Notes under the pieces: model-generated
Database searches by the model: none
What the model was told of the DNA's origin: nothing
Seen by the model: the letters and a program-made list of their open reading frames with translations, nothing else
Shown: positions 1-64,000 of the stretch, one piece after another
Position numbering within the stretch: the stretch's first letter is position 1
Layout of the letters: each line of letters begins with the position of its first letter
Position numbers and translations under genes: made by a program
Origin: Naumannella cuiyingiana
GTDB lineage: Bacteria > Actinomycetota > Actinomycetes > Propionibacteriales > Propionibacteriaceae
Assembly: GCF_013408305.1 (NCBI RefSeq)
Contig: NZ_JACBZS010000001.1
Location: forward strand, 3,162,001-3,226,000
Length of the DNA stretch: 64,000 nucleotides
Reading direction: 5' to 3'

Positions 1-412
1 CGCCGACGCGTTCGGTGCGGACGCGGTGATCATGACCGAGGGTTCGGTGGAGCTGACCAGCCCCAAGGTCGCCCGGGCCAGCGTCGGCAGCATCTTCCAC
101 CTGCCGATCGCGACCGGCGTACCCGTCGCGGATGCGATCGCCGCGTGCCGCGACCGCGGGCTCGCCGTCTACGCCGCCGACGGCTCCGCGGATCGCCGCA
201 CCGATCAACTCGCCGCCGACGGCGCACTTGCCCGGCCGACCGCGTGGCTGTTCGGCAACGAAGCATGGGGTCTGCCGCCGGCCGACGCGGCGCTCGCCGA
301 TGCGCGGGTCGCGGTGCCGATCCGCGGGTCCGCCGAGAGCCTCAATCTGGCGACCGCGGCCGCCGTCTGCCTCTACGCCTCGACCACCGCGCAGCACCCG
401 ACCGGTCGTTGA
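1..412 (+). CDS. SpoU/TrmH-family RNA 2'-O-methyltransferase, 3' end
   Basis: The gene runs in from the left edge; about 136 C-terminal residues are visible in the frame starting at base 2. They hold the SpoU motifs: GNEAWGLP (motif 2) and ESLNLATAAAVCLYA (motif 3), which form the knotted S-adenosylmethionine site. The family methylates a ribose 2'-OH in rRNA or tRNA. A SpoU gene just upstream of pheS-pheT is common in actinobacteria, which supports the call. The N-terminal substrate-binding part lies outside the window, so the target nucleotide cannot be named. Family assignment is firm; substrate unknown. Confidence 0.9.
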   Translation, partial: ADAFGADAVIMTEGSVELTSPKVARASVGSIFHLPIATGVPVADAIAACRDRGLAVYAADGSADRRTDQLAADGALARPTAWLFGNEAWGLPPADAALADARVAVPIRGSAESLNLATAAAVCLYASTTAQHPTGR

Positions 413-540
413 TTCGCGTCAGGAACCTGCATGGCCGGCTCCAGGCGATCATGGAAGATCAATCGCTACCGAATCGACGCCGGTCGTCTTGTCGAGCTGG
501 ACTGACCAATCGCGTCCGACAGACTGACTATCGTCGGGGA

Positions 541-1548
541 ATGAGCGCCGAACTGCCCGCCACGATGCCCGCGGTCGCGATGACCGACTCGCTGCCCGCG
601 ACCGACGACCGGTCGCTGGTCGACATCGAGGTCCCGGTGCCCCGGCCGGGTCCGCGCGATCTGCTCGTCGAGATCGCCGCGGTCGCGATGAACCCGGTGG
701 ACACCAAGATCCGCCGCTCGGCGGGCCGACAGGAGCCGCCGAAGATCCTCGGTTACGACGCCGTCGGGACCGTCCGGGAGGTCGGCGCCGAGGTTGCGTT
801 GTTCTCCGTCGGCGACCGGGTCTGGTACGCCGGGGACCGAAACCGGCCGGGTAGCAATGCCGCGTACCAACTCGTCGACGAACGCATCGTCGGCACCGCG
901 CCGGCCACGCTCTCGGACGCCGAGGCCGCGGCGGTCCCGCTGACCGCGATCACGGCCTGGGAGGCGCTGTTCGATCGGCTCCGGGTCGGGACCCAGACCA
1001 CCGGCCGGCTGCTGGTGATGGGCGGAGCGGGCGGGGTCAGCTCCATGATCATCCAGCTCGCCCGGCGACTGACCGGGCTGACGGTGATCGGCACCGCGTC
1101 CCGCGAGGAGTCCGCCGAGTGGGTACGCGAACTGGGCGCCGACGCCGTGATCGATCATCGGCGCCCGCTCACCGAACAGATCGACGGGCCGGTCGACCTC
1201 GTCTTCTCGTCCCACAGCGACGGCCGGGCGGCGGAGTTCGCGCAGGTGCTCGCCCCGCAGGGTTCGCTGGTGTTGATCGACGACCCGGCCGAGTTCGACG
1301 TCCGTGCGTTCAAGGCCAAATCGATCACGGTCTGCTGGGAGTCGATGTTCACCCGGCCGACGTTCGCCACCGCGGATCTGGTCCGGCAGCACGAGATCCT
1401 GGACCGGGTCGCCCGGCTGATCGACGACGGCACGCTTCGCACCACCCTGGCCGAGACGGTCGACGGCATCACGGCCGCGAACCTGCGGGCGGCGCACGCC
1501 CGCATCGAGGCCGGCGACGCCGTCGGCAAGCTCGTCCTGCTGCGCTGA
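541..1548 (+). CDS. Zinc-type alcohol dehydrogenase-like / quinone oxidoreductase (MDR superfamily)
   Basis: 335-residue medium-chain reductase. The N-terminal GroES-like domain carries NPVDTKIR near residues 51-58, and a Rossmann fold has the NADPH loop GGAGGVSS near residue 160. No cluster of cysteines for a structural zinc is seen, so this is probably an NADPH:quinone (enone) reductase type rather than a true zinc alcohol dehydrogenase. The ATG at 541 was chosen because a TATCGT box (529-534) lies 6 nt upstream, the leaderless pattern seen repeatedly here. Stands alone between the methyltransferase and an ArsR gene. Substrate unknown. Confidence 0.85.
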   Translation: MSAELPATMPAVAMTDSLPATDDRSLVDIEVPVPRPGPRDLLVEIAAVAMNPVDTKIRRSAGRQEPPKILGYDAVGTVREVGAEVALFSVGDRVWYAGDRNRPGSNAAYQLVDERIVGTAPATLSDAEAAAVPLTAITAWEALFDRLRVGTQTTGRLLVMGGAGGVSSMIIQLARRLTGLTVIGTASREESAEWVRELGADAVIDHRRPLTEQIDGPVDLVFSSHSDGRAAEFAQVLAPQGSLVLIDDPAEFDVRAFKAKSITVCWESMFTRPTFATADLVRQHEILDRVARLIDDGTLRTTLAETVDGITAANLRAAHARIEAGDAVGKLVLLR

Positions 1549-1596
1549 GCGGTCGCGCGGGGCCCTGGCTGCACCCGGGTGTGCAGAATGGTTGTC

Positions 1597-1938
1597 ATGA
1601 CCACCTGCGACGCACCCGAGGACCGGTACGCGACGGACCCGCTGGGCGTCGCCGAGGCCGACCGGTTGGCCGAGGTGATGCAGGGGCTGGCCTCGCCGGT
1701 CCGGCTCCGGCTGCTCGGGGTGCTGCGATCCGGGCCGGCGACCGTGACCGAGTTGTGCGTGGCGATCGACGCCGGGCAGGCATCGGTGTCCAATCACCTG
1801 CGGCTGATGCGCCATCTCGGGCTCGTGGTCGGCGAGCGCGAGGGACGCCGGGTCCGCTACCGGCTGTTCGACGATCACGTCTCCGCGGTCTACGACGAGG
1901 CGGTACGCCACCTCGGTCACCTGCGCTCCCAGCCCTGA
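1597..1938 (+). CDS. ArsR/SmtB-family metal-sensing repressor
   Basis: 113 residues, a winged helix typical of ArsR/SmtB: SPVRLRLLGVLRSGPATVTE, then recognition helix QASVSNHLRLMRHLGLV and wing EGRRVRYRL. The last helix contains D-x-H, then eleven residues later H, then H three on (within FDDHVSAVYDEAVRHLGHL). This is the spacing of the alpha-5 Zn/Co/Ni site of CzrA, SmtB and NmtR, so it is probably a zinc, cobalt or nickel sensor that leaves DNA on metal binding. ELCVA retains only one alpha-3 cysteine. ATG 1597 was preferred over 1588 because CAGAAT (1584-1589) lies 7 nt upstream. No metal transporter gene is adjacent, so its target lies elsewhere or is its own promoter. Confidence 0.85.
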   Translation: MTTCDAPEDRYATDPLGVAEADRLAEVMQGLASPVRLRLLGVLRSGPATVTELCVAIDAGQASVSNHLRLMRHLGLVVGEREGRRVRYRLFDDHVSAVYDEAVRHLGHLRSQP

Positions 1939-2030
1939 GCGGCGACGCGCGCCCGGCGCCCGAAACCCGCACGCCGCCCCGGCGCGCATTCCCTAGACTG
2001 GCCGGCGCAGAACCACCCGAAGGAGTCTCC

Positions 2031-3137
2031 TTGACCAGTCCGAACGACAACGAGCCGGCGCCGCCCGCCGCGCTCGACGCCGCGAGCGTCGAGCGCCTGG
2101 TCGCGGAGGCGGAGGCCGCGTTCGCCGCGGCCGGCAGCACCGCCGAGCTCAAGGCCGCCCGGATCGCCCACACCGGCGACCGTTCGGCGCTCGCCCTGGC
2201 CAACCGGGAAATCGGATCCCTCCCTCCGGCCGATCGCAAGGACGCCGGCCGCCGGATCGGCCAGGCCCGCGGTCGTGTCAATGCGGCCCTGGCCTCCCGC
2301 GAGGCCGAGATCGTCGAGACCGAGCTGGCGCAGCGGCTGGCCGACGAGCGGGTGGACGTCACGCTGCCGGTCGAGCTCGGCCCGCAGGGTGCCGCGCATC
2401 CGGTCACGGCGCTGATCGACAAGATCGCCGACGTCTTCGTCGCGATGGGCTGGGAGATCGCCGAGGGCCCGGAGGTCGAGTCGGAGTGGATGAACTTCGA
2501 TGCGCTCAATCTGCACCCCGACCACCCGGCGCGCGCCGAACAGGACACGCTCTTCGTCGAGCCCAGGGATCGCAGTCTGGTGCTGCGGACCCATACCTCC
2601 CCGGTCCAGCTTCGCGCGCTGTTGGAGCGGCCCTTGCCGGTCTACGTCGTCGCGCCCGGCAAGGTCTACCGCGCCGACGAACTCGACGCGACCCACCTCC
2701 CGGTCTTCCACCAGGTCGAGGGGCTGGTCGTCGACGAGGGCATCACGCTCGGTCACCTGATGGGCGCGCTGGAGCACTTCGCCCGCGAGATGTTCGGTGA
2801 CATCCGGCTGCGGTGGCGACCCGACTACTTCCCGTTCACCGAGCCGAGCGTCGAGGTGGACCTGGAGTGCTTCGTCTGTCACGGCGAGTCGGTGGGCAAT
2901 CCTGACCGACCGTGCCGGACCTGCCGGTCGGAGGGCTGGATCGAGTGGGGCGGCAGCGGCGTGGTCAACCCGCGGGTGCTGGCGGCCGCCGGTGTCGACA
3001 CCGATCGTTACACCGGGTTCGCGTTCGGGATGGGCATCGAGCGCACATTGATGTTCCGCAACGGAGTGGAGGACATGCGCGACATGGCCGAGGGCGATGT
3101 GCGATTCAGCCGTTCGCTGGTCGGGGAGGCACGATGA
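2031..3137 (+). CDS. pheS: Phenylalanine-tRNA ligase alpha subunit
   Basis: 368 residues; class II synthetase subunit that activates phenylalanine and, as an (alpha-beta)2 tetramer with PheT, charges tRNA-Phe. It has an N-terminal coiled coil (about 1-100), then the catalytic core with LRTHTSPVQLR (motif 2 region) and the actinobacterial form of the C-terminal element, CFVCHGESVG...GGSGVVNPRVL, ending with FAFGMGIERTLM (motif 3). The TTG start at 2031 is chosen because AGGAG at 2020-2024 is correctly spaced and the next residues match the family N-terminus. A TAGACT box at 1994-1999 is a candidate -10. The stop overlaps the pheT start (ATGA). Confidence 0.96.
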   Translation: MTSPNDNEPAPPAALDAASVERLVAEAEAAFAAAGSTAELKAARIAHTGDRSALALANREIGSLPPADRKDAGRRIGQARGRVNAALASREAEIVETELAQRLADERVDVTLPVELGPQGAAHPVTALIDKIADVFVAMGWEIAEGPEVESEWMNFDALNLHPDHPARAEQDTLFVEPRDRSLVLRTHTSPVQLRALLERPLPVYVVAPGKVYRADELDATHLPVFHQVEGLVVDEGITLGHLMGALEHFAREMFGDIRLRWRPDYFPFTEPSVEVDLECFVCHGESVGNPDRPCRTCRSEGWIEWGGSGVVNPRVLAAAGVDTDRYTGFAFGMGIERTLMFRNGVEDMRDMAEGDVRFSRSLVGEAR

Positions 3138-5641
3138 GGGCGCCGATCGGCTGGATTCGTGAGTACGCCGACCTGCGCGATGATCTTGATCCCGTGGAGC
3201 TGCGCGAGCAGTTGACCCGCGGCGGGCTGGAGGTCGAGGCCATCGATCGCGCCGGTGCCGATGTCACCGGGCCGGTGGTGGTCGGTCGCGTGGAGTCCTT
3301 CACCGACGAGCCCCAGAAGAACGGCAAGATCATCCGCTGGTGCGCCGTCGACGTGGGGGAGTACAACGCGACATCCGAGGTCACCGGCGGTGGCCCGCGG
3401 GGGATCGTCTGCGGCGCGCACAACTTCGCCGCGGGCGACCTGGTGGTGGTGGCGCTGCCCGGTGCCGTGCTGCCCGGCGATTTCGCGATCTCGGCACGCA
3501 AGACCTACGGGCACATCTCGGACGGGATGATCTGCTCGGCTCGCGAGCTCGGCCTGGGCGACGAGCACGAGGGCATCCTCGTGCTGCCGCCCACCGATGA
3601 TCATGGTGTCGCGCTGCGCCCCGGTCAGGACGCGGCCGATGCCCTGCGCCTGCGCGAGGACGTGCTCGACGTTGCGGTCACGCCGGATCTGGCGTACTGC
3701 CTGTCGATCCGCGGGATCGCCCGGGAGGCCGCGTTGGCCAACGACGTGACGTTCACCGACCCGGTCGAGCAGCCGGTGCCGGCCGAGACCGCCGGCGGCT
3801 GGCCGGTTCGGCTGGAGACCCCGAAGGCCTCGCTCTACACGATGATCACCGTCGACGGCATCGACCCGACCAGGCCGACGCCGCAGTTCATCACCCGGCG
3901 CCTCCAGCTCTCCGGGGTACGCCCGATCTCGCTGACCGTCGACGTCACCAACTATGTGATGTTGGAGATCGGCCAGCCGCTGCACGCCTTCGATGCCGAC
4001 AAGGTGGCGGGCGCGATCGTGGTCCGGGAAGCCGCAGCCGGGGAGCGGTTGACCACGCTCGACGACAAGGACCGCGAGCTGCAGCCCGGTGATCTGTTGA
4101 TCACCGACGACTCCGGTCCGATCGGTCTCGCCGGCGTGATGGGCGGGGCCAGTACCGAGATCTCCGATGCGAGCACGCGCGTGATCATCGAGTCGGCCGT
4201 GTTCGACCGGATCCAGGTGGGGCGTACCTCGCGTCGGCTCAAGCTGGTCTCGGAGGCCTCGCGCCGGTTCGAGCGCGGGATCGACGCCGACGCGGCCTAT
4301 GCGGCCGCGCTCCGCGCCGCCGATCTCCTGACCACCCACGGGGGCGGGTCCGTGACCGGCACGACGGTGGTCGGCAAGGTCGCGCCGATGCCGGCCCAGC
4401 GGATCGACGCGACGCTGCCCGGACGGGTGTTGGGCGCTCCGATCGGCACCGGCGAGGTGATCGACATCCTCGAGCGCAGCGGCGTCGAGGTGACCGCGCT
4501 GGGCGACTCACTGAGTCTTGTCCCGCCCACCTGGCGCGGCGACCTGATCGATCCGTTCGACTACGTCGAGGAGGTCGGGGCCAAATGGGGCGTCGACCGG
4601 ATCGAGCCGGTCGTGCCGACGGCCCCGGTCGGGCGCGGTCTGACCCGTGGTCAGCGCGGGCGGCGCGCGGTGAACCGTGCCGCCATCGCCGCCGGCTTCG
4701 TCGAGGTGCTCAGCTTCCCGTTCATCTCGGTCGAGGACCTGGACCGGCTGGGGGTGCCCGACGACGATCCGCGCCGCGATCTCGTCACCCTGGCCAACCC
4801 GCTGTCGGACCGCCAGCCCAACCTGCGCAGCAGCCTGCTGCCCGGCCTGTTCGGCGCGGTCGCCCGCAACACCAGCCGTTCCAATGACGACCTCGCCCTG
4901 TTCGAGACCGGCACCGTCTTCACCGGCGCTGCCCGGCCGAGCGCGCCGGTGCCGCCGGTCGATCGCCGGCCCTCCGATGCCGAGCTGTCCGCGCTGGCGG
5001 CCGCGCTGCCGGACCAGCCCTGGCACTTCGCCGGGGTCCTGACCGGTCAGTGGGACCCGCCGGGCTGGACCGGGCCCGCCCGGCCGGTCGGGTGGCAACA
5101 CGCCGTCGCGCTCGCCGAGTTGGCAGCACGCTCCGTCGGGGTGCGGCTGGACCGCCGGGCCGCCGAGCAGGCGCCCTGGCACCCGGGTCGCTGTGCGGCG
5201 CTGCTGGTCGGCGAGGAGGTGATCGGGTACGCGGGCGAGCTGCATCCGAGCGTGATCGCGGCCTACGGGCTGCCGGAGCGTACCTGTGCCGTCGAACTGG
5301 ATCTCGATCGGCTGCTCGCGCATGCGCCCGCGCTCGGTGTGGTCACGCCGGTATCGGGTCATCCGGTCGCGAAGGAGGATGTTGCGCTCGTCGTGGACGA
5401 GGAGATCACCGCGGCGCAGGTGCAGCGGGCCCTGGCCGCCGGCGCCGGCGAGTTGTTGGAGTCGGTGCGACTGTTCGACATCTATCGCGGCCCTCAGGTC
5501 GGCGATGGCCGGAAGTCGTTGGCGTACGCCCTGCGGTTCCGGGCACCGGACCGGACGCTGACCGACGCCGAGGCCGCGCAGGCGCGCGACGCCGCGGTGG
5601 CCCGGGCAGCCGAGGAGACCGGGGCCGTGCAACGCGCCTGA
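3134..5641 (+). CDS. pheT: Phenylalanine-tRNA ligase beta subunit
   Basis: 835 residues, the expected full length. Order of parts: N-terminal PIGWIREYADL, OB-fold tRNA-binding domain (about 40-155, with KNGKIIRWCAVDVG), B3/B4 editing domain (about 200-370, with TNYVMLEIGQPLHAFD), B5 domain (about 400-480), catalytic-like core, and the C-terminal ferredoxin-fold anticodon-binding domain (about 740-835, PVAKEDVALVVDEE). It edits mis-charged Tyr-tRNA-Phe and binds the tRNA. Translationally coupled to pheS through a 4-nt overlap. Confidence 0.96.
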   Translation: MRAPIGWIREYADLRDDLDPVELREQLTRGGLEVEAIDRAGADVTGPVVVGRVESFTDEPQKNGKIIRWCAVDVGEYNATSEVTGGGPRGIVCGAHNFAAGDLVVVALPGAVLPGDFAISARKTYGHISDGMICSARELGLGDEHEGILVLPPTDDHGVALRPGQDAADALRLREDVLDVAVTPDLAYCLSIRGIAREAALANDVTFTDPVEQPVPAETAGGWPVRLETPKASLYTMITVDGIDPTRPTPQFITRRLQLSGVRPISLTVDVTNYVMLEIGQPLHAFDADKVAGAIVVREAAAGERLTTLDDKDRELQPGDLLITDDSGPIGLAGVMGGASTEISDASTRVIIESAVFDRIQVGRTSRRLKLVSEASRRFERGIDADAAYAAALRAADLLTTHGGGSVTGTTVVGKVAPMPAQRIDATLPGRVLGAPIGTGEVIDILERSGVEVTALGDSLSLVPPTWRGDLIDPFDYVEEVGAKWGVDRIEPVVPTAPVGRGLTRGQRGRRAVNRAAIAAGFVEVLSFPFISVEDLDRLGVPDDDPRRDLVTLANPLSDRQPNLRSSLLPGLFGAVARNTSRSNDDLALFETGTVFTGAARPSAPVPPVDRRPSDAELSALAAALPDQPWHFAGVLTGQWDPPGWTGPARPVGWQHAVALAELAARSVGVRLDRRAAEQAPWHPGRCAALLVGEEVIGYAGELHPSVIAAYGLPERTCAVELDLDRLLAHAPALGVVTPVSGHPVAKEDVALVVDEEITAAQVQRALAAGAGELLESVRLFDIYRGPQVGDGRKSLAYALRFRAPDRTLTDAEAAQARDAAVARAAEETGAVQRA

Positions 5642-5679
5642 GCCGCCGGGTCGGTCGAGCGGCCGGCACCTGCCCTCGT

Positions 5680-5731
5680 GTCGTCAGTTATCGCCCCCTG
5701 GCGGGGTCGGCAGGCGGCGATACCTCACGAA
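5680..5731. repeat. Degenerate long palindrome, related to the 32653-32727 element
   Basis: Imperfect inverted repeat downstream of pheT: left arm 5680-5698 and right arm 5713-5731, with 15 of 19 positions complementary and a 14-nt loop. The arms contain AGTTATCGCCCCC and the loop GGCGGGGTCGG. Both resemble the arms (AGTTATGCCCGC) and loop (CGGGCTCGG) of the perfect palindrome at 32653-32727, and the right flank AGAGAGG resembles its CGAGAGG. It may also work as a terminator for pheST, though no T-run follows. Confidence 0.6.
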
Positions 5732-5792
5732 GAGAGGGTGGGTCTTGGCGGGTAGCCACCGGCCCGTCGGACGGGTCGGGGCATCATGAGGC

Positions 5793-6209
5793 ATGGACAT
5801 TTCCGTCGCGCTCGACTTCGCTGCCGCCAACCACCGTGCCGTGCTCGGCACCCGGCGACGCGATGGCGGACCCCAGCTCTCGCCGGTGGTCGCGGGGGTG
5901 ATCGACGGTGCCCTGGTGGTGTCGAGCCGCGCCGGCCTGGCCAAGGTCAGCAATCTTCGCCGTGACCCCGCGGCGACTCTGTTGATCATGACCGACGCCT
6001 TCTTCGGCCCGTGGGTCCAGGTCGAGGGCCCGGCGACCATCCGTGATCAGTCCGATCCGCGCACGCTCGGCCTGCTGGAGGACGTGTACCGCTCGATCGC
6101 CGGCGAACACCCCGACTGGGCCGACTATCGGCGAGCCATGATCGAGGAGGACCGGGTGGTGATCGAGATCCGTCCGGAGCGCGCGGCCGGCGTACCTCCC
6201 CGGGGGTGA
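5793..6209 (+). CDS. PPOX-class (split beta-barrel) F420- or FMN-dependent oxidoreductase
   Basis: 138 residues, a single split beta-barrel domain of the pyridoxamine-phosphate-oxidase superfamily: an N-terminal helix and strand (NHRAVLGTRRRDGGPQLSPV), the cofactor-site segment RAGLAKVSNLRRDPAATLLI, and the barrel end VQVEGPATIRD. The length and the GTRRxDG...SPV opening resemble the actinobacterial PPOX F420 subgroup that reduces diverse substrates, but FMN use cannot be excluded. It is convergent with the amidohydrolase, with only 7 nt between stops. Start ATG 5793; the substrate is not predictable. Confidence 0.8.
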   Translation: MDISVALDFAAANHRAVLGTRRRDGGPQLSPVVAGVIDGALVVSSRAGLAKVSNLRRDPAATLLIMTDAFFGPWVQVEGPATIRDQSDPRTLGLLEDVYRSIAGEHPDWADYRRAMIEEDRVVIEIRPERAAGVPPRG

Positions 6210-6216
6210 CGTCTCG

Positions 6217-9339
<3,123 letters not shown>

Positions 9340-9343
<4 letters not shown>

Positions 9344-10296
9344 ACGAGCTGACCCTGGTCGAGAAGGCCGCCATCCTGACCGAGGCGCTGCCGTGGCTGG
9401 AGACCTATGCCGGCAAGACCATCGTGATCAAGTACGGCGGCAATGCCATGATCAACGAGGATCTGAAACGCGCGTTCGCCCAGGACGTGGTCTTCATGCG
9501 CCGCTGCGGGCTGTTCCCGGTCGTCGTGCACGGCGGCGGGCCGCAGATCTCGGCGATGCTGCAGCGGCTCGGCATCCCGAGCGAGTTCCGCGGCGGCCTG
9601 CGGGTGACCACCCCCGAGGTGATGGACGTCGTCCGGATGGTGCTGGTCGGTCAGGTCGGCCGGGACCTGGTCGGGTTGATCAACTCCCAGTCCACCCTGG
9701 CGGTCGGAATGTCGGGGGAGGACGGCGGGCTGTTCACCGCGACCCGGCGTACCGCCAGCGTCGACGGGCAGGAGGTCGATCTCGGACTGGTCGGCGACGT
9801 CACCGGGGTACGCACCGAGGCGATCGGCGGCCTGCTGGCGGCGGGCCGGATCCCGGTGGTGGCGAGCATCGCCCCCGACGCCGAGGGCATGGTGCACAAC
9901 ATCAATGCCGACAGTGCGGCCGCGGCATTGGCGGTCGCGCTCGGGGCGGAGCGGCTGGTCATCCTCACCGACGTCGAGGGGTTGTACGCCGACTGGCCCA
10001 ACTCGGCCGACATCGTCAAGGAGATGCCGGCCTCCAGGCTGCGCGAACTCTTGCCCAGTCTCGAATCGGGCATGTTGCCGAAGATGGAGGCGTGTCTGCG
10101 CGCGGTCGAGGGCGGCCTCAGCCGGGCGACGATCAGCGACGGCCGGGTCGCGCACGCGCTGCTGCTGGAGATCTTCACCAATGCCGGCATCGGGACCATG
10201 ATCACCCGCGACGGGATGATCCGGCTTGGCAGCCGGGTGTTCTCCGCCGAGACCGGCATCCCGCAACACGAGTACTACAACGGAGGAGCACCGTGA
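9340..10296 (+). CDS. argB: Acetylglutamate kinase
   Basis: 318 residues. Phosphorylates N-acetylglutamate; amino-acid kinase fold with KYGGNAM (phosphate loop), VVHGGGPQI, and the C-terminal [15 protein letters not shown] and LTDVEGLY segments. The N-terminal helix ([20 protein letters not shown]) is typical of the arginine-inhibited hexameric enzymes, which suggests feedback control by arginine; that is inference. The ATG overlaps the argJ stop (ATGA). Confidence 0.96.
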
Positions 10297-11498
10297 CCGA
10301 CCTCGTTCCGCCCCAGGTGGGCAGCGCCACGGTGCTGCGCGGCTACGCCGACGCGATGATCAACGCTTTCGGTACGCCGAAGCGCGTCTTCGTGCGCGGC
10401 GAGGGTTGTCAGGTCTGGGATGCCGACGGCCGCCGCTACACCGACCTGCTGTCCGGGCTCGCGGTGAATGCGCTCGGCCATGCCCACCCGACGGTGCTGG
10501 CGGCGATCACCGGCCAGTTGAGCACGCTGGGTCACGTCTCCAACTTCTTCGCCACCCCGGCCCAGGTCGCCCTCGCCCAGCGGCTCACCGAGCTTGCGGG
10601 CGAGGACGCCCGGGTCTTCTTCACCAACTCGGGCAGCGAGGCCAACGAGGCGGCGTTCAAGATCACCCGGATGACCGGCCGGAGCCGGATCGTCGCCGCC
10701 GAGGGTTCCTTCCACGGACGCACCATGGGCGCGCTGGCGCTGACCCACAATCCGAAGTACCGCGACCCGTTCGCGCCGTTGCCGGGCGACGTGACCTTCG
10801 TGCCCTACGGCGACGCCGACGCGCTTGCCGCAGCCGTCGACGACACCGTCGCCGCGGTGGTGCTGGAGCCGATCCAGGGCGAGAACGGCATCGTGGTCCC
10901 GCCCGCGGGCTATCTGGCCGCCGCGCGCGAGATCACCGCGCGACACGGCTCGCTGCTCTGGCTGGACGAGGTGCAGACCGGCATCGGGCGGGCCGGTGAG
11001 TGGTTCGCTCATTCCGCGGAGTCGGTCACGCCGGACCTGATCACGATCGCCAAGGGGCTCGGCAACGGGTTCCCGATCGGCGCGTGCCTGGCGCTCGGCC
11101 CCGCCGCGGGACTGCTGCAGCCCGGATCGCACGGCAGCACCTTCGGCGGCAATCCGGTGGCCGCCGTGGCGGGGCTGGCGGTCCTCGGCGTGATCGAGCG
11201 CGACGGCCTGTTGGAGCGTTCCCGGGCCGCCGGCGATCGGTTGGCCGACGCGCTGGCCGCGCTGGCGCACCCGCTGATCGCGCAGGTACGCGGGCGCGGC
11301 CTGCTGCGCGGCATCGTGCTGAACGCGCCGATCGCGGCCGCGGTCAGCGATGCCGCCCTCGATGCGGGCTTCGTGATCAACGCACCGCGGCCGGACGTGC
11401 TGCGCCTCGCGCCGCCGTTGATCATCTCCGATGCGGAGCTGGACGGGTTCGTCGCGGCCCTGCCCGGCCTGCTCGACGCGCACGAGGCGGCCGCATGA
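10293..11498 (+). CDS. argD: Acetylornithine aminotransferase
   Basis: 401 residues, PLP-dependent class III transaminase making N-acetylornithine from the semialdehyde. Visible: [16 protein letters not shown], the aspartate in [13 protein letters not shown], and the PLP lysine in [17 protein letters not shown] start at 10293 with GGAGGA at 10282-10287; overlaps the argB stop by four bases. Confidence 0.95.
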
Positions 11499-12426
11499 CC
11501 AGGCACTTCCTCGCCAACGACGACCTGAGCGCGGCCGAGCAGGCGCGCGCGCTGGATCTGGCCGCGGAGCTCGCCGCCGACCCCTACGCGTACCGCCCGT
11601 TCGACGGCCCGCGCTCGGTGGCGATCATCTCCGACAAGCCGACCCTGCGCACGCAGCTCTCGTTCCAGGTCGGGATTGCCGACCTCGGCGGCAATGCCGT
11701 GATGGTGGACGGCAACCTCGCCGGCATCGGCACCCGGGAGTCGATCCCGGACTCGGCCCGGGTGCTCGGCCGTCAGGTCGCCCAGATCGTCTGGCGCACC
11801 GGCGCGCACGAGCGGATCGAGGAGCTCGCGACCCATGCCGGCGTACCGGTGATCAACGCGCTCACCGACGCCCACCACCCGTGCCAGGTGCTCGCCGACC
11901 TGCTCACCCTGGCCCAGCACCGGGGCGACGGCAGCGCGGCGTCGCTGCGCGGGATACGGATGACCTATCTGGGCGACGGCGGCAACAACATGGCCCACTC
12001 CTACGCGCTGGCGTGCGCGCTGGCGGGGATGCGGTTGGCGATCGCGGCACCGGAGGGCTACCACCCCGACCCGGACATCCTGGTTCGGGCGCAGGCGATC
12101 GCCGCCGAGACCGGCGGGGCGGTGTCGGTGACCGACGAGCCGGGCGCGCACGGCGCCGACGCGGTCGTCACCGACACCTGGCTGTCGATGGGCCAGGACG
12201 GCGCGGAGGAGCGCGCGCGGGTGTTCTCGCCGTACGCCGTCACCGCGGAGCTGATGGCCCAGGCGCCCGACGCCGTCGCGCTGCACTGCCTGCCGGCCTA
12301 CCGCGGCAAGGAGATCGCCGCCGAGGTGCTGGATGGGCCGAGGTCGCTGGTCTGGGACGAGGCGGCCAACCGCCGTCCGGCGCAGAAGGCGATCATGATC
12401 ATGCTCGACGAATGGGCGGGGGAGCA

Positions 12427-12430
<4 letters not shown>
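11495..12430 (+). CDS. argF: Ornithine carbamoyltransferase with an altered phosphate-binding motif
   Basis: 311 residues. Makes citrulline from ornithine and carbamoyl phosphate. Conserved parts: HPCQVLAD, the ornithine loop DTWLSMGQ and [12 protein letters not shown]. The usual carbamoyl-phosphate motif STRTR, near residue 50, reads TLRTQ here ([15 protein letters not shown]). The RT pair is kept, but the leading serine is threonine, the second residue is leucine and the final arginine is glutamine. Otherwise it is collinear with the actinobacterial anabolic enzyme and sits in the arginine operon, so it is very probably active. ATG 11495 overlaps the argD stop. Confidence 0.93.
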
Positions 12431-15817
<3,387 letters not shown>

Positions 15818-15869
15818 TCTCGCCATCCGCCTCGACGGAACCGGGCAACCGGGACCACGGCGGCGAGAG

Positions 15870-15898
15870 TTGACAAGGGTCGGCTCAACCCGTACAGT
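15870..15898 (+). promoter_or_regulatory. rrn promoter P1
   Basis: TTGACA (15870-15875), 17-nt spacer, TACAGT (15893-15898). Consensus -35 and standard spacing; the farthest of three rrn promoters from the 16S gene. Confidence 0.85.
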
Positions 15899-16042
15899 AG
15901 GCAAAGCCCAATGAGGCGGTTGCGCTCGGCGCGACGGCGTGGGCACCACCCGATGAGCGAGGGGTAAGGCGTGCGTCCAGTCTGGACCCGCTGAGGCCCG
16001 CCGCAGCGGTGCGCCTCCCGGTGAGAGTCCGGATCGGCCGAG

Positions 16043-16071
16043 TTGACAGAGCTCGACGAGGCCGGTAGAGT
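16043..16071 (+). promoter_or_regulatory. rrn promoter P2
   Basis: TTGACA (16043-16048), 17-nt spacer, TAGAGT (16066-16071). Same layout as P1, 173 bp downstream of it, with similar bases after the -10. Confidence 0.85.
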
Positions 16072-16220
16072 AGGCCAAGCCTTCTGAGGCAGAAAGCTCC
16101 TGAGGAGCACAGCCAGAAGGCACCAACCGCGAGAAGACAACGGGATACGTGCGCGTCCTGGACAGGATCCACGAGCACCCGGGGTTCGAACGACGGTCGG
16201 ACCGAGGCCGCAGAGCGGAT

Positions 16221-16249
16221 TTGACTCCGCCGAGCAGCCCCAATAAAGT
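16221..16249 (+). promoter_or_regulatory. rrn promoter P3
   Basis: TTGACT (16221-16226), 17-nt spacer, TAAAGT (16244-16249). 178 bp after P2 and nearest to the 16S gene, about 240 bp upstream of it. Confidence 0.82.
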
Positions 16250-16305
16250 AAGTCGAGTTGCCCCAAGCGGAGATCGAAAGATCGAAGCGCGGAGCGCGAG
16301 CGAAA

Positions 16306-16321
16306 CTTGAGAACTCAACAG
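16306..16321 (+). promoter_or_regulatory. Antitermination (boxA-like) element in the rrn leader
   Basis: CTTGAGAACTCAACAG, matched at 14 of 16 positions by 18301-18316 in the 16S-23S spacer. Each copy sits just before the 5' arm of an rRNA processing stem, which is where Nus-type antitermination signals lie in actinobacterial rrn operons. Role inferred from position and duplication. Confidence 0.6.
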
Positions 16322-16325
16322 CGTG

Positions 16326-16339
16326 CTTAAAAGTCAATG
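16326..16339 (+). other. 5' arm of the 16S rRNA processing stem
   Basis: CTTAAAAGTCAATG pairs with CATTGACCATTAAG at 18106-18119 (12 of 14), so the two ends of pre-16S RNA can form a double strand for RNase III. Confidence 0.55.
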
Positions 16340-16495
16340 CCAAGCAATGCATTTACCTCGTCAGTCGTGACGATCCGGCTTGCCGGAGAGTGACGACGAT
16401 GAGTTCCTTTGATGAATGATATGGGTCCTGTTTCCTTGGACCCGGTCAGGCATCTCGAAGTTGACTTCCGCATCACCTCGCGTGATGTGGGCCAA

Positions 16496-18022
<1,527 letters not shown>

Positions 18023-18105
18023 AGCCCATTGGCGACACGATGTGTCGTCCAAGCGCTTCGTACCGAGTCGTTCGTTCTCGGCGAGGCAGGCTACGGAATG
18101 TGGAA

Positions 18106-18119
18106 CATTGACCATTAAG
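18106..18119 (+). other. 3' arm of the 16S rRNA processing stem
   Basis: CATTGACCATTAAG, complementary at 12 of 14 positions to 16326-16339. Confidence 0.55.
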
Positions 18120-18300
18120 CCGAGTCGAAGCATCGCGTCAGTACAACCCGGGCCCTCGTGGCACAGGAGTGGAACCTCGCGGAGCGGAGCTCGGCCCGGG
18201 CACGCTGTTGGGTCCTGAAGGGTCGGTCGCGTCAGCAACCACTCTTCGCGGACCAGGTATGGGAGGCCGGCAACGGCCGAACACCTGGTACCGCCCGTAT

Positions 18301-18316
18301 CTTGAGAACTTCACAG
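18301..18316 (+). promoter_or_regulatory. Second boxA-like element, in the 16S-23S spacer
   Basis: CTTGAGAACTTCACAG; differs from the leader copy at 16306-16321 in two positions only. Immediately precedes and partly overlaps the 23S processing-stem arm. Confidence 0.6.
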
Positions 18317-18336
18317 TGGACGCGAGCATCTTTGTA
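18312..18336 (+). other. 5' arm of the 23S rRNA processing stem
   Basis: Twenty-five bases beginning CACAGTGGACGCG that are complementary, with one bulged A, to 21445-21470 on the other side of the 23S gene. This is the expected RNase III substrate that frees pre-23S RNA. Confidence 0.85.
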
Positions 18337-18340
18337 GTAA

Positions 18341-21443
<3,103 letters not shown>

Positions 21444-21444
21444 T

Positions 21445-21470
21445 TACAAAGATGCTACGCGTCCACTGTG
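21445..21470 (+). other. 3' arm of the 23S rRNA processing stem
   Basis: Pairs with 18312-18336; one extra A is bulged. Lies in the 23S-5S spacer. Confidence 0.85.
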
Positions 21471-21516
21471 GGGTTCCCGAGATACGGTCGGGAACATCCG
21501 ATCACATCTCAATAGA

Positions 21517-21635
21517 GTTTCGGTGATCATGGCGAGAGGGAAACACCCGGCTCCATTCCGAACCCGGAAGTTAAGCCTCTCAGCGCCGATGGTACTGCAC
21601 GGGGGACCGTGTGGGAGACTAGGACGTCGCCGGAC
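21517..21635 (+). rRNA. rrf: 5S ribosomal RNA
   Basis: About 119 nt starting GTTTCGGTGATCATGGCG and ending GACGTCGCCGGAC, with the conserved CCGAACCCGGAAG and GCGCCGATGGTACTGC segments. Third gene of the rrn operon. Confidence 0.97.
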
Positions 21636-21640
21636 ATTAC

Positions 21641-21687
21641 AACAACCCCCGGGTCGCATTCGTGCGACACCGGGGGTTGTTCTATTT
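21641..21687 (+). terminator. rrn operon terminator
   Basis: Strong hairpin: 21641-21658 (AACAACCCCCGGGTCGCA) with 21663-21681, TTCG loop, one bulged A, followed by TCTATTTC. It ends transcription after the 5S gene. Confidence 0.88.
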
Positions 21688-22131
21688 CTGGGCGTTTTCG
21701 TGCCGCGTAGCCTCGACGGCTTCGCGCGAACTGCCAGCCGCGAGCTGAACCGGCAGCCGCGAGCGTTACTCGTGCCGCGTCTGCCGATTGGGCTCGCGGC
21801 TGCCGACCTGGCCCGCGGGTGCCGACTGAGTCCGCGTCTGCCGGGTGCGCCCGCGTGATGTGGCGTGAACCGCAGCCGCGAGCAGAACCGGCAGCCGCGA
21901 GTGTTATTCGTGCCGCGTCTGCCGGTTCGGCCTGCGGTTGCCGACCGGGCCCGCATGTGCGGGCTGGGTTCGCGGGTGCCGACTCGCTTCGTGGGTGCCG
22001 GCTGAGTCCGCGCCTGCCGGCTGAGTCCACGGCTGTCGGTTGGGTTCGCGGCTGTCGGGCTGGCCCGGGTGGGGCGGTCAGGCCGGGGTTGGTTTGCGGG
22101 CCGGCTTCGCATGCACAACGATGGGTAGGTG
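21688..22131. other. Non-coding interval with the 19-bp array
   Basis: 444 bases between the rrn terminator and the next gene. No convincing coding sequence; open frames here are repeat-driven and have no recognisable domain. Nearly all of it is the repeat array described at 21735-22073. Confidence 0.7.
21735..22073. repeat. Array of 19-bp units in both orientations
   Basis: Forward unit consensus about CCGACTGGGTCCGCGGCTG: three and a partial copy at 21784-21855 and eight at 21922-22073. Reverse-complement units (for example CAGCCGCGAGCTGAACCGG) occur in pairs at 21735-21772 and 21873-21910. Each reverse pair is followed by the identical 11-nt spacer TGCCGCGTCTG and then the forward units, so a block of about 138 bp is repeated. 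Units are imperfect. Nineteen is not a multiple of three, so the array does not encode a peptide repeat. Confidence 0.85.
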
Positions 22132-23661
22132 ATGGATTCTTCGAGCGCCGGTGGCGATGAGAGCGAGCCCCGGGGCGATCGGCCGCGTCGCAGCAGGCGG
22201 GACGGGCCGCCGAGTGGGGGTGCGGGCAGCCGCGGCAGGGGAGGCGGCCCACGCGGTCGTGGGAGTGGCCCCGCCGGGCGTTGGTCGAAGCGCGATGGCA
22301 CGGGCGGCTCTCGACGAGCAGGTTCTGACGACTCCGGCAATGGTGCGGGCGGCTCCCGAGGCCAGGGAATGGGTCGATCCGGCGCCCGGGGCGCCGCTCA
22401 GCGTCCGGCCGGTTCCCGCGGCGCAGGCTCCGGCCGAGGCGAAGGCAGAGGTTTCGGCTCTGGCAGTGGCGGCCGGGGAGGGCCGGCCCGCGGCAGGTCG
22501 GCGGGTGGCGGTTTTCGGCGCGAGGGTGCCGGGCGAGGGGATGAGCGGCGGCGTCGCGACGACCTGTCCGACGATCGCTCGGGTTCGAACAACAACGGCG
22601 CGGCGTCGGGTGGATCCCGGGCCGACGGGCGTACCCGCCGCGGCCCGGCCGGCGAGTCCCGCGGGGCGGGCCAACGGTCTGGCGGCCGCGCGAGTGCTCG
22701 CGCGGGATCCGGGGAGCGCTCGCCGCGGTACGCCGCCCGCAGTGAACGGCCCGCCGGCGCGCGCCGCGCTGGCATCAACGATGAGCGCTCGCGGGGCGGG
22801 CGCGGCGGCGACGGCCGGCGGCGCGGTGGCGGTCGGGATCGGCGCGACGACCGTGCTCGTCCGGCGCGCGAGCGTACCGATCGAGATCCCACCCTGCCGG
22901 ACAACCTCGACCTCGGGCTGCTTCCGCGCGCGGTCCGGGCCGAGCTGCGTGGGTTGCCCCCGGAGCTTGCGGAGCGGGTTGCCGGGCACCTGCTGATGGC
23001 CGGCCAACTCGTCGACACCGATCCCGATGAAGCGCGGCGGCACACCGAGGTCGCGCGACGGCACGCGGCCCGGCTGCCGGTCGTGCGGGAGGCGGCGGCG
23101 GAGACGGCCTATGCCGCCGGGGACTACTCCGCGGCGCTGCAGGACTTCCGCACCCTGCGCCGGATGACCGGCTCGGAGGAGTACCTGCCCGTGATCGCGG
23201 ACTGTCTGCGTGCCCTCGGCAAGCCCGAGGACGCGCTGGACGTCGCTCGCGACGGGGCCGGCAGGCCGCTGGACCCGGCCACCCGGATCGAGCTTCGGAT
23301 CGTCGAGGCCGGGGCGCGGGCCGACTTGGGTCAGCGCGCCGAGGCGCGCCGGTTGTTGCGTACCACCTGGGACCGCGAGGCCCGGGCGCCCGCGACGGCA
23401 CGTGCCCGGTTGGCGTACGCCGTCGCCGACCTCTTCGCCCAGGAGGACAACTCCGCGCAGGCGCGCGCCTGGTTCGCGCGGGCCGCCGAGACCGGCGGCG
23501 ATGCCACCGACGCCGAGGAGCGCCTCGACCCGCTCGGCCTCGAGCTCGACGATGGTCCGGAACCCGAGGCCGACGAACCGGCCGGACCGGCGCGGCCCGA
23601 CGAGACCGGTCAACCCGAGCCGGGCCAGACCGACCCCGAATCGCGAGGCCAGGGCCGGTGA
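22132..23661 (+). CDS. RG-rich tetratricopeptide-repeat protein
   Basis: 509 residues in two halves. Residues 1 to about 250 are disordered, very rich in Arg, Gly and Ser with many RGG/RG steps (for example SRGRGGGPRGRG), resembling nucleic-acid-binding RGG tails. From about 255 a folded alpha-helical part follows (LPDNLDLGLLPRAVRAELRGLP...), with TPR-like helix pairs such as AAAETAYAAGDYSAALQDFRTL and ARARLAYAVADLFAQEDNSAQARAWF, then an acidic Pro/Glu tail (about 470-509). TPR proteins with such tails occur next to the HAD-tlyA-nadK block in other actinobacteria. ATG 22132 chosen (GTG 22129 is adjacent). Function unknown; an RNA- or ribosome-related role is inference from the RGG part and the rrn neighbour. 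Confidence 0.75.
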   Translation: MDSSSAGGDESEPRGDRPRRSRRDGPPSGGAGSRGRGGGPRGRGSGPAGRWSKRDGTGGSRRAGSDDSGNGAGGSRGQGMGRSGARGAAQRPAGSRGAGSGRGEGRGFGSGSGGRGGPARGRSAGGGFRREGAGRGDERRRRDDLSDDRSGSNNNGAASGGSRADGRTRRGPAGESRGAGQRSGGRASARAGSGERSPRYAARSERPAGARRAGINDERSRGGRGGDGRRRGGGRDRRDDRARPARERTDRDPTLPDNLDLGLLPRAVRAELRGLPPELAERVAGHLLMAGQLVDTDPDEARRHTEVARRHAARLPVVREAAAETAYAAGDYSAALQDFRTLRRMTGSEEYLPVIADCLRALGKPEDALDVARDGAGRPLDPATRIELRIVEAGARADLGQRAEARRLLRTTWDREARAPATARARLAYAVADLFAQEDNSAQARAWFARAAETGGDATDAEERLDPLGLELDDGPEPEADEPAGPARPDETGQPEPGQTDPESRGQGR

Positions 23662-24686
23662 CCCCGGACGTCCCCGCCGGCAGCGTGATCGCCGGCCATG
23701 ATGCGGTGCTCTGCGATCTCGACGGTGTCGTCTATCGGGGGCCCGAGCGGGTCCCGGGCGCGGACCGGGCGCTCGCGGAGCTGCGGCGGCGCGGCCTCGG
23801 CATCGCCTTCGTCACCAACAACGCCGCGCGTCCGCCCGAGGAGGTCGCGGCGCATCTGACCGAGCTCGGCGTACACGCCACGGCGGGAGAGGTGGTCACC
23901 GCGGCCCAGGCTGCGGCCCACCTGCTGGCGCGTCGCGTACCGCCCGGGGCCAAGGTGTTGGTGGTCGGGGCGGACCATCTCGTCGACGAGGTCGGCCGGG
24001 CGGGCCTGCGGGTGGTCGGCTCCGCGGCGGACGACCCGGACGCGGTCGTCCAGGGTTACGGGCCGCGCGTGGTCTGGGAGCAGTTGACCGAGGCGGCCTA
24101 TGCCGTCCAGAGCGGTGCGCTGTGGGTGGCGAGCAATGCCGATCCCACCCGACCGACCGAACGCGGCCTCGCACCCGGCGCCGGCGCAGGCCTCGCGGCC
24201 GTTGCCGTGACGGCCCCGGGCCGGGCGCCGCTGGTCGCCGGGAAGCCCGAACCCGCGCTGGTCCTCGAGGCCGCCGAACGGGTCGGGGCGAGCAGCGCCG
24301 TCTTCGTCGGCGATCGCCTCGACACCGACATCGCCGGCGCCCGCGCGGCAGGGCTGCCGGGGATCCTGGTACTGACCGGGGCCCACGGCAAGGCCGATCT
24401 GGTGGCTGCGGTACCCGCCCAGCGTCCGGCGCAGGTGATCGCCGAGCTCGGCGGGCTGGTCGGGCCGGCCCGGACCGCCGACGGTGACACGGACCAAGTC
24501 GCGGTGAATGCCGCCGTGGCGAGCGTCGACCAGGGCGTGTGCATACTCGATGGCCCCGCGACGACGGTGGACGAGCAGCTCGACCTGCTGTGGGCGCTGG
24601 CCAATCTGTGCTGGAATCGGGACTCGGCCGGCGTACCCGCGGCGCGGACCGATGCCGCACTGGCGGCACTCGATCGGCTGCCCTGA
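23658..24686 (+). CDS. HAD-superfamily subclass IIA phosphatase
   Basis: 342 residues. NagD/p-nitrophenylphosphatase type: nucleophile motif AVLCDLDGVVYRG (residues about 16-28), motif II FVTNNAARP, C2 cap with QAAAHLLA..., motif III lysine in AGKPEPALVLEAAERVG, and motif IV VFVGDRLDTDIAGARAAG. Members dephosphorylate small sugar phosphates or phosphoglycolate. GTG start overlaps the previous stop by four bases. A C-terminal tail (about 275-342) extends past the HAD fold. Substrate unknown. Confidence 0.88.
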   Translation: MTPDVPAGSVIAGHDAVLCDLDGVVYRGPERVPGADRALAELRRRGLGIAFVTNNAARPPEEVAAHLTELGVHATAGEVVTAAQAAAHLLARRVPPGAKVLVVGADHLVDEVGRAGLRVVGSAADDPDAVVQGYGPRVVWEQLTEAAYAVQSGALWVASNADPTRPTERGLAPGAGAGLAAVAVTAPGRAPLVAGKPEPALVLEAAERVGASSAVFVGDRLDTDIAGARAAGLPGILVLTGAHGKADLVAAVPAQRPAQVIAELGGLVGPARTADGDTDQVAVNAAVASVDQGVCILDGPATTVDEQLDLLWALANLCWNRDSAGVPAARTDAALAALDRLP

Positions 24687-24738
24687 ACGACACGCTTGCC
24701 CGCCCACCGACCCGAGCCCGTCCGACTGAGGAGGACCG

Positions 24739-24981
24739 ATGGCCGCCGACCACCCCGAGCATTCGCCTGCCGGCTCCGATCCCGGCGCCGACGCCACCCC
24801 GGAGCCCGCGCGGCCTGACCCGCCGAGCACCGGCCACCCGAGCACGGGCCACGCCGAGGTGGACGCCGTCCTCGCCGCACTCGCCGACATCGACAGCGCC
24901 GAACCGGTCATCGCTCGGGAACGACTCGCGAGCGCGCACGAGGCGCTGCACGGCATCATCGAAGGCCGCCGCCCGCAGTGA
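24739..24981 (+). CDS. Small conserved protein between HAD phosphatase and TlyA
   Basis: 80 residues: a Pro/Glu/Asp-rich N-terminal half and a helical C-terminal half, EVDAVLAALADIDSAEPVIARERLASAHEALHGIIEGRR. No known domain recognised. Small acidic proteins of this layout occur at this position in other actinobacteria (recollection, not a search). GAGGA at 24730-24734 supports ATG 24739. The stop is 22 nt before tlyA, so it is probably co-transcribed. Function unknown. Confidence 0.7.
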   Translation: MAADHPEHSPAGSDPGADATPEPARPDPPSTGHPSTGHAEVDAVLAALADIDSAEPVIARERLASAHEALHGIIEGRRPQ

Positions 24982-25003
24982 ACGGCCGGCGACGGGCGCC
25001 GCG

Positions 25004-25774
25004 GTGACCGAGGGCGAGCGACTCGACATCGCCGTGGCCGCGGCCGGGCTGGCCCGGTCGCGTTCGGAGGCCGCAGCGCTGATCCGGTCCGGCGCGATCA
25101 CGGTCGATGGTCGCGTGATCAACAAGCCGGCGGCCATCGTCACCGCAGCGGCCGAACTTGCCGGCCACGGCGAGCGCTGGGTCTCGCGTGCGGCACTGAA
25201 ACTGACCGGCGCGCTGGACGCCCTCGACCTGACCGTCGGCGGGCGGGCACTGGATGCCGGGGCGTCCACCGGTGGCTTCAGCCAGGTGCTGCTGCGCCGC
25301 GGCTGCACCGAGGTGTACGCCGTCGACGTCGGCCACGGCCAGTTGGCCGAACCGGTCCGCGGCGACCACCGGGTGCACAACCTGGAGGGGCTGCACCTGC
25401 GCGACCTCACCGTCGCAGACCTCGGGGCCCCGGTCGATCAAGCGGTCGCCGATGTCTCGTTCATCTCGCTGACCAAGGTGCTGGCGCCGATCCTGCGGGT
25501 CGTCGACCCGGCCGGTTGGGCCCTGCTGCTGGTCAAGCCGCAGTTCGAGCTGGGCCGCGCGGCGCTGGACAAGCACGGCGTCGTCACCGACCCCGACGCC
25601 CACCGACGGGCCGTCGACGGTGTCGTCGCGACCGGCGTCGGGTTGGGCTGGCGGCACGCGGCGACCGTGCCCAGCGAACTGGTCGGTACCCACGGCAACC
25701 GCGAGTACTTCGTGCACCTGCTCGGCCCCCGACACCCGGACGGGCGCGGAGCCGAACCGGGAGGTACGCCATGA
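25004..25774 (+). CDS. tlyA: TlyA-family rRNA 2'-O-methyltransferase / haemolysin-like protein
   Basis: 256 residues. N-terminal S4 RNA-binding domain (about 1-60, GERLDIAVAAAGLARSRSEAAALIRSG), then an FtsJ-like methyltransferase with SAM motif ALDAGASTGGFSQVLLRRG and the catalytic KPQFE segment with upstream aspartate. TlyA methylates 16S C1409 and 23S C1920, which conditions capreomycin sensitivity in mycobacteria. GTG 25004 chosen because the S4 domain begins immediately after it. ATGA overlap with the next gene. Confidence 0.9.
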   Translation: MTEGERLDIAVAAAGLARSRSEAAALIRSGAITVDGRVINKPAAIVTAAAELAGHGERWVSRAALKLTGALDALDLTVGGRALDAGASTGGFSQVLLRRGCTEVYAVDVGHGQLAEPVRGDHRVHNLEGLHLRDLTVADLGAPVDQAVADVSFISLTKVLAPILRVVDPAGWALLLVKPQFELGRAALDKHGVVTDPDAHRRAVDGVVATGVGLGWRHAATVPSELVGTHGNREYFVHLLGPRHPDGRGAEPGGTP

Positions 25775-26586
25775 CACCGCAGGCCGGTCCGCCCCCGCCG
25801 CCCGCCGAGGTCGCCGCGCTCGGCGAGGTCGTCGCGGCGACGCCCGGCAGCGCGCCCGGCACCGTCGACTATGCGATCCGCGATCGCGCCGGGCAGCGCC
25901 ACGCGGTCACCGCCGCACCGCGGGCGAGCCGCGGCCCGCTCGACGCCGCGGCGGCCCTGGCGGTGCGCGCCCGCATTCCGCTGCTGGCCCCGATCAGCGA
26001 CCGCATCGAACTCACCGGCGGCGGCCTCGCCCTGGTCCGGCCCTGGCTCCCGGGCCGGCCGCTCGAGGTCGATCCCGCGCGCCCCGGGGACTCGGCGCTG
26101 GAGCTGTTCGTGGCCCAGGACACCGAGACCGTTCTCGGCTGCCTGGACAAGGTGATCGGGGCACATGTTGCGCTGGCCCGGCACGGACTGATCGCCGTGG
26201 CCTTCCACAGCGGCCGCATCCGATGGGACTTCGATGCCCTGGAGCCGCATCTGGTCGGGCTCGAGAGCTATCGCGGGGCGTACCGGCTGGACTCCGACCG
26301 GGCGCCCGGGGATCCCCGGTTCATGGCGCCGGAGGAGTTCCGGCGGGGCGCGGCGATCGACCAGCCGGCCACGGTGTTCGCGCTCGGGCGTACCGCTCAG
26401 GTCCTGCTCGGCCGTACCGGACGCACGCGCATCGGCCCCGACCTGCTCTCCGTCGTGCTCCGGGCGGTCGCCGACGACCCGACCGACCGGTACGCCCGGG
26501 TCGCGACCTTCGCCACCGCCTGGATGGCGGCACGGATGATCCCGGCGCCGCGGCCGGAACCGGCCCCGGGCAAACCGGACCCCTAA
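25771..26586 (+). CDS. Protein-kinase-like protein, probable pseudokinase
   Basis: 271 residues. The C-terminal half resembles a eukaryotic-type kinase lobe: IGAHVALARHGLIAVAFHSG at the catalytic-loop position, RIRWDFDALEPHLVGLESY (metal-binding strand and activation region), DPRFMAPEEFRRGA (the MAPEE motif) and TVFALGRTAQVLLG (helix F). In active relatives the catalytic loop has an acidic residue (VDFYDG-like); here it reads VAFHSG, so the catalytic base appears missing. No glycine-rich P-loop is seen. Lies between tlyA (4-nt overlap) and nadK. Probable binding or regulatory role; low certainty. Confidence 0.6.
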   Translation: MTPQAGPPPPPAEVAALGEVVAATPGSAPGTVDYAIRDRAGQRHAVTAAPRASRGPLDAAAALAVRARIPLLAPISDRIELTGGGLALVRPWLPGRPLEVDPARPGDSALELFVAQDTETVLGCLDKVIGAHVALARHGLIAVAFHSGRIRWDFDALEPHLVGLESYRGAYRLDSDRAPGDPRFMAPEEFRRGAAIDQPATVFALGRTAQVLLGRTGRTRIGPDLLSVVLRAVADDPTDRYARVATFATAWMAARMIPAPRPEPAPGKPDP

Positions 26587-26597
26587 GCTGAGCCGCG

Positions 26598-27545
26598 ATG
26601 ACCGAGCAGCGCACCACCACCTCCGGGCCGACCGAACCGCGTCGCGTCGCGGTGCTCACCCACACCGGGCGGGACGCCGCGATCGCCGCCGCGCGCGATC
26701 TGGCCCGCGACCTCGCCGAGGCCGGCATCGAGCCCATCGTGCCCGCCGCTGACCTGACCGAGATGGCCGGCCAGTTCGGCGACATCGAGGTGCACGCGCT
26801 GCCCGCCGATGCGACCTCGCTCGCCGGCTGCGAGCTCGCCGTCGTGCTCGGCGGCGACGGCACCATCCTGCGCGCGGCAGAACTCGCGCTGGCCAGCCAC
26901 ACCCCGCTGCTCGGCGTGAACCTCGGCCACGTCGGCTTCCTCGCCGAGGCGGAGTCCTCGGAGATCCACACCATTGCCCGGCGGGTGATCGATCGCGACT
27001 GGACCGTCGAGGAACGGTTCGTGATCGAGGTGCTCGTCGAGGACGCCGAGGACCGCACCGTGTGGTCGTCCTTCGCGATCAACGAGGTGTCCATCGAGAA
27101 GGACGCCCGGGAGCGGATGCTCGAGGTGATGGTCGACGTGGACGGCCGCCCGCTGTCGCGCTGGAGCTGCGACGGCATCCTGCTCGCCACTCCGACCGGG
27201 TCGACCGCGTACGCCTTCTCCGCCGGCGGCCCCGTCGTCTGGCCCGAGGTGGATGCCCTGCTGCTGGTGCCGCTGAGTGCGCACGCGCTGTTCGCTCGCC
27301 CGCTCGTGCTCGGCCCCTCCTCCGATGTCCGGATCGATCTGCTGGACACCCCGCCCGCGCGCCGCGGCGTGGTCTGGTGCGACGGACGCCGTTCGGTGAC
27401 GCTGCTGCCCGGGATGAGCGTGCGTGCGCACAAGAGCGGGCAGCGGCTCCGGCTGGCCCGCCTGTCCAGTGCGCCGTTCACGGATCGGCTGGTCAACAAG
27501 TTCGGGCTGCAGGTGGAGGGCTGGCGAGGGAGCCGGGAGTCGTGA
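26598..27545 (+). CDS. nadK: NAD kinase
   Basis: 315 residues. Phosphorylates NAD to NADP. The GGDGT motif (VVLGGDGTILRAAEL, near residue 92) and the second signature DGILLATPTGSTAYAFSAGGP with NEV upstream are intact. ATG 26598; TAAGCT (26584-26589) lies 8 nt upstream with no Shine-Dalgarno, so a leaderless start is likely and nadK-recN may form their own transcript. Confidence 0.95.
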   Translation: MTEQRTTTSGPTEPRRVAVLTHTGRDAAIAAARDLARDLAEAGIEPIVPAADLTEMAGQFGDIEVHALPADATSLAGCELAVVLGGDGTILRAAELALASHTPLLGVNLGHVGFLAEAESSEIHTIARRVIDRDWTVEERFVIEVLVEDAEDRTVWSSFAINEVSIEKDARERMLEVMVDVDGRPLSRWSCDGILLATPTGSTAYAFSAGGPVVWPEVDALLLVPLSAHALFARPLVLGPSSDVRIDLLDTPPARRGVVWCDGRRSVTLLPGMSVRAHKSGQRLRLARLSSAPFTDRLVNKFGLQVEGWRGSRES

Positions 27546-27582
27546 TCACCGCGCAGCGGGTCATGATCACCGAGGCCACACC

Positions 27583-29286
27583 ATGATCACCGAAGTTCGC
27601 ATCCGCAATCTCGGGGTGATCTCCGATGCCGTCCTCGAACCCGACGCCGGGCTGACCGTGCTGACCGGCGAGACCGGAGCCGGCAAGACCATGATCGTTT
27701 CCAGCCTGGGACTGTTGCTCGCGCAGCGGGCCGACCCCGCAACCGTGCGGACCGGCACCGACCGGGCCCTGGTGGAGGGGCGGTTCGACGCCGACCGGCT
27801 GCCGTCCGCGCTGTCGGAGGCCGTGGCCGAGGCGGGCGGCGAGCTCGAGGACGGTGAGCTGCTCATCGCCCGCCAGGTCGGTGCGACCGGGCGCTCCCGC
27901 GCCTTCGTCGGCGGCGCCCAGACCAATCTCGATCGCCTCGGCTCGCTGGCCGCGGAGTTGATCACCATCCACGGGCAGTCCGGGCAGCTCGAACTTGCCC
28001 GCGCCGACCGACAGCGCGACATCCTGGACAGCTATGCCGGTCCCGAGCTGCTCGAGCTGCGCGCGGCGTACCACGAACTGTTCTCGACCCAACGCGCGGA
28101 GCTCGACGAACTCGCCGCGCTCCGCGCCGACGCCCAGGCCCGCGCGCGCGAGATCGACCTGTTGCGGTTCGGCATCGCCGAGATCGACCAGGTGGCGCCC
28201 GAGGCGGGCGAGGACGATCGGCTCGCCGAGGAGGCGAACCGGCTGACCGATGTCGACGAGCTCCGGGTCGCCGCCCGCACCGCCGGCGAAGCCCTCGCCG
28301 GCGCCGACGACGAACCCGGGACCGGGGCCCAGTCCGCGCTCGCCGCCACCGCCGCTGCGGCCCGGCAACTCGCCGACCGCGACGGCGCCGCGGCCGGCAT
28401 CGCCGACACGGCCGCCGAGCTGCTGGTCGCCGCGCAGGACCTCGGTGGGGAACTGTCGCGCTACGAATCGACCCTGGAGGCCGACCCGCAGCGGCTGGCC
28501 GCCGTGATGGACCGTCGGGCGGCGCTGGCCGGCCTGACGCGCAAGTACGGCAGCGACATCGACGCGGTGCTCGCCTGGCGTACCTCGTCGGCCGCCGAAC
28601 TCGAACGGTTGGCGGGCAGCGACGATCGGATCGACGAGCTCGCCGCCCGGACCGAGAGCCGGGCGCGAGAGCTGGCCGAGCGCGCCACGCGCCTCACCGA
28701 ACACCGCCGGGCCGCGGCCGACCGGATCGCCTCGACGGTCGGCGCCGAGCTGGCCGCGCTCGCCATGCCGCACGCGCGGCTCGCCTTCACCGTGGAGCCG
28801 GCCGTCGAGGCTGGGCCGTGGGGCGCGGACCGGATCGAGCTGGTGTTCTCCGCAAATGCCGGCATGGCACCGCAGCCGTTGGTCAAGGCCGCCTCCGGCG
28901 GCGAGCTGTCGCGGGTTCGCCTGGCGCTGGAGGCCGTCCTCGGCGACGCCGGCGCGGCCACCGGGGGCACCGTCGTCTTCGACGAGGTCGACGCCGGCGT
29001 CGGCGGTCAGGTCGGCCTCGAGATCGGCAAGCGGCTGGCGGCGATGGCGCGCGGCCACCAGGTCATCGTCGTCACCCATCTCGCCCAGGTCGCTGCCTAT
29101 GCCGACCGGCACTTCGTGATCGAGAAGTCCTCCGACGGCCAGGTCACCACCTCGGGGCTGACCGAGGTCACCGGAAAGGCCCGCGAGGCCGAGCTGGCGC
29201 GGATGATGGCCGGGCTCGCCGAGACGGGCAGTGCCCGGGCCCATGCGCGCGAACTGCTGGCGGAGGCGGCGCGCGCGGGGAAGTGA
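27583..29286 (+). CDS. recN: DNA repair protein RecN
   Basis: 567 residues, SMC-like ATPase for double-strand break repair. Walker A GETGAGKTMI (about 31-40), central coiled coil (about 160-390, Ala/Glu/Arg-rich heptads), signature KAASGGELSRVRLAL (about 440), Walker B VVFDEVDAGVGG and H-loop VIVVTHLAQVAAYAD. The start region is duplicated: ATGATCACCGA occurs at 27563-27573 and 27583-27593. The first copy opens a 7-codon frame that ends in the recN start (ATGA). No SOS box was recognised upstream. Confidence 0.95.
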   Translation: MITEVRIRNLGVISDAVLEPDAGLTVLTGETGAGKTMIVSSLGLLLAQRADPATVRTGTDRALVEGRFDADRLPSALSEAVAEAGGELEDGELLIARQVGATGRSRAFVGGAQTNLDRLGSLAAELITIHGQSGQLELARADRQRDILDSYAGPELLELRAAYHELFSTQRAELDELAALRADAQARAREIDLLRFGIAEIDQVAPEAGEDDRLAEEANRLTDVDELRVAARTAGEALAGADDEPGTGAQSALAATAAAARQLADRDGAAAGIADTAAELLVAAQDLGGELSRYESTLEADPQRLAAVMDRRAALAGLTRKYGSDIDAVLAWRTSSAAELERLAGSDDRIDELAARTESRARELAERATRLTEHRRAAADRIASTVGAELAALAMPHARLAFTVEPAVEAGPWGADRIELVFSANAGMAPQPLVKAASGGELSRVRLALEAVLGDAGAATGGTVVFDEVDAGVGGQVGLEIGKRLAAMARGHQVIVVTHLAQVAAYADRHFVIEKSSDGQVTTSGLTEVTGKAREAELARMMAGLAETGSARAHARELLAEAARAGK

Positions 29287-29339
29287 CCGCATTCGTTCGG
29301 CGTGGATTCCGCGCTGGGCGACCGCGCCACGTAGCATGA

Positions 29340-31724
<2,385 letters not shown>

Positions 31725-31728
<4 letters not shown>

Positions 31729-32639
31729 ACCCGCCCTCCCTGGTGCGGGCCTTTCTCGACCATCTCGTGGTCGAGCGGGGGCTGTCCGGGCACACCGTTG
31801 GTGCGTACCGGCGCGATCTGGACCGCTACCTGGCGCACCTGGCCGGGTCCGGGATCGACGATGCCGCCGCGATCGGCCCCGCGGAGGTCGCCGGATTCGC
31901 CCGGGTGCTCGCCGAGCCGCCACCCTCCGCCGGACCGCCGCTCGCGCCGGCCAGCATTGCCCGCGCGGTTGCCGCGGTGCGCAGCCTGCACCGGTTCGCC
32001 GCGCAGGAGGGGATCACCCCCGGCGACCCGGCGGCCACCATCAAGCCGCCGAAGCTGCCGCGCCGGCTGCCGAAGGCGCTGGCCGTCGCGGAGGTGCAGA
32101 CGCTGCTGGCCGCGCCGGACACCTCGACAGTCGCGGGGCTGCGCGACGCCGCGCTGCTGGAGCTGCTCTACGGGACGGGGGCCCGGGTCTCCGAGATCAC
32201 GGCGCTGGACGTCGACGACGTGACCGCGGCCCTGGAGGGTGGGGGACTGCGGTTGATCGGGAAGGGCGACAAGGAGCGGGTGGTGCCGCTGGGCAGCTAT
32301 GCCCGGCAGGCCGTCGAGGCATGGCTGGTGCGTGGTCGCCCGGCGTGGGCGGGCAGCGTACCCGCCCTGTTGTTGAACAGCCGCGGCACGCGGCTCACCC
32401 GCCAGCTCGCGCACAACGTGCTCGCCGCGACGGGGGCCCGGGCGGGCCTCGCCGGGCGGGTGACACCGCACGCCCTGCGGCACTCCTATGCCACCCACCT
32501 GCTGGACGGCGGCGCCGATGTCCGGGTCGTCCAGGAACTGCTCGGCCACGCCTCGGTGACGACCACCCAGCTCTACACCCTGGTCACCGTCGACCAGCTC
32601 CGCGACGTCTACCTGAGCGCCCACCCCCGGGCGCGGTGA
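31725..32639 (+). CDS. xerD: Site-specific tyrosine recombinase XerD
   Basis: 304 residues. N-terminal SAM-like core-binding domain (about 1-95) and catalytic domain with R in [10 protein letters not shown] in [24 protein letters not shown] in [13 protein letters not shown] and the tyrosine nucleophile there. Resolves chromosome dimers at dif with XerC. Placement with scpAB and a ParA is the normal actinobacterial context. GTG start overlaps the Nudix stop by four bases. Confidence 0.93.
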
Positions 32640-32652
32640 CCTCTCGCCCCCG

Positions 32653-32727
32653 CCTCTCGATTGTTTCCGTAGTTATGCCCGCTATCGGGCTCGGTTGGCG
32701 GGCATAACTACGGAAACAATCGAGAGG
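32653..32727. repeat. Perfect long palindrome, 30-bp arms with 15-nt loop
   Basis: Left arm 32653-32682 (begins CCTCTCGATTGTTTCCG) and right arm 32698-32727 are perfect reverse complements; loop TATCGGGCTCGGTTG. The arms are much richer in A/T than the genes on either side. It lies 13 bp after the xerD stop and 9 bp before the ParA start chosen here. No T-run follows. Related to the imperfect palindrome at 5680-5731. Confidence 0.92.
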
Positions 32728-32736
32728 GGCGGACTG

Positions 32737-33831
32737 ATGGCTCGCCTCGGGTCCCGGGTGGCGGCGCGGCGAAGCGGTAGGGTGAAACCGATCGCAGGAT
32801 CTGGCTGGCAGGGGCGTGATCCGGTGGATGTCGGACCCGGGCTCGCCCCGGGGGAAGGCGGTACGTTGCAGACGGTGGGCGAGCAGACGGTGGGCGAACG
32901 GGCCGGCGACGGCGCCGAGCCGATCCCAGCGGGCAGCGGCGATCCGATCGCCAAGCTGATCGAGGCCGGCATCGGGCCGGTCGATGACGACGGGCTCGGC
33001 CCGACGGGCCGGCCGCTGCCGCATCTGCGGGCGCCCGGGCCGCCGCCGGAGGTGACGAAGGCAGTCACCATCGCCATGTGCAACCAGAAGGGCGGGGTCG
33101 GCAAGACCACGACCACGATCAATCTCGGCGCCGCGCTGGCCGAGTACGGGCGGAAGGTCCTGCTGGTTGACTTCGACCCCCAGGGTTCGCTGTCGGTGGG
33201 GCTGGGGATCAACCCCCACACGCTGCAGACCAGCATCTACAACCTGCTGCTCGACGACGAGGCCGACGTCGACGAGGTGCTCACCGCGACCTCGGTGCCG
33301 GGGATGGACCTGCTGCCCAGCAACATCGACCTGTCGGCCGCGGAGATCCAGCTCGTCTCCGAGGTGGCGCGTGAGTACACCCTCGGCCGGGTGCTCGACC
33401 GGTTCCGGGACTCCTACGACGTGATCTTGATCGACTGCGCCCCGTCGCTCGGCCTGCTGACGGTTAACGCACTGACGGCAGCCGACAAGGTGCTGATGCC
33501 GCTGGAGTGCGAGTACTTCGCGCTGCGTGGGATCGCGATGCTCACCGACACGATCCGCAAGGTGCAGAAGCGGCTCAATCCGGGTCTGGCCGTTCTCGGC
33601 GTGCTCGGGACGATGTACGATGCCCGAACGCTACACAGCCGCGAGGTGCTGGAGCGCGTGGTGCAGGCATTCGGCGAGCAGGTCTTCCACACCGTGGTCC
33701 GGCGCACCGTGAAGTTTCCCGAGACGACCGTCGCCGGTGAGCCGATCACCACGTACGCCTCCGCCTCGGCCGGCGCGGGATCGTATCGGACCTTGGCTTT
33801 GGAGGTATTGCAAAGATGCCACGAACAGTGA
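32737..33831 (+). CDS. ParA/MinD-family ATPase
   Basis: 364 residues from ATG 32737, which has GAGGGG upstream inside the palindrome. A shorter GTG start at 32824 (335 residues), after a TAGGGT box at 32778-32783, is also plausible. The first 110 residues are variable; then comes the deviant Walker A CNQKGGVGKTTTTINLG, switch DFDPQGSLSVGLG, and Walker B VILIDCAPSLGLL. This is the chromosomal ParA that sits next to scpA in actinobacteria, distinct from the oriC parAB pair. Overlaps the next gene by 16 nt, which ties it to that small protein. Confidence 0.88.
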   Translation: MARLGSRVAARRSGRVKPIAGSGWQGRDPVDVGPGLAPGEGGTLQTVGEQTVGERAGDGAEPIPAGSGDPIAKLIEAGIGPVDDDGLGPTGRPLPHLRAPGPPPEVTKAVTIAMCNQKGGVGKTTTTINLGAALAEYGRKVLLVDFDPQGSLSVGLGINPHTLQTSIYNLLLDDEADVDEVLTATSVPGMDLLPSNIDLSAAEIQLVSEVAREYTLGRVLDRFRDSYDVILIDCAPSLGLLTVNALTAADKVLMPLECEYFALRGIAMLTDTIRKVQKRLNPGLAVLGVLGTMYDARTLHSREVLERVVQAFGEQVFHTVVRRTVKFPETTVAGEPITTYASASAGAGSYRTLALEVLQRCHEQ

Positions 33832-34175
33832 ACGCGAGCACGTCGGGCAATGCACTGCCCGACGTCAACCAACTCGACGTCAACCAACTCGACGGCAGCG
33901 ACGTGTCGGCCGCGGACCGGCCCCAGGCCGACGAGGCGACCCAGACCCCGCCGCACCGTGGCACGGGGCGGGTCCGCCACGACGAGAAGATCACCGTCTA
34001 CATCTCCACCGAGGAGTTGTTGGCGCTCGAGCACGCCCGGCTGGCGTTGCGGGCCGAACACGGGCTGGCCGTCGACCGGGGCCGGATCGTGCGCGAGGCC
34101 GTGGCCGCGGCGCTCGGCGACCTGGTCGAGCGCGGCAGCGACTCGGAGCTGATGAAGCGACTGAGGGGCGCGTGA
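33816..34175 (+). CDS. Small protein with ribbon-helix-helix-like C-terminus
   Basis: 119 residues. Disordered N-terminus (about 1-50) with an exact 15-bp duplication (33861-33890) giving DVNQLDVNQL. The C-terminal part has a strand KITVYIS, a helix TEELLALEHARLALRAEHG and a helix DRGRIVREAVAAALGDL, the layout of a CopG/Arc-type ribbon-helix-helix domain. It overlaps both ParA and scpA, so it is tightly co-translated. A DNA-binding partner for the ParA ATPase is a reasonable inference, by analogy with ParA/RHH plasmid partition systems, but unproven. Confidence 0.65.
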   Translation: MPRTVNASTSGNALPDVNQLDVNQLDGSDVSAADRPQADEATQTPPHRGTGRVRHDEKITVYISTEELLALEHARLALRAEHGLAVDRGRIVREAVAAALGDLVERGSDSELMKRLRGA

Positions 34176-35011
34176 CCTCCGAGCCGGCCTTCGTGGTTCG
34201 GCTGGACAACTTCGAGGGCCCCTTCGACCTGCTGCTGCAACTGATCGCCAAACACAAGCTGGACGTCACCGAGGTGGCGCTGTCCCGGGTCACCGACGAG
34301 TTCATCGCCCATGTGCGGGCCATGGGGCCCGAGTGGGACCTGGAGCTGATGAGCAACTTCCTGCTCGTCGCCGCCACCCTGCTCGATCTGAAGGCCGCCC
34401 GGCTGATCCCCAGCGGCGAGGTCGAGGATCCCGAGGACCTGGCCCTGCTGGAGGCGCGGGACCTGTTGTTCGCCCGGCTGTTGCAGTACCGCGCCTTCAA
34501 GGAGGTCTCGCACTGGATCGCCGCGCGGCTGGAGCAGCAGTCGCGTCGGGCGCCCCGACCCGGCGGCCTGGAGGAGCGCTTCAGCGGACTGCTGCCCGAG
34601 GTCGAGATCCGCGCCACCCCGGACGATCTGGCCCGCCTGGCGGCGCGTGCGCTCGCGCCGAAGGAGGCCGTCGAGGTCTCGCTGAGCCACCTGCATGCCT
34701 CCACCGTGAGCGTGGTGGAGGAGGCCAGGCTGGTCGTGCGCCGGCTGCGGCAGCAACGACGCCTGACGTTCGCCGACCTGGTCGCCGACGCACCGGACAA
34801 GCTGACCACCGTGTGCCGGTTCCTGGCGCTGCTGGAGCTCTACCGCGAGCGGGCGGTCGGCTTCGAGCAGCCCGATCCGCTGGGGCCGCTGCAGATCGCC
34901 TGGGTCGGCAGCGATTCCGGAGACCTGGCGATCAGCGACGAGTTCGACGAGGAGGCGGCGCCGGCCGACTCCGATTCCGGTACGCCCGATGCGCGGAAGG
35001 TGAGCAGATGA
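34172..35011 (+). CDS. scpA: Segregation and condensation protein A (kleisin)
   Basis: 279 residues. Kleisin that bridges SMC heads with ScpB. N-terminal FVVRLDNFEGPFDLLLQLIAKHKLDVTEVALSRVT segment is the family hallmark; C-terminal winged helix near 190-240 (LTFADLVADAPDKLTTVCRFLALLEL). Acidic tail. GTG start overlaps the previous stop by four bases. Confidence 0.94.
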   Translation: MTSEPAFVVRLDNFEGPFDLLLQLIAKHKLDVTEVALSRVTDEFIAHVRAMGPEWDLELMSNFLLVAATLLDLKAARLIPSGEVEDPEDLALLEARDLLFARLLQYRAFKEVSHWIAARLEQQSRRAPRPGGLEERFSGLLPEVEIRATPDDLARLAARALAPKEAVEVSLSHLHASTVSVVEEARLVVRRLRQQRRLTFADLVADAPDKLTTVCRFLALLELYRERAVGFEQPDPLGPLQIAWVGSDSGDLAISDEFDEEAAPADSDSGTPDARKVSR

Positions 35012-35754
35012 GCACGGCCGAGGACGAGCCGCAGGTGATCGCGGAGCCCGATGCCGGGCCCGCGCCGGGGACCGAGCCCGGGAGCGAGGCCGCGAGCCCC
35101 GCGCCGACCGACCTGGGCGGTCCGGTGGAGGCGCTGTTGCTGATGGCCGAGGAGGCGGTCTCGACCGAGCAACTGGCCAGCGCCCTGCAGGTACCGGTGG
35201 CGCCGGTCGCCGCCTGCCTGGCGGAGTTGCAGGCCAGCTATGACCGGACCGGACGTGGATTCGAGTTGCGCAATGTCGGCGGCGGGTGGCGGCTGTGGAC
35301 CCGGCCCGAGCACGCCGACGTGCTGGCCCGCGCGGTGCTGGAGGGGCAGCAGGCCCGGCTGTCCCAGGCGGCTTTGGAGACGCTGGCGGTCGTGGCGTAC
35401 CTGCAGCCCGTCTCACGATCGCGGGTCGCCGCGGTCCGGGGGGTTAACGTGGACGGTGTGATGCGAACGCTGGTGGCGCGCAACCTGGTCGCGGAGGCCG
35501 AACCCGATCCCGCGGGCGGTCCGGCGACGCTGTTCCGGACCACCGACTACTTCCTCGAGCGGATGGGAATGCAGAGCCTGGACGAGCTGCCGGCCCTGGC
35601 GCCCTACCTGCCCGATGCCGCCGACCTGGAGGCCGAGCTCGGCCAGCTCGCCGCCGCAGATCCGGGGCCCGCGTCGGCGCCGGATCAGGAGGCCACCGCC
35701 GAGGATGCGGCTCCCGAGGAACCCGCCGATCAGGCTGGGCGCGACGATGGCTGA
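35008..35754 (+). CDS. scpB: Segregation and condensation protein B
   Basis: 248 residues; two winged-helix domains (about 35-195): VEALLLMAEEAVSTEQLASALQV and LSQAALETLAVVAYLQPVSRSRVAAVRGVNVDGV. Flanked by acidic N- and C-terminal tails. Forms the SMC-ScpAB condensin complex. Four-nt overlap with scpA and 8-nt overlap with rluB. Confidence 0.94.
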   Translation: MSTAEDEPQVIAEPDAGPAPGTEPGSEAASPAPTDLGGPVEALLLMAEEAVSTEQLASALQVPVAPVAACLAELQASYDRTGRGFELRNVGGGWRLWTRPEHADVLARAVLEGQQARLSQAALETLAVVAYLQPVSRSRVAAVRGVNVDGVMRTLVARNLVAEAEPDPAGGPATLFRTTDYFLERMGMQSLDELPALAPYLPDAADLEAELGQLAAADPGPASAPDQEATAEDAAPEEPADQAGRDDG

Positions 35755-36493
35755 CGAGCACCCGGCCGACCAGGACGGGGTCCGGCTGCAGAAGGTCCTC
35801 GCCGGGGCCGGCGTGGCGTCGCGCCGGGCGGCCGAGGCGCTGATCGAGGAGGGCCGGGTCGAGGTGAACGGCGCCCTGGTCACCGAGCAGGGCCGCCGGG
35901 TGGACCCCGAACGCGACGTGATCCGGGTGGACGGCTCGCGCATCCCGCCACCGCGTCGGCACCGCTACGTGGTGATCAACAAGCCGCGCGGGGTGGTGAC
36001 CACCATGGACGACCCGCAGGGCAGGCGTACCGTCGCCGACCTGCTCGAGTCCCGCGAACGGTTGTTCCACGTCGGCCGGCTGGATGCCGAGACCCAGGGG
36101 CTGTTGATCATGACGAACGACGGCGAGTTCGCGCACCGGATGAGTCATCCGTCGCACGAGGTGGACAAGACCTATCTGGCGGAGGTGCGTGGTCTGGTCG
36201 ACCGCGCGACGCTGCGCCGACTCGCCGACGGCGTGGAGCTCGAGGACGGGCCGGTCCGGCCCGACCGGGTCAAGATCGTTTCCACGAGCGCCGAGAACAC
36301 CCTGCTCCGGGTGGTCCTGCACGAGGGCCGCAACCGGATCGTGCGGCGGATGTTCGACGAGATCGGCCACCCGGTACGCAAGCTGTCCCGCACCGCGATC
36401 GGCCCGGTCCGGCTCGGTCGGTTGAAGCCGGGGGAGAGCCGCGACCTGACCCGCGAGGAGCTCGGTGCGCTGCTGGACCGGGTGGGGTTGTGA
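35747..36493 (+). CDS. rluB: 23S rRNA pseudouridine synthase (RluB-type)
   Basis: 248 residues. N-terminal S4 domain ([27 protein letters not shown]) and RsuA/RluB catalytic domain with the aspartate in [17 protein letters not shown], plus [12 protein letters not shown]. Makes pseudouridine in 23S helix 89 region in relatives. Typical neighbour of scpAB. A GTGAGGAG string just after the stop supplies the ribosome site of pafA. Confidence 0.92.
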
Positions 36494-36497
36494 GGAG

Positions 36498-37994
36498 ATG
36501 ACCCCGACCATTGCGTCCCGTCCGCCGCACCCGAGGGACCGGCGGATCTTCGGAGTGGAGACCGAGTACGGCGTGTCCTGCACGGTACGCGAGGGCCGCC
36601 GGCTGACCGCTGACGAGATCGCCCGCGCGCTGTTCCGGACCGTCGTCGCCTGGGGGAAGTCGAGCAATGTCTTCCTGCGCAACGGATCGCGGGTCTATCT
36701 CGACGTCGGTTCCCACCCCGAGTACGCCACCGCCGAGTGCGACGACCCGCGCCAACTGGTTGCCCACGACCGGGCGGGGGAGCGGATCCTGCACGACCTC
36801 GCCGAGCAGGCCGCCGGTCGCCTGGTGGACGAGGGCATCGATGCCGACATCTACCTGTTCAAGAACAATTCGGACAGTCACGGCAACTCCTACGGCTGCC
36901 ACGAGAACTACCTGGTGGACCGGACCGGAGACTTCTCCGCCTATGCCGATGTGCTGGTGCCCTTCCTGGTCTCGCGGCAACTGATCTGCGGGGCCGGCAA
37001 GGTCCAGCCGGGTGGGGCGTTCAGCATCAGCCAGCGCGCCGAACACATGTGGGACGGCGTGTCCTCGGCGACCACCCGGTGCCGGCCGATGATCAACACC
37101 CGCGACGAGCCGCACGCGGATCCCGAGCGTTACCGTCGGCTGCACGTGATCGTCGGCGATTCCAACCTGTCCCAGACGACCACTCTGCTCAAGATCGTCT
37201 CGACCGATCTCGTGCTGCGGCTGATCGAGTCCGGAACCGCGATCCGCGATCTTGCCCTGGAGAACCCGATCCGGGCGATCCGCGACATCGCCACCGACGT
37301 GACCGGGCGGCGTACCGTCGTCCGGGCGAGCGGTCAGACGATCAGCGGACTGGAGTTGCAGCAGTGCTATCTCGAGGCCGTCACCGGACTGGTCGGGGAG
37401 CGGGTCCCGGAGACCCCGGAGATCAAGCGCAGCATCGATCTGTGGCGGCGCTGCCTGACCGCCATCGAGACCGGCGACTTCGGCTCGGTCGAGACCGAGA
37501 TCGACTGGGTGATCAAGCGGCACCTGATCGACCGGTATGCGGCGCGGCACGGCCTCGCCGCCGATCACCCGAGGCTGGCCCAGCTCGATCTGGCCTATCA
37601 CGACATCGCCCCGGGCCGGGGCCTGTTCCGGATGCTCGAGGCTCGCGGCGACGCGGCCCAGGTCTGCGACGACGTCGAGGTGGCCGAGGCCATCGAGCAT
37701 GCCCCGGCGACGACCCGGGCGCGGTTGCGCGGCGCGTTCATCGAGGCCGCACAACAGGCGCGGGTGGACTACACCGTCGACTGGGTACACCTCAAGATCA
37801 ATGACCAGGTGCCGCGGGCCTGGGCGACCCCGCGGCCGAGCCCGGCCGGCGGCTCGTGGGCGAACACCACCGTGCTCTGCAAGGACCCGTTCGCGGCACA
37901 CGACGACCGCGTCGACCGCCTGATCGCCTCGATGCGGGCCGAGCCCGGACCCGGCGCCGGCGAGGATCGGTCGCCGGCCGGACCCACCGGGTAG
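36498..37994 (+). CDS. pafA: Pup-protein ligase
   Basis: 498 residues. Carboxylate-amine ligase fold; attaches the prokaryotic ubiquitin-like protein Pup to target lysines, marking them for the actinobacterial proteasome. Opens with [15 protein letters not shown], followed by [42 protein letters not shown] and [16 protein letters not shown], which fit PafA rather than Dop. About 45 residues longer than the mycobacterial protein, mainly at the N- and C-termini. Start supported by GAGGAG at 36493-36498. pup, dop, mpa and prcBA are not in the window. Confidence 0.94.
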
Positions 37995-38004
37995 CCTTCG
38001 GCGG

Positions 38005-39057
38005 GTGCGCACGAAGAAGACCCATCGTTTCGACCTCCGCCCGGCCGGCCGCGCGCTGGCACTGACCGGGGCCGGACTGCTCCTGCTGGCGGCCTGCGGC
38101 AACCCCGCGGCCCCGGCACCCGGCGCCACCCCGGGCGAGCCGATGCCGACCGTTGCCCCGACCGGCGAGCCCGCGCCGAGCGGGTCGGCCACCCCGACGC
38201 CGACGATCAAACCGGCCGACAACCTCGACGCGATCAAGGTGACCGGCGACCCGCCGAAGATCGAGGTCAAGGCGCCCTGGGCGATCGACCAGACCCGCAG
38301 CAAGGTGCTCAAGGAAGGCGATGGTCCGACCGTGGGCGAGGCCGGCACGGTGGAGGTCAACTACATCGGCGTGAACGGCCGGACCGGGAAGGTCTTCGAC
38401 GAGTCCTACAAGAACGGCCAGCCCGTGACGTTCCCGCTCGACCAGGTGATCCCGGGCTTCCAGAAGGGCCTGGCCAAGCAGCGCCAGGGCAGCCGGGTCC
38501 TGATCGCCATGCCCGGCAGCGACGGCTACGACTCCTCCGGTGGATCCGGCGACGGCACGATCCAGGTCGGCGACACGCTGATCTTCGTCGTCGACATCGT
38601 CTCCACCTCCCTCAGCGGTCCCGAGGGCGAGAAGCAGGCCGCGCCGGCCGGCATGCCAGCGGTCGGCGAGGGCGCCGACGGCAAGGTCAGCATCGAGATT
38701 CCCGCCGGCGATCCGCCGGCCAAGCTGCAGACGGCGACCCTGATCAAGGGCAAGGGAAAGAAGGTTGGCGAGAACGACCAGGTCACCGTGAACTACGTCG
38801 GCTACTCGTGGAAGACCCGCGCCGAGATCGATGCGGGACGCAACGAGACGACGCCGCTCTCGGGCGTGATCGAGGGCTGGCGTACCGGTCTGAAGGGGCA
38901 GACGGTCGGAAGCCGCGTCGAGCTGGTGATCCCGCCCGCCCAGTCCTACCCCGAGGGCAACCAGCCCGGCCCGCCCGTGGTGGAGAAGGGCGACACGCTG
39001 GTCTACGTCGTCGACATCCTCTACACCCAGCCCGCCCAGCAGACCCCGGGCGGCTGA
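38005..39057 (+). CDS. Lipoprotein with two FKBP-type peptidyl-prolyl isomerase domains
   Basis: 350 residues. Signal peptide with lipobox LLLLAACG (cysteine 31), Pro/Thr-rich linker, then two FKBP domains (about 95-200 and 245-342). Domain 1 has VEVNYIGVNGRTGKVFDESY, PLDQVIPGFQKGLAKQRQGS and IFVVDIVS; domain 2 has VTVNYVGYSWKT, GVIEGWRTGLKGQTVGS and LVYVVDILY. Predicted to fold proteins outside the membrane. GTG 38005; TAGCCT (37992-37997), which includes the pafA stop, lies 7 nt upstream, giving a leaderless start. Confidence 0.9.
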   Translation: MRTKKTHRFDLRPAGRALALTGAGLLLLAACGNPAAPAPGATPGEPMPTVAPTGEPAPSGSATPTPTIKPADNLDAIKVTGDPPKIEVKAPWAIDQTRSKVLKEGDGPTVGEAGTVEVNYIGVNGRTGKVFDESYKNGQPVTFPLDQVIPGFQKGLAKQRQGSRVLIAMPGSDGYDSSGGSGDGTIQVGDTLIFVVDIVSTSLSGPEGEKQAAPAGMPAVGEGADGKVSIEIPAGDPPAKLQTATLIKGKGKKVGENDQVTVNYVGYSWKTRAEIDAGRNETTPLSGVIEGWRTGLKGQTVGSRVELVIPPAQSYPEGNQPGPPVVEKGDTLVYVVDILYTQPAQQTPGG

Positions 39058-39123
39058 CGGGTCAGGAATCGCGATCCCGGCGGGTCGCTCCGGGATCAGT
39101 CGGCCCGGCCCCGCCATCGCGCG

Positions 39124-39189
39124 CCACCCAACACTTCCTCGGTGACCCGACAGCTATAGGTGTTGGGTCACCGAGGAAGTGTTGGGTGG
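39124..39189. repeat. Perfect long palindrome, 25-bp arms with 16-nt loop
   Basis: Left arm 39124-39148 (begins CCACCCAACACTTCCTCGG), right arm 39165-39189, loop GACAGCTATAGGTGTT. It overlaps the last codons of bioN (stop at 39168) and lies between convergent genes, so it could act as a bidirectional terminator, but there is no T-run. Same layout as the 32653 element, with a different sequence. Confidence 0.9.
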
Positions 39190-39872
39190 GCGTCGTCGGG
39201 ACCGGGGGGTGTGGGAGCGGGGGGCGGGTGATCGGGCACCGAGAGATCGGGGCCGCCGCGTGCCACCAGGGCATCGCCCATCGCATCGGCGGTCCGCATC
39301 GCGCTGACCACGGTCGGCACCGCCAGCCCCGGCAGGCCGCGCAGCCCGCCCGGTGCCTGCCGCGCGATCCGGGCCTCGCGGGCGCGTCGCATGCCGCCGG
39401 CCAGCACGGGGATCGCGCGGATCGCCAGCGCCACCGCGAGGCCGATCCGCGCGGTGGGTACGCCGAGGCGGCGCAGGGGTCCGAGCGCCGCGATCACCGC
39501 GTCGAGGATCGCGCTGACCCGGGTGGTCGCCGAGACCGTGACCGCCAGCAGCAACAGCCCGACCAGCCGCGCCGCGGTGCCGGCCGCGGCCTCGGGCCCG
39601 CGGCTCCACCACTGGGCCGCGGCCAACGCGACCAGCAGCACGCCGAACGGCGCCAGCGCGGGGCGCAGCAGCGACACCGGCAGGCGCGCGACCAGCCAGG
39701 CGATCGCTCCGGCCAGCGCCAGCGCGCCGCTCAGCGCGAGCTGGGGCGCGCCGGTGAGCGCGCCGGCCACCCCGGCCAGCACCCCTGCCGCCAGCAGCGC
39801 CAGCAACTTCCCGCCCGCGCCCGCACGATGCAGCACCGTGGCGCCCGGCCGGTACAGCCCGAGGCCGCTCAC
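39168..39872 (-). CDS. bioN: Biotin ECF transporter transmembrane (T) component
   Basis: 234 residues, hydrophobic with about five to six membrane helices (for example LLALLAAGVLAGVAGALTG and PVSLLRPALAPFGVLLVALA) and the cytoplasmic ARIARQAPGG / AMRTADAMGDALVARG helices, the A-R-x/A-R-G type coupling signatures of ECF-T proteins. Follows bioM with a 4-nt overlap. Its 3' end lies in the long palindrome. Confidence 0.85.
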   Translation of the reverse strand: MSGLGLYRPGATVLHRAGAGGKLLALLAAGVLAGVAGALTGAPQLALSGALALAGAIAWLVARLPVSLLRPALAPFGVLLVALAAAQWWSRGPEAAAGTAARLVGLLLLAVTVSATTRVSAILDAVIAALGPLRRLGVPTARIGLAVALAIRAIPVLAGGMRRAREARIARQAPGGLRGLPGLAVPTVVSAMRTADAMGDALVARGGPDLSVPDHPPPAPTPPGPDDAHPTLPR

Positions 39873-40537
39873 CGCATCAGCCGATCATGGAAGGCGATCG
39901 CGGCCGCCGGGGCGTCGTCGCAGGCGACCCGGCCGGCATCCAGGACCAGGACCCGGTCGAAGTCGGCCAACAGTTCCGGGTGATGGGTCACCACGACCTG
40001 CTGCTGGTCCAGCTCCGCCAATGCCGCGCCGAGCCGGCGGGTGTTGCGCAGGTCGAGCAGCGTGGTCGGCTCGTCGGCGACCAGCACCGCCGGCTCCACC
40101 AGCAACACCGCCGCCAGCGCCAGGACCTGCTTCTGCCCGCCGGAGAGCAGATGGCACGGGTGATCGGCGTGCCCGGCCAGGCCCCAGCGGTCCAGTGCGG
40201 CGTCGACGCGCCGGTCCACCTCGGCCCGCGGCAGGCCGCGCAGCGAGAAGGCCAGATCCTCGCGGACCGTCGGCATGATGATCTGCGCGTCGGCGTCGGG
40301 AAACAGGAAGCCCACCAGTCGGCGCGCCCGCGCCGGATGCCTGGCCACGTCGATGCCGGCCACCCGGACCCGGCCGGTGTCCGGCACGGTCAGGGCGTTC
40401 AGGCAGCGGACCAACGTCGACTTGCCGGACCCGTTCGCCCCGAGGATGCCGATCCGCCGCTCGGGCAGCGCCAGGTCGATCCCGGCCAGCGCGAGCCGGT
40501 CGCCGTGCCGGACGCTGACATTCTCGAAGCTGATCAT
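39869..40537 (-). CDS. bioM: Biotin ECF transporter ATPase component
   Basis: 222 residues, a compact ABC ATPase: Walker A GANGSGKST (residues about 34-42), Q-loop region FLFPDADAQIIMPTV, signature LSGGQKQVLALA, Walker B AVLVADEPTTLLDL and switch histidine VTHHPEL. The gene order bioY-bioM-bioN on the minus strand supports biotin specificity. 70 nt after bioY. Confidence 0.88.
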   Translation of the reverse strand: MISFENVSVRHGDRLALAGIDLALPERRIGILGANGSGKSTLVRCLNALTVPDTGRVRVAGIDVARHPARARRLVGFLFPDADAQIIMPTVREDLAFSLRGLPRAEVDRRVDAALDRWGLAGHADHPCHLLSGGQKQVLALAAVLLVEPAVLVADEPTTLLDLRNTRRLGAALAELDQQQVVVTHHPELLADFDRVLVLDAGRVACDDAPAAAIAFHDRLMR

Positions 40538-40607
40538 GGTCGGCCGGCCAGCGCGCCGACGGCGTGCACGCCCGGCTCGGCCGCGACGGCCTCGCGGGCG
40601 TACCGGA

Positions 40608-41234
40608 TCACCGCGCGAAGGCGTTCGGCAACGCGCGGACCACGCCGATCGTGATCAGCACCGCCAGCGCGACCTTGATCAGATCGCCGGGCAGGAACAG
40701 CACCATTCCCGAGACCAGCGCCTGTGGCCACGGCAACCCGGTGACCAGTTGCAGGACCGGTACGCCGAGGGCATAGCTCGGCACCATCCCGCCGAGCACG
40801 CCCGCGACGGCCAGTCCGGCCGCCGCCCGGCCGGGTCCGATCCGTCCCGCGGCCAACCCGCGGACCGCCGGCCGGGACAACAGCCCGACCAGCAGCGCGC
40901 TCACCGCGAACCCGATCAGGAACCCGCCGGTCGGGCCGACGAACAGCCCGAGCCCCCCGCGCATCCCGCTGCCGACGGGTAGCCCGATCGCCAGCAACAG
41001 CAGGTACAGCAGCACCGCGAGGGTGCCCAGCCGGGGGCCGAGCAGCATCCCGCAGAGCAGCACGCCGAGGGTCTGCAGGGTGATCGGCACGGGACCGACG
41101 GGCACCCCGGGCAGGATCGACAAGACGGCGATCAGGGCGGCGAAGACGGCGACCCGAACCAGCGCACGGGCCGCCCCGTCGTTCGATCGGGCAGCGGTGC
41201 CGGCGGGGGCGGAGGAGGGATTCTCGGTGCTCAC
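40608..41234 (-). CDS. bioY: Biotin ECF transporter substrate-binding protein BioY
   Basis: 208 residues, six hydrophobic helices. Family hallmarks: VPVGPVPITLQTLGVLLCGMLLGPRLG and FVGPTGGFLIGF near the middle. It binds biotin in the membrane and hands it over with BioMN. GTG start at 41234; a weak -10 and the BioQ-like palindrome lie directly upstream, and no Shine-Dalgarno is present. Confidence 0.93.
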   Translation of the reverse strand: MSTENPSSAPAGTAARSNDGAARALVRVAVFAALIAVLSILPGVPVGPVPITLQTLGVLLCGMLLGPRLGTLAVLLYLLLLAIGLPVGSGMRGGLGLFVGPTGGFLIGFAVSALLVGLLSRPAVRGLAAGRIGPGRAAAGLAVAGVLGGMVPSYALGVPVLQLVTGLPWPQALVSGMVLFLPGDLIKVALAVLITIGVVRALPNAFAR

Positions 41235-41244
41235 GAGGGATCAT

Positions 41245-41257
41245 TGAACACCATTCA
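41245..41257 (-). promoter_or_regulatory. BioQ-like operator upstream of bioY
   Basis: TGAACACCATTCA, within the inverted repeat TTGAA-N5-TTCAA at 41244-41258. It is one base away from the TGAAC-N3-GTTCA type sites described for the actinobacterial biotin repressor BioQ (from memory). It spans the gluQ stop codon and sits 11 nt before the bioY start, so binding would block the promoter. No bioQ gene is in the window. Confidence 0.5.
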
Positions 41258-42220
41258 AGTCGCGTGCTGCAGCGCCTGCGCGTCGACCCGCCACGATTCG
41301 CCCGGCAGGGCCGCCGGATCGAAGCGCGCCAGCAGCAGCTCGGCGTCCACCGGCTCGCCGGGCGCGGCCAGCCCGAGCGAGCCCGCCAGCAGGCCGAGCA
41401 CGCGACCGGCCGGCCAACCGAGCTCGGCCATGGTCACCGCGCCGTCGCGCTTGGCGAGCCGCCGACCCTGCGGGTTCACCGCGAGCGGGACGTGGGCATA
41501 GCCCGGGGCGGTGCCGCCGAGACGCTCGGCGAGCCAGGCCTGCCGGGGCGCGGAATCCAGCAGATCCGCGCCGCGTACCACCTGATCCACGCCGGCCGCC
41601 AGGTCGTCCACCACGACCGCGAGGTTGTAGGCCCAGACCCCGTCCCCGCGGCGCAGCACGAAGTCATCGACCGGACCGGTGTAGCGGCCGGCCAGCGCAT
41701 CGGTGACGGTCATCGTCCTACCCGGCGGCACCCGCACCCGCAGCGCCGCCGGTCGCTCGGTACGCCGGACCGCGCGCTCGGCCCCGGTCAGGTCGCGACA
41801 GGTGCCCGGGTAGGGCCGCCACCCGTCGTGCGGGGCCCGGGAGGCCTCGGCGATGTCGCGCCGGGTGCAGAAGCACTCATAGGTCTCCAGGCCCGCGGCC
41901 GCCGCGGCGTAGGCATCCAGCCGCTCGCTCTGCCGGACGATCTCGCCGTCGTGGTCCATCCCCAGCGCGGCCAGGTCGGCCAACTGCCGCCGCGCCACCT
42001 CCGGCGCGGCCGCGACCCGCGCGGTGTCCAGATCTTCGATCCGCAGCCGGTACGCACGCCCGGTCGAGCGCGCGAACAGCCAGGCCAACAGCGCCGTGCG
42101 CAGATTGCCCAGGTGCAGGTCCGAGGTGGGGCTCGGCGCGTAGCGCCCGGCGCCCGGGCGCGCTTGGTAGCGTTTCGACCCGACCGCGGCGGTCGATTCG
42201 CCGGGTGGGAGGGGAGGCAT
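41255..42220 (-). CDS. gluQ: Glutamyl-Q tRNA(Asp) synthetase
   Basis: 321 residues; a GluRS catalytic domain without the anticodon-binding half. HIGH motif RYAPSPTSDLHLGNLRTAL, adenylate loop RIEDLDTAR, zinc ligands in YECFCTRRDI and YPGTC, and a KMSKS-like RRLAKRDGAVT. It loads glutamate on queuosine 34 of tRNA-Asp. Whether this genome makes queuosine cannot be seen here. The start ATG at 42220 is 9 nt from the divergent pafB start; bioY follows 20 nt after its stop. Confidence 0.9.
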   Translation of the reverse strand: MPPLPPGESTAAVGSKRYQARPGAGRYAPSPTSDLHLGNLRTALLAWLFARSTGRAYRLRIEDLDTARVAAAPEVARRQLADLAALGMDHDGEIVRQSERLDAYAAAAAGLETYECFCTRRDIAEASRAPHDGWRPYPGTCRDLTGAERAVRRTERPAALRVRVPPGRTMTVTDALAGRYTGPVDDFVLRRGDGVWAYNLAVVVDDLAAGVDQVVRGADLLDSAPRQAWLAERLGGTAPGYAHVPLAVNPQGRRLAKRDGAVTMAELGWPAGRVLGLLAGSLGLAAPGEPVDAELLLARFDPAALPGESWRVDAQALQHAT

Positions 42221-42229
42221 CGCGCCAGC

Positions 42230-43198
42230 ATGGCAGCCAGCAAGTCCGAGCGCATCCTGAACCTGACCATCTGCCTGTTGTCGACCCGCCGCTTCCTCAC
42301 CCGCGAGCAGATCCGCACGGCGGTCGACGGCTACGCCGGGCAGTCCGACGCCTCCTTCGAGCGGACCTTCGAGCGCGACAAGGACGACCTGCGCGCGATG
42401 GGCGTACCGATCCAGACCGGGTCCAACGACGCCTACTTCACCGACGACGTCGGCTACCGGATCGACCCGCGCGACTTCGAGCTGCCGGCGGTCGAGCTGA
42501 CCGCGGAGGAGGCCGCCGTCGTCGGCCTGGCCGCGCGGGCCTTCGACGCCGCCGGCCTGCGCTCGTCCAGCCAGGGCGCGCTGGCCAAGCTGCGCGCCGC
42601 CGGGGTGGACGTCGATCAGCCGAGCGCCGCCGGGGTCGCGCCGGCGGTGCCGGCCCGGGAGCCGGCCTTCGAGCCGCTGTGGCGGGCCGTGGTCGAACGG
42701 ACCCGGGTCGCCTTCGACTACCCGGATCGGCGCACCGGCGCCCTCGCGACCCGCACGGTGGAGCCCTGGGGGATCACCTCGCGGCGGGGCGCCTGGTATC
42801 TGGTCGGCCATGATCGCGACCGCGCCGACCGGCGCGTGTTCAAGCTGTCCCGGATCCGCGGTCGGGTCCGCGTCACCTCGCGGCCCGAGGCCTTCGAGGT
42901 GCCTGCGGGCGCGGACACCAGGCGGGTCGGCATCACCGAGACGGGAACCGAACGCACCGCGCTGCTGGCGGTACGCCCCGGCCGGGCGCCGGCCTTGCGC
43001 CGGCGCGGCACGGCGCGCGGCGGTGCGGGCGACGGGCGCGAGACGCTGGCCGTCGGCTATCGCAACTCCGCCGATTTGGTCGCCGAGGTCGCGGGCCACG
43101 GCGCGGACGTGCTGGTCCTCGACCCGCCCGAGCTGCGCGAGCTGGTGGTCGCGCGGCTCCGGGAGACCGCCGGCGCGTCCGTGGAGGGTACGCCGTGA
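42230..43198 (+). CDS. pafB: WYL-domain transcription regulator PafB
   Basis: 322 residues. N-terminal winged helix (about 1-75: SERILNLTICLLSTRRFLTREQIR) and WYL domain with RGAWYLVGHDRDRADRRVFKLSRI (about 185-210), plus a WCX extension. With PafC it forms the heterodimer that turns on DNA-damage genes independently of LexA in mycobacteria. Immediately precedes pafC with a 4-nt overlap. Confidence 0.92.
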   Translation: MAASKSERILNLTICLLSTRRFLTREQIRTAVDGYAGQSDASFERTFERDKDDLRAMGVPIQTGSNDAYFTDDVGYRIDPRDFELPAVELTAEEAAVVGLAARAFDAAGLRSSSQGALAKLRAAGVDVDQPSAAGVAPAVPAREPAFEPLWRAVVERTRVAFDYPDRRTGALATRTVEPWGITSRRGAWYLVGHDRDRADRRVFKLSRIRGRVRVTSRPEAFEVPAGADTRRVGITETGTERTALLAVRPGRAPALRRRGTARGGAGDGRETLAVGYRNSADLVAEVAGHGADVLVLDPPELRELVVARLRETAGASVEGTP

Positions 43199-44226
43199 CC
43201 GCCGTCGACCAGGTGGCCCGGCTGCTGGCCCTGACGCCCTATCTGCAGGCGCGGCCCAATGCCCCGCTGCCCGAGGTCGCCGCCCACTTCGGCGTCAGCC
43301 CGGCGCAACTGCGCGCGGACCTGGGCGTGCTCTACATGTGCGGGCTGCCGGGCCTGTTGCCCGGCGACCTGATCGAGATCGACATGGAGGCCGTCGACGG
43401 CCGCGGCGTGATCAATCTCAGCAATGCCGACTATCTGGCGCGGCCGATGCGGTTCACCCCGGCGGAGGTGGCGCCGCTGATCATCGGGCTGGACCTGGTC
43501 CGCGGGCTGGCCGGTCCGGGCGTGGTCGAGGCCGTTGACAGCGCCCTCGCCAAGCTGCGTGTCGTCGCCGGCGAATCCGCCGCCGGGGCCGAGCGGCTCA
43601 GCGTCGCCGTCGAGGGGGCGGACTCGCCCGTCCGCGCCACGCTGGCCGCGGCGATCGCCGCGGGCCGGCGGGTCGAGCTCACCTATGACGCCGACTCCCG
43701 CGCCGAGCGGACCACCCGCGAGGTCGACCCGGCCGAGCTGAGCACGCGCGACGGGTACGCCTACCTCGAGGCCTGGAGCCTGACCGACCCGCCCGGCTGG
43801 CGCAGCTTCCGGCTGGATCGGATCGTGGCGGCGCGCGAGCTCGGCGTACCCGTCGAGGACCATCCGGACCGCCCGCTCGCCACCCCGGACTGGGCCGGCG
43901 CGCTGGCCGGCGCCCGGCGGGTGCGGCTGCGGCTCAGCCCGCAGGCGCGCTGGGTGGCGGAGTACTACACGACCGAGGATGTCGTCGAGGGGCCCGACGG
44001 GGTGCTCGAGGTCAGTCTGCCGGTGCTGGACCCGGCCTGGTTGCGGCGCTTGTTGCTGCAGCGCGGGGCCGAGGTGACCGTGCTCGATCCGCCTGCCGCC
44101 GCCGCCGATGCCGCCCGCGCCGCGGCCGAGGCGTTGGCGGCCTATGCGGCGCTCGGTGCCGACCCGGCCGGACCCGCCGCCGGTGGGGACGGCCCCGCCG
44201 GACCCGTGGACGGCGCGGACGACTAG
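43195..44226 (+). CDS. pafC: WYL-domain transcription regulator PafC
   Basis: 343 residues. Winged helix (about 1-65), then a WYL-type domain with DGYAYLEAWSLTDPPGWRSFRLDRIV, where WYL is replaced by AYLEAW as is usual for PafC, and a C-terminal WCX part (VRLRLSPQARWVAEYYTTEDV). Ends in an Ala/Gly/Pro-rich tail. GTG start overlaps pafB by four bases. Confidence 0.92.
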   Translation: MTAVDQVARLLALTPYLQARPNAPLPEVAAHFGVSPAQLRADLGVLYMCGLPGLLPGDLIEIDMEAVDGRGVINLSNADYLARPMRFTPAEVAPLIIGLDLVRGLAGPGVVEAVDSALAKLRVVAGESAAGAERLSVAVEGADSPVRATLAAAIAAGRRVELTYDADSRAERTTREVDPAELSTRDGYAYLEAWSLTDPPGWRSFRLDRIVAARELGVPVEDHPDRPLATPDWAGALAGARRVRLRLSPQARWVAEYYTTEDVVEGPDGVLEVSLPVLDPAWLRRLLLQRGAEVTVLDPPAAAADAARAAAEALAAYAALGADPAGPAAGGDGPAGPVDGADD

Positions 44227-44237
44227 GGTTCGCTTCG

Positions 44238-44483
44238 ATGTGGTGGGCGCTGTTGTTCGGTGTGATCGTGCTGATCTGGCTGGTCAGCGCGGGCTGGCTG
44301 CTGCTCCGGCTCTACCGCAAGTTCCGCGCCCTGCTCCGGTCGGCCGACCGGCTGACCCGGCAACTGGGGGAGGGCCTCGATCTGCTGGCGCGGGTCGGCG
44401 GGGAGTCCGCTGTCGCGCCGGACGCGGACGACGTAAAGTGGAACCGACCCGGGCCGGACCCACACGCCGCGCGTCCGGCCTGA
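44238..44483 (+). CDS. Small single-pass membrane protein between pafC and tatA
   Basis: 81 residues: one N-terminal membrane helix (WWALLFGVIVLIWLVSAGWLLL, about 2-23), then a basic amphipathic stretch KFRALLRSADRLTRQLGEGLDLLARVG and a short tail. No known domain. TAGGGT (44224-44229) lies 8 nt upstream of ATG 44238, so it may have its own leaderless promoter that also serves tatAC. The membrane helix plus amphipathic helix resembles the overall plan of TatA-like proteins, but without their FG hinge; function unknown. Confidence 0.7.
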   Translation: MWWALLFGVIVLIWLVSAGWLLLRLYRKFRALLRSADRLTRQLGEGLDLLARVGGESAVAPDADDVKWNRPGPDPHAARPA

Positions 44484-44504
44484 ACAGAATCGAGGTAACC
44501 AGAC

Positions 44505-44771
44505 ATGGCTCCACTGATCGGGACACCGAGCATCTGGACGCTGCTCATCATCCTGGCGATCGCGCTGCTGCTGTTCGGTGGCAGCCGGCTCGCCGGGATC
44601 GGTAAGAGCACCGGCCGGGCGATCAAGGAGTTCAAGGAGGAGACCCAGGGCGTCGGGTCGGGCTCGCAGACCACCACGAGCGCTCCCCAGACCCCGGGCG
44701 AGACCCAGCGAGCGGCCGACGACGTGACCGAGGCCGAGGTCGTCGAGCGGCCCCGCAGCACCGACCGCTGA
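44505..44771 (+). CDS. tatA: Sec-independent translocase subunit TatA
   Basis: 88 residues. Membrane helix SIWTLLIILAIALLLFGGSRL with the FG hinge, followed by amphipathic helix KSTGRAIKEFKEETQ and a polar tail. Forms the pore-like assembly for folded twin-arginine proteins. Precedes tatC by 19 nt; an AGGTAA string at 44492-44497 is a modest ribosome site. Confidence 0.93.
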   Translation: MAPLIGTPSIWTLLIILAIALLLFGGSRLAGIGKSTGRAIKEFKEETQGVGSGSQTTTSAPQTPGETQRAADDVTEAEVVERPRSTDR

Positions 44772-44790
44772 TCGACCCGCCGCCTCGCCG

Positions 44791-45639
44791 ATGACCGCGA
44801 CGGAGGCGACCGGCAAGCGCCGTCGCCTGTCCCTGAGTTGGCTCAAGCCGCCGCCCGTCCCACCGGACGGCAACATGACGCTGTTCGAGCACCTGAGGGA
44901 GTTGCGCTACCGGGTGGTCGTGGCCGTGATCATCGTCGTGCTCGGCGCCGCGGTCAGTGCGGTGTTCTACCAGCAGTTGCTCGGCCTGCTGCTGCTGCCC
45001 TACCAGCGGGCGACCGCGGCGCTCGCCATCAGCCATCCCGGGCTCGCCACCTCGGTGGTGACGAGCGGGGCGAGTGCGCCGCTGCTGCTGGCCATGAAGG
45101 TGTCGGCGCTGAGCGGGCTGGTGCTGACCTCGCCGCTGTGGCTCTACCAGGTCTGGGCGTTCATCGTCCCGGGCCTGCTCGCCAAGGAGAAGCGCTGGGC
45201 GATCTTGTTCCTCGCCCTCGCGACGCCGCTGTTCCTCGGTGGCATCCTGCTCGGCTACTTCATCATGCCGTTCGCCATCGCCGTGATGCTCGGCTTCACC
45301 CCCGAGGGCCAGGGCATCACCAACCTGTTGAACATCGAGGAGTTCCTCAGCTTCATGATGCGCACCATGCTGGTCTTCGGCTTCGCCTTCTTGGTGCCGC
45401 TGGTCCTGGTGATGCTGAACATCCTCGGCGTGGTCACCGGCGCGCAGCTCGGCAAGGCCCGCAACTACATCATCTTCGGCAGCTTCGTCGCGGCCGCGCT
45501 GATCACCCCGGGTGACCCGATCTCGATGATCGCGCTCGGGATTCCGTTGTCGATCCTGTTCGTGGCCGCGGAGGTCTTCGCGCGGCTGCGCGACCGGGGC
45601 CGGCGGCGCCGCGGCGAGCTCGTGGTGGCCGATTCGTGA
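44791..45639 (+). CDS. tatC: Sec-independent translocase subunit TatC
   Basis: 282 residues, six membrane helices. Signal-recognition motif MTLFEHLRELRYRV (about 29-42), then PLWLYQVWAFIVPGLLAKEKR after helix 2, and the LITPGDPISMIALGIPL helix pair. N-terminal basic extension of about 28 residues. Reads twin-arginine signals. Confidence 0.94.
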   Translation: MTATEATGKRRRLSLSWLKPPPVPPDGNMTLFEHLRELRYRVVVAVIIVVLGAAVSAVFYQQLLGLLLLPYQRATAALAISHPGLATSVVTSGASAPLLLAMKVSALSGLVLTSPLWLYQVWAFIVPGLLAKEKRWAILFLALATPLFLGGILLGYFIMPFAIAVMLGFTPEGQGITNLLNIEEFLSFMMRTMLVFGFAFLVPLVLVMLNILGVVTGAQLGKARNYIIFGSFVAAALITPGDPISMIALGIPLSILFVAAEVFARLRDRGRRRRGELVVADS

Positions 45640-46553
45640 GTCCCGAGCGCCGCGGGCTGACCCTTCTGGTCAACCCGTCGGCCGGCCGCGGCCGCGCCGG
45701 CCGCATCCTGCCCCAGGTCAGCGCCGCCCTGGTTCGGTCGCTGCCCGAGGTCGCGCTCTCCGTGGTCCGCGCCACCGACTTCGCCGAGGCCGATGTGGGC
45801 GCGCGTGCCTGCGTCGCGGCGGCCCGGCCCGGTGACGCGCTGATCGTGATGGGCGGCGACGGGATGATGGGCCTCGGCATGGATGCCGTCGCCGGCACCG
45901 GCGTACCGCTCGGACTGATCCCGGCCGGCACGGGCAACGACATCTGCCGGGGCCTCGGCATCCCGACCCACCCGTTGGCCGCCGCCCGGCTGATCGCGCG
46001 GGGCCGGCCGCGACCCGTCGACGCCATCGCGGTCCGCGGCTCGCTCGCCCGCGGCGGCACCGAGCGGTTCGTCGGCAGCGTCGTCGCCAGCGGATTCGAC
46101 GCCCGGGTCAACCGCCGCGCCAATCACATCCGGCTGCCGATCGGCTCGCTGCGCTATGCGGCATCGGCGCTGGCCGAGCTGGCCACCTTCGAGCCGTTGC
46201 ACTACAAGATCACCATCGACGGGCGGTTGCGGGAGCTGCCGGCGATGTTCGTCGCGGTCGCCAACACCGCCTACTACGGCGGCGGGATGCAGATCGCGCC
46301 CGGCGCGGATCCCTCCGACGGCCTGCTCGACGTCACCGTGATCCACCCGGTCAGCCGGTTCACGCTGCTCCGGCTGCTGCCGACCATGTACGGCGGTTCC
46401 TTTGTCCGCGATCCGTCGGTCGAGCGCTTCCGCACGCCCGCCATCGACATCGACGGCGCCGGGCTGTACGCGATGGGCGACGGCGAGGAGCTCGGGCCGC
46501 CCCCGCTGTCGCTGCGCGCCGATCCGGGCGCGCTGCTCGTCTACGCGCCCTGA
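45636..46553 (+). CDS. Diacylglycerol/lipid kinase family protein
   Basis: 305 residues; YegS/DagK/LCB5 fold. LLVNPSAGRGRA at the N-terminus, catalytic-domain motif MGGDGMMGLGMDAV (GGDGM where GGDGT is usual), PAGTGNDICRGLGIP, and C-terminal GLLDVTVI. Phosphorylates a lipid such as diacylglycerol. GTG start overlaps tatC by four bases, so it joins that transcript. Confidence 0.87.
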   Translation: MSPERRGLTLLVNPSAGRGRAGRILPQVSAALVRSLPEVALSVVRATDFAEADVGARACVAAARPGDALIVMGGDGMMGLGMDAVAGTGVPLGLIPAGTGNDICRGLGIPTHPLAAARLIARGRPRPVDAIAVRGSLARGGTERFVGSVVASGFDARVNRRANHIRLPIGSLRYAASALAELATFEPLHYKITIDGRLRELPAMFVAVANTAYYGGGMQIAPGADPSDGLLDVTVIHPVSRFTLLRLLPTMYGGSFVRDPSVERFRTPAIDIDGAGLYAMGDGEELGPPPLSLRADPGALLVYAP

Positions 46554-46556
46554 AGC

Positions 46557-46883
46557 TCAGGCCGGCTCGACCGGTACGCCGAGCCTGCCGCCCAGCGCCC
46601 GCGCGAACTTCTCCACGTTCTTCTTGTGGTTGAAGTTGATGAACTGGGTCGGCAGCGCCGAGGCGGACTCGATGCTCACCCGCGCACCGCGGGCATCGGG
46701 GACCACCTCGACCGTCAGGTTCTCGCCCCAGGAGGTCAGCCCGACACTCGTCGAACCACAGATCTGCGCCCCGTTCAACCGGGCCGGCTGGCCGGTCGCG
46801 TCGGCCACCGCGTCGAAGGATGCGCGGTGCACCTGCTCCGGGGGCGCCGAGACGACGAAGGACTGGGAATGTCTGCGTGCCAC
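46557..46883 (-). CDS. Conserved protein, START/SRPBCC-like fold possible
   Basis: 108 residues from GTG 46883, with CAGACT (46895-46890, minus strand) 6 nt upstream. Strand-helix opening HSQSFVVSAPPEQVHRASFDAV, mid strands GLTSWGENLTVEVVPDARGARVSIES and a final long helix NHKKNVEKFARALGGRLG. This order resembles a small helix-grip (SRPBCC) domain, but no specific family is recognised. A longer ATG start at 46925 would overlap the helY start. Convergent with the lipid kinase and divergent from helY. Confidence 0.65.
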   Translation of the reverse strand: MARRHSQSFVVSAPPEQVHRASFDAVADATGQPARLNGAQICGSTSVGLTSWGENLTVEVVPDARGARVSIESASALPTQFINFNHKKNVEKFARALGGRLGVPVEPA

Positions 46884-46910
46884 GGTCGGAGTCTGGCACG
46901 GCACGGGGGC

Positions 46911-46916
46911 TACGGT
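46911..46916 (+). promoter_or_regulatory. -10 box of helY (leaderless)
   Basis: TACGGT, 7 nt before the helY ATG at 46924, with no Shine-Dalgarno between. Faces the divergent CAGACT box at 46890-46895. Confidence 0.55.
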
Positions 46917-46923
46917 GGGCGGC

Positions 46924-49785
46924 ATGGCCCGGACCTCGACAGCACAGCGGTTCGCCGAGTCCTTCGATTTCGAGCTCGACGACTACCAGCGCGAGGCGAT
47001 CGATCACATCGAGGCCGGTGCCGGCGTACTGGTCGCGGCGCCGACCGGTGCCGGCAAGACGGTGGCCGGAGAGTTCGCGGTCGAGCTGGCGCTGGAGCAG
47101 GGCCGCAAGGCGTTCTACACGACGCCGATCAAGGCCCTCAGCAACCAGAAGTTCCACGACCTGGTCAACCGCCACGGCGCCGACCGGGTCGGCCTGCTGA
47201 CCGGGGACTCCTCGATCAACGCCGACGCCCCGGTGGTGGTGATGACCACCGAGGTGTTGCGGAACATGATCTATGCCCGGTCGGCGGCGCTGGACAATCT
47301 CGGCTTTGTGGTGATGGACGAGGTGCACTACCTCGCCGACCGGTTCCGCGGCTCGGTCTGGGAGGAGGTGATCATCGGGCTCGCCGACTCGGTGCAACTG
47401 GTTGCGCTCTCGGCGACGGTGAGCAACGCCGAGGAGTTCGGTGACTGGCTCGACGAGGTACGCGGTGACATCCGGATCGTGGTCTCCGAGCGCCGCCCGG
47501 TGCCCCTGTACCAACACGTGATGGTCGGCCGCGAGCTGCATGATCTTTTCGCCGACGAGGCGCCGACGGCCGCGGCGGAGCCCGTCGCCGCGGCCCGGCA
47601 CGATGTCAATCCGGCGCTGGTGCGCTTCGCCAAGGAGGAGTCCAGGCTGGTCCGCGACGACGCCCGCCGGCCGCGGGGCAGGTCGGGACGCGGCAAGAGC
47701 GGGCGGCGCTCCGGTTACGGCGGGGGTGCGCACCGAGATCACCGGGCCAAGGTGCCGAAGCGGTTCCAGATCCCGCGCCGAGGGGATGTCGTCGAGGCGC
47801 TGCGCCGCGACAACCTGCTCCCGGCGATCGTCTTCATCTTCTCCCGGGCCGGCTGCGACGCGGCCGTCGGGCAGTTGCTGCACGACGGGGTCGACCTGAC
47901 CACGCGCGCGGACAAGGCGCGGATCGCCGCGATCGCCGACCGGCACATCGCCGGCCTGTCCGAGGCCGATCTGGCCGCGCTCGGCTACGGCGAGTTCCGC
48001 GACGCCCTGTTGCGCGGCATCGCCGCTCACCACGCCGGGATGCTGCCGGCGCTCAAGGAGTGCGTCGAGGAGTGTTTCGTCGGCGGGCTGATCAAGGTCG
48101 TCTTCGCCACCGAGACGCTGGCGCTCGGCATCAACATGCCGGCCCGGAGCGTCGTGTTGGAGAAGCTGGTCAAGTTCAACGGCGAGAGCCACGTCGACAT
48201 CACGCCGGGGGAGTACACCCAGCTCACGGGCCGCGCCGGTCGGCGCGGGATCGACACCGAGGGGCATGCGGTGGTGCTCTGGCAGCCGGGGTTCGACCCG
48301 CGGGCGGTGGCGGGCCTGGCGTCGCGGCGTACCTATCCGCTGCGATCGAGCTTCGCGCCGACCTACAACATGGCCGTCAACCTGGTCGGCGCCGTCGGCC
48401 GGGACCGGGCGCGCAGCCTGTTGGAGCAGAGCTTCGCGCAGTTCCAGTCCGACCGCTCGGTGGTCGGGCTCGCGCGCAGGGTGAGCCGCAACGAGGAGGC
48501 CGCGGCCGAGTTGTGGCAGCGCGCCGCCTGCGAGCGTGGCGACTTCGCCTCCTATGCCAGGTTGCGCGAGGAGATCTCCACGCTGGAGGCGCAGGCCGCG
48601 CGCAGTCGGCGCAGCGATCGGCGCGCGGAGGCCCAGGTCGCGCTGGAGGCGTTGCGGCCGGGCGACATCGTCTGGGTGCCGAGCGGGCGGCACGGCGGCT
48701 GGTCCGTGGTGATCGAACCGGGGGTCGGCGACGACCGCCAGGGGCCGCGCCCGCTCGTACTGGGCCAGGACCGGCAGGTCCGCAGGCTCGGCCTGGCCGA
48801 CTTCGCGGTGCCGGTGCAACCGGTCAGCCGGGTCCGCGTACCGAAGCGGTTCTCCCCGCGCGACTCGCATTCCCGGCGCAGCCTGGGCGCGGCGATGGAT
48901 GCCCGGCTGGCGGAGATCGACGCCACCCCCGAACGGTTCCGGCCCGGCGCGATGGACGCGGAGGTGGCCGCGCGGATCGAGGAGCTGCGCGCCGAGCTGC
49001 GCGCCCACCCGTGCCATGGCTGTCCCGACCGCGAGGCCCACGCCCGGTGGGCCGAGCGCGCGCTGCGGCTGGAGGACGAGAACGCCAAGCTCCGGGGGCG
49101 GATGCAGACGCGGACCAACACGATCGCGACCCGCTTCGACCGGATCTGCCGGGTGCTGGAGTCGCACGGCTATCTCGACGGTGACGAGGTGACCCGGGAG
49201 GGCCGGATGCTGGCCCGGATCTACAACGAGCTGGACCTGGTCGCCGCCGAGGTGTTGCGCGCCGGCGTGCTGGACGATCTCGATCCCGCCCAGCTTGCCG
49301 CCGTGCTGTCCAGCCTGGTCTACGAGGCCCGGCGCAGCGACGATCGCCGTCCGGTCTGGCGCGTGGCCGACGCGGCGGCGCAGGCCGCCATCGACGAGGT
49401 GTGGCGGATTCATCGGCGCGTCTCGCTGGCGGAGCGGGATGCCCGACTGGAGCGCGGCCCCGATCCCGACGCCGGGTTCGCCGGCCCCGCGCATGCCTGG
49501 GCCTCGGGCGCCGGCCTGGCCAGCGTGCTCGGCGAATCCGGGCTGACCGCCGGCGACTTCGTCCGTTGGGTACGCCAGGTGATCGACTTCGCCGACCAGA
49601 TCGGCAATGCGGCGGGGCAGCTCGGCAATACCGCGGTCCGCGACACCGCGCGCCGGGCCGTCGGCGCCATGCGGCGCGGGGTGGTCGACTTCACCGCCGA
49701 GGACGTCGAGGCCGATGAGGGACTGGACGAGGACCTCGCCGACGAGGCGTTCGCGCCCCGGCGTACCGATCCCGGCCGGAGCTGA
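46924..49785 (+). CDS. helY: DEAD/DEAH-box RNA helicase HelY (Ski2/Mtr4-like)
   Basis: 953 residues. RecA-like domains with Walker A APTGAGKTVAGEF, DEVH box VVMDEVHYLADRF, SAT motif VALSATVSNAEE, and motif VI QLTGRAGRRGID. An insert rich in RG/K (about 235-275) breaks domain 1-2; the C-terminal half has the helical DSHCT domain (about 800-900). Ski2-type helicases unwind RNA 3'-5'. Last gene of the pafBC-tatAC-helY neighbourhood, the same as in mycobacteria. Confidence 0.93.
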   Translation: MARTSTAQRFAESFDFELDDYQREAIDHIEAGAGVLVAAPTGAGKTVAGEFAVELALEQGRKAFYTTPIKALSNQKFHDLVNRHGADRVGLLTGDSSINADAPVVVMTTEVLRNMIYARSAALDNLGFVVMDEVHYLADRFRGSVWEEVIIGLADSVQLVALSATVSNAEEFGDWLDEVRGDIRIVVSERRPVPLYQHVMVGRELHDLFADEAPTAAAEPVAAARHDVNPALVRFAKEESRLVRDDARRPRGRSGRGKSGRRSGYGGGAHRDHRAKVPKRFQIPRRGDVVEALRRDNLLPAIVFIFSRAGCDAAVGQLLHDGVDLTTRADKARIAAIADRHIAGLSEADLAALGYGEFRDALLRGIAAHHAGMLPALKECVEECFVGGLIKVVFATETLALGINMPARSVVLEKLVKFNGESHVDITPGEYTQLTGRAGRRGIDTEGHAVVLWQPGFDPRAVAGLASRRTYPLRSSFAPTYNMAVNLVGAVGRDRARSLLEQSFAQFQSDRSVVGLARRVSRNEEAAAELWQRAACERGDFASYARLREEISTLEAQAARSRRSDRRAEAQVALEALRPGDIVWVPSGRHGGWSVVIEPGVGDDRQGPRPLVLGQDRQVRRLGLADFAVPVQPVSRVRVPKRFSPRDSHSRRSLGAAMDARLAEIDATPERFRPGAMDAEVAARIEELRAELRAHPCHGCPDREAHARWAERALRLEDENAKLRGRMQTRTNTIATRFDRICRVLESHGYLDGDEVTREGRMLARIYNELDLVAAEVLRAGVLDDLDPAQLAAVLSSLVYEARRSDDRRPVWRVADAAAQAAIDEVWRIHRRVSLAERDARLERGPDPDAGFAGPAHAWASGAGLASVLGESGLTAGDFVRWVRQVIDFADQIGNAAGQLGNTAVRDTARRAVGAMRRGVVDFTAEDVEADEGLDEDLADEAFAPRRTDPGRS

Positions 49786-49838
49786 GCGCGCCAATCGCCT
49801 GACAGCCGCCTCCGGGCTGGGTAGGTTGCCGCCACACT

Positions 49839-49854
49839 GTGACACACATCACGT
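49839..49854 (+). promoter_or_regulatory. CRP/GlxR-type operator upstream of the M28 peptidase
   Basis: TGTGACACACATCACG, the TGTGA-N6-TCACA pattern with one mismatch, 43 bp before the start codon. Suggests cAMP-linked control of the secreted peptidase. Confidence 0.6.
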
Positions 49855-49897
49855 CTGGCCCGGGTGTGATCCGCCCGGGTCGAACCGGAGGAGACTC

Positions 49898-51436
49898 ATG
49901 AAGATTCAACCAGGAAGCGCGGTGCTGGCCGCGACGGCGGCGATCGCGCTCGCCGCGGTCTCGGTGCCGCCCGCGACGGCGGCCCCGGGGGGCAACCCGA
50001 ACAACCCGAAGAAGTTCACCAAGGCGGTCACCGCCGAGGCGGTGATGGGTCACCTGGAGCAGTTCCAGGCGATCGCCGACGCCAACGGCGGCAACCGGGC
50101 GGCCGGTACGTCCGGCTACGAGGAGTCCGCGCGCTATGTGGAGCGGACCCTGCAGGCGGCGGGCTATCAGACCTGGCGCCAGCCCTTCAGCTTCACCTAC
50201 ACCGAGACCACCACCTCGCTGGAGGAGGTGTCACCGACCGCGCGATCGATCGACCAGCGCCCGATGAGCTACGGGCCCGACACCCCGGTCGGCGGCATCA
50301 CCGGCGAGCTGGTCCAGCCCGCCACCGTGACCGGATGCGATGCCTCGGAGTGGGGTGACACCGACGCCACCGGCAAGATCGCCCTGGTCAGCCGCGGCGC
50401 CTGTTCGTTCAGCCAGAAGTCGCTGGCGGCCGGCGAGGCGGGGGCGAGTGCGTTGATCATCTACAACAACGAGCCCGGGATGCTGAACGGCACGCTCAGC
50501 GCGCCGAACGAGGGGTACGTGCCGACCACCGGGATCACCCAGGACGACGGCCAGGCGCTCGCGGCCGAGGCGGCCGCCGGTCCCGTGGTCGTCACCTTCA
50601 ACCTGCAGTCGCTCGTCGAGGAGCGCGAGACCTTCAACGTGTTGGCCGAGACAACGACCGGTCGCGACGACAACGTGGTGATGATCGGCTCGCATCTCGA
50701 CGGCGCGCAGGAGGGGCCCGGGATGAGCGACAACGGCTCGGGCGCGGCCGCGAACCTCGAGACCGCGGTGCAGATGGCGAAGGTCAACAAGGTCAACAAC
50801 AAGATCAGGTTCGCCTTCTGGGGCGCGGAGGAGCGCGGGCTGGTGGGCGCGCGCCACTATGTCAACGATCTGGTGGAGAACGACCCGCAGGCGCTCGGCG
50901 ACATCGCGCTGTACCTGAACTACGACATGGTGGGTTCGCCCAACTACATCATCGGCGTCTATGACGCAGACCAGTCGACCTACCCGGCGCCCGTACCCGT
51001 GCCGGAGGGTTCGGCCGCCGTGGAGAAGGTGTTCACCGACTACTACGACAGCGTGGACCAGCCCTGGGTGGACACCGAGTTCTCGGGGCGGTCGGACTAC
51101 CAGCCGTTCATCGACAACGGCGTACCGTCCTCGGGGCTGTTCACGGGCGCCGACGGCGTGAAGACGCCCGAGGAGGTCGAGCTGTTCGGTGGCACCGCGG
51201 GCCTCCTGTACGACCCGAACTATCACACCGCCGCCGACGACATCGACAACATCAACCCGGAGGCGATCGCGATCAACACCAAGGCCATGGCCCATGCGGC
51301 GATCGTCTTCGCCTACGACACCTCGATGGTCAACGGCGAGACCAGCCCCGGCAAGTCCGGCAAGATCAAGCCCGGTAACCAGGGCAAGGCGAAGAAGGTC
51401 GGCGCCCAGGCGGCTCCGCACCTCGCGGCATCCTGA
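49898..51436 (+). CDS. Secreted M28-family metallopeptidase (aminopeptidase)
   Basis: 512 residues. Signal peptide (about 1-30, cleavage near ATAAPGG), a PA (protease-associated) insert (about 130-235), and a zinc peptidase domain with ligands in IGSHLDGA, MSDNGSGAAANLE, WGAEERGLVGARHY (the EE pair), LNYDMVG and NYHTAADDID. Resembles Streptomyces-type leucine/arginine aminopeptidases. A Lys/Pro/Gly tail (SPGKSGKIKPGNQGKAKK) follows. Ribosome site GGAGGAG at 49886-49892. Confidence 0.92.
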   Translation: MKIQPGSAVLAATAAIALAAVSVPPATAAPGGNPNNPKKFTKAVTAEAVMGHLEQFQAIADANGGNRAAGTSGYEESARYVERTLQAAGYQTWRQPFSFTYTETTTSLEEVSPTARSIDQRPMSYGPDTPVGGITGELVQPATVTGCDASEWGDTDATGKIALVSRGACSFSQKSLAAGEAGASALIIYNNEPGMLNGTLSAPNEGYVPTTGITQDDGQALAAEAAAGPVVVTFNLQSLVEERETFNVLAETTTGRDDNVVMIGSHLDGAQEGPGMSDNGSGAAANLETAVQMAKVNKVNNKIRFAFWGAEERGLVGARHYVNDLVENDPQALGDIALYLNYDMVGSPNYIIGVYDADQSTYPAPVPVPEGSAAVEKVFTDYYDSVDQPWVDTEFSGRSDYQPFIDNGVPSSGLFTGADGVKTPEEVELFGGTAGLLYDPNYHTAADDIDNINPEAIAINTKAMAHAAIVFAYDTSMVNGETSPGKSGKIKPGNQGKAKKVGAQAAPHLAAS

Positions 51437-51453
51437 CCGGGGTTGACGGTTCG

Positions 51454-51483
51454 GCGGGGCCCGGTCGACCGACCGGGCCCCGC
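51454..51483. terminator. Bidirectional terminator hairpin
   Basis: Perfect 14-bp arms GCGGGGCCCGGTCG / CGACCGGGCCCCGC with a 2-nt gap, 17 nt after the peptidase stop and 22 nt before the tldE stop. No T-run, as is common in high-GC genomes. Confidence 0.7.
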
Positions 51484-51505
51484 GCAGGTCCGCCGGGTTC
51501 GCCGG

Positions 51506-52891
51506 TCAGTGCGCGTCGGAGACCGTGGAGAAGTTGAAATCGGGTACGCGGACCGGCGGCGCGACGGCGTCGGCGAACCAGTCCTGCCACTCCCGGGGCA
51601 GCGCCGGCTCGGCGCGGCCGGCCTCGCTGATCCGGCCGAGCAGCGCGACGGGTGACTCGTTGAACCGGAAGTTGTTCACCATGCCGACCACCTCGCCGCT
51701 CTCGATCAGGTAGACGCCGTCGCGGGTCAGCCCGGTCAGCAGCAGGGTCTCCGGGTCCACCTCGCGGATGTACCACAGGCAGGTCAGCAACAGTCCGCGT
51801 TCGGTGCGGGCGATCATCGCCTCAAGATCATCGCTCCCGCCGGCGTCCATGATCAGGTTCTCGGTGGGGAAGGCGAACGGCCCGGCCGCCGCACCCTCAC
51901 CGGCGGCCAGGGCGCGGTCCCGGGCCAGGGCGGTCAGGACGCCGTCGCGCAGCCACTCGACGCGGCCCACGGGCGCCCCGTTGTCGAAGATCGACTGCTC
52001 GGCGCCCGAGGTGGCGTGCACGATCGCGAACGGCGCGCGTTGCAGCCCCGGGTACGCGGGGTCGCTGACCAGCGATACCGGCAGCGCGGCCAGTCGCTCG
52101 CCCTCCCGGGTGCGCCCGTCCGCCGCGGCGAACACATTGCGCCCCTGCGCCGCATCGCGGGCCGACAGGCTCCACGACAGGTAGATCATCAGGTCGGCGA
52201 CGGCCGAGGGCGGCAGCACGGCCTCGTACCGGCCGGCGGGCAGGTCGATCCGGTTCGCCGACCAGCCGAGGCGCCTGATCAACTCCTGGTGCATCGCGGC
52301 GACATCGACATCGGCGAAGTCGCGAACGTGCCGGCCGGTCCAGGCCGACGCGATCATGTCCGGTTGCTTGGCATTGATCTCGATCCGCCCGGATCGTTGG
52401 ACGTGCCGGCGCCGGGTGCCGGTGCTGGCGCCGAGCCAGGTCGTGGTGACCATCAGCTCGGCGAACCCGAACAGCAGATGATCACGCTCCGCGGCCCGGG
52501 CGAAGGCCGACGCCAGCGCCTCGGGTACGCCGTCCAGGGCCGCGGCATCGGTGACCGGCGCGGGCTCGGCGAAGTCGGCGTCGCGCCCGCCGTCGACCAG
52601 CTCGGTCGCATCGTCGGCGGGCGCCCCGGCGAGCGCGGCGGCTCGCGCCCGGCCCAGCAGGTCGGCGCAGTCGGCCGCGGAGCCGACCGGACCGCTCGCC
52701 GAGCCGGCCGCCACTCCCCGGGTGCCGCTGACAAAGGCGTGGGCCGTGGCCAGCGATTCGTGCAGCACCCCGTTGGTGGTCAGCGCATTGTTCGCCCAAC
52801 GCAGATTCACCTGGCCGATGTCTTCGACGATCAGCACGGCGTCGCCCTCGGCCCCCGCGAGGGCTTCCTCGACCCACTGCGCTGCGGTCAT
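51506..52891 (-). CDS. tldE: TldE/PmbA-type partner of TldD
   Basis: 461 residues; the same modulator-of-gyrase fold as the upstream TldD but without its HExxxH motif. Parts: N-terminal AQWVEEALAGAEGDAVLIVEDIGQVNLRWANN, central IEINAKQPDMIASAW, and C-terminal GVYLIESGEVVGMVNNFRFNESPVALLGRI. In E. coli, TldD/TldE act as a heterodimeric protease. The ATG overlaps the tldD stop. Confidence 0.88.
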   Translation of the reverse strand: MTAAQWVEEALAGAEGDAVLIVEDIGQVNLRWANNALTTNGVLHESLATAHAFVSGTRGVAAGSASGPVGSAADCADLLGRARAAALAGAPADDATELVDGGRDADFAEPAPVTDAAALDGVPEALASAFARAAERDHLLFGFAELMVTTTWLGASTGTRRRHVQRSGRIEINAKQPDMIASAWTGRHVRDFADVDVAAMHQELIRRLGWSANRIDLPAGRYEAVLPPSAVADLMIYLSWSLSARDAAQGRNVFAAADGRTREGERLAALPVSLVSDPAYPGLQRAPFAIVHATSGAEQSIFDNGAPVGRVEWLRDGVLTALARDRALAAGEGAAAGPFAFPTENLIMDAGGSDDLEAMIARTERGLLLTCLWYIREVDPETLLLTGLTRDGVYLIESGEVVGMVNNFRFNESPVALLGRISEAGRAEPALPREWQDWFADAVAPPVRVPDFNFSTVSDAH

Positions 52892-54372
52892 GCTGCACCA
52901 CCCTCCGTCACGGTGTTCAGGACGTTCACTCCGCGGAACAGCGCGCTCGGCGAGCCGTGCGAGACGGGGGCAACCTGGCCGGGCTGGCCCTTGCCGCAGT
53001 TGGCGGCGCCCGCCAACAGCCAGGTCTGCGGGCCGCCGACCGCCTCCAGCGAGCGCCAGAACTCGGTGGTGGTCGCCTGGTACGCGACGTCGCGGAGCTG
53101 TCCGGCGAGGCGCCCGTTGCGGATCCGGAAGAAGCGCTGCCCGGTGAACTGGAAGTTGTAGCGCTGCATGTCGATCGACCACGAGTTGTCGCCGACCACA
53201 TAGATCCCGTCGGACACGCCGGCGATCAGCCCGGCGGTGTCGGGGCCGTCCGCTGCCGGCTGCAGCGAGACATTCGGCATCCGTTGCAGCGGGATGTGCC
53301 CGGGGGAGTCGGCATAGGCGCAGCCGTTGGATCGGGGCAGCCCGAGCAGGGGCGCCATCTGCCGGTTCAACTGGTAGCCGACCAGCGTGCCGTCGCGGAT
53401 GATGTCGAACTCGGTTGCGGCGACCCCCTCGTCGTCCCAGCCGACGCTCGCCAGGCCGTGTTCGGTGGTGCGGTCCCCGGTCACGTTCATCACCGGCGAG
53501 CCGTAGCGCAGGGTGCCGAGCTGGTCCGGGGTGGCGAACGAGGTGCCCGCGTAGGCCGCCTCGTAGCCGAGCGCGCGGTCCAGCTCGGTCGCATGCGCGA
53601 CGGACTCGTGGATGGTGAGCCACAGATTGGTCGGGTCGATCACCAGGTCGTAGCGACCCGGCTCGACGCTCGGGGCGACCGCATGTTCGGCAAGCAGTTC
53701 GGGCAGCTCGGCGATCTCCGCGTCGAAGTCCCACCCGTCGCCGAGCAGATACTCCCAGCCGCGGCCCGCCGGCGGCGCCAGGGTGCGCATGGTGGCGAAG
53801 CCATGATCACCGATCGTTGTCGCGGTGAACGACGGCACCGTGCGCACCCGGTGCTGGCGGGTGCGGGTCCCGGCCAGGTCGGCATAGAACTTCTCCTCCG
53901 ACACCGCCAGCAACGAGGCGTCGGCATGATCGACACCGCGGCCGCCCAGCAGCGCCCCGGACAGTTCGACCAGCCGGTCGGTGATCAGGTCGTCGGAGAC
54001 GTCCAACGGGTCGAGCCGGAAGGCGGAGCGCCAGCGGCCGTCGGGGTGGGCCGGCTCTGCTGCCAGCTCGACCGGAACGGACAGCGGCGCCGATGCGCGG
54101 GCGATGGCCACGGCCCGCTCGGCCACGCGGGCCGCCGCGCCGGTGTCCAGGCTGCTGTCCGCGGCGAAGCCCCAGGCCCCGTCCACGATCACCCGGACGC
54201 CGATCCCGGCGGTCACGGAATTCGTCGCGGATTCGGTACGCCCGTCGCGCAGTCGGCGGTGCAGGCTGCGCGAGCTCTCGATCCGCACGTCGGCATGCCG
54301 GGCGCCCAGCTCCGTGGCGCGCTGCAGCGCTGCGTCGGCGAGCGCGTCCACGGGGAGTTGATCAAGCGGCAT
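52888..54372 (-). CDS. tldD: TldD-family metalloprotease
   Basis: 494 residues. Zinc motif HESVAHATE (HExxxH, near 256-264) and the conserved C-terminal glycine-rich region (DNSWSIDMQRYNFQFTGQRFFRI, LAGAANCGKGQPGQVAPVSHGSPS). It forms the catalytic half of the TldD/TldE protease that degrades or trims unfolded peptides, including peptide-antibiotic precursors in some bacteria. No such peptide gene is recognised nearby. Confidence 0.9.
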   Translation of the reverse strand: MPLDQLPVDALADAALQRATELGARHADVRIESSRSLHRRLRDGRTESATNSVTAGIGVRVIVDGAWGFAADSSLDTGAAARVAERAVAIARASAPLSVPVELAAEPAHPDGRWRSAFRLDPLDVSDDLITDRLVELSGALLGGRGVDHADASLLAVSEEKFYADLAGTRTRQHRVRTVPSFTATTIGDHGFATMRTLAPPAGRGWEYLLGDGWDFDAEIAELPELLAEHAVAPSVEPGRYDLVIDPTNLWLTIHESVAHATELDRALGYEAAYAGTSFATPDQLGTLRYGSPVMNVTGDRTTEHGLASVGWDDEGVAATEFDIIRDGTLVGYQLNRQMAPLLGLPRSNGCAYADSPGHIPLQRMPNVSLQPAADGPDTAGLIAGVSDGIYVVGDNSWSIDMQRYNFQFTGQRFFRIRNGRLAGQLRDVAYQATTTEFWRSLEAVGGPQTWLLAGAANCGKGQPGQVAPVSHGSPSALFRGVNVLNTVTEGGAA

Positions 54373-54405
54373 CGGGCGAGCGTAGCGTCCCGGCCGGCGG
54401 CACGC

Positions 54406-55173
54406 TCACTGCGGTCGCAGGCGCAGGCCCTGCATCCCGCCGTCGACCGCGAGGGCGGTCCCGGTGGTGGCGCCGGCGGCGGGGGAGGCCAGATAGGCGA
54501 CGGCCTCCGCCACCTCGGGTGCGCTGACCAGGCGACCGGTCGGCTGGCGGGCGTCCAGGGCGGCCCGCTCGGCAGCCGGGTCGGCGGCGCTGTCCAGCAG
54601 GCGGCCGATCCACGGAGTGTCGACGGTGCCGGGATTGACACAGTTCACGCGGATTCCCTCGCGTACGTGGTCGGCGGCCATCGCCAGGGTGAGCGAGAGG
54701 ACGGCTCCCTTCGACGCGCTGTAGAGGGCGCGTTGCGGCAACCCGGCCGTCGCCGCGATGGAACAGGTGTTGACGATCGCCGCGTGCTCGGAACGCCGCA
54801 GCCAGGGCAGGGCGGCTCGGCTGACCCGGGCCATGCCGAAGACGTTGACGTCGAAGACCCGTTGCCACTCGCTGTCGGGATTGTCCGCAACCGTGCCTTG
54901 GGCGCCGATGCCCGCGTTGTTGATCACGATGTCGAGGCCGCCGAGCTCGTTGCCCACCCGTTCGATCGCGGTGCGGACCGAGGCATCGTCGGTGACATCG
55001 CAGGCCACGGCGAGGAAGCGCTCGTCGGCGCCGTCGGGATTCACGTCGAGCACGGCCACACTCGCGCCGAGTGCCGCGAGCCGATCGGCGATCGCGGCGC
55101 CGATGCCCGACGCGCCGCCGGTGACCGCTGCCACCAGTCCGCGCAGGGGGCCCGGGGTGCTCGATTGGTTCAT
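54406..55173 (-). CDS. SDR oxidoreductase, probable 2-keto-3-deoxy-L-fuconate dehydrogenase
   Basis: 255 residues, classical short-chain dehydrogenase: GGASGIGAAIADRLA (NAD site), INNAGIG, catalytic serine region NTCSIAATAGLPQRALYSASKGAVLSL (YxxxK) and VNPGTVDTPW. ATG 55173 has GGAGG upstream. Divergent from L-fuconate dehydratase, which makes the likely substrate, 2-keto-3-deoxy-L-fuconate. Role inferred from this context; SDR specificity cannot be read from the sequence alone. Confidence 0.78.
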   Translation of the reverse strand: MNQSSTPGPLRGLVAAVTGGASGIGAAIADRLAALGASVAVLDVNPDGADERFLAVACDVTDDASVRTAIERVGNELGGLDIVINNAGIGAQGTVADNPDSEWQRVFDVNVFGMARVSRAALPWLRRSEHAAIVNTCSIAATAGLPQRALYSASKGAVLSLTLAMAADHVREGIRVNCVNPGTVDTPWIGRLLDSAADPAAERAALDARQPTGRLVSAPEVAEAVAYLASPAAGATTGTALAVDGGMQGLRLRPQ

Positions 55174-55290
55174 GATCATCCTCCGTCCCGGGCACGTGCG
55201 GTGCCGGTCTCGGTGCGAGCGGGTGTTGATAACAGTTTGGCAGTCATCGGCCGTCCCGCGGCGGCGGGATCGCCGATCGTGTGCCACCAT

Positions 55291-55301
55291 ACATCTGATG
55301 T
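55291..55301. promoter_or_regulatory. Palindromic operator candidate for the fucose cluster
   Basis: ACATCTGATGT, a perfect 11-bp palindrome in the 194-bp divergent region between the SDR and the dehydratase. Length and symmetry fit a FadR-type GntR dimer such as the product at 62188-62901. No second copy was noticed in the window. Confidence 0.45.
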
Positions 55302-55367
55302 TTGTGCCGGGCATCGGGTGTACGCGCCGGAGCGTACCCCCGCATCCGGCAGGAGAGGTGGCACGAC

Positions 55368-56687
55368 GTGGCTCTGATCAGCGACTTCGACGTGATCGAC
55401 GTCCGCTTCCCCACCTCGCGGCTGCTCGACGGCTCCGATGCGATGAATCCGGACCCGGACTACTCGGCGGCCTACCTGCGGATCGGGCTGGACGACGGTG
55501 GCTCCGGCCACGGATTCGTCTTCACCATCGGGCGCGGCAATGACGTGGTGGCCGGTGCCATCGAGGCGCTGCGCGAGCGCTACCTGGGCCGCGATGCCGA
55601 ACCGCTGCTGGCCGATCTCGGCGCCGCCTGGGCCGAGCTGGTGCACGATTCGCAGTTGCGCTGGCTGGGGCCGGAGAAGGGCGTCATGCACATGGCCATC
55701 GGGGCCGTGGTGAATGCCCTGTGGGATCTGCGCGCCAAACGCGAGGGCCTGCCGTTGTGGCAGCTACTGGCCCGGATGAGCCCCGAGGAGCTCGTCGGTC
55801 TGGTCGACTTCCGCTACCTGACCGACGCGCTGACCCCCGAGGAGGCGTTGCAACTGCTGCGTGACGCCGAGCCCGGACGGCGCGAGCGCGAGGCCGAGCT
55901 GCTGCGTGCGGGCTACCCCGGCTACACCACCACCCCGGGCTGGCTGGGCTACACCGATGACAAGATGCAGCGACTGTGCCGGGAGGCCGTCGAGGCCGGC
56001 TTCGACCTGATCAAGCTCAAGGTCGGTGCCGACCTCGACGACGACATCCGGCGGCTCGCCCTGGCCCGCGAGGCGGTCGGGCCCGGCATCGGCATCGCCG
56101 TCGACGCCAACCAGCGTTGGGGCGTGGACGAGGCGATCGACTGGATCCGGGCCTTGGCCGAGGTCGGCCCGCTGGCCTGGATCGAGGAGCCGACCAGTCC
56201 CGACGACGTGCTCGGCCACGCGACCATCGCCCGCGCGGTGGCCCCGACCCCGGTCGCGACCGGCGAGATGTGCCAGAGCCGGATCATGTTCAAGCAGTAC
56301 CTGCAGGCCGGCGGGCTGCAGGTGCTCCAGCTCGACGCCGCCCGGGTCGCGGGCGTCAACGAGAACCTGGCCATCCTCCTGCTTGCCGCCAAGTTCGGCG
56401 TACCCGTGTGTCCGCACGCGGGAGGGGTCGGGCTGTGTGAGGCGGTCCAACACTTCTCGATGTTCGACCATGTTGCGCTGAGCGGCAGCCAGCAGGGGCG
56501 TCGGATCGAGTTCGTCGACCACCTGCACGAGCATTTCGTCACCCCCGTGGTGATCCGCGACGGCCGCTATCTCGCGCCGACGGACCCCGGCACCGGGGCG
56601 GAGATGCACGAGTCGAGCCTGCGCAATTTCGCCTACCCCGACGGCCCGCAGTGGCGCGCGGAGGACAGCCGTGTCCGGGCCGGCTGA
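55368..56687 (+). CDS. L-fuconate dehydratase
   Basis: 439 residues; enolase superfamily, FucD/ENOSF1 type. Very recognisable parts: [29 protein letters not shown], catalytic lysines in [12 protein letters not shown], metal ligands D in [13 protein letters not shown] in [14 protein letters not shown] and E in [14 protein letters not shown], and catalytic histidine in [12 protein letters not shown]. Dehydrates L-fuconate to 2-keto-3-deoxy-L-fuconate. Where relatives read GEHC the motif here reads GEMC. GTG 55368 chosen for AGGAGAGG at 55351-55358. Confidence 0.93.
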
Positions 56688-57657
56688 GAGGCTGCCGGCG
56701 CTGCCCGCCTTCGGTCTCGGCGGCGCGGGCCTGGGCAATCTGTTCCGGGCCGTCACCGACGAGGCGGCCGAGTCGACCCTGCGTACCGCCTGGGACGGTG
56801 GGGTACGCCTGTTCGACACCGCGCCGCACTATGGGCTCGGCCTGTCCGAGCGGCGATTCGGGCGCGTGCTCGGCGAGCACTCCCGCTCCGAGTACCTGCT
56901 GTCCACCAAGGTCGGTCGGCTGCTCGACCCCGTCGACGGTCCGGTCGGCGACGACCTGGCCAACGGCTTCGACGTGCCGGCCAGCCGGGTGCGTCGCTGG
57001 GACGCCAGCCGCGACGGCATCCGCCGGTCGCTCGATGCCTCCCGGGAGCGGCTGGGCATCGACGAGATCGACCTCGCCTTCCTGCACGACCCCGACGAGA
57101 ACGACGAGGCCGACGGACTGCGCGTCGGGCTGCCGGCACTGGCCGGCATCCGCGAGGACGGCGAGGTGCGCGCCGTCGGCGTGGGTTCGAAGAGCACCCG
57201 GACGCTGATCGACTTCGTCGCCGCGGGCGATCTGGACGTGATCATGATGTCCGGTCGCTACACGCTGCTGGAACAACCGGCGGCCGAGGAGCTGTTGCCG
57301 CTGTGCCTGAGCCGCGGCGTCGCGGTGATCGCCGTGAGCGTGTACAACTCGGGGCTGTTGGCGAGCCTGCGGGTGCCCGAGGATGCGCCCTACGAGTACG
57401 GTGCCGCGCCGCGCGAGCTGATCGAGCGCGCCCGCCGGATCGCCGAGGTCTGTGAGCGGCACGGCACGGACCTGCCGACCGCGGCTCTGCACTTCCCGCT
57501 GCGCCACCCGGCGATCGGCAGCGTCATCGTCGGCGCGGCGAGCCCCGAACAGGCCCGCAGCAATGTCGACCGGATGGCCGCGACCGTGCCGGATGAGCTG
57601 TGGCCCGAGCTGGTCGCCGCGGGGCTGTTGCGGGCCGAGCTGGCGGGTGCTCGATGA
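56671..57657 (+). CDS. Aldo-keto reductase, probable L-fucose 1-dehydrogenase
   Basis: 328 residues, AKR barrel with [21 protein letters not shown] (catalytic Asp and Tyr), lysine in LSTKVGRLL, histidine in FLHDPDEND, and the C-terminal NADP-binding segment [15 protein letters not shown]. Resembles D-threo-aldose/L-fucose dehydrogenases. Overlaps the dehydratase by 17 nt. Oxidises the sugar to the lactone in this scheme. Confidence 0.82.
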
Positions 57658-58515
57658 CGACCGCGAACGCGCCGGCCGGCGAGGTGATCGACGCCCACCT
57701 GCACCTGTGGGACCCGCGCGGCGGGGGGTACGCCTGGCTGGGCGGGGCGCCGGAAGAGCTGCGCGGGCCGATCGGCGCGGACCGGGCCCGGGCCGAGCTG
57801 GACACCGTCGGTGTCGCGTCGGCGATCCTGGTGCAGGCCGACGACACCCTGGCCGATACCGACTTCCTCCTCGGCCAGCGCGCCGCCCAGCACTGGATCG
57901 TCGGCGTCGTCGGCTGGCTGCCGATCGACGACGAGGCCCGGACGGCGCAGTACCTCGAGACCTACGCCAGCCGGCTGGTCGGCGTCCGGCAGTTGATCCA
58001 CGACGACCCGCGCGCCGGCCTGCTGGATGCGCCCGAGGTCCGCTCGGCCCTGCGCCGGATCGCCGGTGCCGGCCTGCCCCTCGACGTGCCGGACGCCTTT
58101 CCGCGTGATCTCGCCTCCGCCGCCCGGCTGGCCGCCGACCTGCCCGAGCTGACCGTCGTGATCGACCACCTCGGCAAGCCGCCGCTGGCCGCCGGGCCGG
58201 GCAGCGACGACTTCGCGACCTGGGCGCGCGAGATGCGCGCGGTCGCGGCCGCGCCCCGGGCCGTGGCAAAGCTGTCCGGGCTGCGCATCCCGGGAGCCCG
58301 CTACGACGTGGCCACCCTGCGGCCGGCGATCGAGATCGCCCTCGATGCATTCGGTCCGGACCGGCTGATGTATGGCGGCGACTGGCCGATGAGCCTGCCG
58401 GCCGGCGGCTACCTCCCGACCTGGCAGGTGCTCGCCGAGCTGATCGGCGAGCTGTCGGTGACCGAACAGGCCGCGATCTGGGCCGGGACGGCCCGGCGTA
58501 CCTATCGCGGGATCG

Positions 58516-58532
<17 letters not shown>
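57654..58532 (+). CDS. Amidohydrolase-family lactonase, probable L-fuconolactonase
   Basis: 292 residues, amidohydrolase_2 barrel of the COG3618 type: VIDAHLHLWDPR, GVRQLIHDDPRAGLLDAPEVRSAL, VVIDHLGKPPLA and GGDWPMSL. Opens L-fucono-lactone to the acid used by the dehydratase. Start ATG 57654 overlaps the AKR stop. Confidence 0.85.
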
Positions 58533-60047
<1,515 letters not shown>

Positions 60048-60051
<4 letters not shown>

Positions 60052-61055
60052 CGACAACGCAGTCGACGACGGCGAACGAGCCGCCGAAGGTGGCCCGCGG
60101 CCCGGGTGGGTGGCGATCCTCGCTGCAGCAGTTGCTGGCCTTCGCCAGTCTGCTGATCCTGGTGATCTTCTTCGCGGTGGCCAGCCCCCAGTTCCTCAGC
60201 CTGGGCAATCTCAGCGGCATCTTGTTGTCCGCCGCCGTGACCGGCCTGCTGGCGCTCGGCACCACCTTCGTGATCATCTCCGCCGGGATCGACCTGTCGA
60301 TCGGCACCGGGATGACGCTGTGCTCGGTGATGACCGGCGTCCTGCTCACCTATCTCGGTCTGCCGCTGCTGGTCGGCGTGCTCGGCGGGATCGCGGCCGG
60401 CGTACTGATGGGACTGATCAATGGTGTGATCATCTCGCTGCTCCGGGTCCCGCCGTTCATCGCCACGCTCGCGATGATGATGGTCGCCCAGGGGCTCGCC
60501 CTGGTGATCTCCGGCACCCAGCCGATCTACTTCACCCGCACCCCGGACTTCTACCGGATCGCGATGGGCGAGGTGATCCCCAATCTGCCCAATGCGGTGC
60601 TGATCTTCTTCGCCGCGGCCCTGCTGGCCCATCTGGTGCTGAGCCGTACCGTCTTCGGTCGCTATGTGTACGCGATCGGCTCGAACGAGGACGCCACCGC
60701 ATTGTCCGGTATCAACACCCGGCTGTGGAAGATCGCGATCTATGCCTTCGCCGGGGGCTTCACCGGACTGGCCGGGGTGGTGATGGCGTCGAGGCTCTCG
60801 TCCGCGCAGCCGGGACTCGGAATGGGCTACGAGCTGGAGGCGATCGCCGCGGTGATCATCGGTGGGACCTCGCTGCAGGGCGGCAAGGGCTCGGTGATCG
60901 GCACCGTGATCGGCGCGCTGATCATGGCCGTGCTGACCAACGGCCTGCGGATCATGGCCATTCCCCAGGAATGGCAGCGCGTCGCCGTCGGCATCGTCAT
61001 CTTGCTGGCGGTCTATCTCGACATGCTCCGTCGTCGGCGGGCCGGCGACGCGTGA
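60048..61055 (+). CDS. Sugar ABC transporter permease (RbsC-type)
   Basis: 335 residues, about eight to ten hydrophobic segments. Contains the RbsC signature region GIDLSIGTGMTLCSVMTGV and the family pattern GGTSLQGGKGSVIGTVIGALIMAVLTNGL. GTG start overlaps the ATPase stop by four bases. Moves the sugar across the membrane. Confidence 0.93.
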
Positions 61056-61071
61056 GCCAACCAGCAAGCGG

Positions 61072-61131
61072 AGCACTCGACCAATCGCAGCACTCGACCA
61101 ATCGCAGCACTCGACCAATCGCAGCACTCGA
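61072..61131 (+). repeat. 17-bp tandem repeat, three copies plus part
   Basis: Unit AGCACTCGACCAATCGC, three exact copies (61072-61122) and the first nine bases of a fourth. Lies in the 96-bp gap between the permease and the sugar-binding protein, just before the AGGAG/AGGAGAG ribosome site. Confidence 0.93.
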
Positions 61132-61151
61132 AGAGGAGTCAGGAGAGAATC

Positions 61152-62141
61152 ATGGGACGAATGGCAGGACGAGGCCGGACGACACTGCTGGCCGCGGCGG
61201 CGGCCGTGGTGGCGCTGGGCCTGGCGGCGTGCAATGGCCAGAGCGCGGCGCCCGGCGGGCAGGCCGGGGGTGAGCAGCCCTATGTCGCGATCGTGTCGAA
61301 GGGTTTCCAGCACCAGTTCTGGCAGGCCGTGAAGTCGGGTGCCGAGGAGCAGGCCACCAAGGAGGGCGTCCGGATCACCTTCGAGGGCCCGGACACCGAG
61401 ACCAATGTCGCCCAGCAGGTCGACCAGCTCAATGCGGCGATGGCCAACAATCCGCAGGCGCTCGCCGTCGCGGCGCTCGACAGCCAGGCGGCGGCGCCGC
61501 TGCTGCAGCAGGCCCAGGACCGCAAGATCCCGGTGGTCGCCTTCGACTCCGGAGTCGACTCGGAGATCCCCGTCAGCACCGTCGCCACCGACAACTCGGC
61601 GGCGGCCGCGGCCGCGGCGGAGAACATGGCCGGGCTGATCGGCGGCAAGGGCAAGGTCGCCGTCATCGCGCACGACCAGACCTCGACCAGCGGACGCGAC
61701 CGGCGCGACGGGTTCGTCGAGTGGATGAAGCAGAATGCGCCGGACGTGGAGATCGTCGACATCCAGTACGGCGGCGGTGATCAGTTGAAGTCGACCGACC
61801 TGGCGAAGGCGATCATCAGCGCCAACCCGGACCTGAAGGGCATCTACGGCACCAACGAGGGCTCGGCGATCGGCGTCGTGAACGCCGTCAAGGAGACCGG
61901 CGTGAGCGGCCTGACGGTCGTCGGATTCGATTCCGGCAAGGCCCAGACGGATGCGATCCGCAGCGGCGTGATGGCCGGTGCGGTGACCCAGAATCCGGTC
62001 GGGATCGGCCAGAAGACGGTCGAGATCGCGGCGAAGGCGATCCGCGGTGAGGCCGTCGAACCGTTCGTCGACACCGGGTTCTACTGGTACGACAAGAACA
62101 ACATCGACGATCCGGAGATCGCGGCCAATCTCTACGAGTGA
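61152..62141 (+). CDS. Sugar-binding lipoprotein (RbsB-type)
   Basis: 329 residues. Signal with lipobox LGLAACNG (cysteine 27), then a two-lobe periplasmic-binding type I fold: [60 protein letters not shown] and [16 protein letters not shown]. Final part of the ABC transporter. AGGAGTCAGGAGAG upstream provides a strong ribosome site. Confidence 0.92.
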
Positions 62142-62191
62142 GCCCGGCTCCACGGGTGGATCCGACCGATCCGGCGGCGGGCGGGGCTCAC
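62139..62191. terminator. Possible bidirectional terminator
   Basis: GTGAGCCC (62139-62146) is complementary to GGGCTCAC (62184-62191); weak and with a long loop. It covers the two convergent stop codons of the binding protein and the GntR gene. Confidence 0.35.
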
Positions 62192-62901
62192 TCCCCGTCG
62201 CCGGACGGCTCGGCCACCGCGCCGGATTCGTCGAGCACGGCGCGCCGGATCCAGTTCTCCACCCCACCGATGTGCACGATCATCGCCGACTCGGCGAGCC
62301 GCGGGTCGCCGATCGCGAGGGCATCGACGATGCTGCGGTGCTCGTTCAGCGTCCGCTCGACCGACCGCTTCTGGGTGATCCCGCGCCACAACCGGGCCCG
62401 CACGGTCGAGGACGCCAGACCATCGAGCAGGCCGGTCAGGTAGCCGTTGCCGCCGACCTCCGCGATCAGGTGATGGAACGCCATGTCGTGGCCCACCACG
62501 TCCTCGACATCGTCGGGGTCCACGTCGTCGACATTGGCCCGCAGTTCGGCAACCTGCGCCTCGGTGATCCGGGGCGCCGCCAGCGCGGCCGCCGACGCCT
62601 CCAGCACCCGGCGTACCGCCATCAGATCGAGGATCGACGAATCGCGCTGCAACTCGACCATGAACGAGACGGCATCGCGCAGCATCGCGGGCTGCAGGCT
62701 GGTCACATAGGTGCCGTCACCGCGTCGCACGCTCAACACGTTGATCATCTCGAGCGCCTTCACCGCCTCGCGCAGCGAACCGCGCGACAGCCCCAACTGT
62801 TCGCTCAGCTCCTTCTCCGGAGGCAGGCGATCACCGGAGCCGAGCTCGCCGGAAGCGATCATCTGCCTGATCTTCGCGACGGCCTCATCGGTCAGACTCA
62901 T
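62188..62901 (-). CDS. GntR-family (FadR subfamily) transcription regulator
   Basis: 237 residues. N-terminal winged helix ([51 protein letters not shown]) and a helical FCD ligand domain (about 80-230; metal/acid residues in [27 protein letters not shown]). Expected to respond to a sugar acid and control the adjoining transporter and catabolic genes. ATG 62901; TACACT (62913-62908) lies 6 nt upstream, so leaderless. Confidence 0.87.
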
Positions 62902-62907
62902 GCGCGC

Positions 62908-62927
62908 AGTGTAGGCCGACGTAGACT
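62908..62927. promoter_or_regulatory. Divergent -10 boxes of gntR and hisF
   Basis: Minus-strand TACACT (62913-62908), 6 nt before the gntR ATG, and plus-strand TAGACT (62922-62927), 7 nt before the hisF ATG. Both genes lack a Shine-Dalgarno. Confidence 0.55.
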
Positions 62928-62934
62928 CACGTCC

Positions 62935-63711
62935 ATGGCGTTGGCTCTTCGCGTGATCGCGTGTCTCGACGTCCACGACGGCCGGGTCGTCAAGGGCGTG
63001 AACTTCGCGAACCTGGCCGACGCGGGGGATCCGGTCGACCTGGCTGCCGGCTACGGGGCCGCGGGCGCGGACGAGATCGTCTTCCTCGACATCTCGGCCT
63101 CCGCGCAGGAGCGGGCGACCACCCGCGAGACGGTGCGGGCGACCGCCGAGCGGGTCTTCATCCCGCTCACGGTCGGTGGCGGCGTGCGCAGCGTCGACGA
63201 TGTCGATCAGTTGTTGCGCAGCGGTGCCGACAAGGTGGGCATCAACACCGCCGCGCTGGCGCGGCCCGACCTGATCGGCGAGGTCGGCCAGCGATTCGGT
63301 GATCAGGTGCTGGTGTTGTCGGTCGACGCTCGGCGCGAGCCCGGTCAGCCGTCGGGATTCGGTGTGACCACCCACGGCGGGCGGCGGTCCGCGGGCCGGG
63401 ATGCGATCGCCTGGGCGCGTGAGGCCGCGGAGCGCGGCGCGGGGGAGATCTTGTTGAACTCGATGGACGCCGATGGCACCACCGACGGCTTTGACACCGA
63501 GCTGATCGCGGCCGTGCGCGAGGTGGTGGACATTCCGGTGATCGCCTCCGGCGGTGCCGGCCGGGTCGAGGACTTCGTCGCGGCGGCACGGGCCGGCGCC
63601 GACGCCGTGCTGGCCGCGAGCGTCTTCCACTACGGGGTTCTCTCGATCGACGAGGTGAAGCGCGCGCTGGCCGACGCCGGGGTCGAGGTGCGGATCGGGA
63701 GCAAGGCATGA
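62935..63711 (+). CDS. hisF: Imidazole glycerol phosphate synthase cyclase subunit
   Basis: 258 residues, TIM barrel of histidine synthesis: [18 protein letters not shown] (catalytic aspartate 11-type), [44 protein letters not shown] (the other aspartate) and [12 protein letters not shown]. With HisH it makes the imidazole ring and AICAR. Here it is not next to other his genes; the next gene overlaps its stop. Confidence 0.94.
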
Positions 63712-64000
63712 GGGCCTGGCTGCCGTATGCCTCGATGGAGGAGGCCGAGCGGCTGGCCGGACCGCTGCCCGACGGGGTCGAGATCGACCTCTTCCGCGGG
63801 CCCGCCCGCGGCTGGCCGGACAGCATCGGCGAGGTCGAGTTCTACGTGCTGCCCTACATGTTGGGCACGACGGCGCTCGACCGGGTCGGCGAGATGGCGT
63901 CGCTGCGCGTGGTGCAGGCCCAGACCGCGGGTTATGAGAACATCGCGCCCCTGATTCCCGAGGGTGTCACCTTGTGCAATGCGGCCGGGGTGCACGACAC
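63708..64000 (+). CDS. D-isomer-specific 2-hydroxyacid dehydrogenase, N-terminal part
   Basis: At least 97 residues, cut by the right edge. The N-terminal catalytic-domain segment [30 protein letters not shown] matches the start of D-2-hydroxyacid dehydrogenases (the VQ-AGYEN pattern before the substrate-binding loop). Overlaps the hisF stop by four bases (ATGA). Substrate unknown. Confidence 0.8.

Follow-up and report, generated by a model that had tools for sequence, protein, structure and literature searches.

The palindrome between xerD and parA of Naumannella cuiyingiana is almost certainly a dispersed repeat, and it is very probably tied to a gene family whose products combine a predicted AbiEi-like domain with a predicted Vsr-like nuclease domain (here AbiEi-Vsr). 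Related hairpins are scattered through the genome and are paired with AbiEi-Vsr genes by both position and sequence; the encoded nuclease would bind and cut the hairpins, with movement and copying to follow. With moderate confidence, we interpret the palindrome as a REP/REPIN-like repeat in which the AbiEi-Vsr fusion nuclease takes the place of a RAYT tyrosine transposase as partner enzyme.

A long perfect palindrome in the xerD-parA spacer

The longest perfect inverted repeat (loops of up to 40 nt) in the 64,000-nt stretch of DNA analyzed here (the window) lies in the spacer between xerD (31725 to 32639, + strand), which has orthologs in 27/27 relatives and whose stop falls 13 nt ahead of the perfect arm, and parA (32866 to 33831, + strand). 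As an earlier, sequence-only reading had described, its 30-bp arms on the + strand, at 32653 to 32682 (5' arm) and 32698 to 32727 (3' arm), are exact reverse complements separated by a 15-nt loop (32683 to 32697). The 5' arm contains the conserved core ATTGTTTCCGTAGTTATGCCCGC at 32660 to 32682, and the loop, TATCGGGCTCGGTTG, is partly self-complementary. With two mismatches allowed, the stem extends into outer C-rich/G-rich flanks to give 35-nt arms (32648 to 32732) that are 94% complementary. The runner-up in the window is a perfect inverted repeat of 25 bp (39124 to 39148 and 39165 to 39189). The predicted fold energy of the xerD-parA palindrome is -71.8 kcal/mol, compared with an average of -33.3 for shuffled sequences (z = -10.9), and 0 of 200 shuffles fold as well. 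Separately, several overlapping inverted repeats of 27 to 30 nt (GCAGCCGCGAGC...) occur at 21735 to 21941 of the window, directly 3' of the rRNA operon (16499 to 21635).

Two further points of the sequence-only reading hold. The palindrome is richer in A/T than its surroundings, with 53% G+C in the arms and 71% in the window, and it is not a standard terminator, as neither arm is followed by a T-run on either strand (32728 to 32740 reads GGCGGACTGATGG on the + strand). The same reading had offered a small non-autonomous element, a REP-like unit, or a structured RNA as possible identities. The first two come close to the interpretation favored here. The third was dropped because only rRNAs reach the Rfam threshold in the window, leaving the palindrome without a curated RNA family.

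The earlier reading also assigned to the palindrome the only good ribosome site of a ParA start at ATG 32737. Codon usage and homology to the ParA N terminus of a congener place the start instead at about TTG 32866 or GTG 32875, approximately 140 nt beyond the palindrome. Because the congener (G001) N terminus, METVPGDPIAKLI..., aligns to a start near 32866 to 32875, the ribosome-site idea is unsupported; given this downstream start and the lack of any palindrome in the orthologous xerD-parA spacer of G001, a ParA leader or ribosome-site role was ruled out.

Related hairpin families are dispersed through the source genome

A search of 3.5 Mb of the source genome identified about 17 copies of this hairpin (family A), the xerD-parA palindrome included; this and the other copy numbers given below hinge on strict search patterns. 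The earlier prediction of a dispersed family with many copies is thereby borne out, and a single-copy terminator is rejected because many copies exist. The conserved part of family A is ATTGTTTCCGYAGTTATGCCCGC, and copies vary toward the loop and in the outer flanks. Eleven copies are symmetric. The other six are asymmetric: their outer arm is perfect, and their inner arm is a degenerate one common to all six (GCGGCATCAGCTACGGGAGGGAT). A separate symmetric "type B" family built on this degenerate arm was considered and discarded, since its clear matches were inner arms alone and the others resembled background, with control counts exceeding those of the pattern. The loop was expected to be conserved; loops instead differ between copies, through compensatory changes, while staying self-complementary.

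Family C (TTCGTGTCGTCAGTTATCGCC), which is related to family A, has about 16 copies, nine symmetric and about seven asymmetric. One asymmetric copy is intergenic in the window (5677 to 5732, + strand), with an outer arm TCGTGTCGTCAGTTATCGCC and a degenerate inner arm GGCGGCGATACCTCACGA. The likeness of the xerD-parA palindrome to positions 5680 to 5731, noted from the sequence alone, is thus real but indirect, as this site belongs to the related family. The second-longest palindrome of the window (39124 to 39189, CACCCAACACTTC...GAAGTGTTGGGTG) is a symmetric member of a third family, E, which elsewhere flanks a nuclease paralog (G000:C1:3448 kb). A pair of family E hairpins at 1126.2 and 1127.4 kb encloses a VOC-domain-like gene.

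No A or C copy in the source genome falls within a called gene. Among the 31 copies placed relative to genes, 29 have a gene 3' end on one side or both; 13 lie between convergent genes, 16 between tandem genes, and 2 between divergent genes. Two composite units of about 190 bp (598639 to 598830 and 2535512 to 2535690) each join an asymmetric A end to an asymmetric C end. The two ends are oppositely oriented and separated by about 100 bp, and the interiors are related, as though the units had arisen by cooperation or recombination between two nuclease families. Two family A copies (999015 to 999081 and 2562982 to 2563050) have a common flanking gene-end sequence, cgcgtcctggtctgat..., as if they had been duplicated along with a paralogous neighbor gene.

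Hairpins of the same family bracket AbiEi-Vsr genes

At two places in the source genome, one for family A and one for family C, a single gene is enclosed by two hairpins of the same family spaced about 1 kb from each other. The A-bracketed gene (G000:C1:2507243-2508199, outside the window) has a symmetric A hairpin upstream (2507076 to 2507141) and an asymmetric A hairpin downstream (2508165 to 2508227). In the downstream hairpin, the degenerate inner arm (2508165 to 2508199) codes for the final nuclease residues (end of ...LIPPVADAAVGA), and the nuclease stop codon is inside the loop. The C-bracketed gene (1240797 to 1241717) lies between C hairpins at 1240660 to 1240718 and 1241730 to 1241785. 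The two encoded nucleases are 58% identical, and both genes have lower codon usage scores than most neighbors of similar length. From by-eye naming of translations, the A gene sits beside what look like an ispE-type kinase gene and a methyltransferase gene, and the C gene beside what look like oxidoreductase and rarD-like genes. Further paralogs lie between other palindromes, namely, family D at 923.7 kb and family E at 3448 kb; for another, at 2733 kb, we found no convincing paired palindrome, only a weak match in the flank-alignment test described below.

To judge from its predicted structure, the bracketed gene encodes a fusion protein in which an AbiEi-like DNA-binding domain is followed by a nuclease domain of the Vsr/EDxHD type. 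In an AlphaFold model made with 54 homologs (pLDDT, 93.4; pTM, 0.90), residues 3 to 199 match the AbiEi antitoxin 6y8q (VIA-align Z, 11.8), and residues 204 to 303 match I-Bth0305I, an EDxHD homing nuclease (Z, 11.5), as well as Vsr (Z, 9.1). The domain assignment is based on these VIA-align Z scores together with profile matches, as Foldseek alone gave no E value below 0.001. AbiEi profiles match 42/54 family members, while REase_MTES_1575 matches 35/54 relatives and DUF559 matches 26/54; on the A and C nucleases themselves, Pfam PF18741/DUF559 stays below the cutoff. Residues E207, D239, H256, and D265 are invariant (54/54), as would be expected of an active EDxHD-type site.

Gene-hairpin pairing is widespread in actinobacteria

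Relatives of the nuclease are abundant in actinobacteria, chiefly in Arthrobacter, Curtobacterium, and their kin. To score pairing, we aligned the 350-bp upstream flank of each gene to the reverse complement of its downstream flank and called scores above 14 paired. By this measure, matching inverted hairpins are present on both flanks at 73/86 nuclease loci, compared with 5/165 other genes from the same loci (P = 1.9e-27); the remaining 13 nuclease loci have no paired hairpins by this score. Among nonsyntenic pairs, hairpin similarity tracks nuclease identity (Mantel r = 0.31; 0/2000 permutations). Three close homologs beyond the source genome (L077, L078, and L083) have a GTTATSSC-type core in their hairpins, and their outer arms are inverted at the two ends of the nuclease unit. 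At four loci (L105, L107, L116, and L144), tandem repeats of 25 to 40 bp (ACGCTATCGCAGCAATGG...) occupy both flanks in place of a single hairpin, which may be an alternative arrangement of repeats within the same system.

The hairpin type found in a genome largely follows its nuclease. GGRGTCACTT hairpins number 3 to 22 copies in seven Arthrobacter genomes whose nuclease gene they flank and 0 in the tested genomes of Promicromonospora and Curtobacterium, where other hairpins accompany the nucleases. An eighth genome (G221) has five copies, and its fetched nuclease locus, one of two paralogs (L133), carries another motif. Similarly, GAGTGAGCAGAAG hairpins flank the nuclease gene of two Curtobacterium genomes, where they number 10 and 4 copies; a third has 2 copies, and the other five genomes tested have none. 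Reversed-pattern controls for the Arthrobacter and Curtobacterium counts returned 0.

Hairpins differ in presence between related genomes

Presence specific to a strain or species, predicted from the sequence alone, was indeed observed. Besides the empty congener spacer, the family A core was not found among 36 relatives, G001 included, and the exact core had no match in a contig database outside the source genome (whose own records were possibly left out). Across 198 family genomes, symmetric GTTATSSC hairpins number 15 in the source genome and at most 1 in any other.

A closer comparison is provided by two Arthrobacter genomes, G214 and G216, which are approximately 88 to 90% identical along the compared segments. 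These genomes have in common the nuclease locus and two other dispersed hairpins. Two further G214 hairpins correspond to gaps in G216, where 13 and 17 bp replace 87 and 93 bp. Target-site duplications had also been predicted, and none is visible at these two filled/empty pairs; the indel junctions are slightly ragged rather than perfectly clean.

The congener G001 encodes three nuclease homologs but, for the hairpin type searched, has no symmetric dispersed copies; the nuclease gene is therefore not always accompanied by amplification. One of these homologs (G001:C3:263162-264079; L083 above) has an in-frame TGA and mirror-image hairpin ends on both sides, and it is probably a decaying autonomous unit.

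Hairpin symmetry and competing explanations

In the inner stem of A and C copies, complementarity is kept while the sequence changes. Across nine symmetric family A copies, both sides of the stem have changed in 12/34 pairs (21 cells), and across nine family C copies this is true of 12/31 pairs (20 cells), values reached in 0/500 shuffles for each family. One-side changes, mostly to G-U, account for 8 cells in A and 5 in C. As both-side changes outnumber one-side changes in each family, symmetry maintained at the DNA level, through a hairpin or cruciform function or through templated correction, fits better than selection on RNA.

This excess bears on the possibility that the hairpins are bidirectional terminators or mRNA 3'-end structures under selection, with the nuclease gene merely insulated by its pair. 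The very stable fold and the prevalence of gene 3' ends beside the copies would suit such a role, but a terminator would account poorly for the missing T-run, for long arms that are conserved in sequence and unique to one species, or for the match of arm to nuclease by sequence and the far greater frequency of flanking on both sides than at other genes. Together with the preponderance of both-side changes, these features make terminators an unlikely explanation.

We also regard as improbable a domesticated restriction-like or repair system in which the nuclease senses or cuts extruded hairpins, for instance in DNA that is foreign or being replicated, but does not spread them, the dispersed copies serving as marks or simply being tolerated. 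The Vsr-like fold with its EDxHD-type residues is consistent with this, as is the mainly chromosomal location of the genes (matches in 3 plasmid records and 1 phage record). By itself, however, such a system leaves unexplained why each hairpin family has multiplied in genomes with the matching gene.

It seems quite doubtful that the hairpins are operators, that is, binding sites making up a dispersed regulon of the AbiEi-Vsr protein rather than mobile DNA. The N-terminal domain has the AbiEi fold and AbiEi profile matches, and AbiEi antitoxins are reported to bind inverted repeats (PMC7319586). Against this, only 2 of the 31 copies occupy a spacer between divergent genes, the setting of shared promoters; hairpins are found downstream of the nuclease gene too; copies differ in presence between genomes; and a double-stranded operator has no need of an inner stem that stays complementary as its sequence changes. 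Ordinary MITEs, as solo ends of a classical insertion sequence with its transposase elsewhere and the AbiEi-Vsr gene as passenger, would be suggested by the outer arms that resemble terminal inverted repeats (L083 and L078) and by the composite units with A and C ends, but they are a poor candidate given that no transposase gene lies between the hairpin ends at the examined nuclease loci, that the nuclease is the recurring gene, and that target-site duplications are lacking.

A proposed mechanism and its implications

We therefore return to a REP/REPIN-like repeat with a nuclease partner. AbiEi-Vsr is the likely spreading enzyme because its gene sits between hairpins of the same family here and has its own hairpins in many actinobacteria. 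Under this proposal, the family A palindrome would be a non-autonomous repeat and the gene at G000:C1:2507243-2508199 its autonomous partner. The AbiEi-like N-terminal domain would recognize the conserved arm, as double-stranded DNA, a cruciform, or a single-stranded hairpin, and the Vsr/EDxHD C-terminal domain would nick or cut at the recognized arm. Repair or replication would then copy the hairpin to new sites after the cut, and new hairpins would survive mainly beside gene 3' ends, such as that between xerD and parA. More tentatively, the system could be a widespread form of actinobacterial selfish DNA in which the AbiEi-Vsr nuclease, not a transposase, spreads the hairpins, each nuclease lineage having a hairpin "dialect" of its own.

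Palindromes of the REP-like kind rank with the most frequent repeats in bacteria, and several of their classes (for example, the CGTC REPs) have no known partner enzyme. The present analysis links a large uncharacterized actinobacterial protein family (AbiEi-like plus DUF559/MTES_1575 nuclease) to lineage-specific hairpin repeats. If the nuclease does drive their spread, REP-like elements would have a second type of enzyme of independent origin, AbiEi-Vsr proteins would gain a testable DNA substrate, and the persistence of long perfect palindromes near gene ends in high-G+C genomes would be accounted for.

Comparison with known systems

The open-access literature searched yielded no published description of the pairing between hairpins and AbiEi-Vsr genes, nor any work joining DUF559 with inverted repeats and mobility; judged on this scope, novelty is provisional. 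A rho-independent terminator has a moderate G+C-rich stem followed by a T-run, a description that the palindrome does not fit. The N-terminal ~200 residues of the protein resemble AbiE type IV toxin-antitoxin systems in AbiEi antitoxin fold and profile matches; unlike in AbiE, a nuclease domain is fused, and no AbiEii-like nucleotidyltransferase toxin gene is adjacent at the two source-genome loci. The C-terminal domain shares its fold and the invariant E, D, H, and D with I-Bth0305I and Vsr, whereas the predicted nuclease here is coupled to an AbiEi-like domain and hairpin repeats rather than to an intron.

Like MITEs, the hairpins are small, noncoding, dispersed inverted-repeat units, and nuclease units (L083, L078, and L077) and solo copies in the source genome have terminal inverted repeats in common. 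They differ from MITEs in showing no target-site duplication, in having two ends that disperse as solo hairpins, and in lacking a classical transposase between those ends. The CGTC-tagged REPs, for which a survey reports no dedicated transposase (PMC3733652), are likewise small dispersed palindromes. CGTC, however, lies inside the family C stem and is never a tag in family A, the phyla differ, and a dedicated candidate enzyme is present here.

The closest parallel is with REP/REPIN and RAYT. REPs are short extragenic palindromes found mostly between tandem or convergent genes, and their partner gene is flanked by repeats (PMC3733652). The families described here share the dispersed extragenic palindromes, the tandem/convergent bias, the bracketed partner gene, and the paired inverted units that form longer hairpins. 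The hosts here are actinobacteria, whereas the main text of the 2013 survey names neither Actinobacteria nor Arthrobacter (PMC3733652). GTAG REPs carry an unpaired GTAG tag at the hairpin foot, which is absent here, GTAG and CGTC occurring only inside the paired stem, and the flanked gene at the A and C loci encodes an AbiEi-Vsr fusion, not a Y1/HUH RAYT. Given an enzyme with no relation to RAYTs and hairpins that lack the GTAG foot tag, we do not file this system as a member of REP/RAYT, though it appears to work like one.
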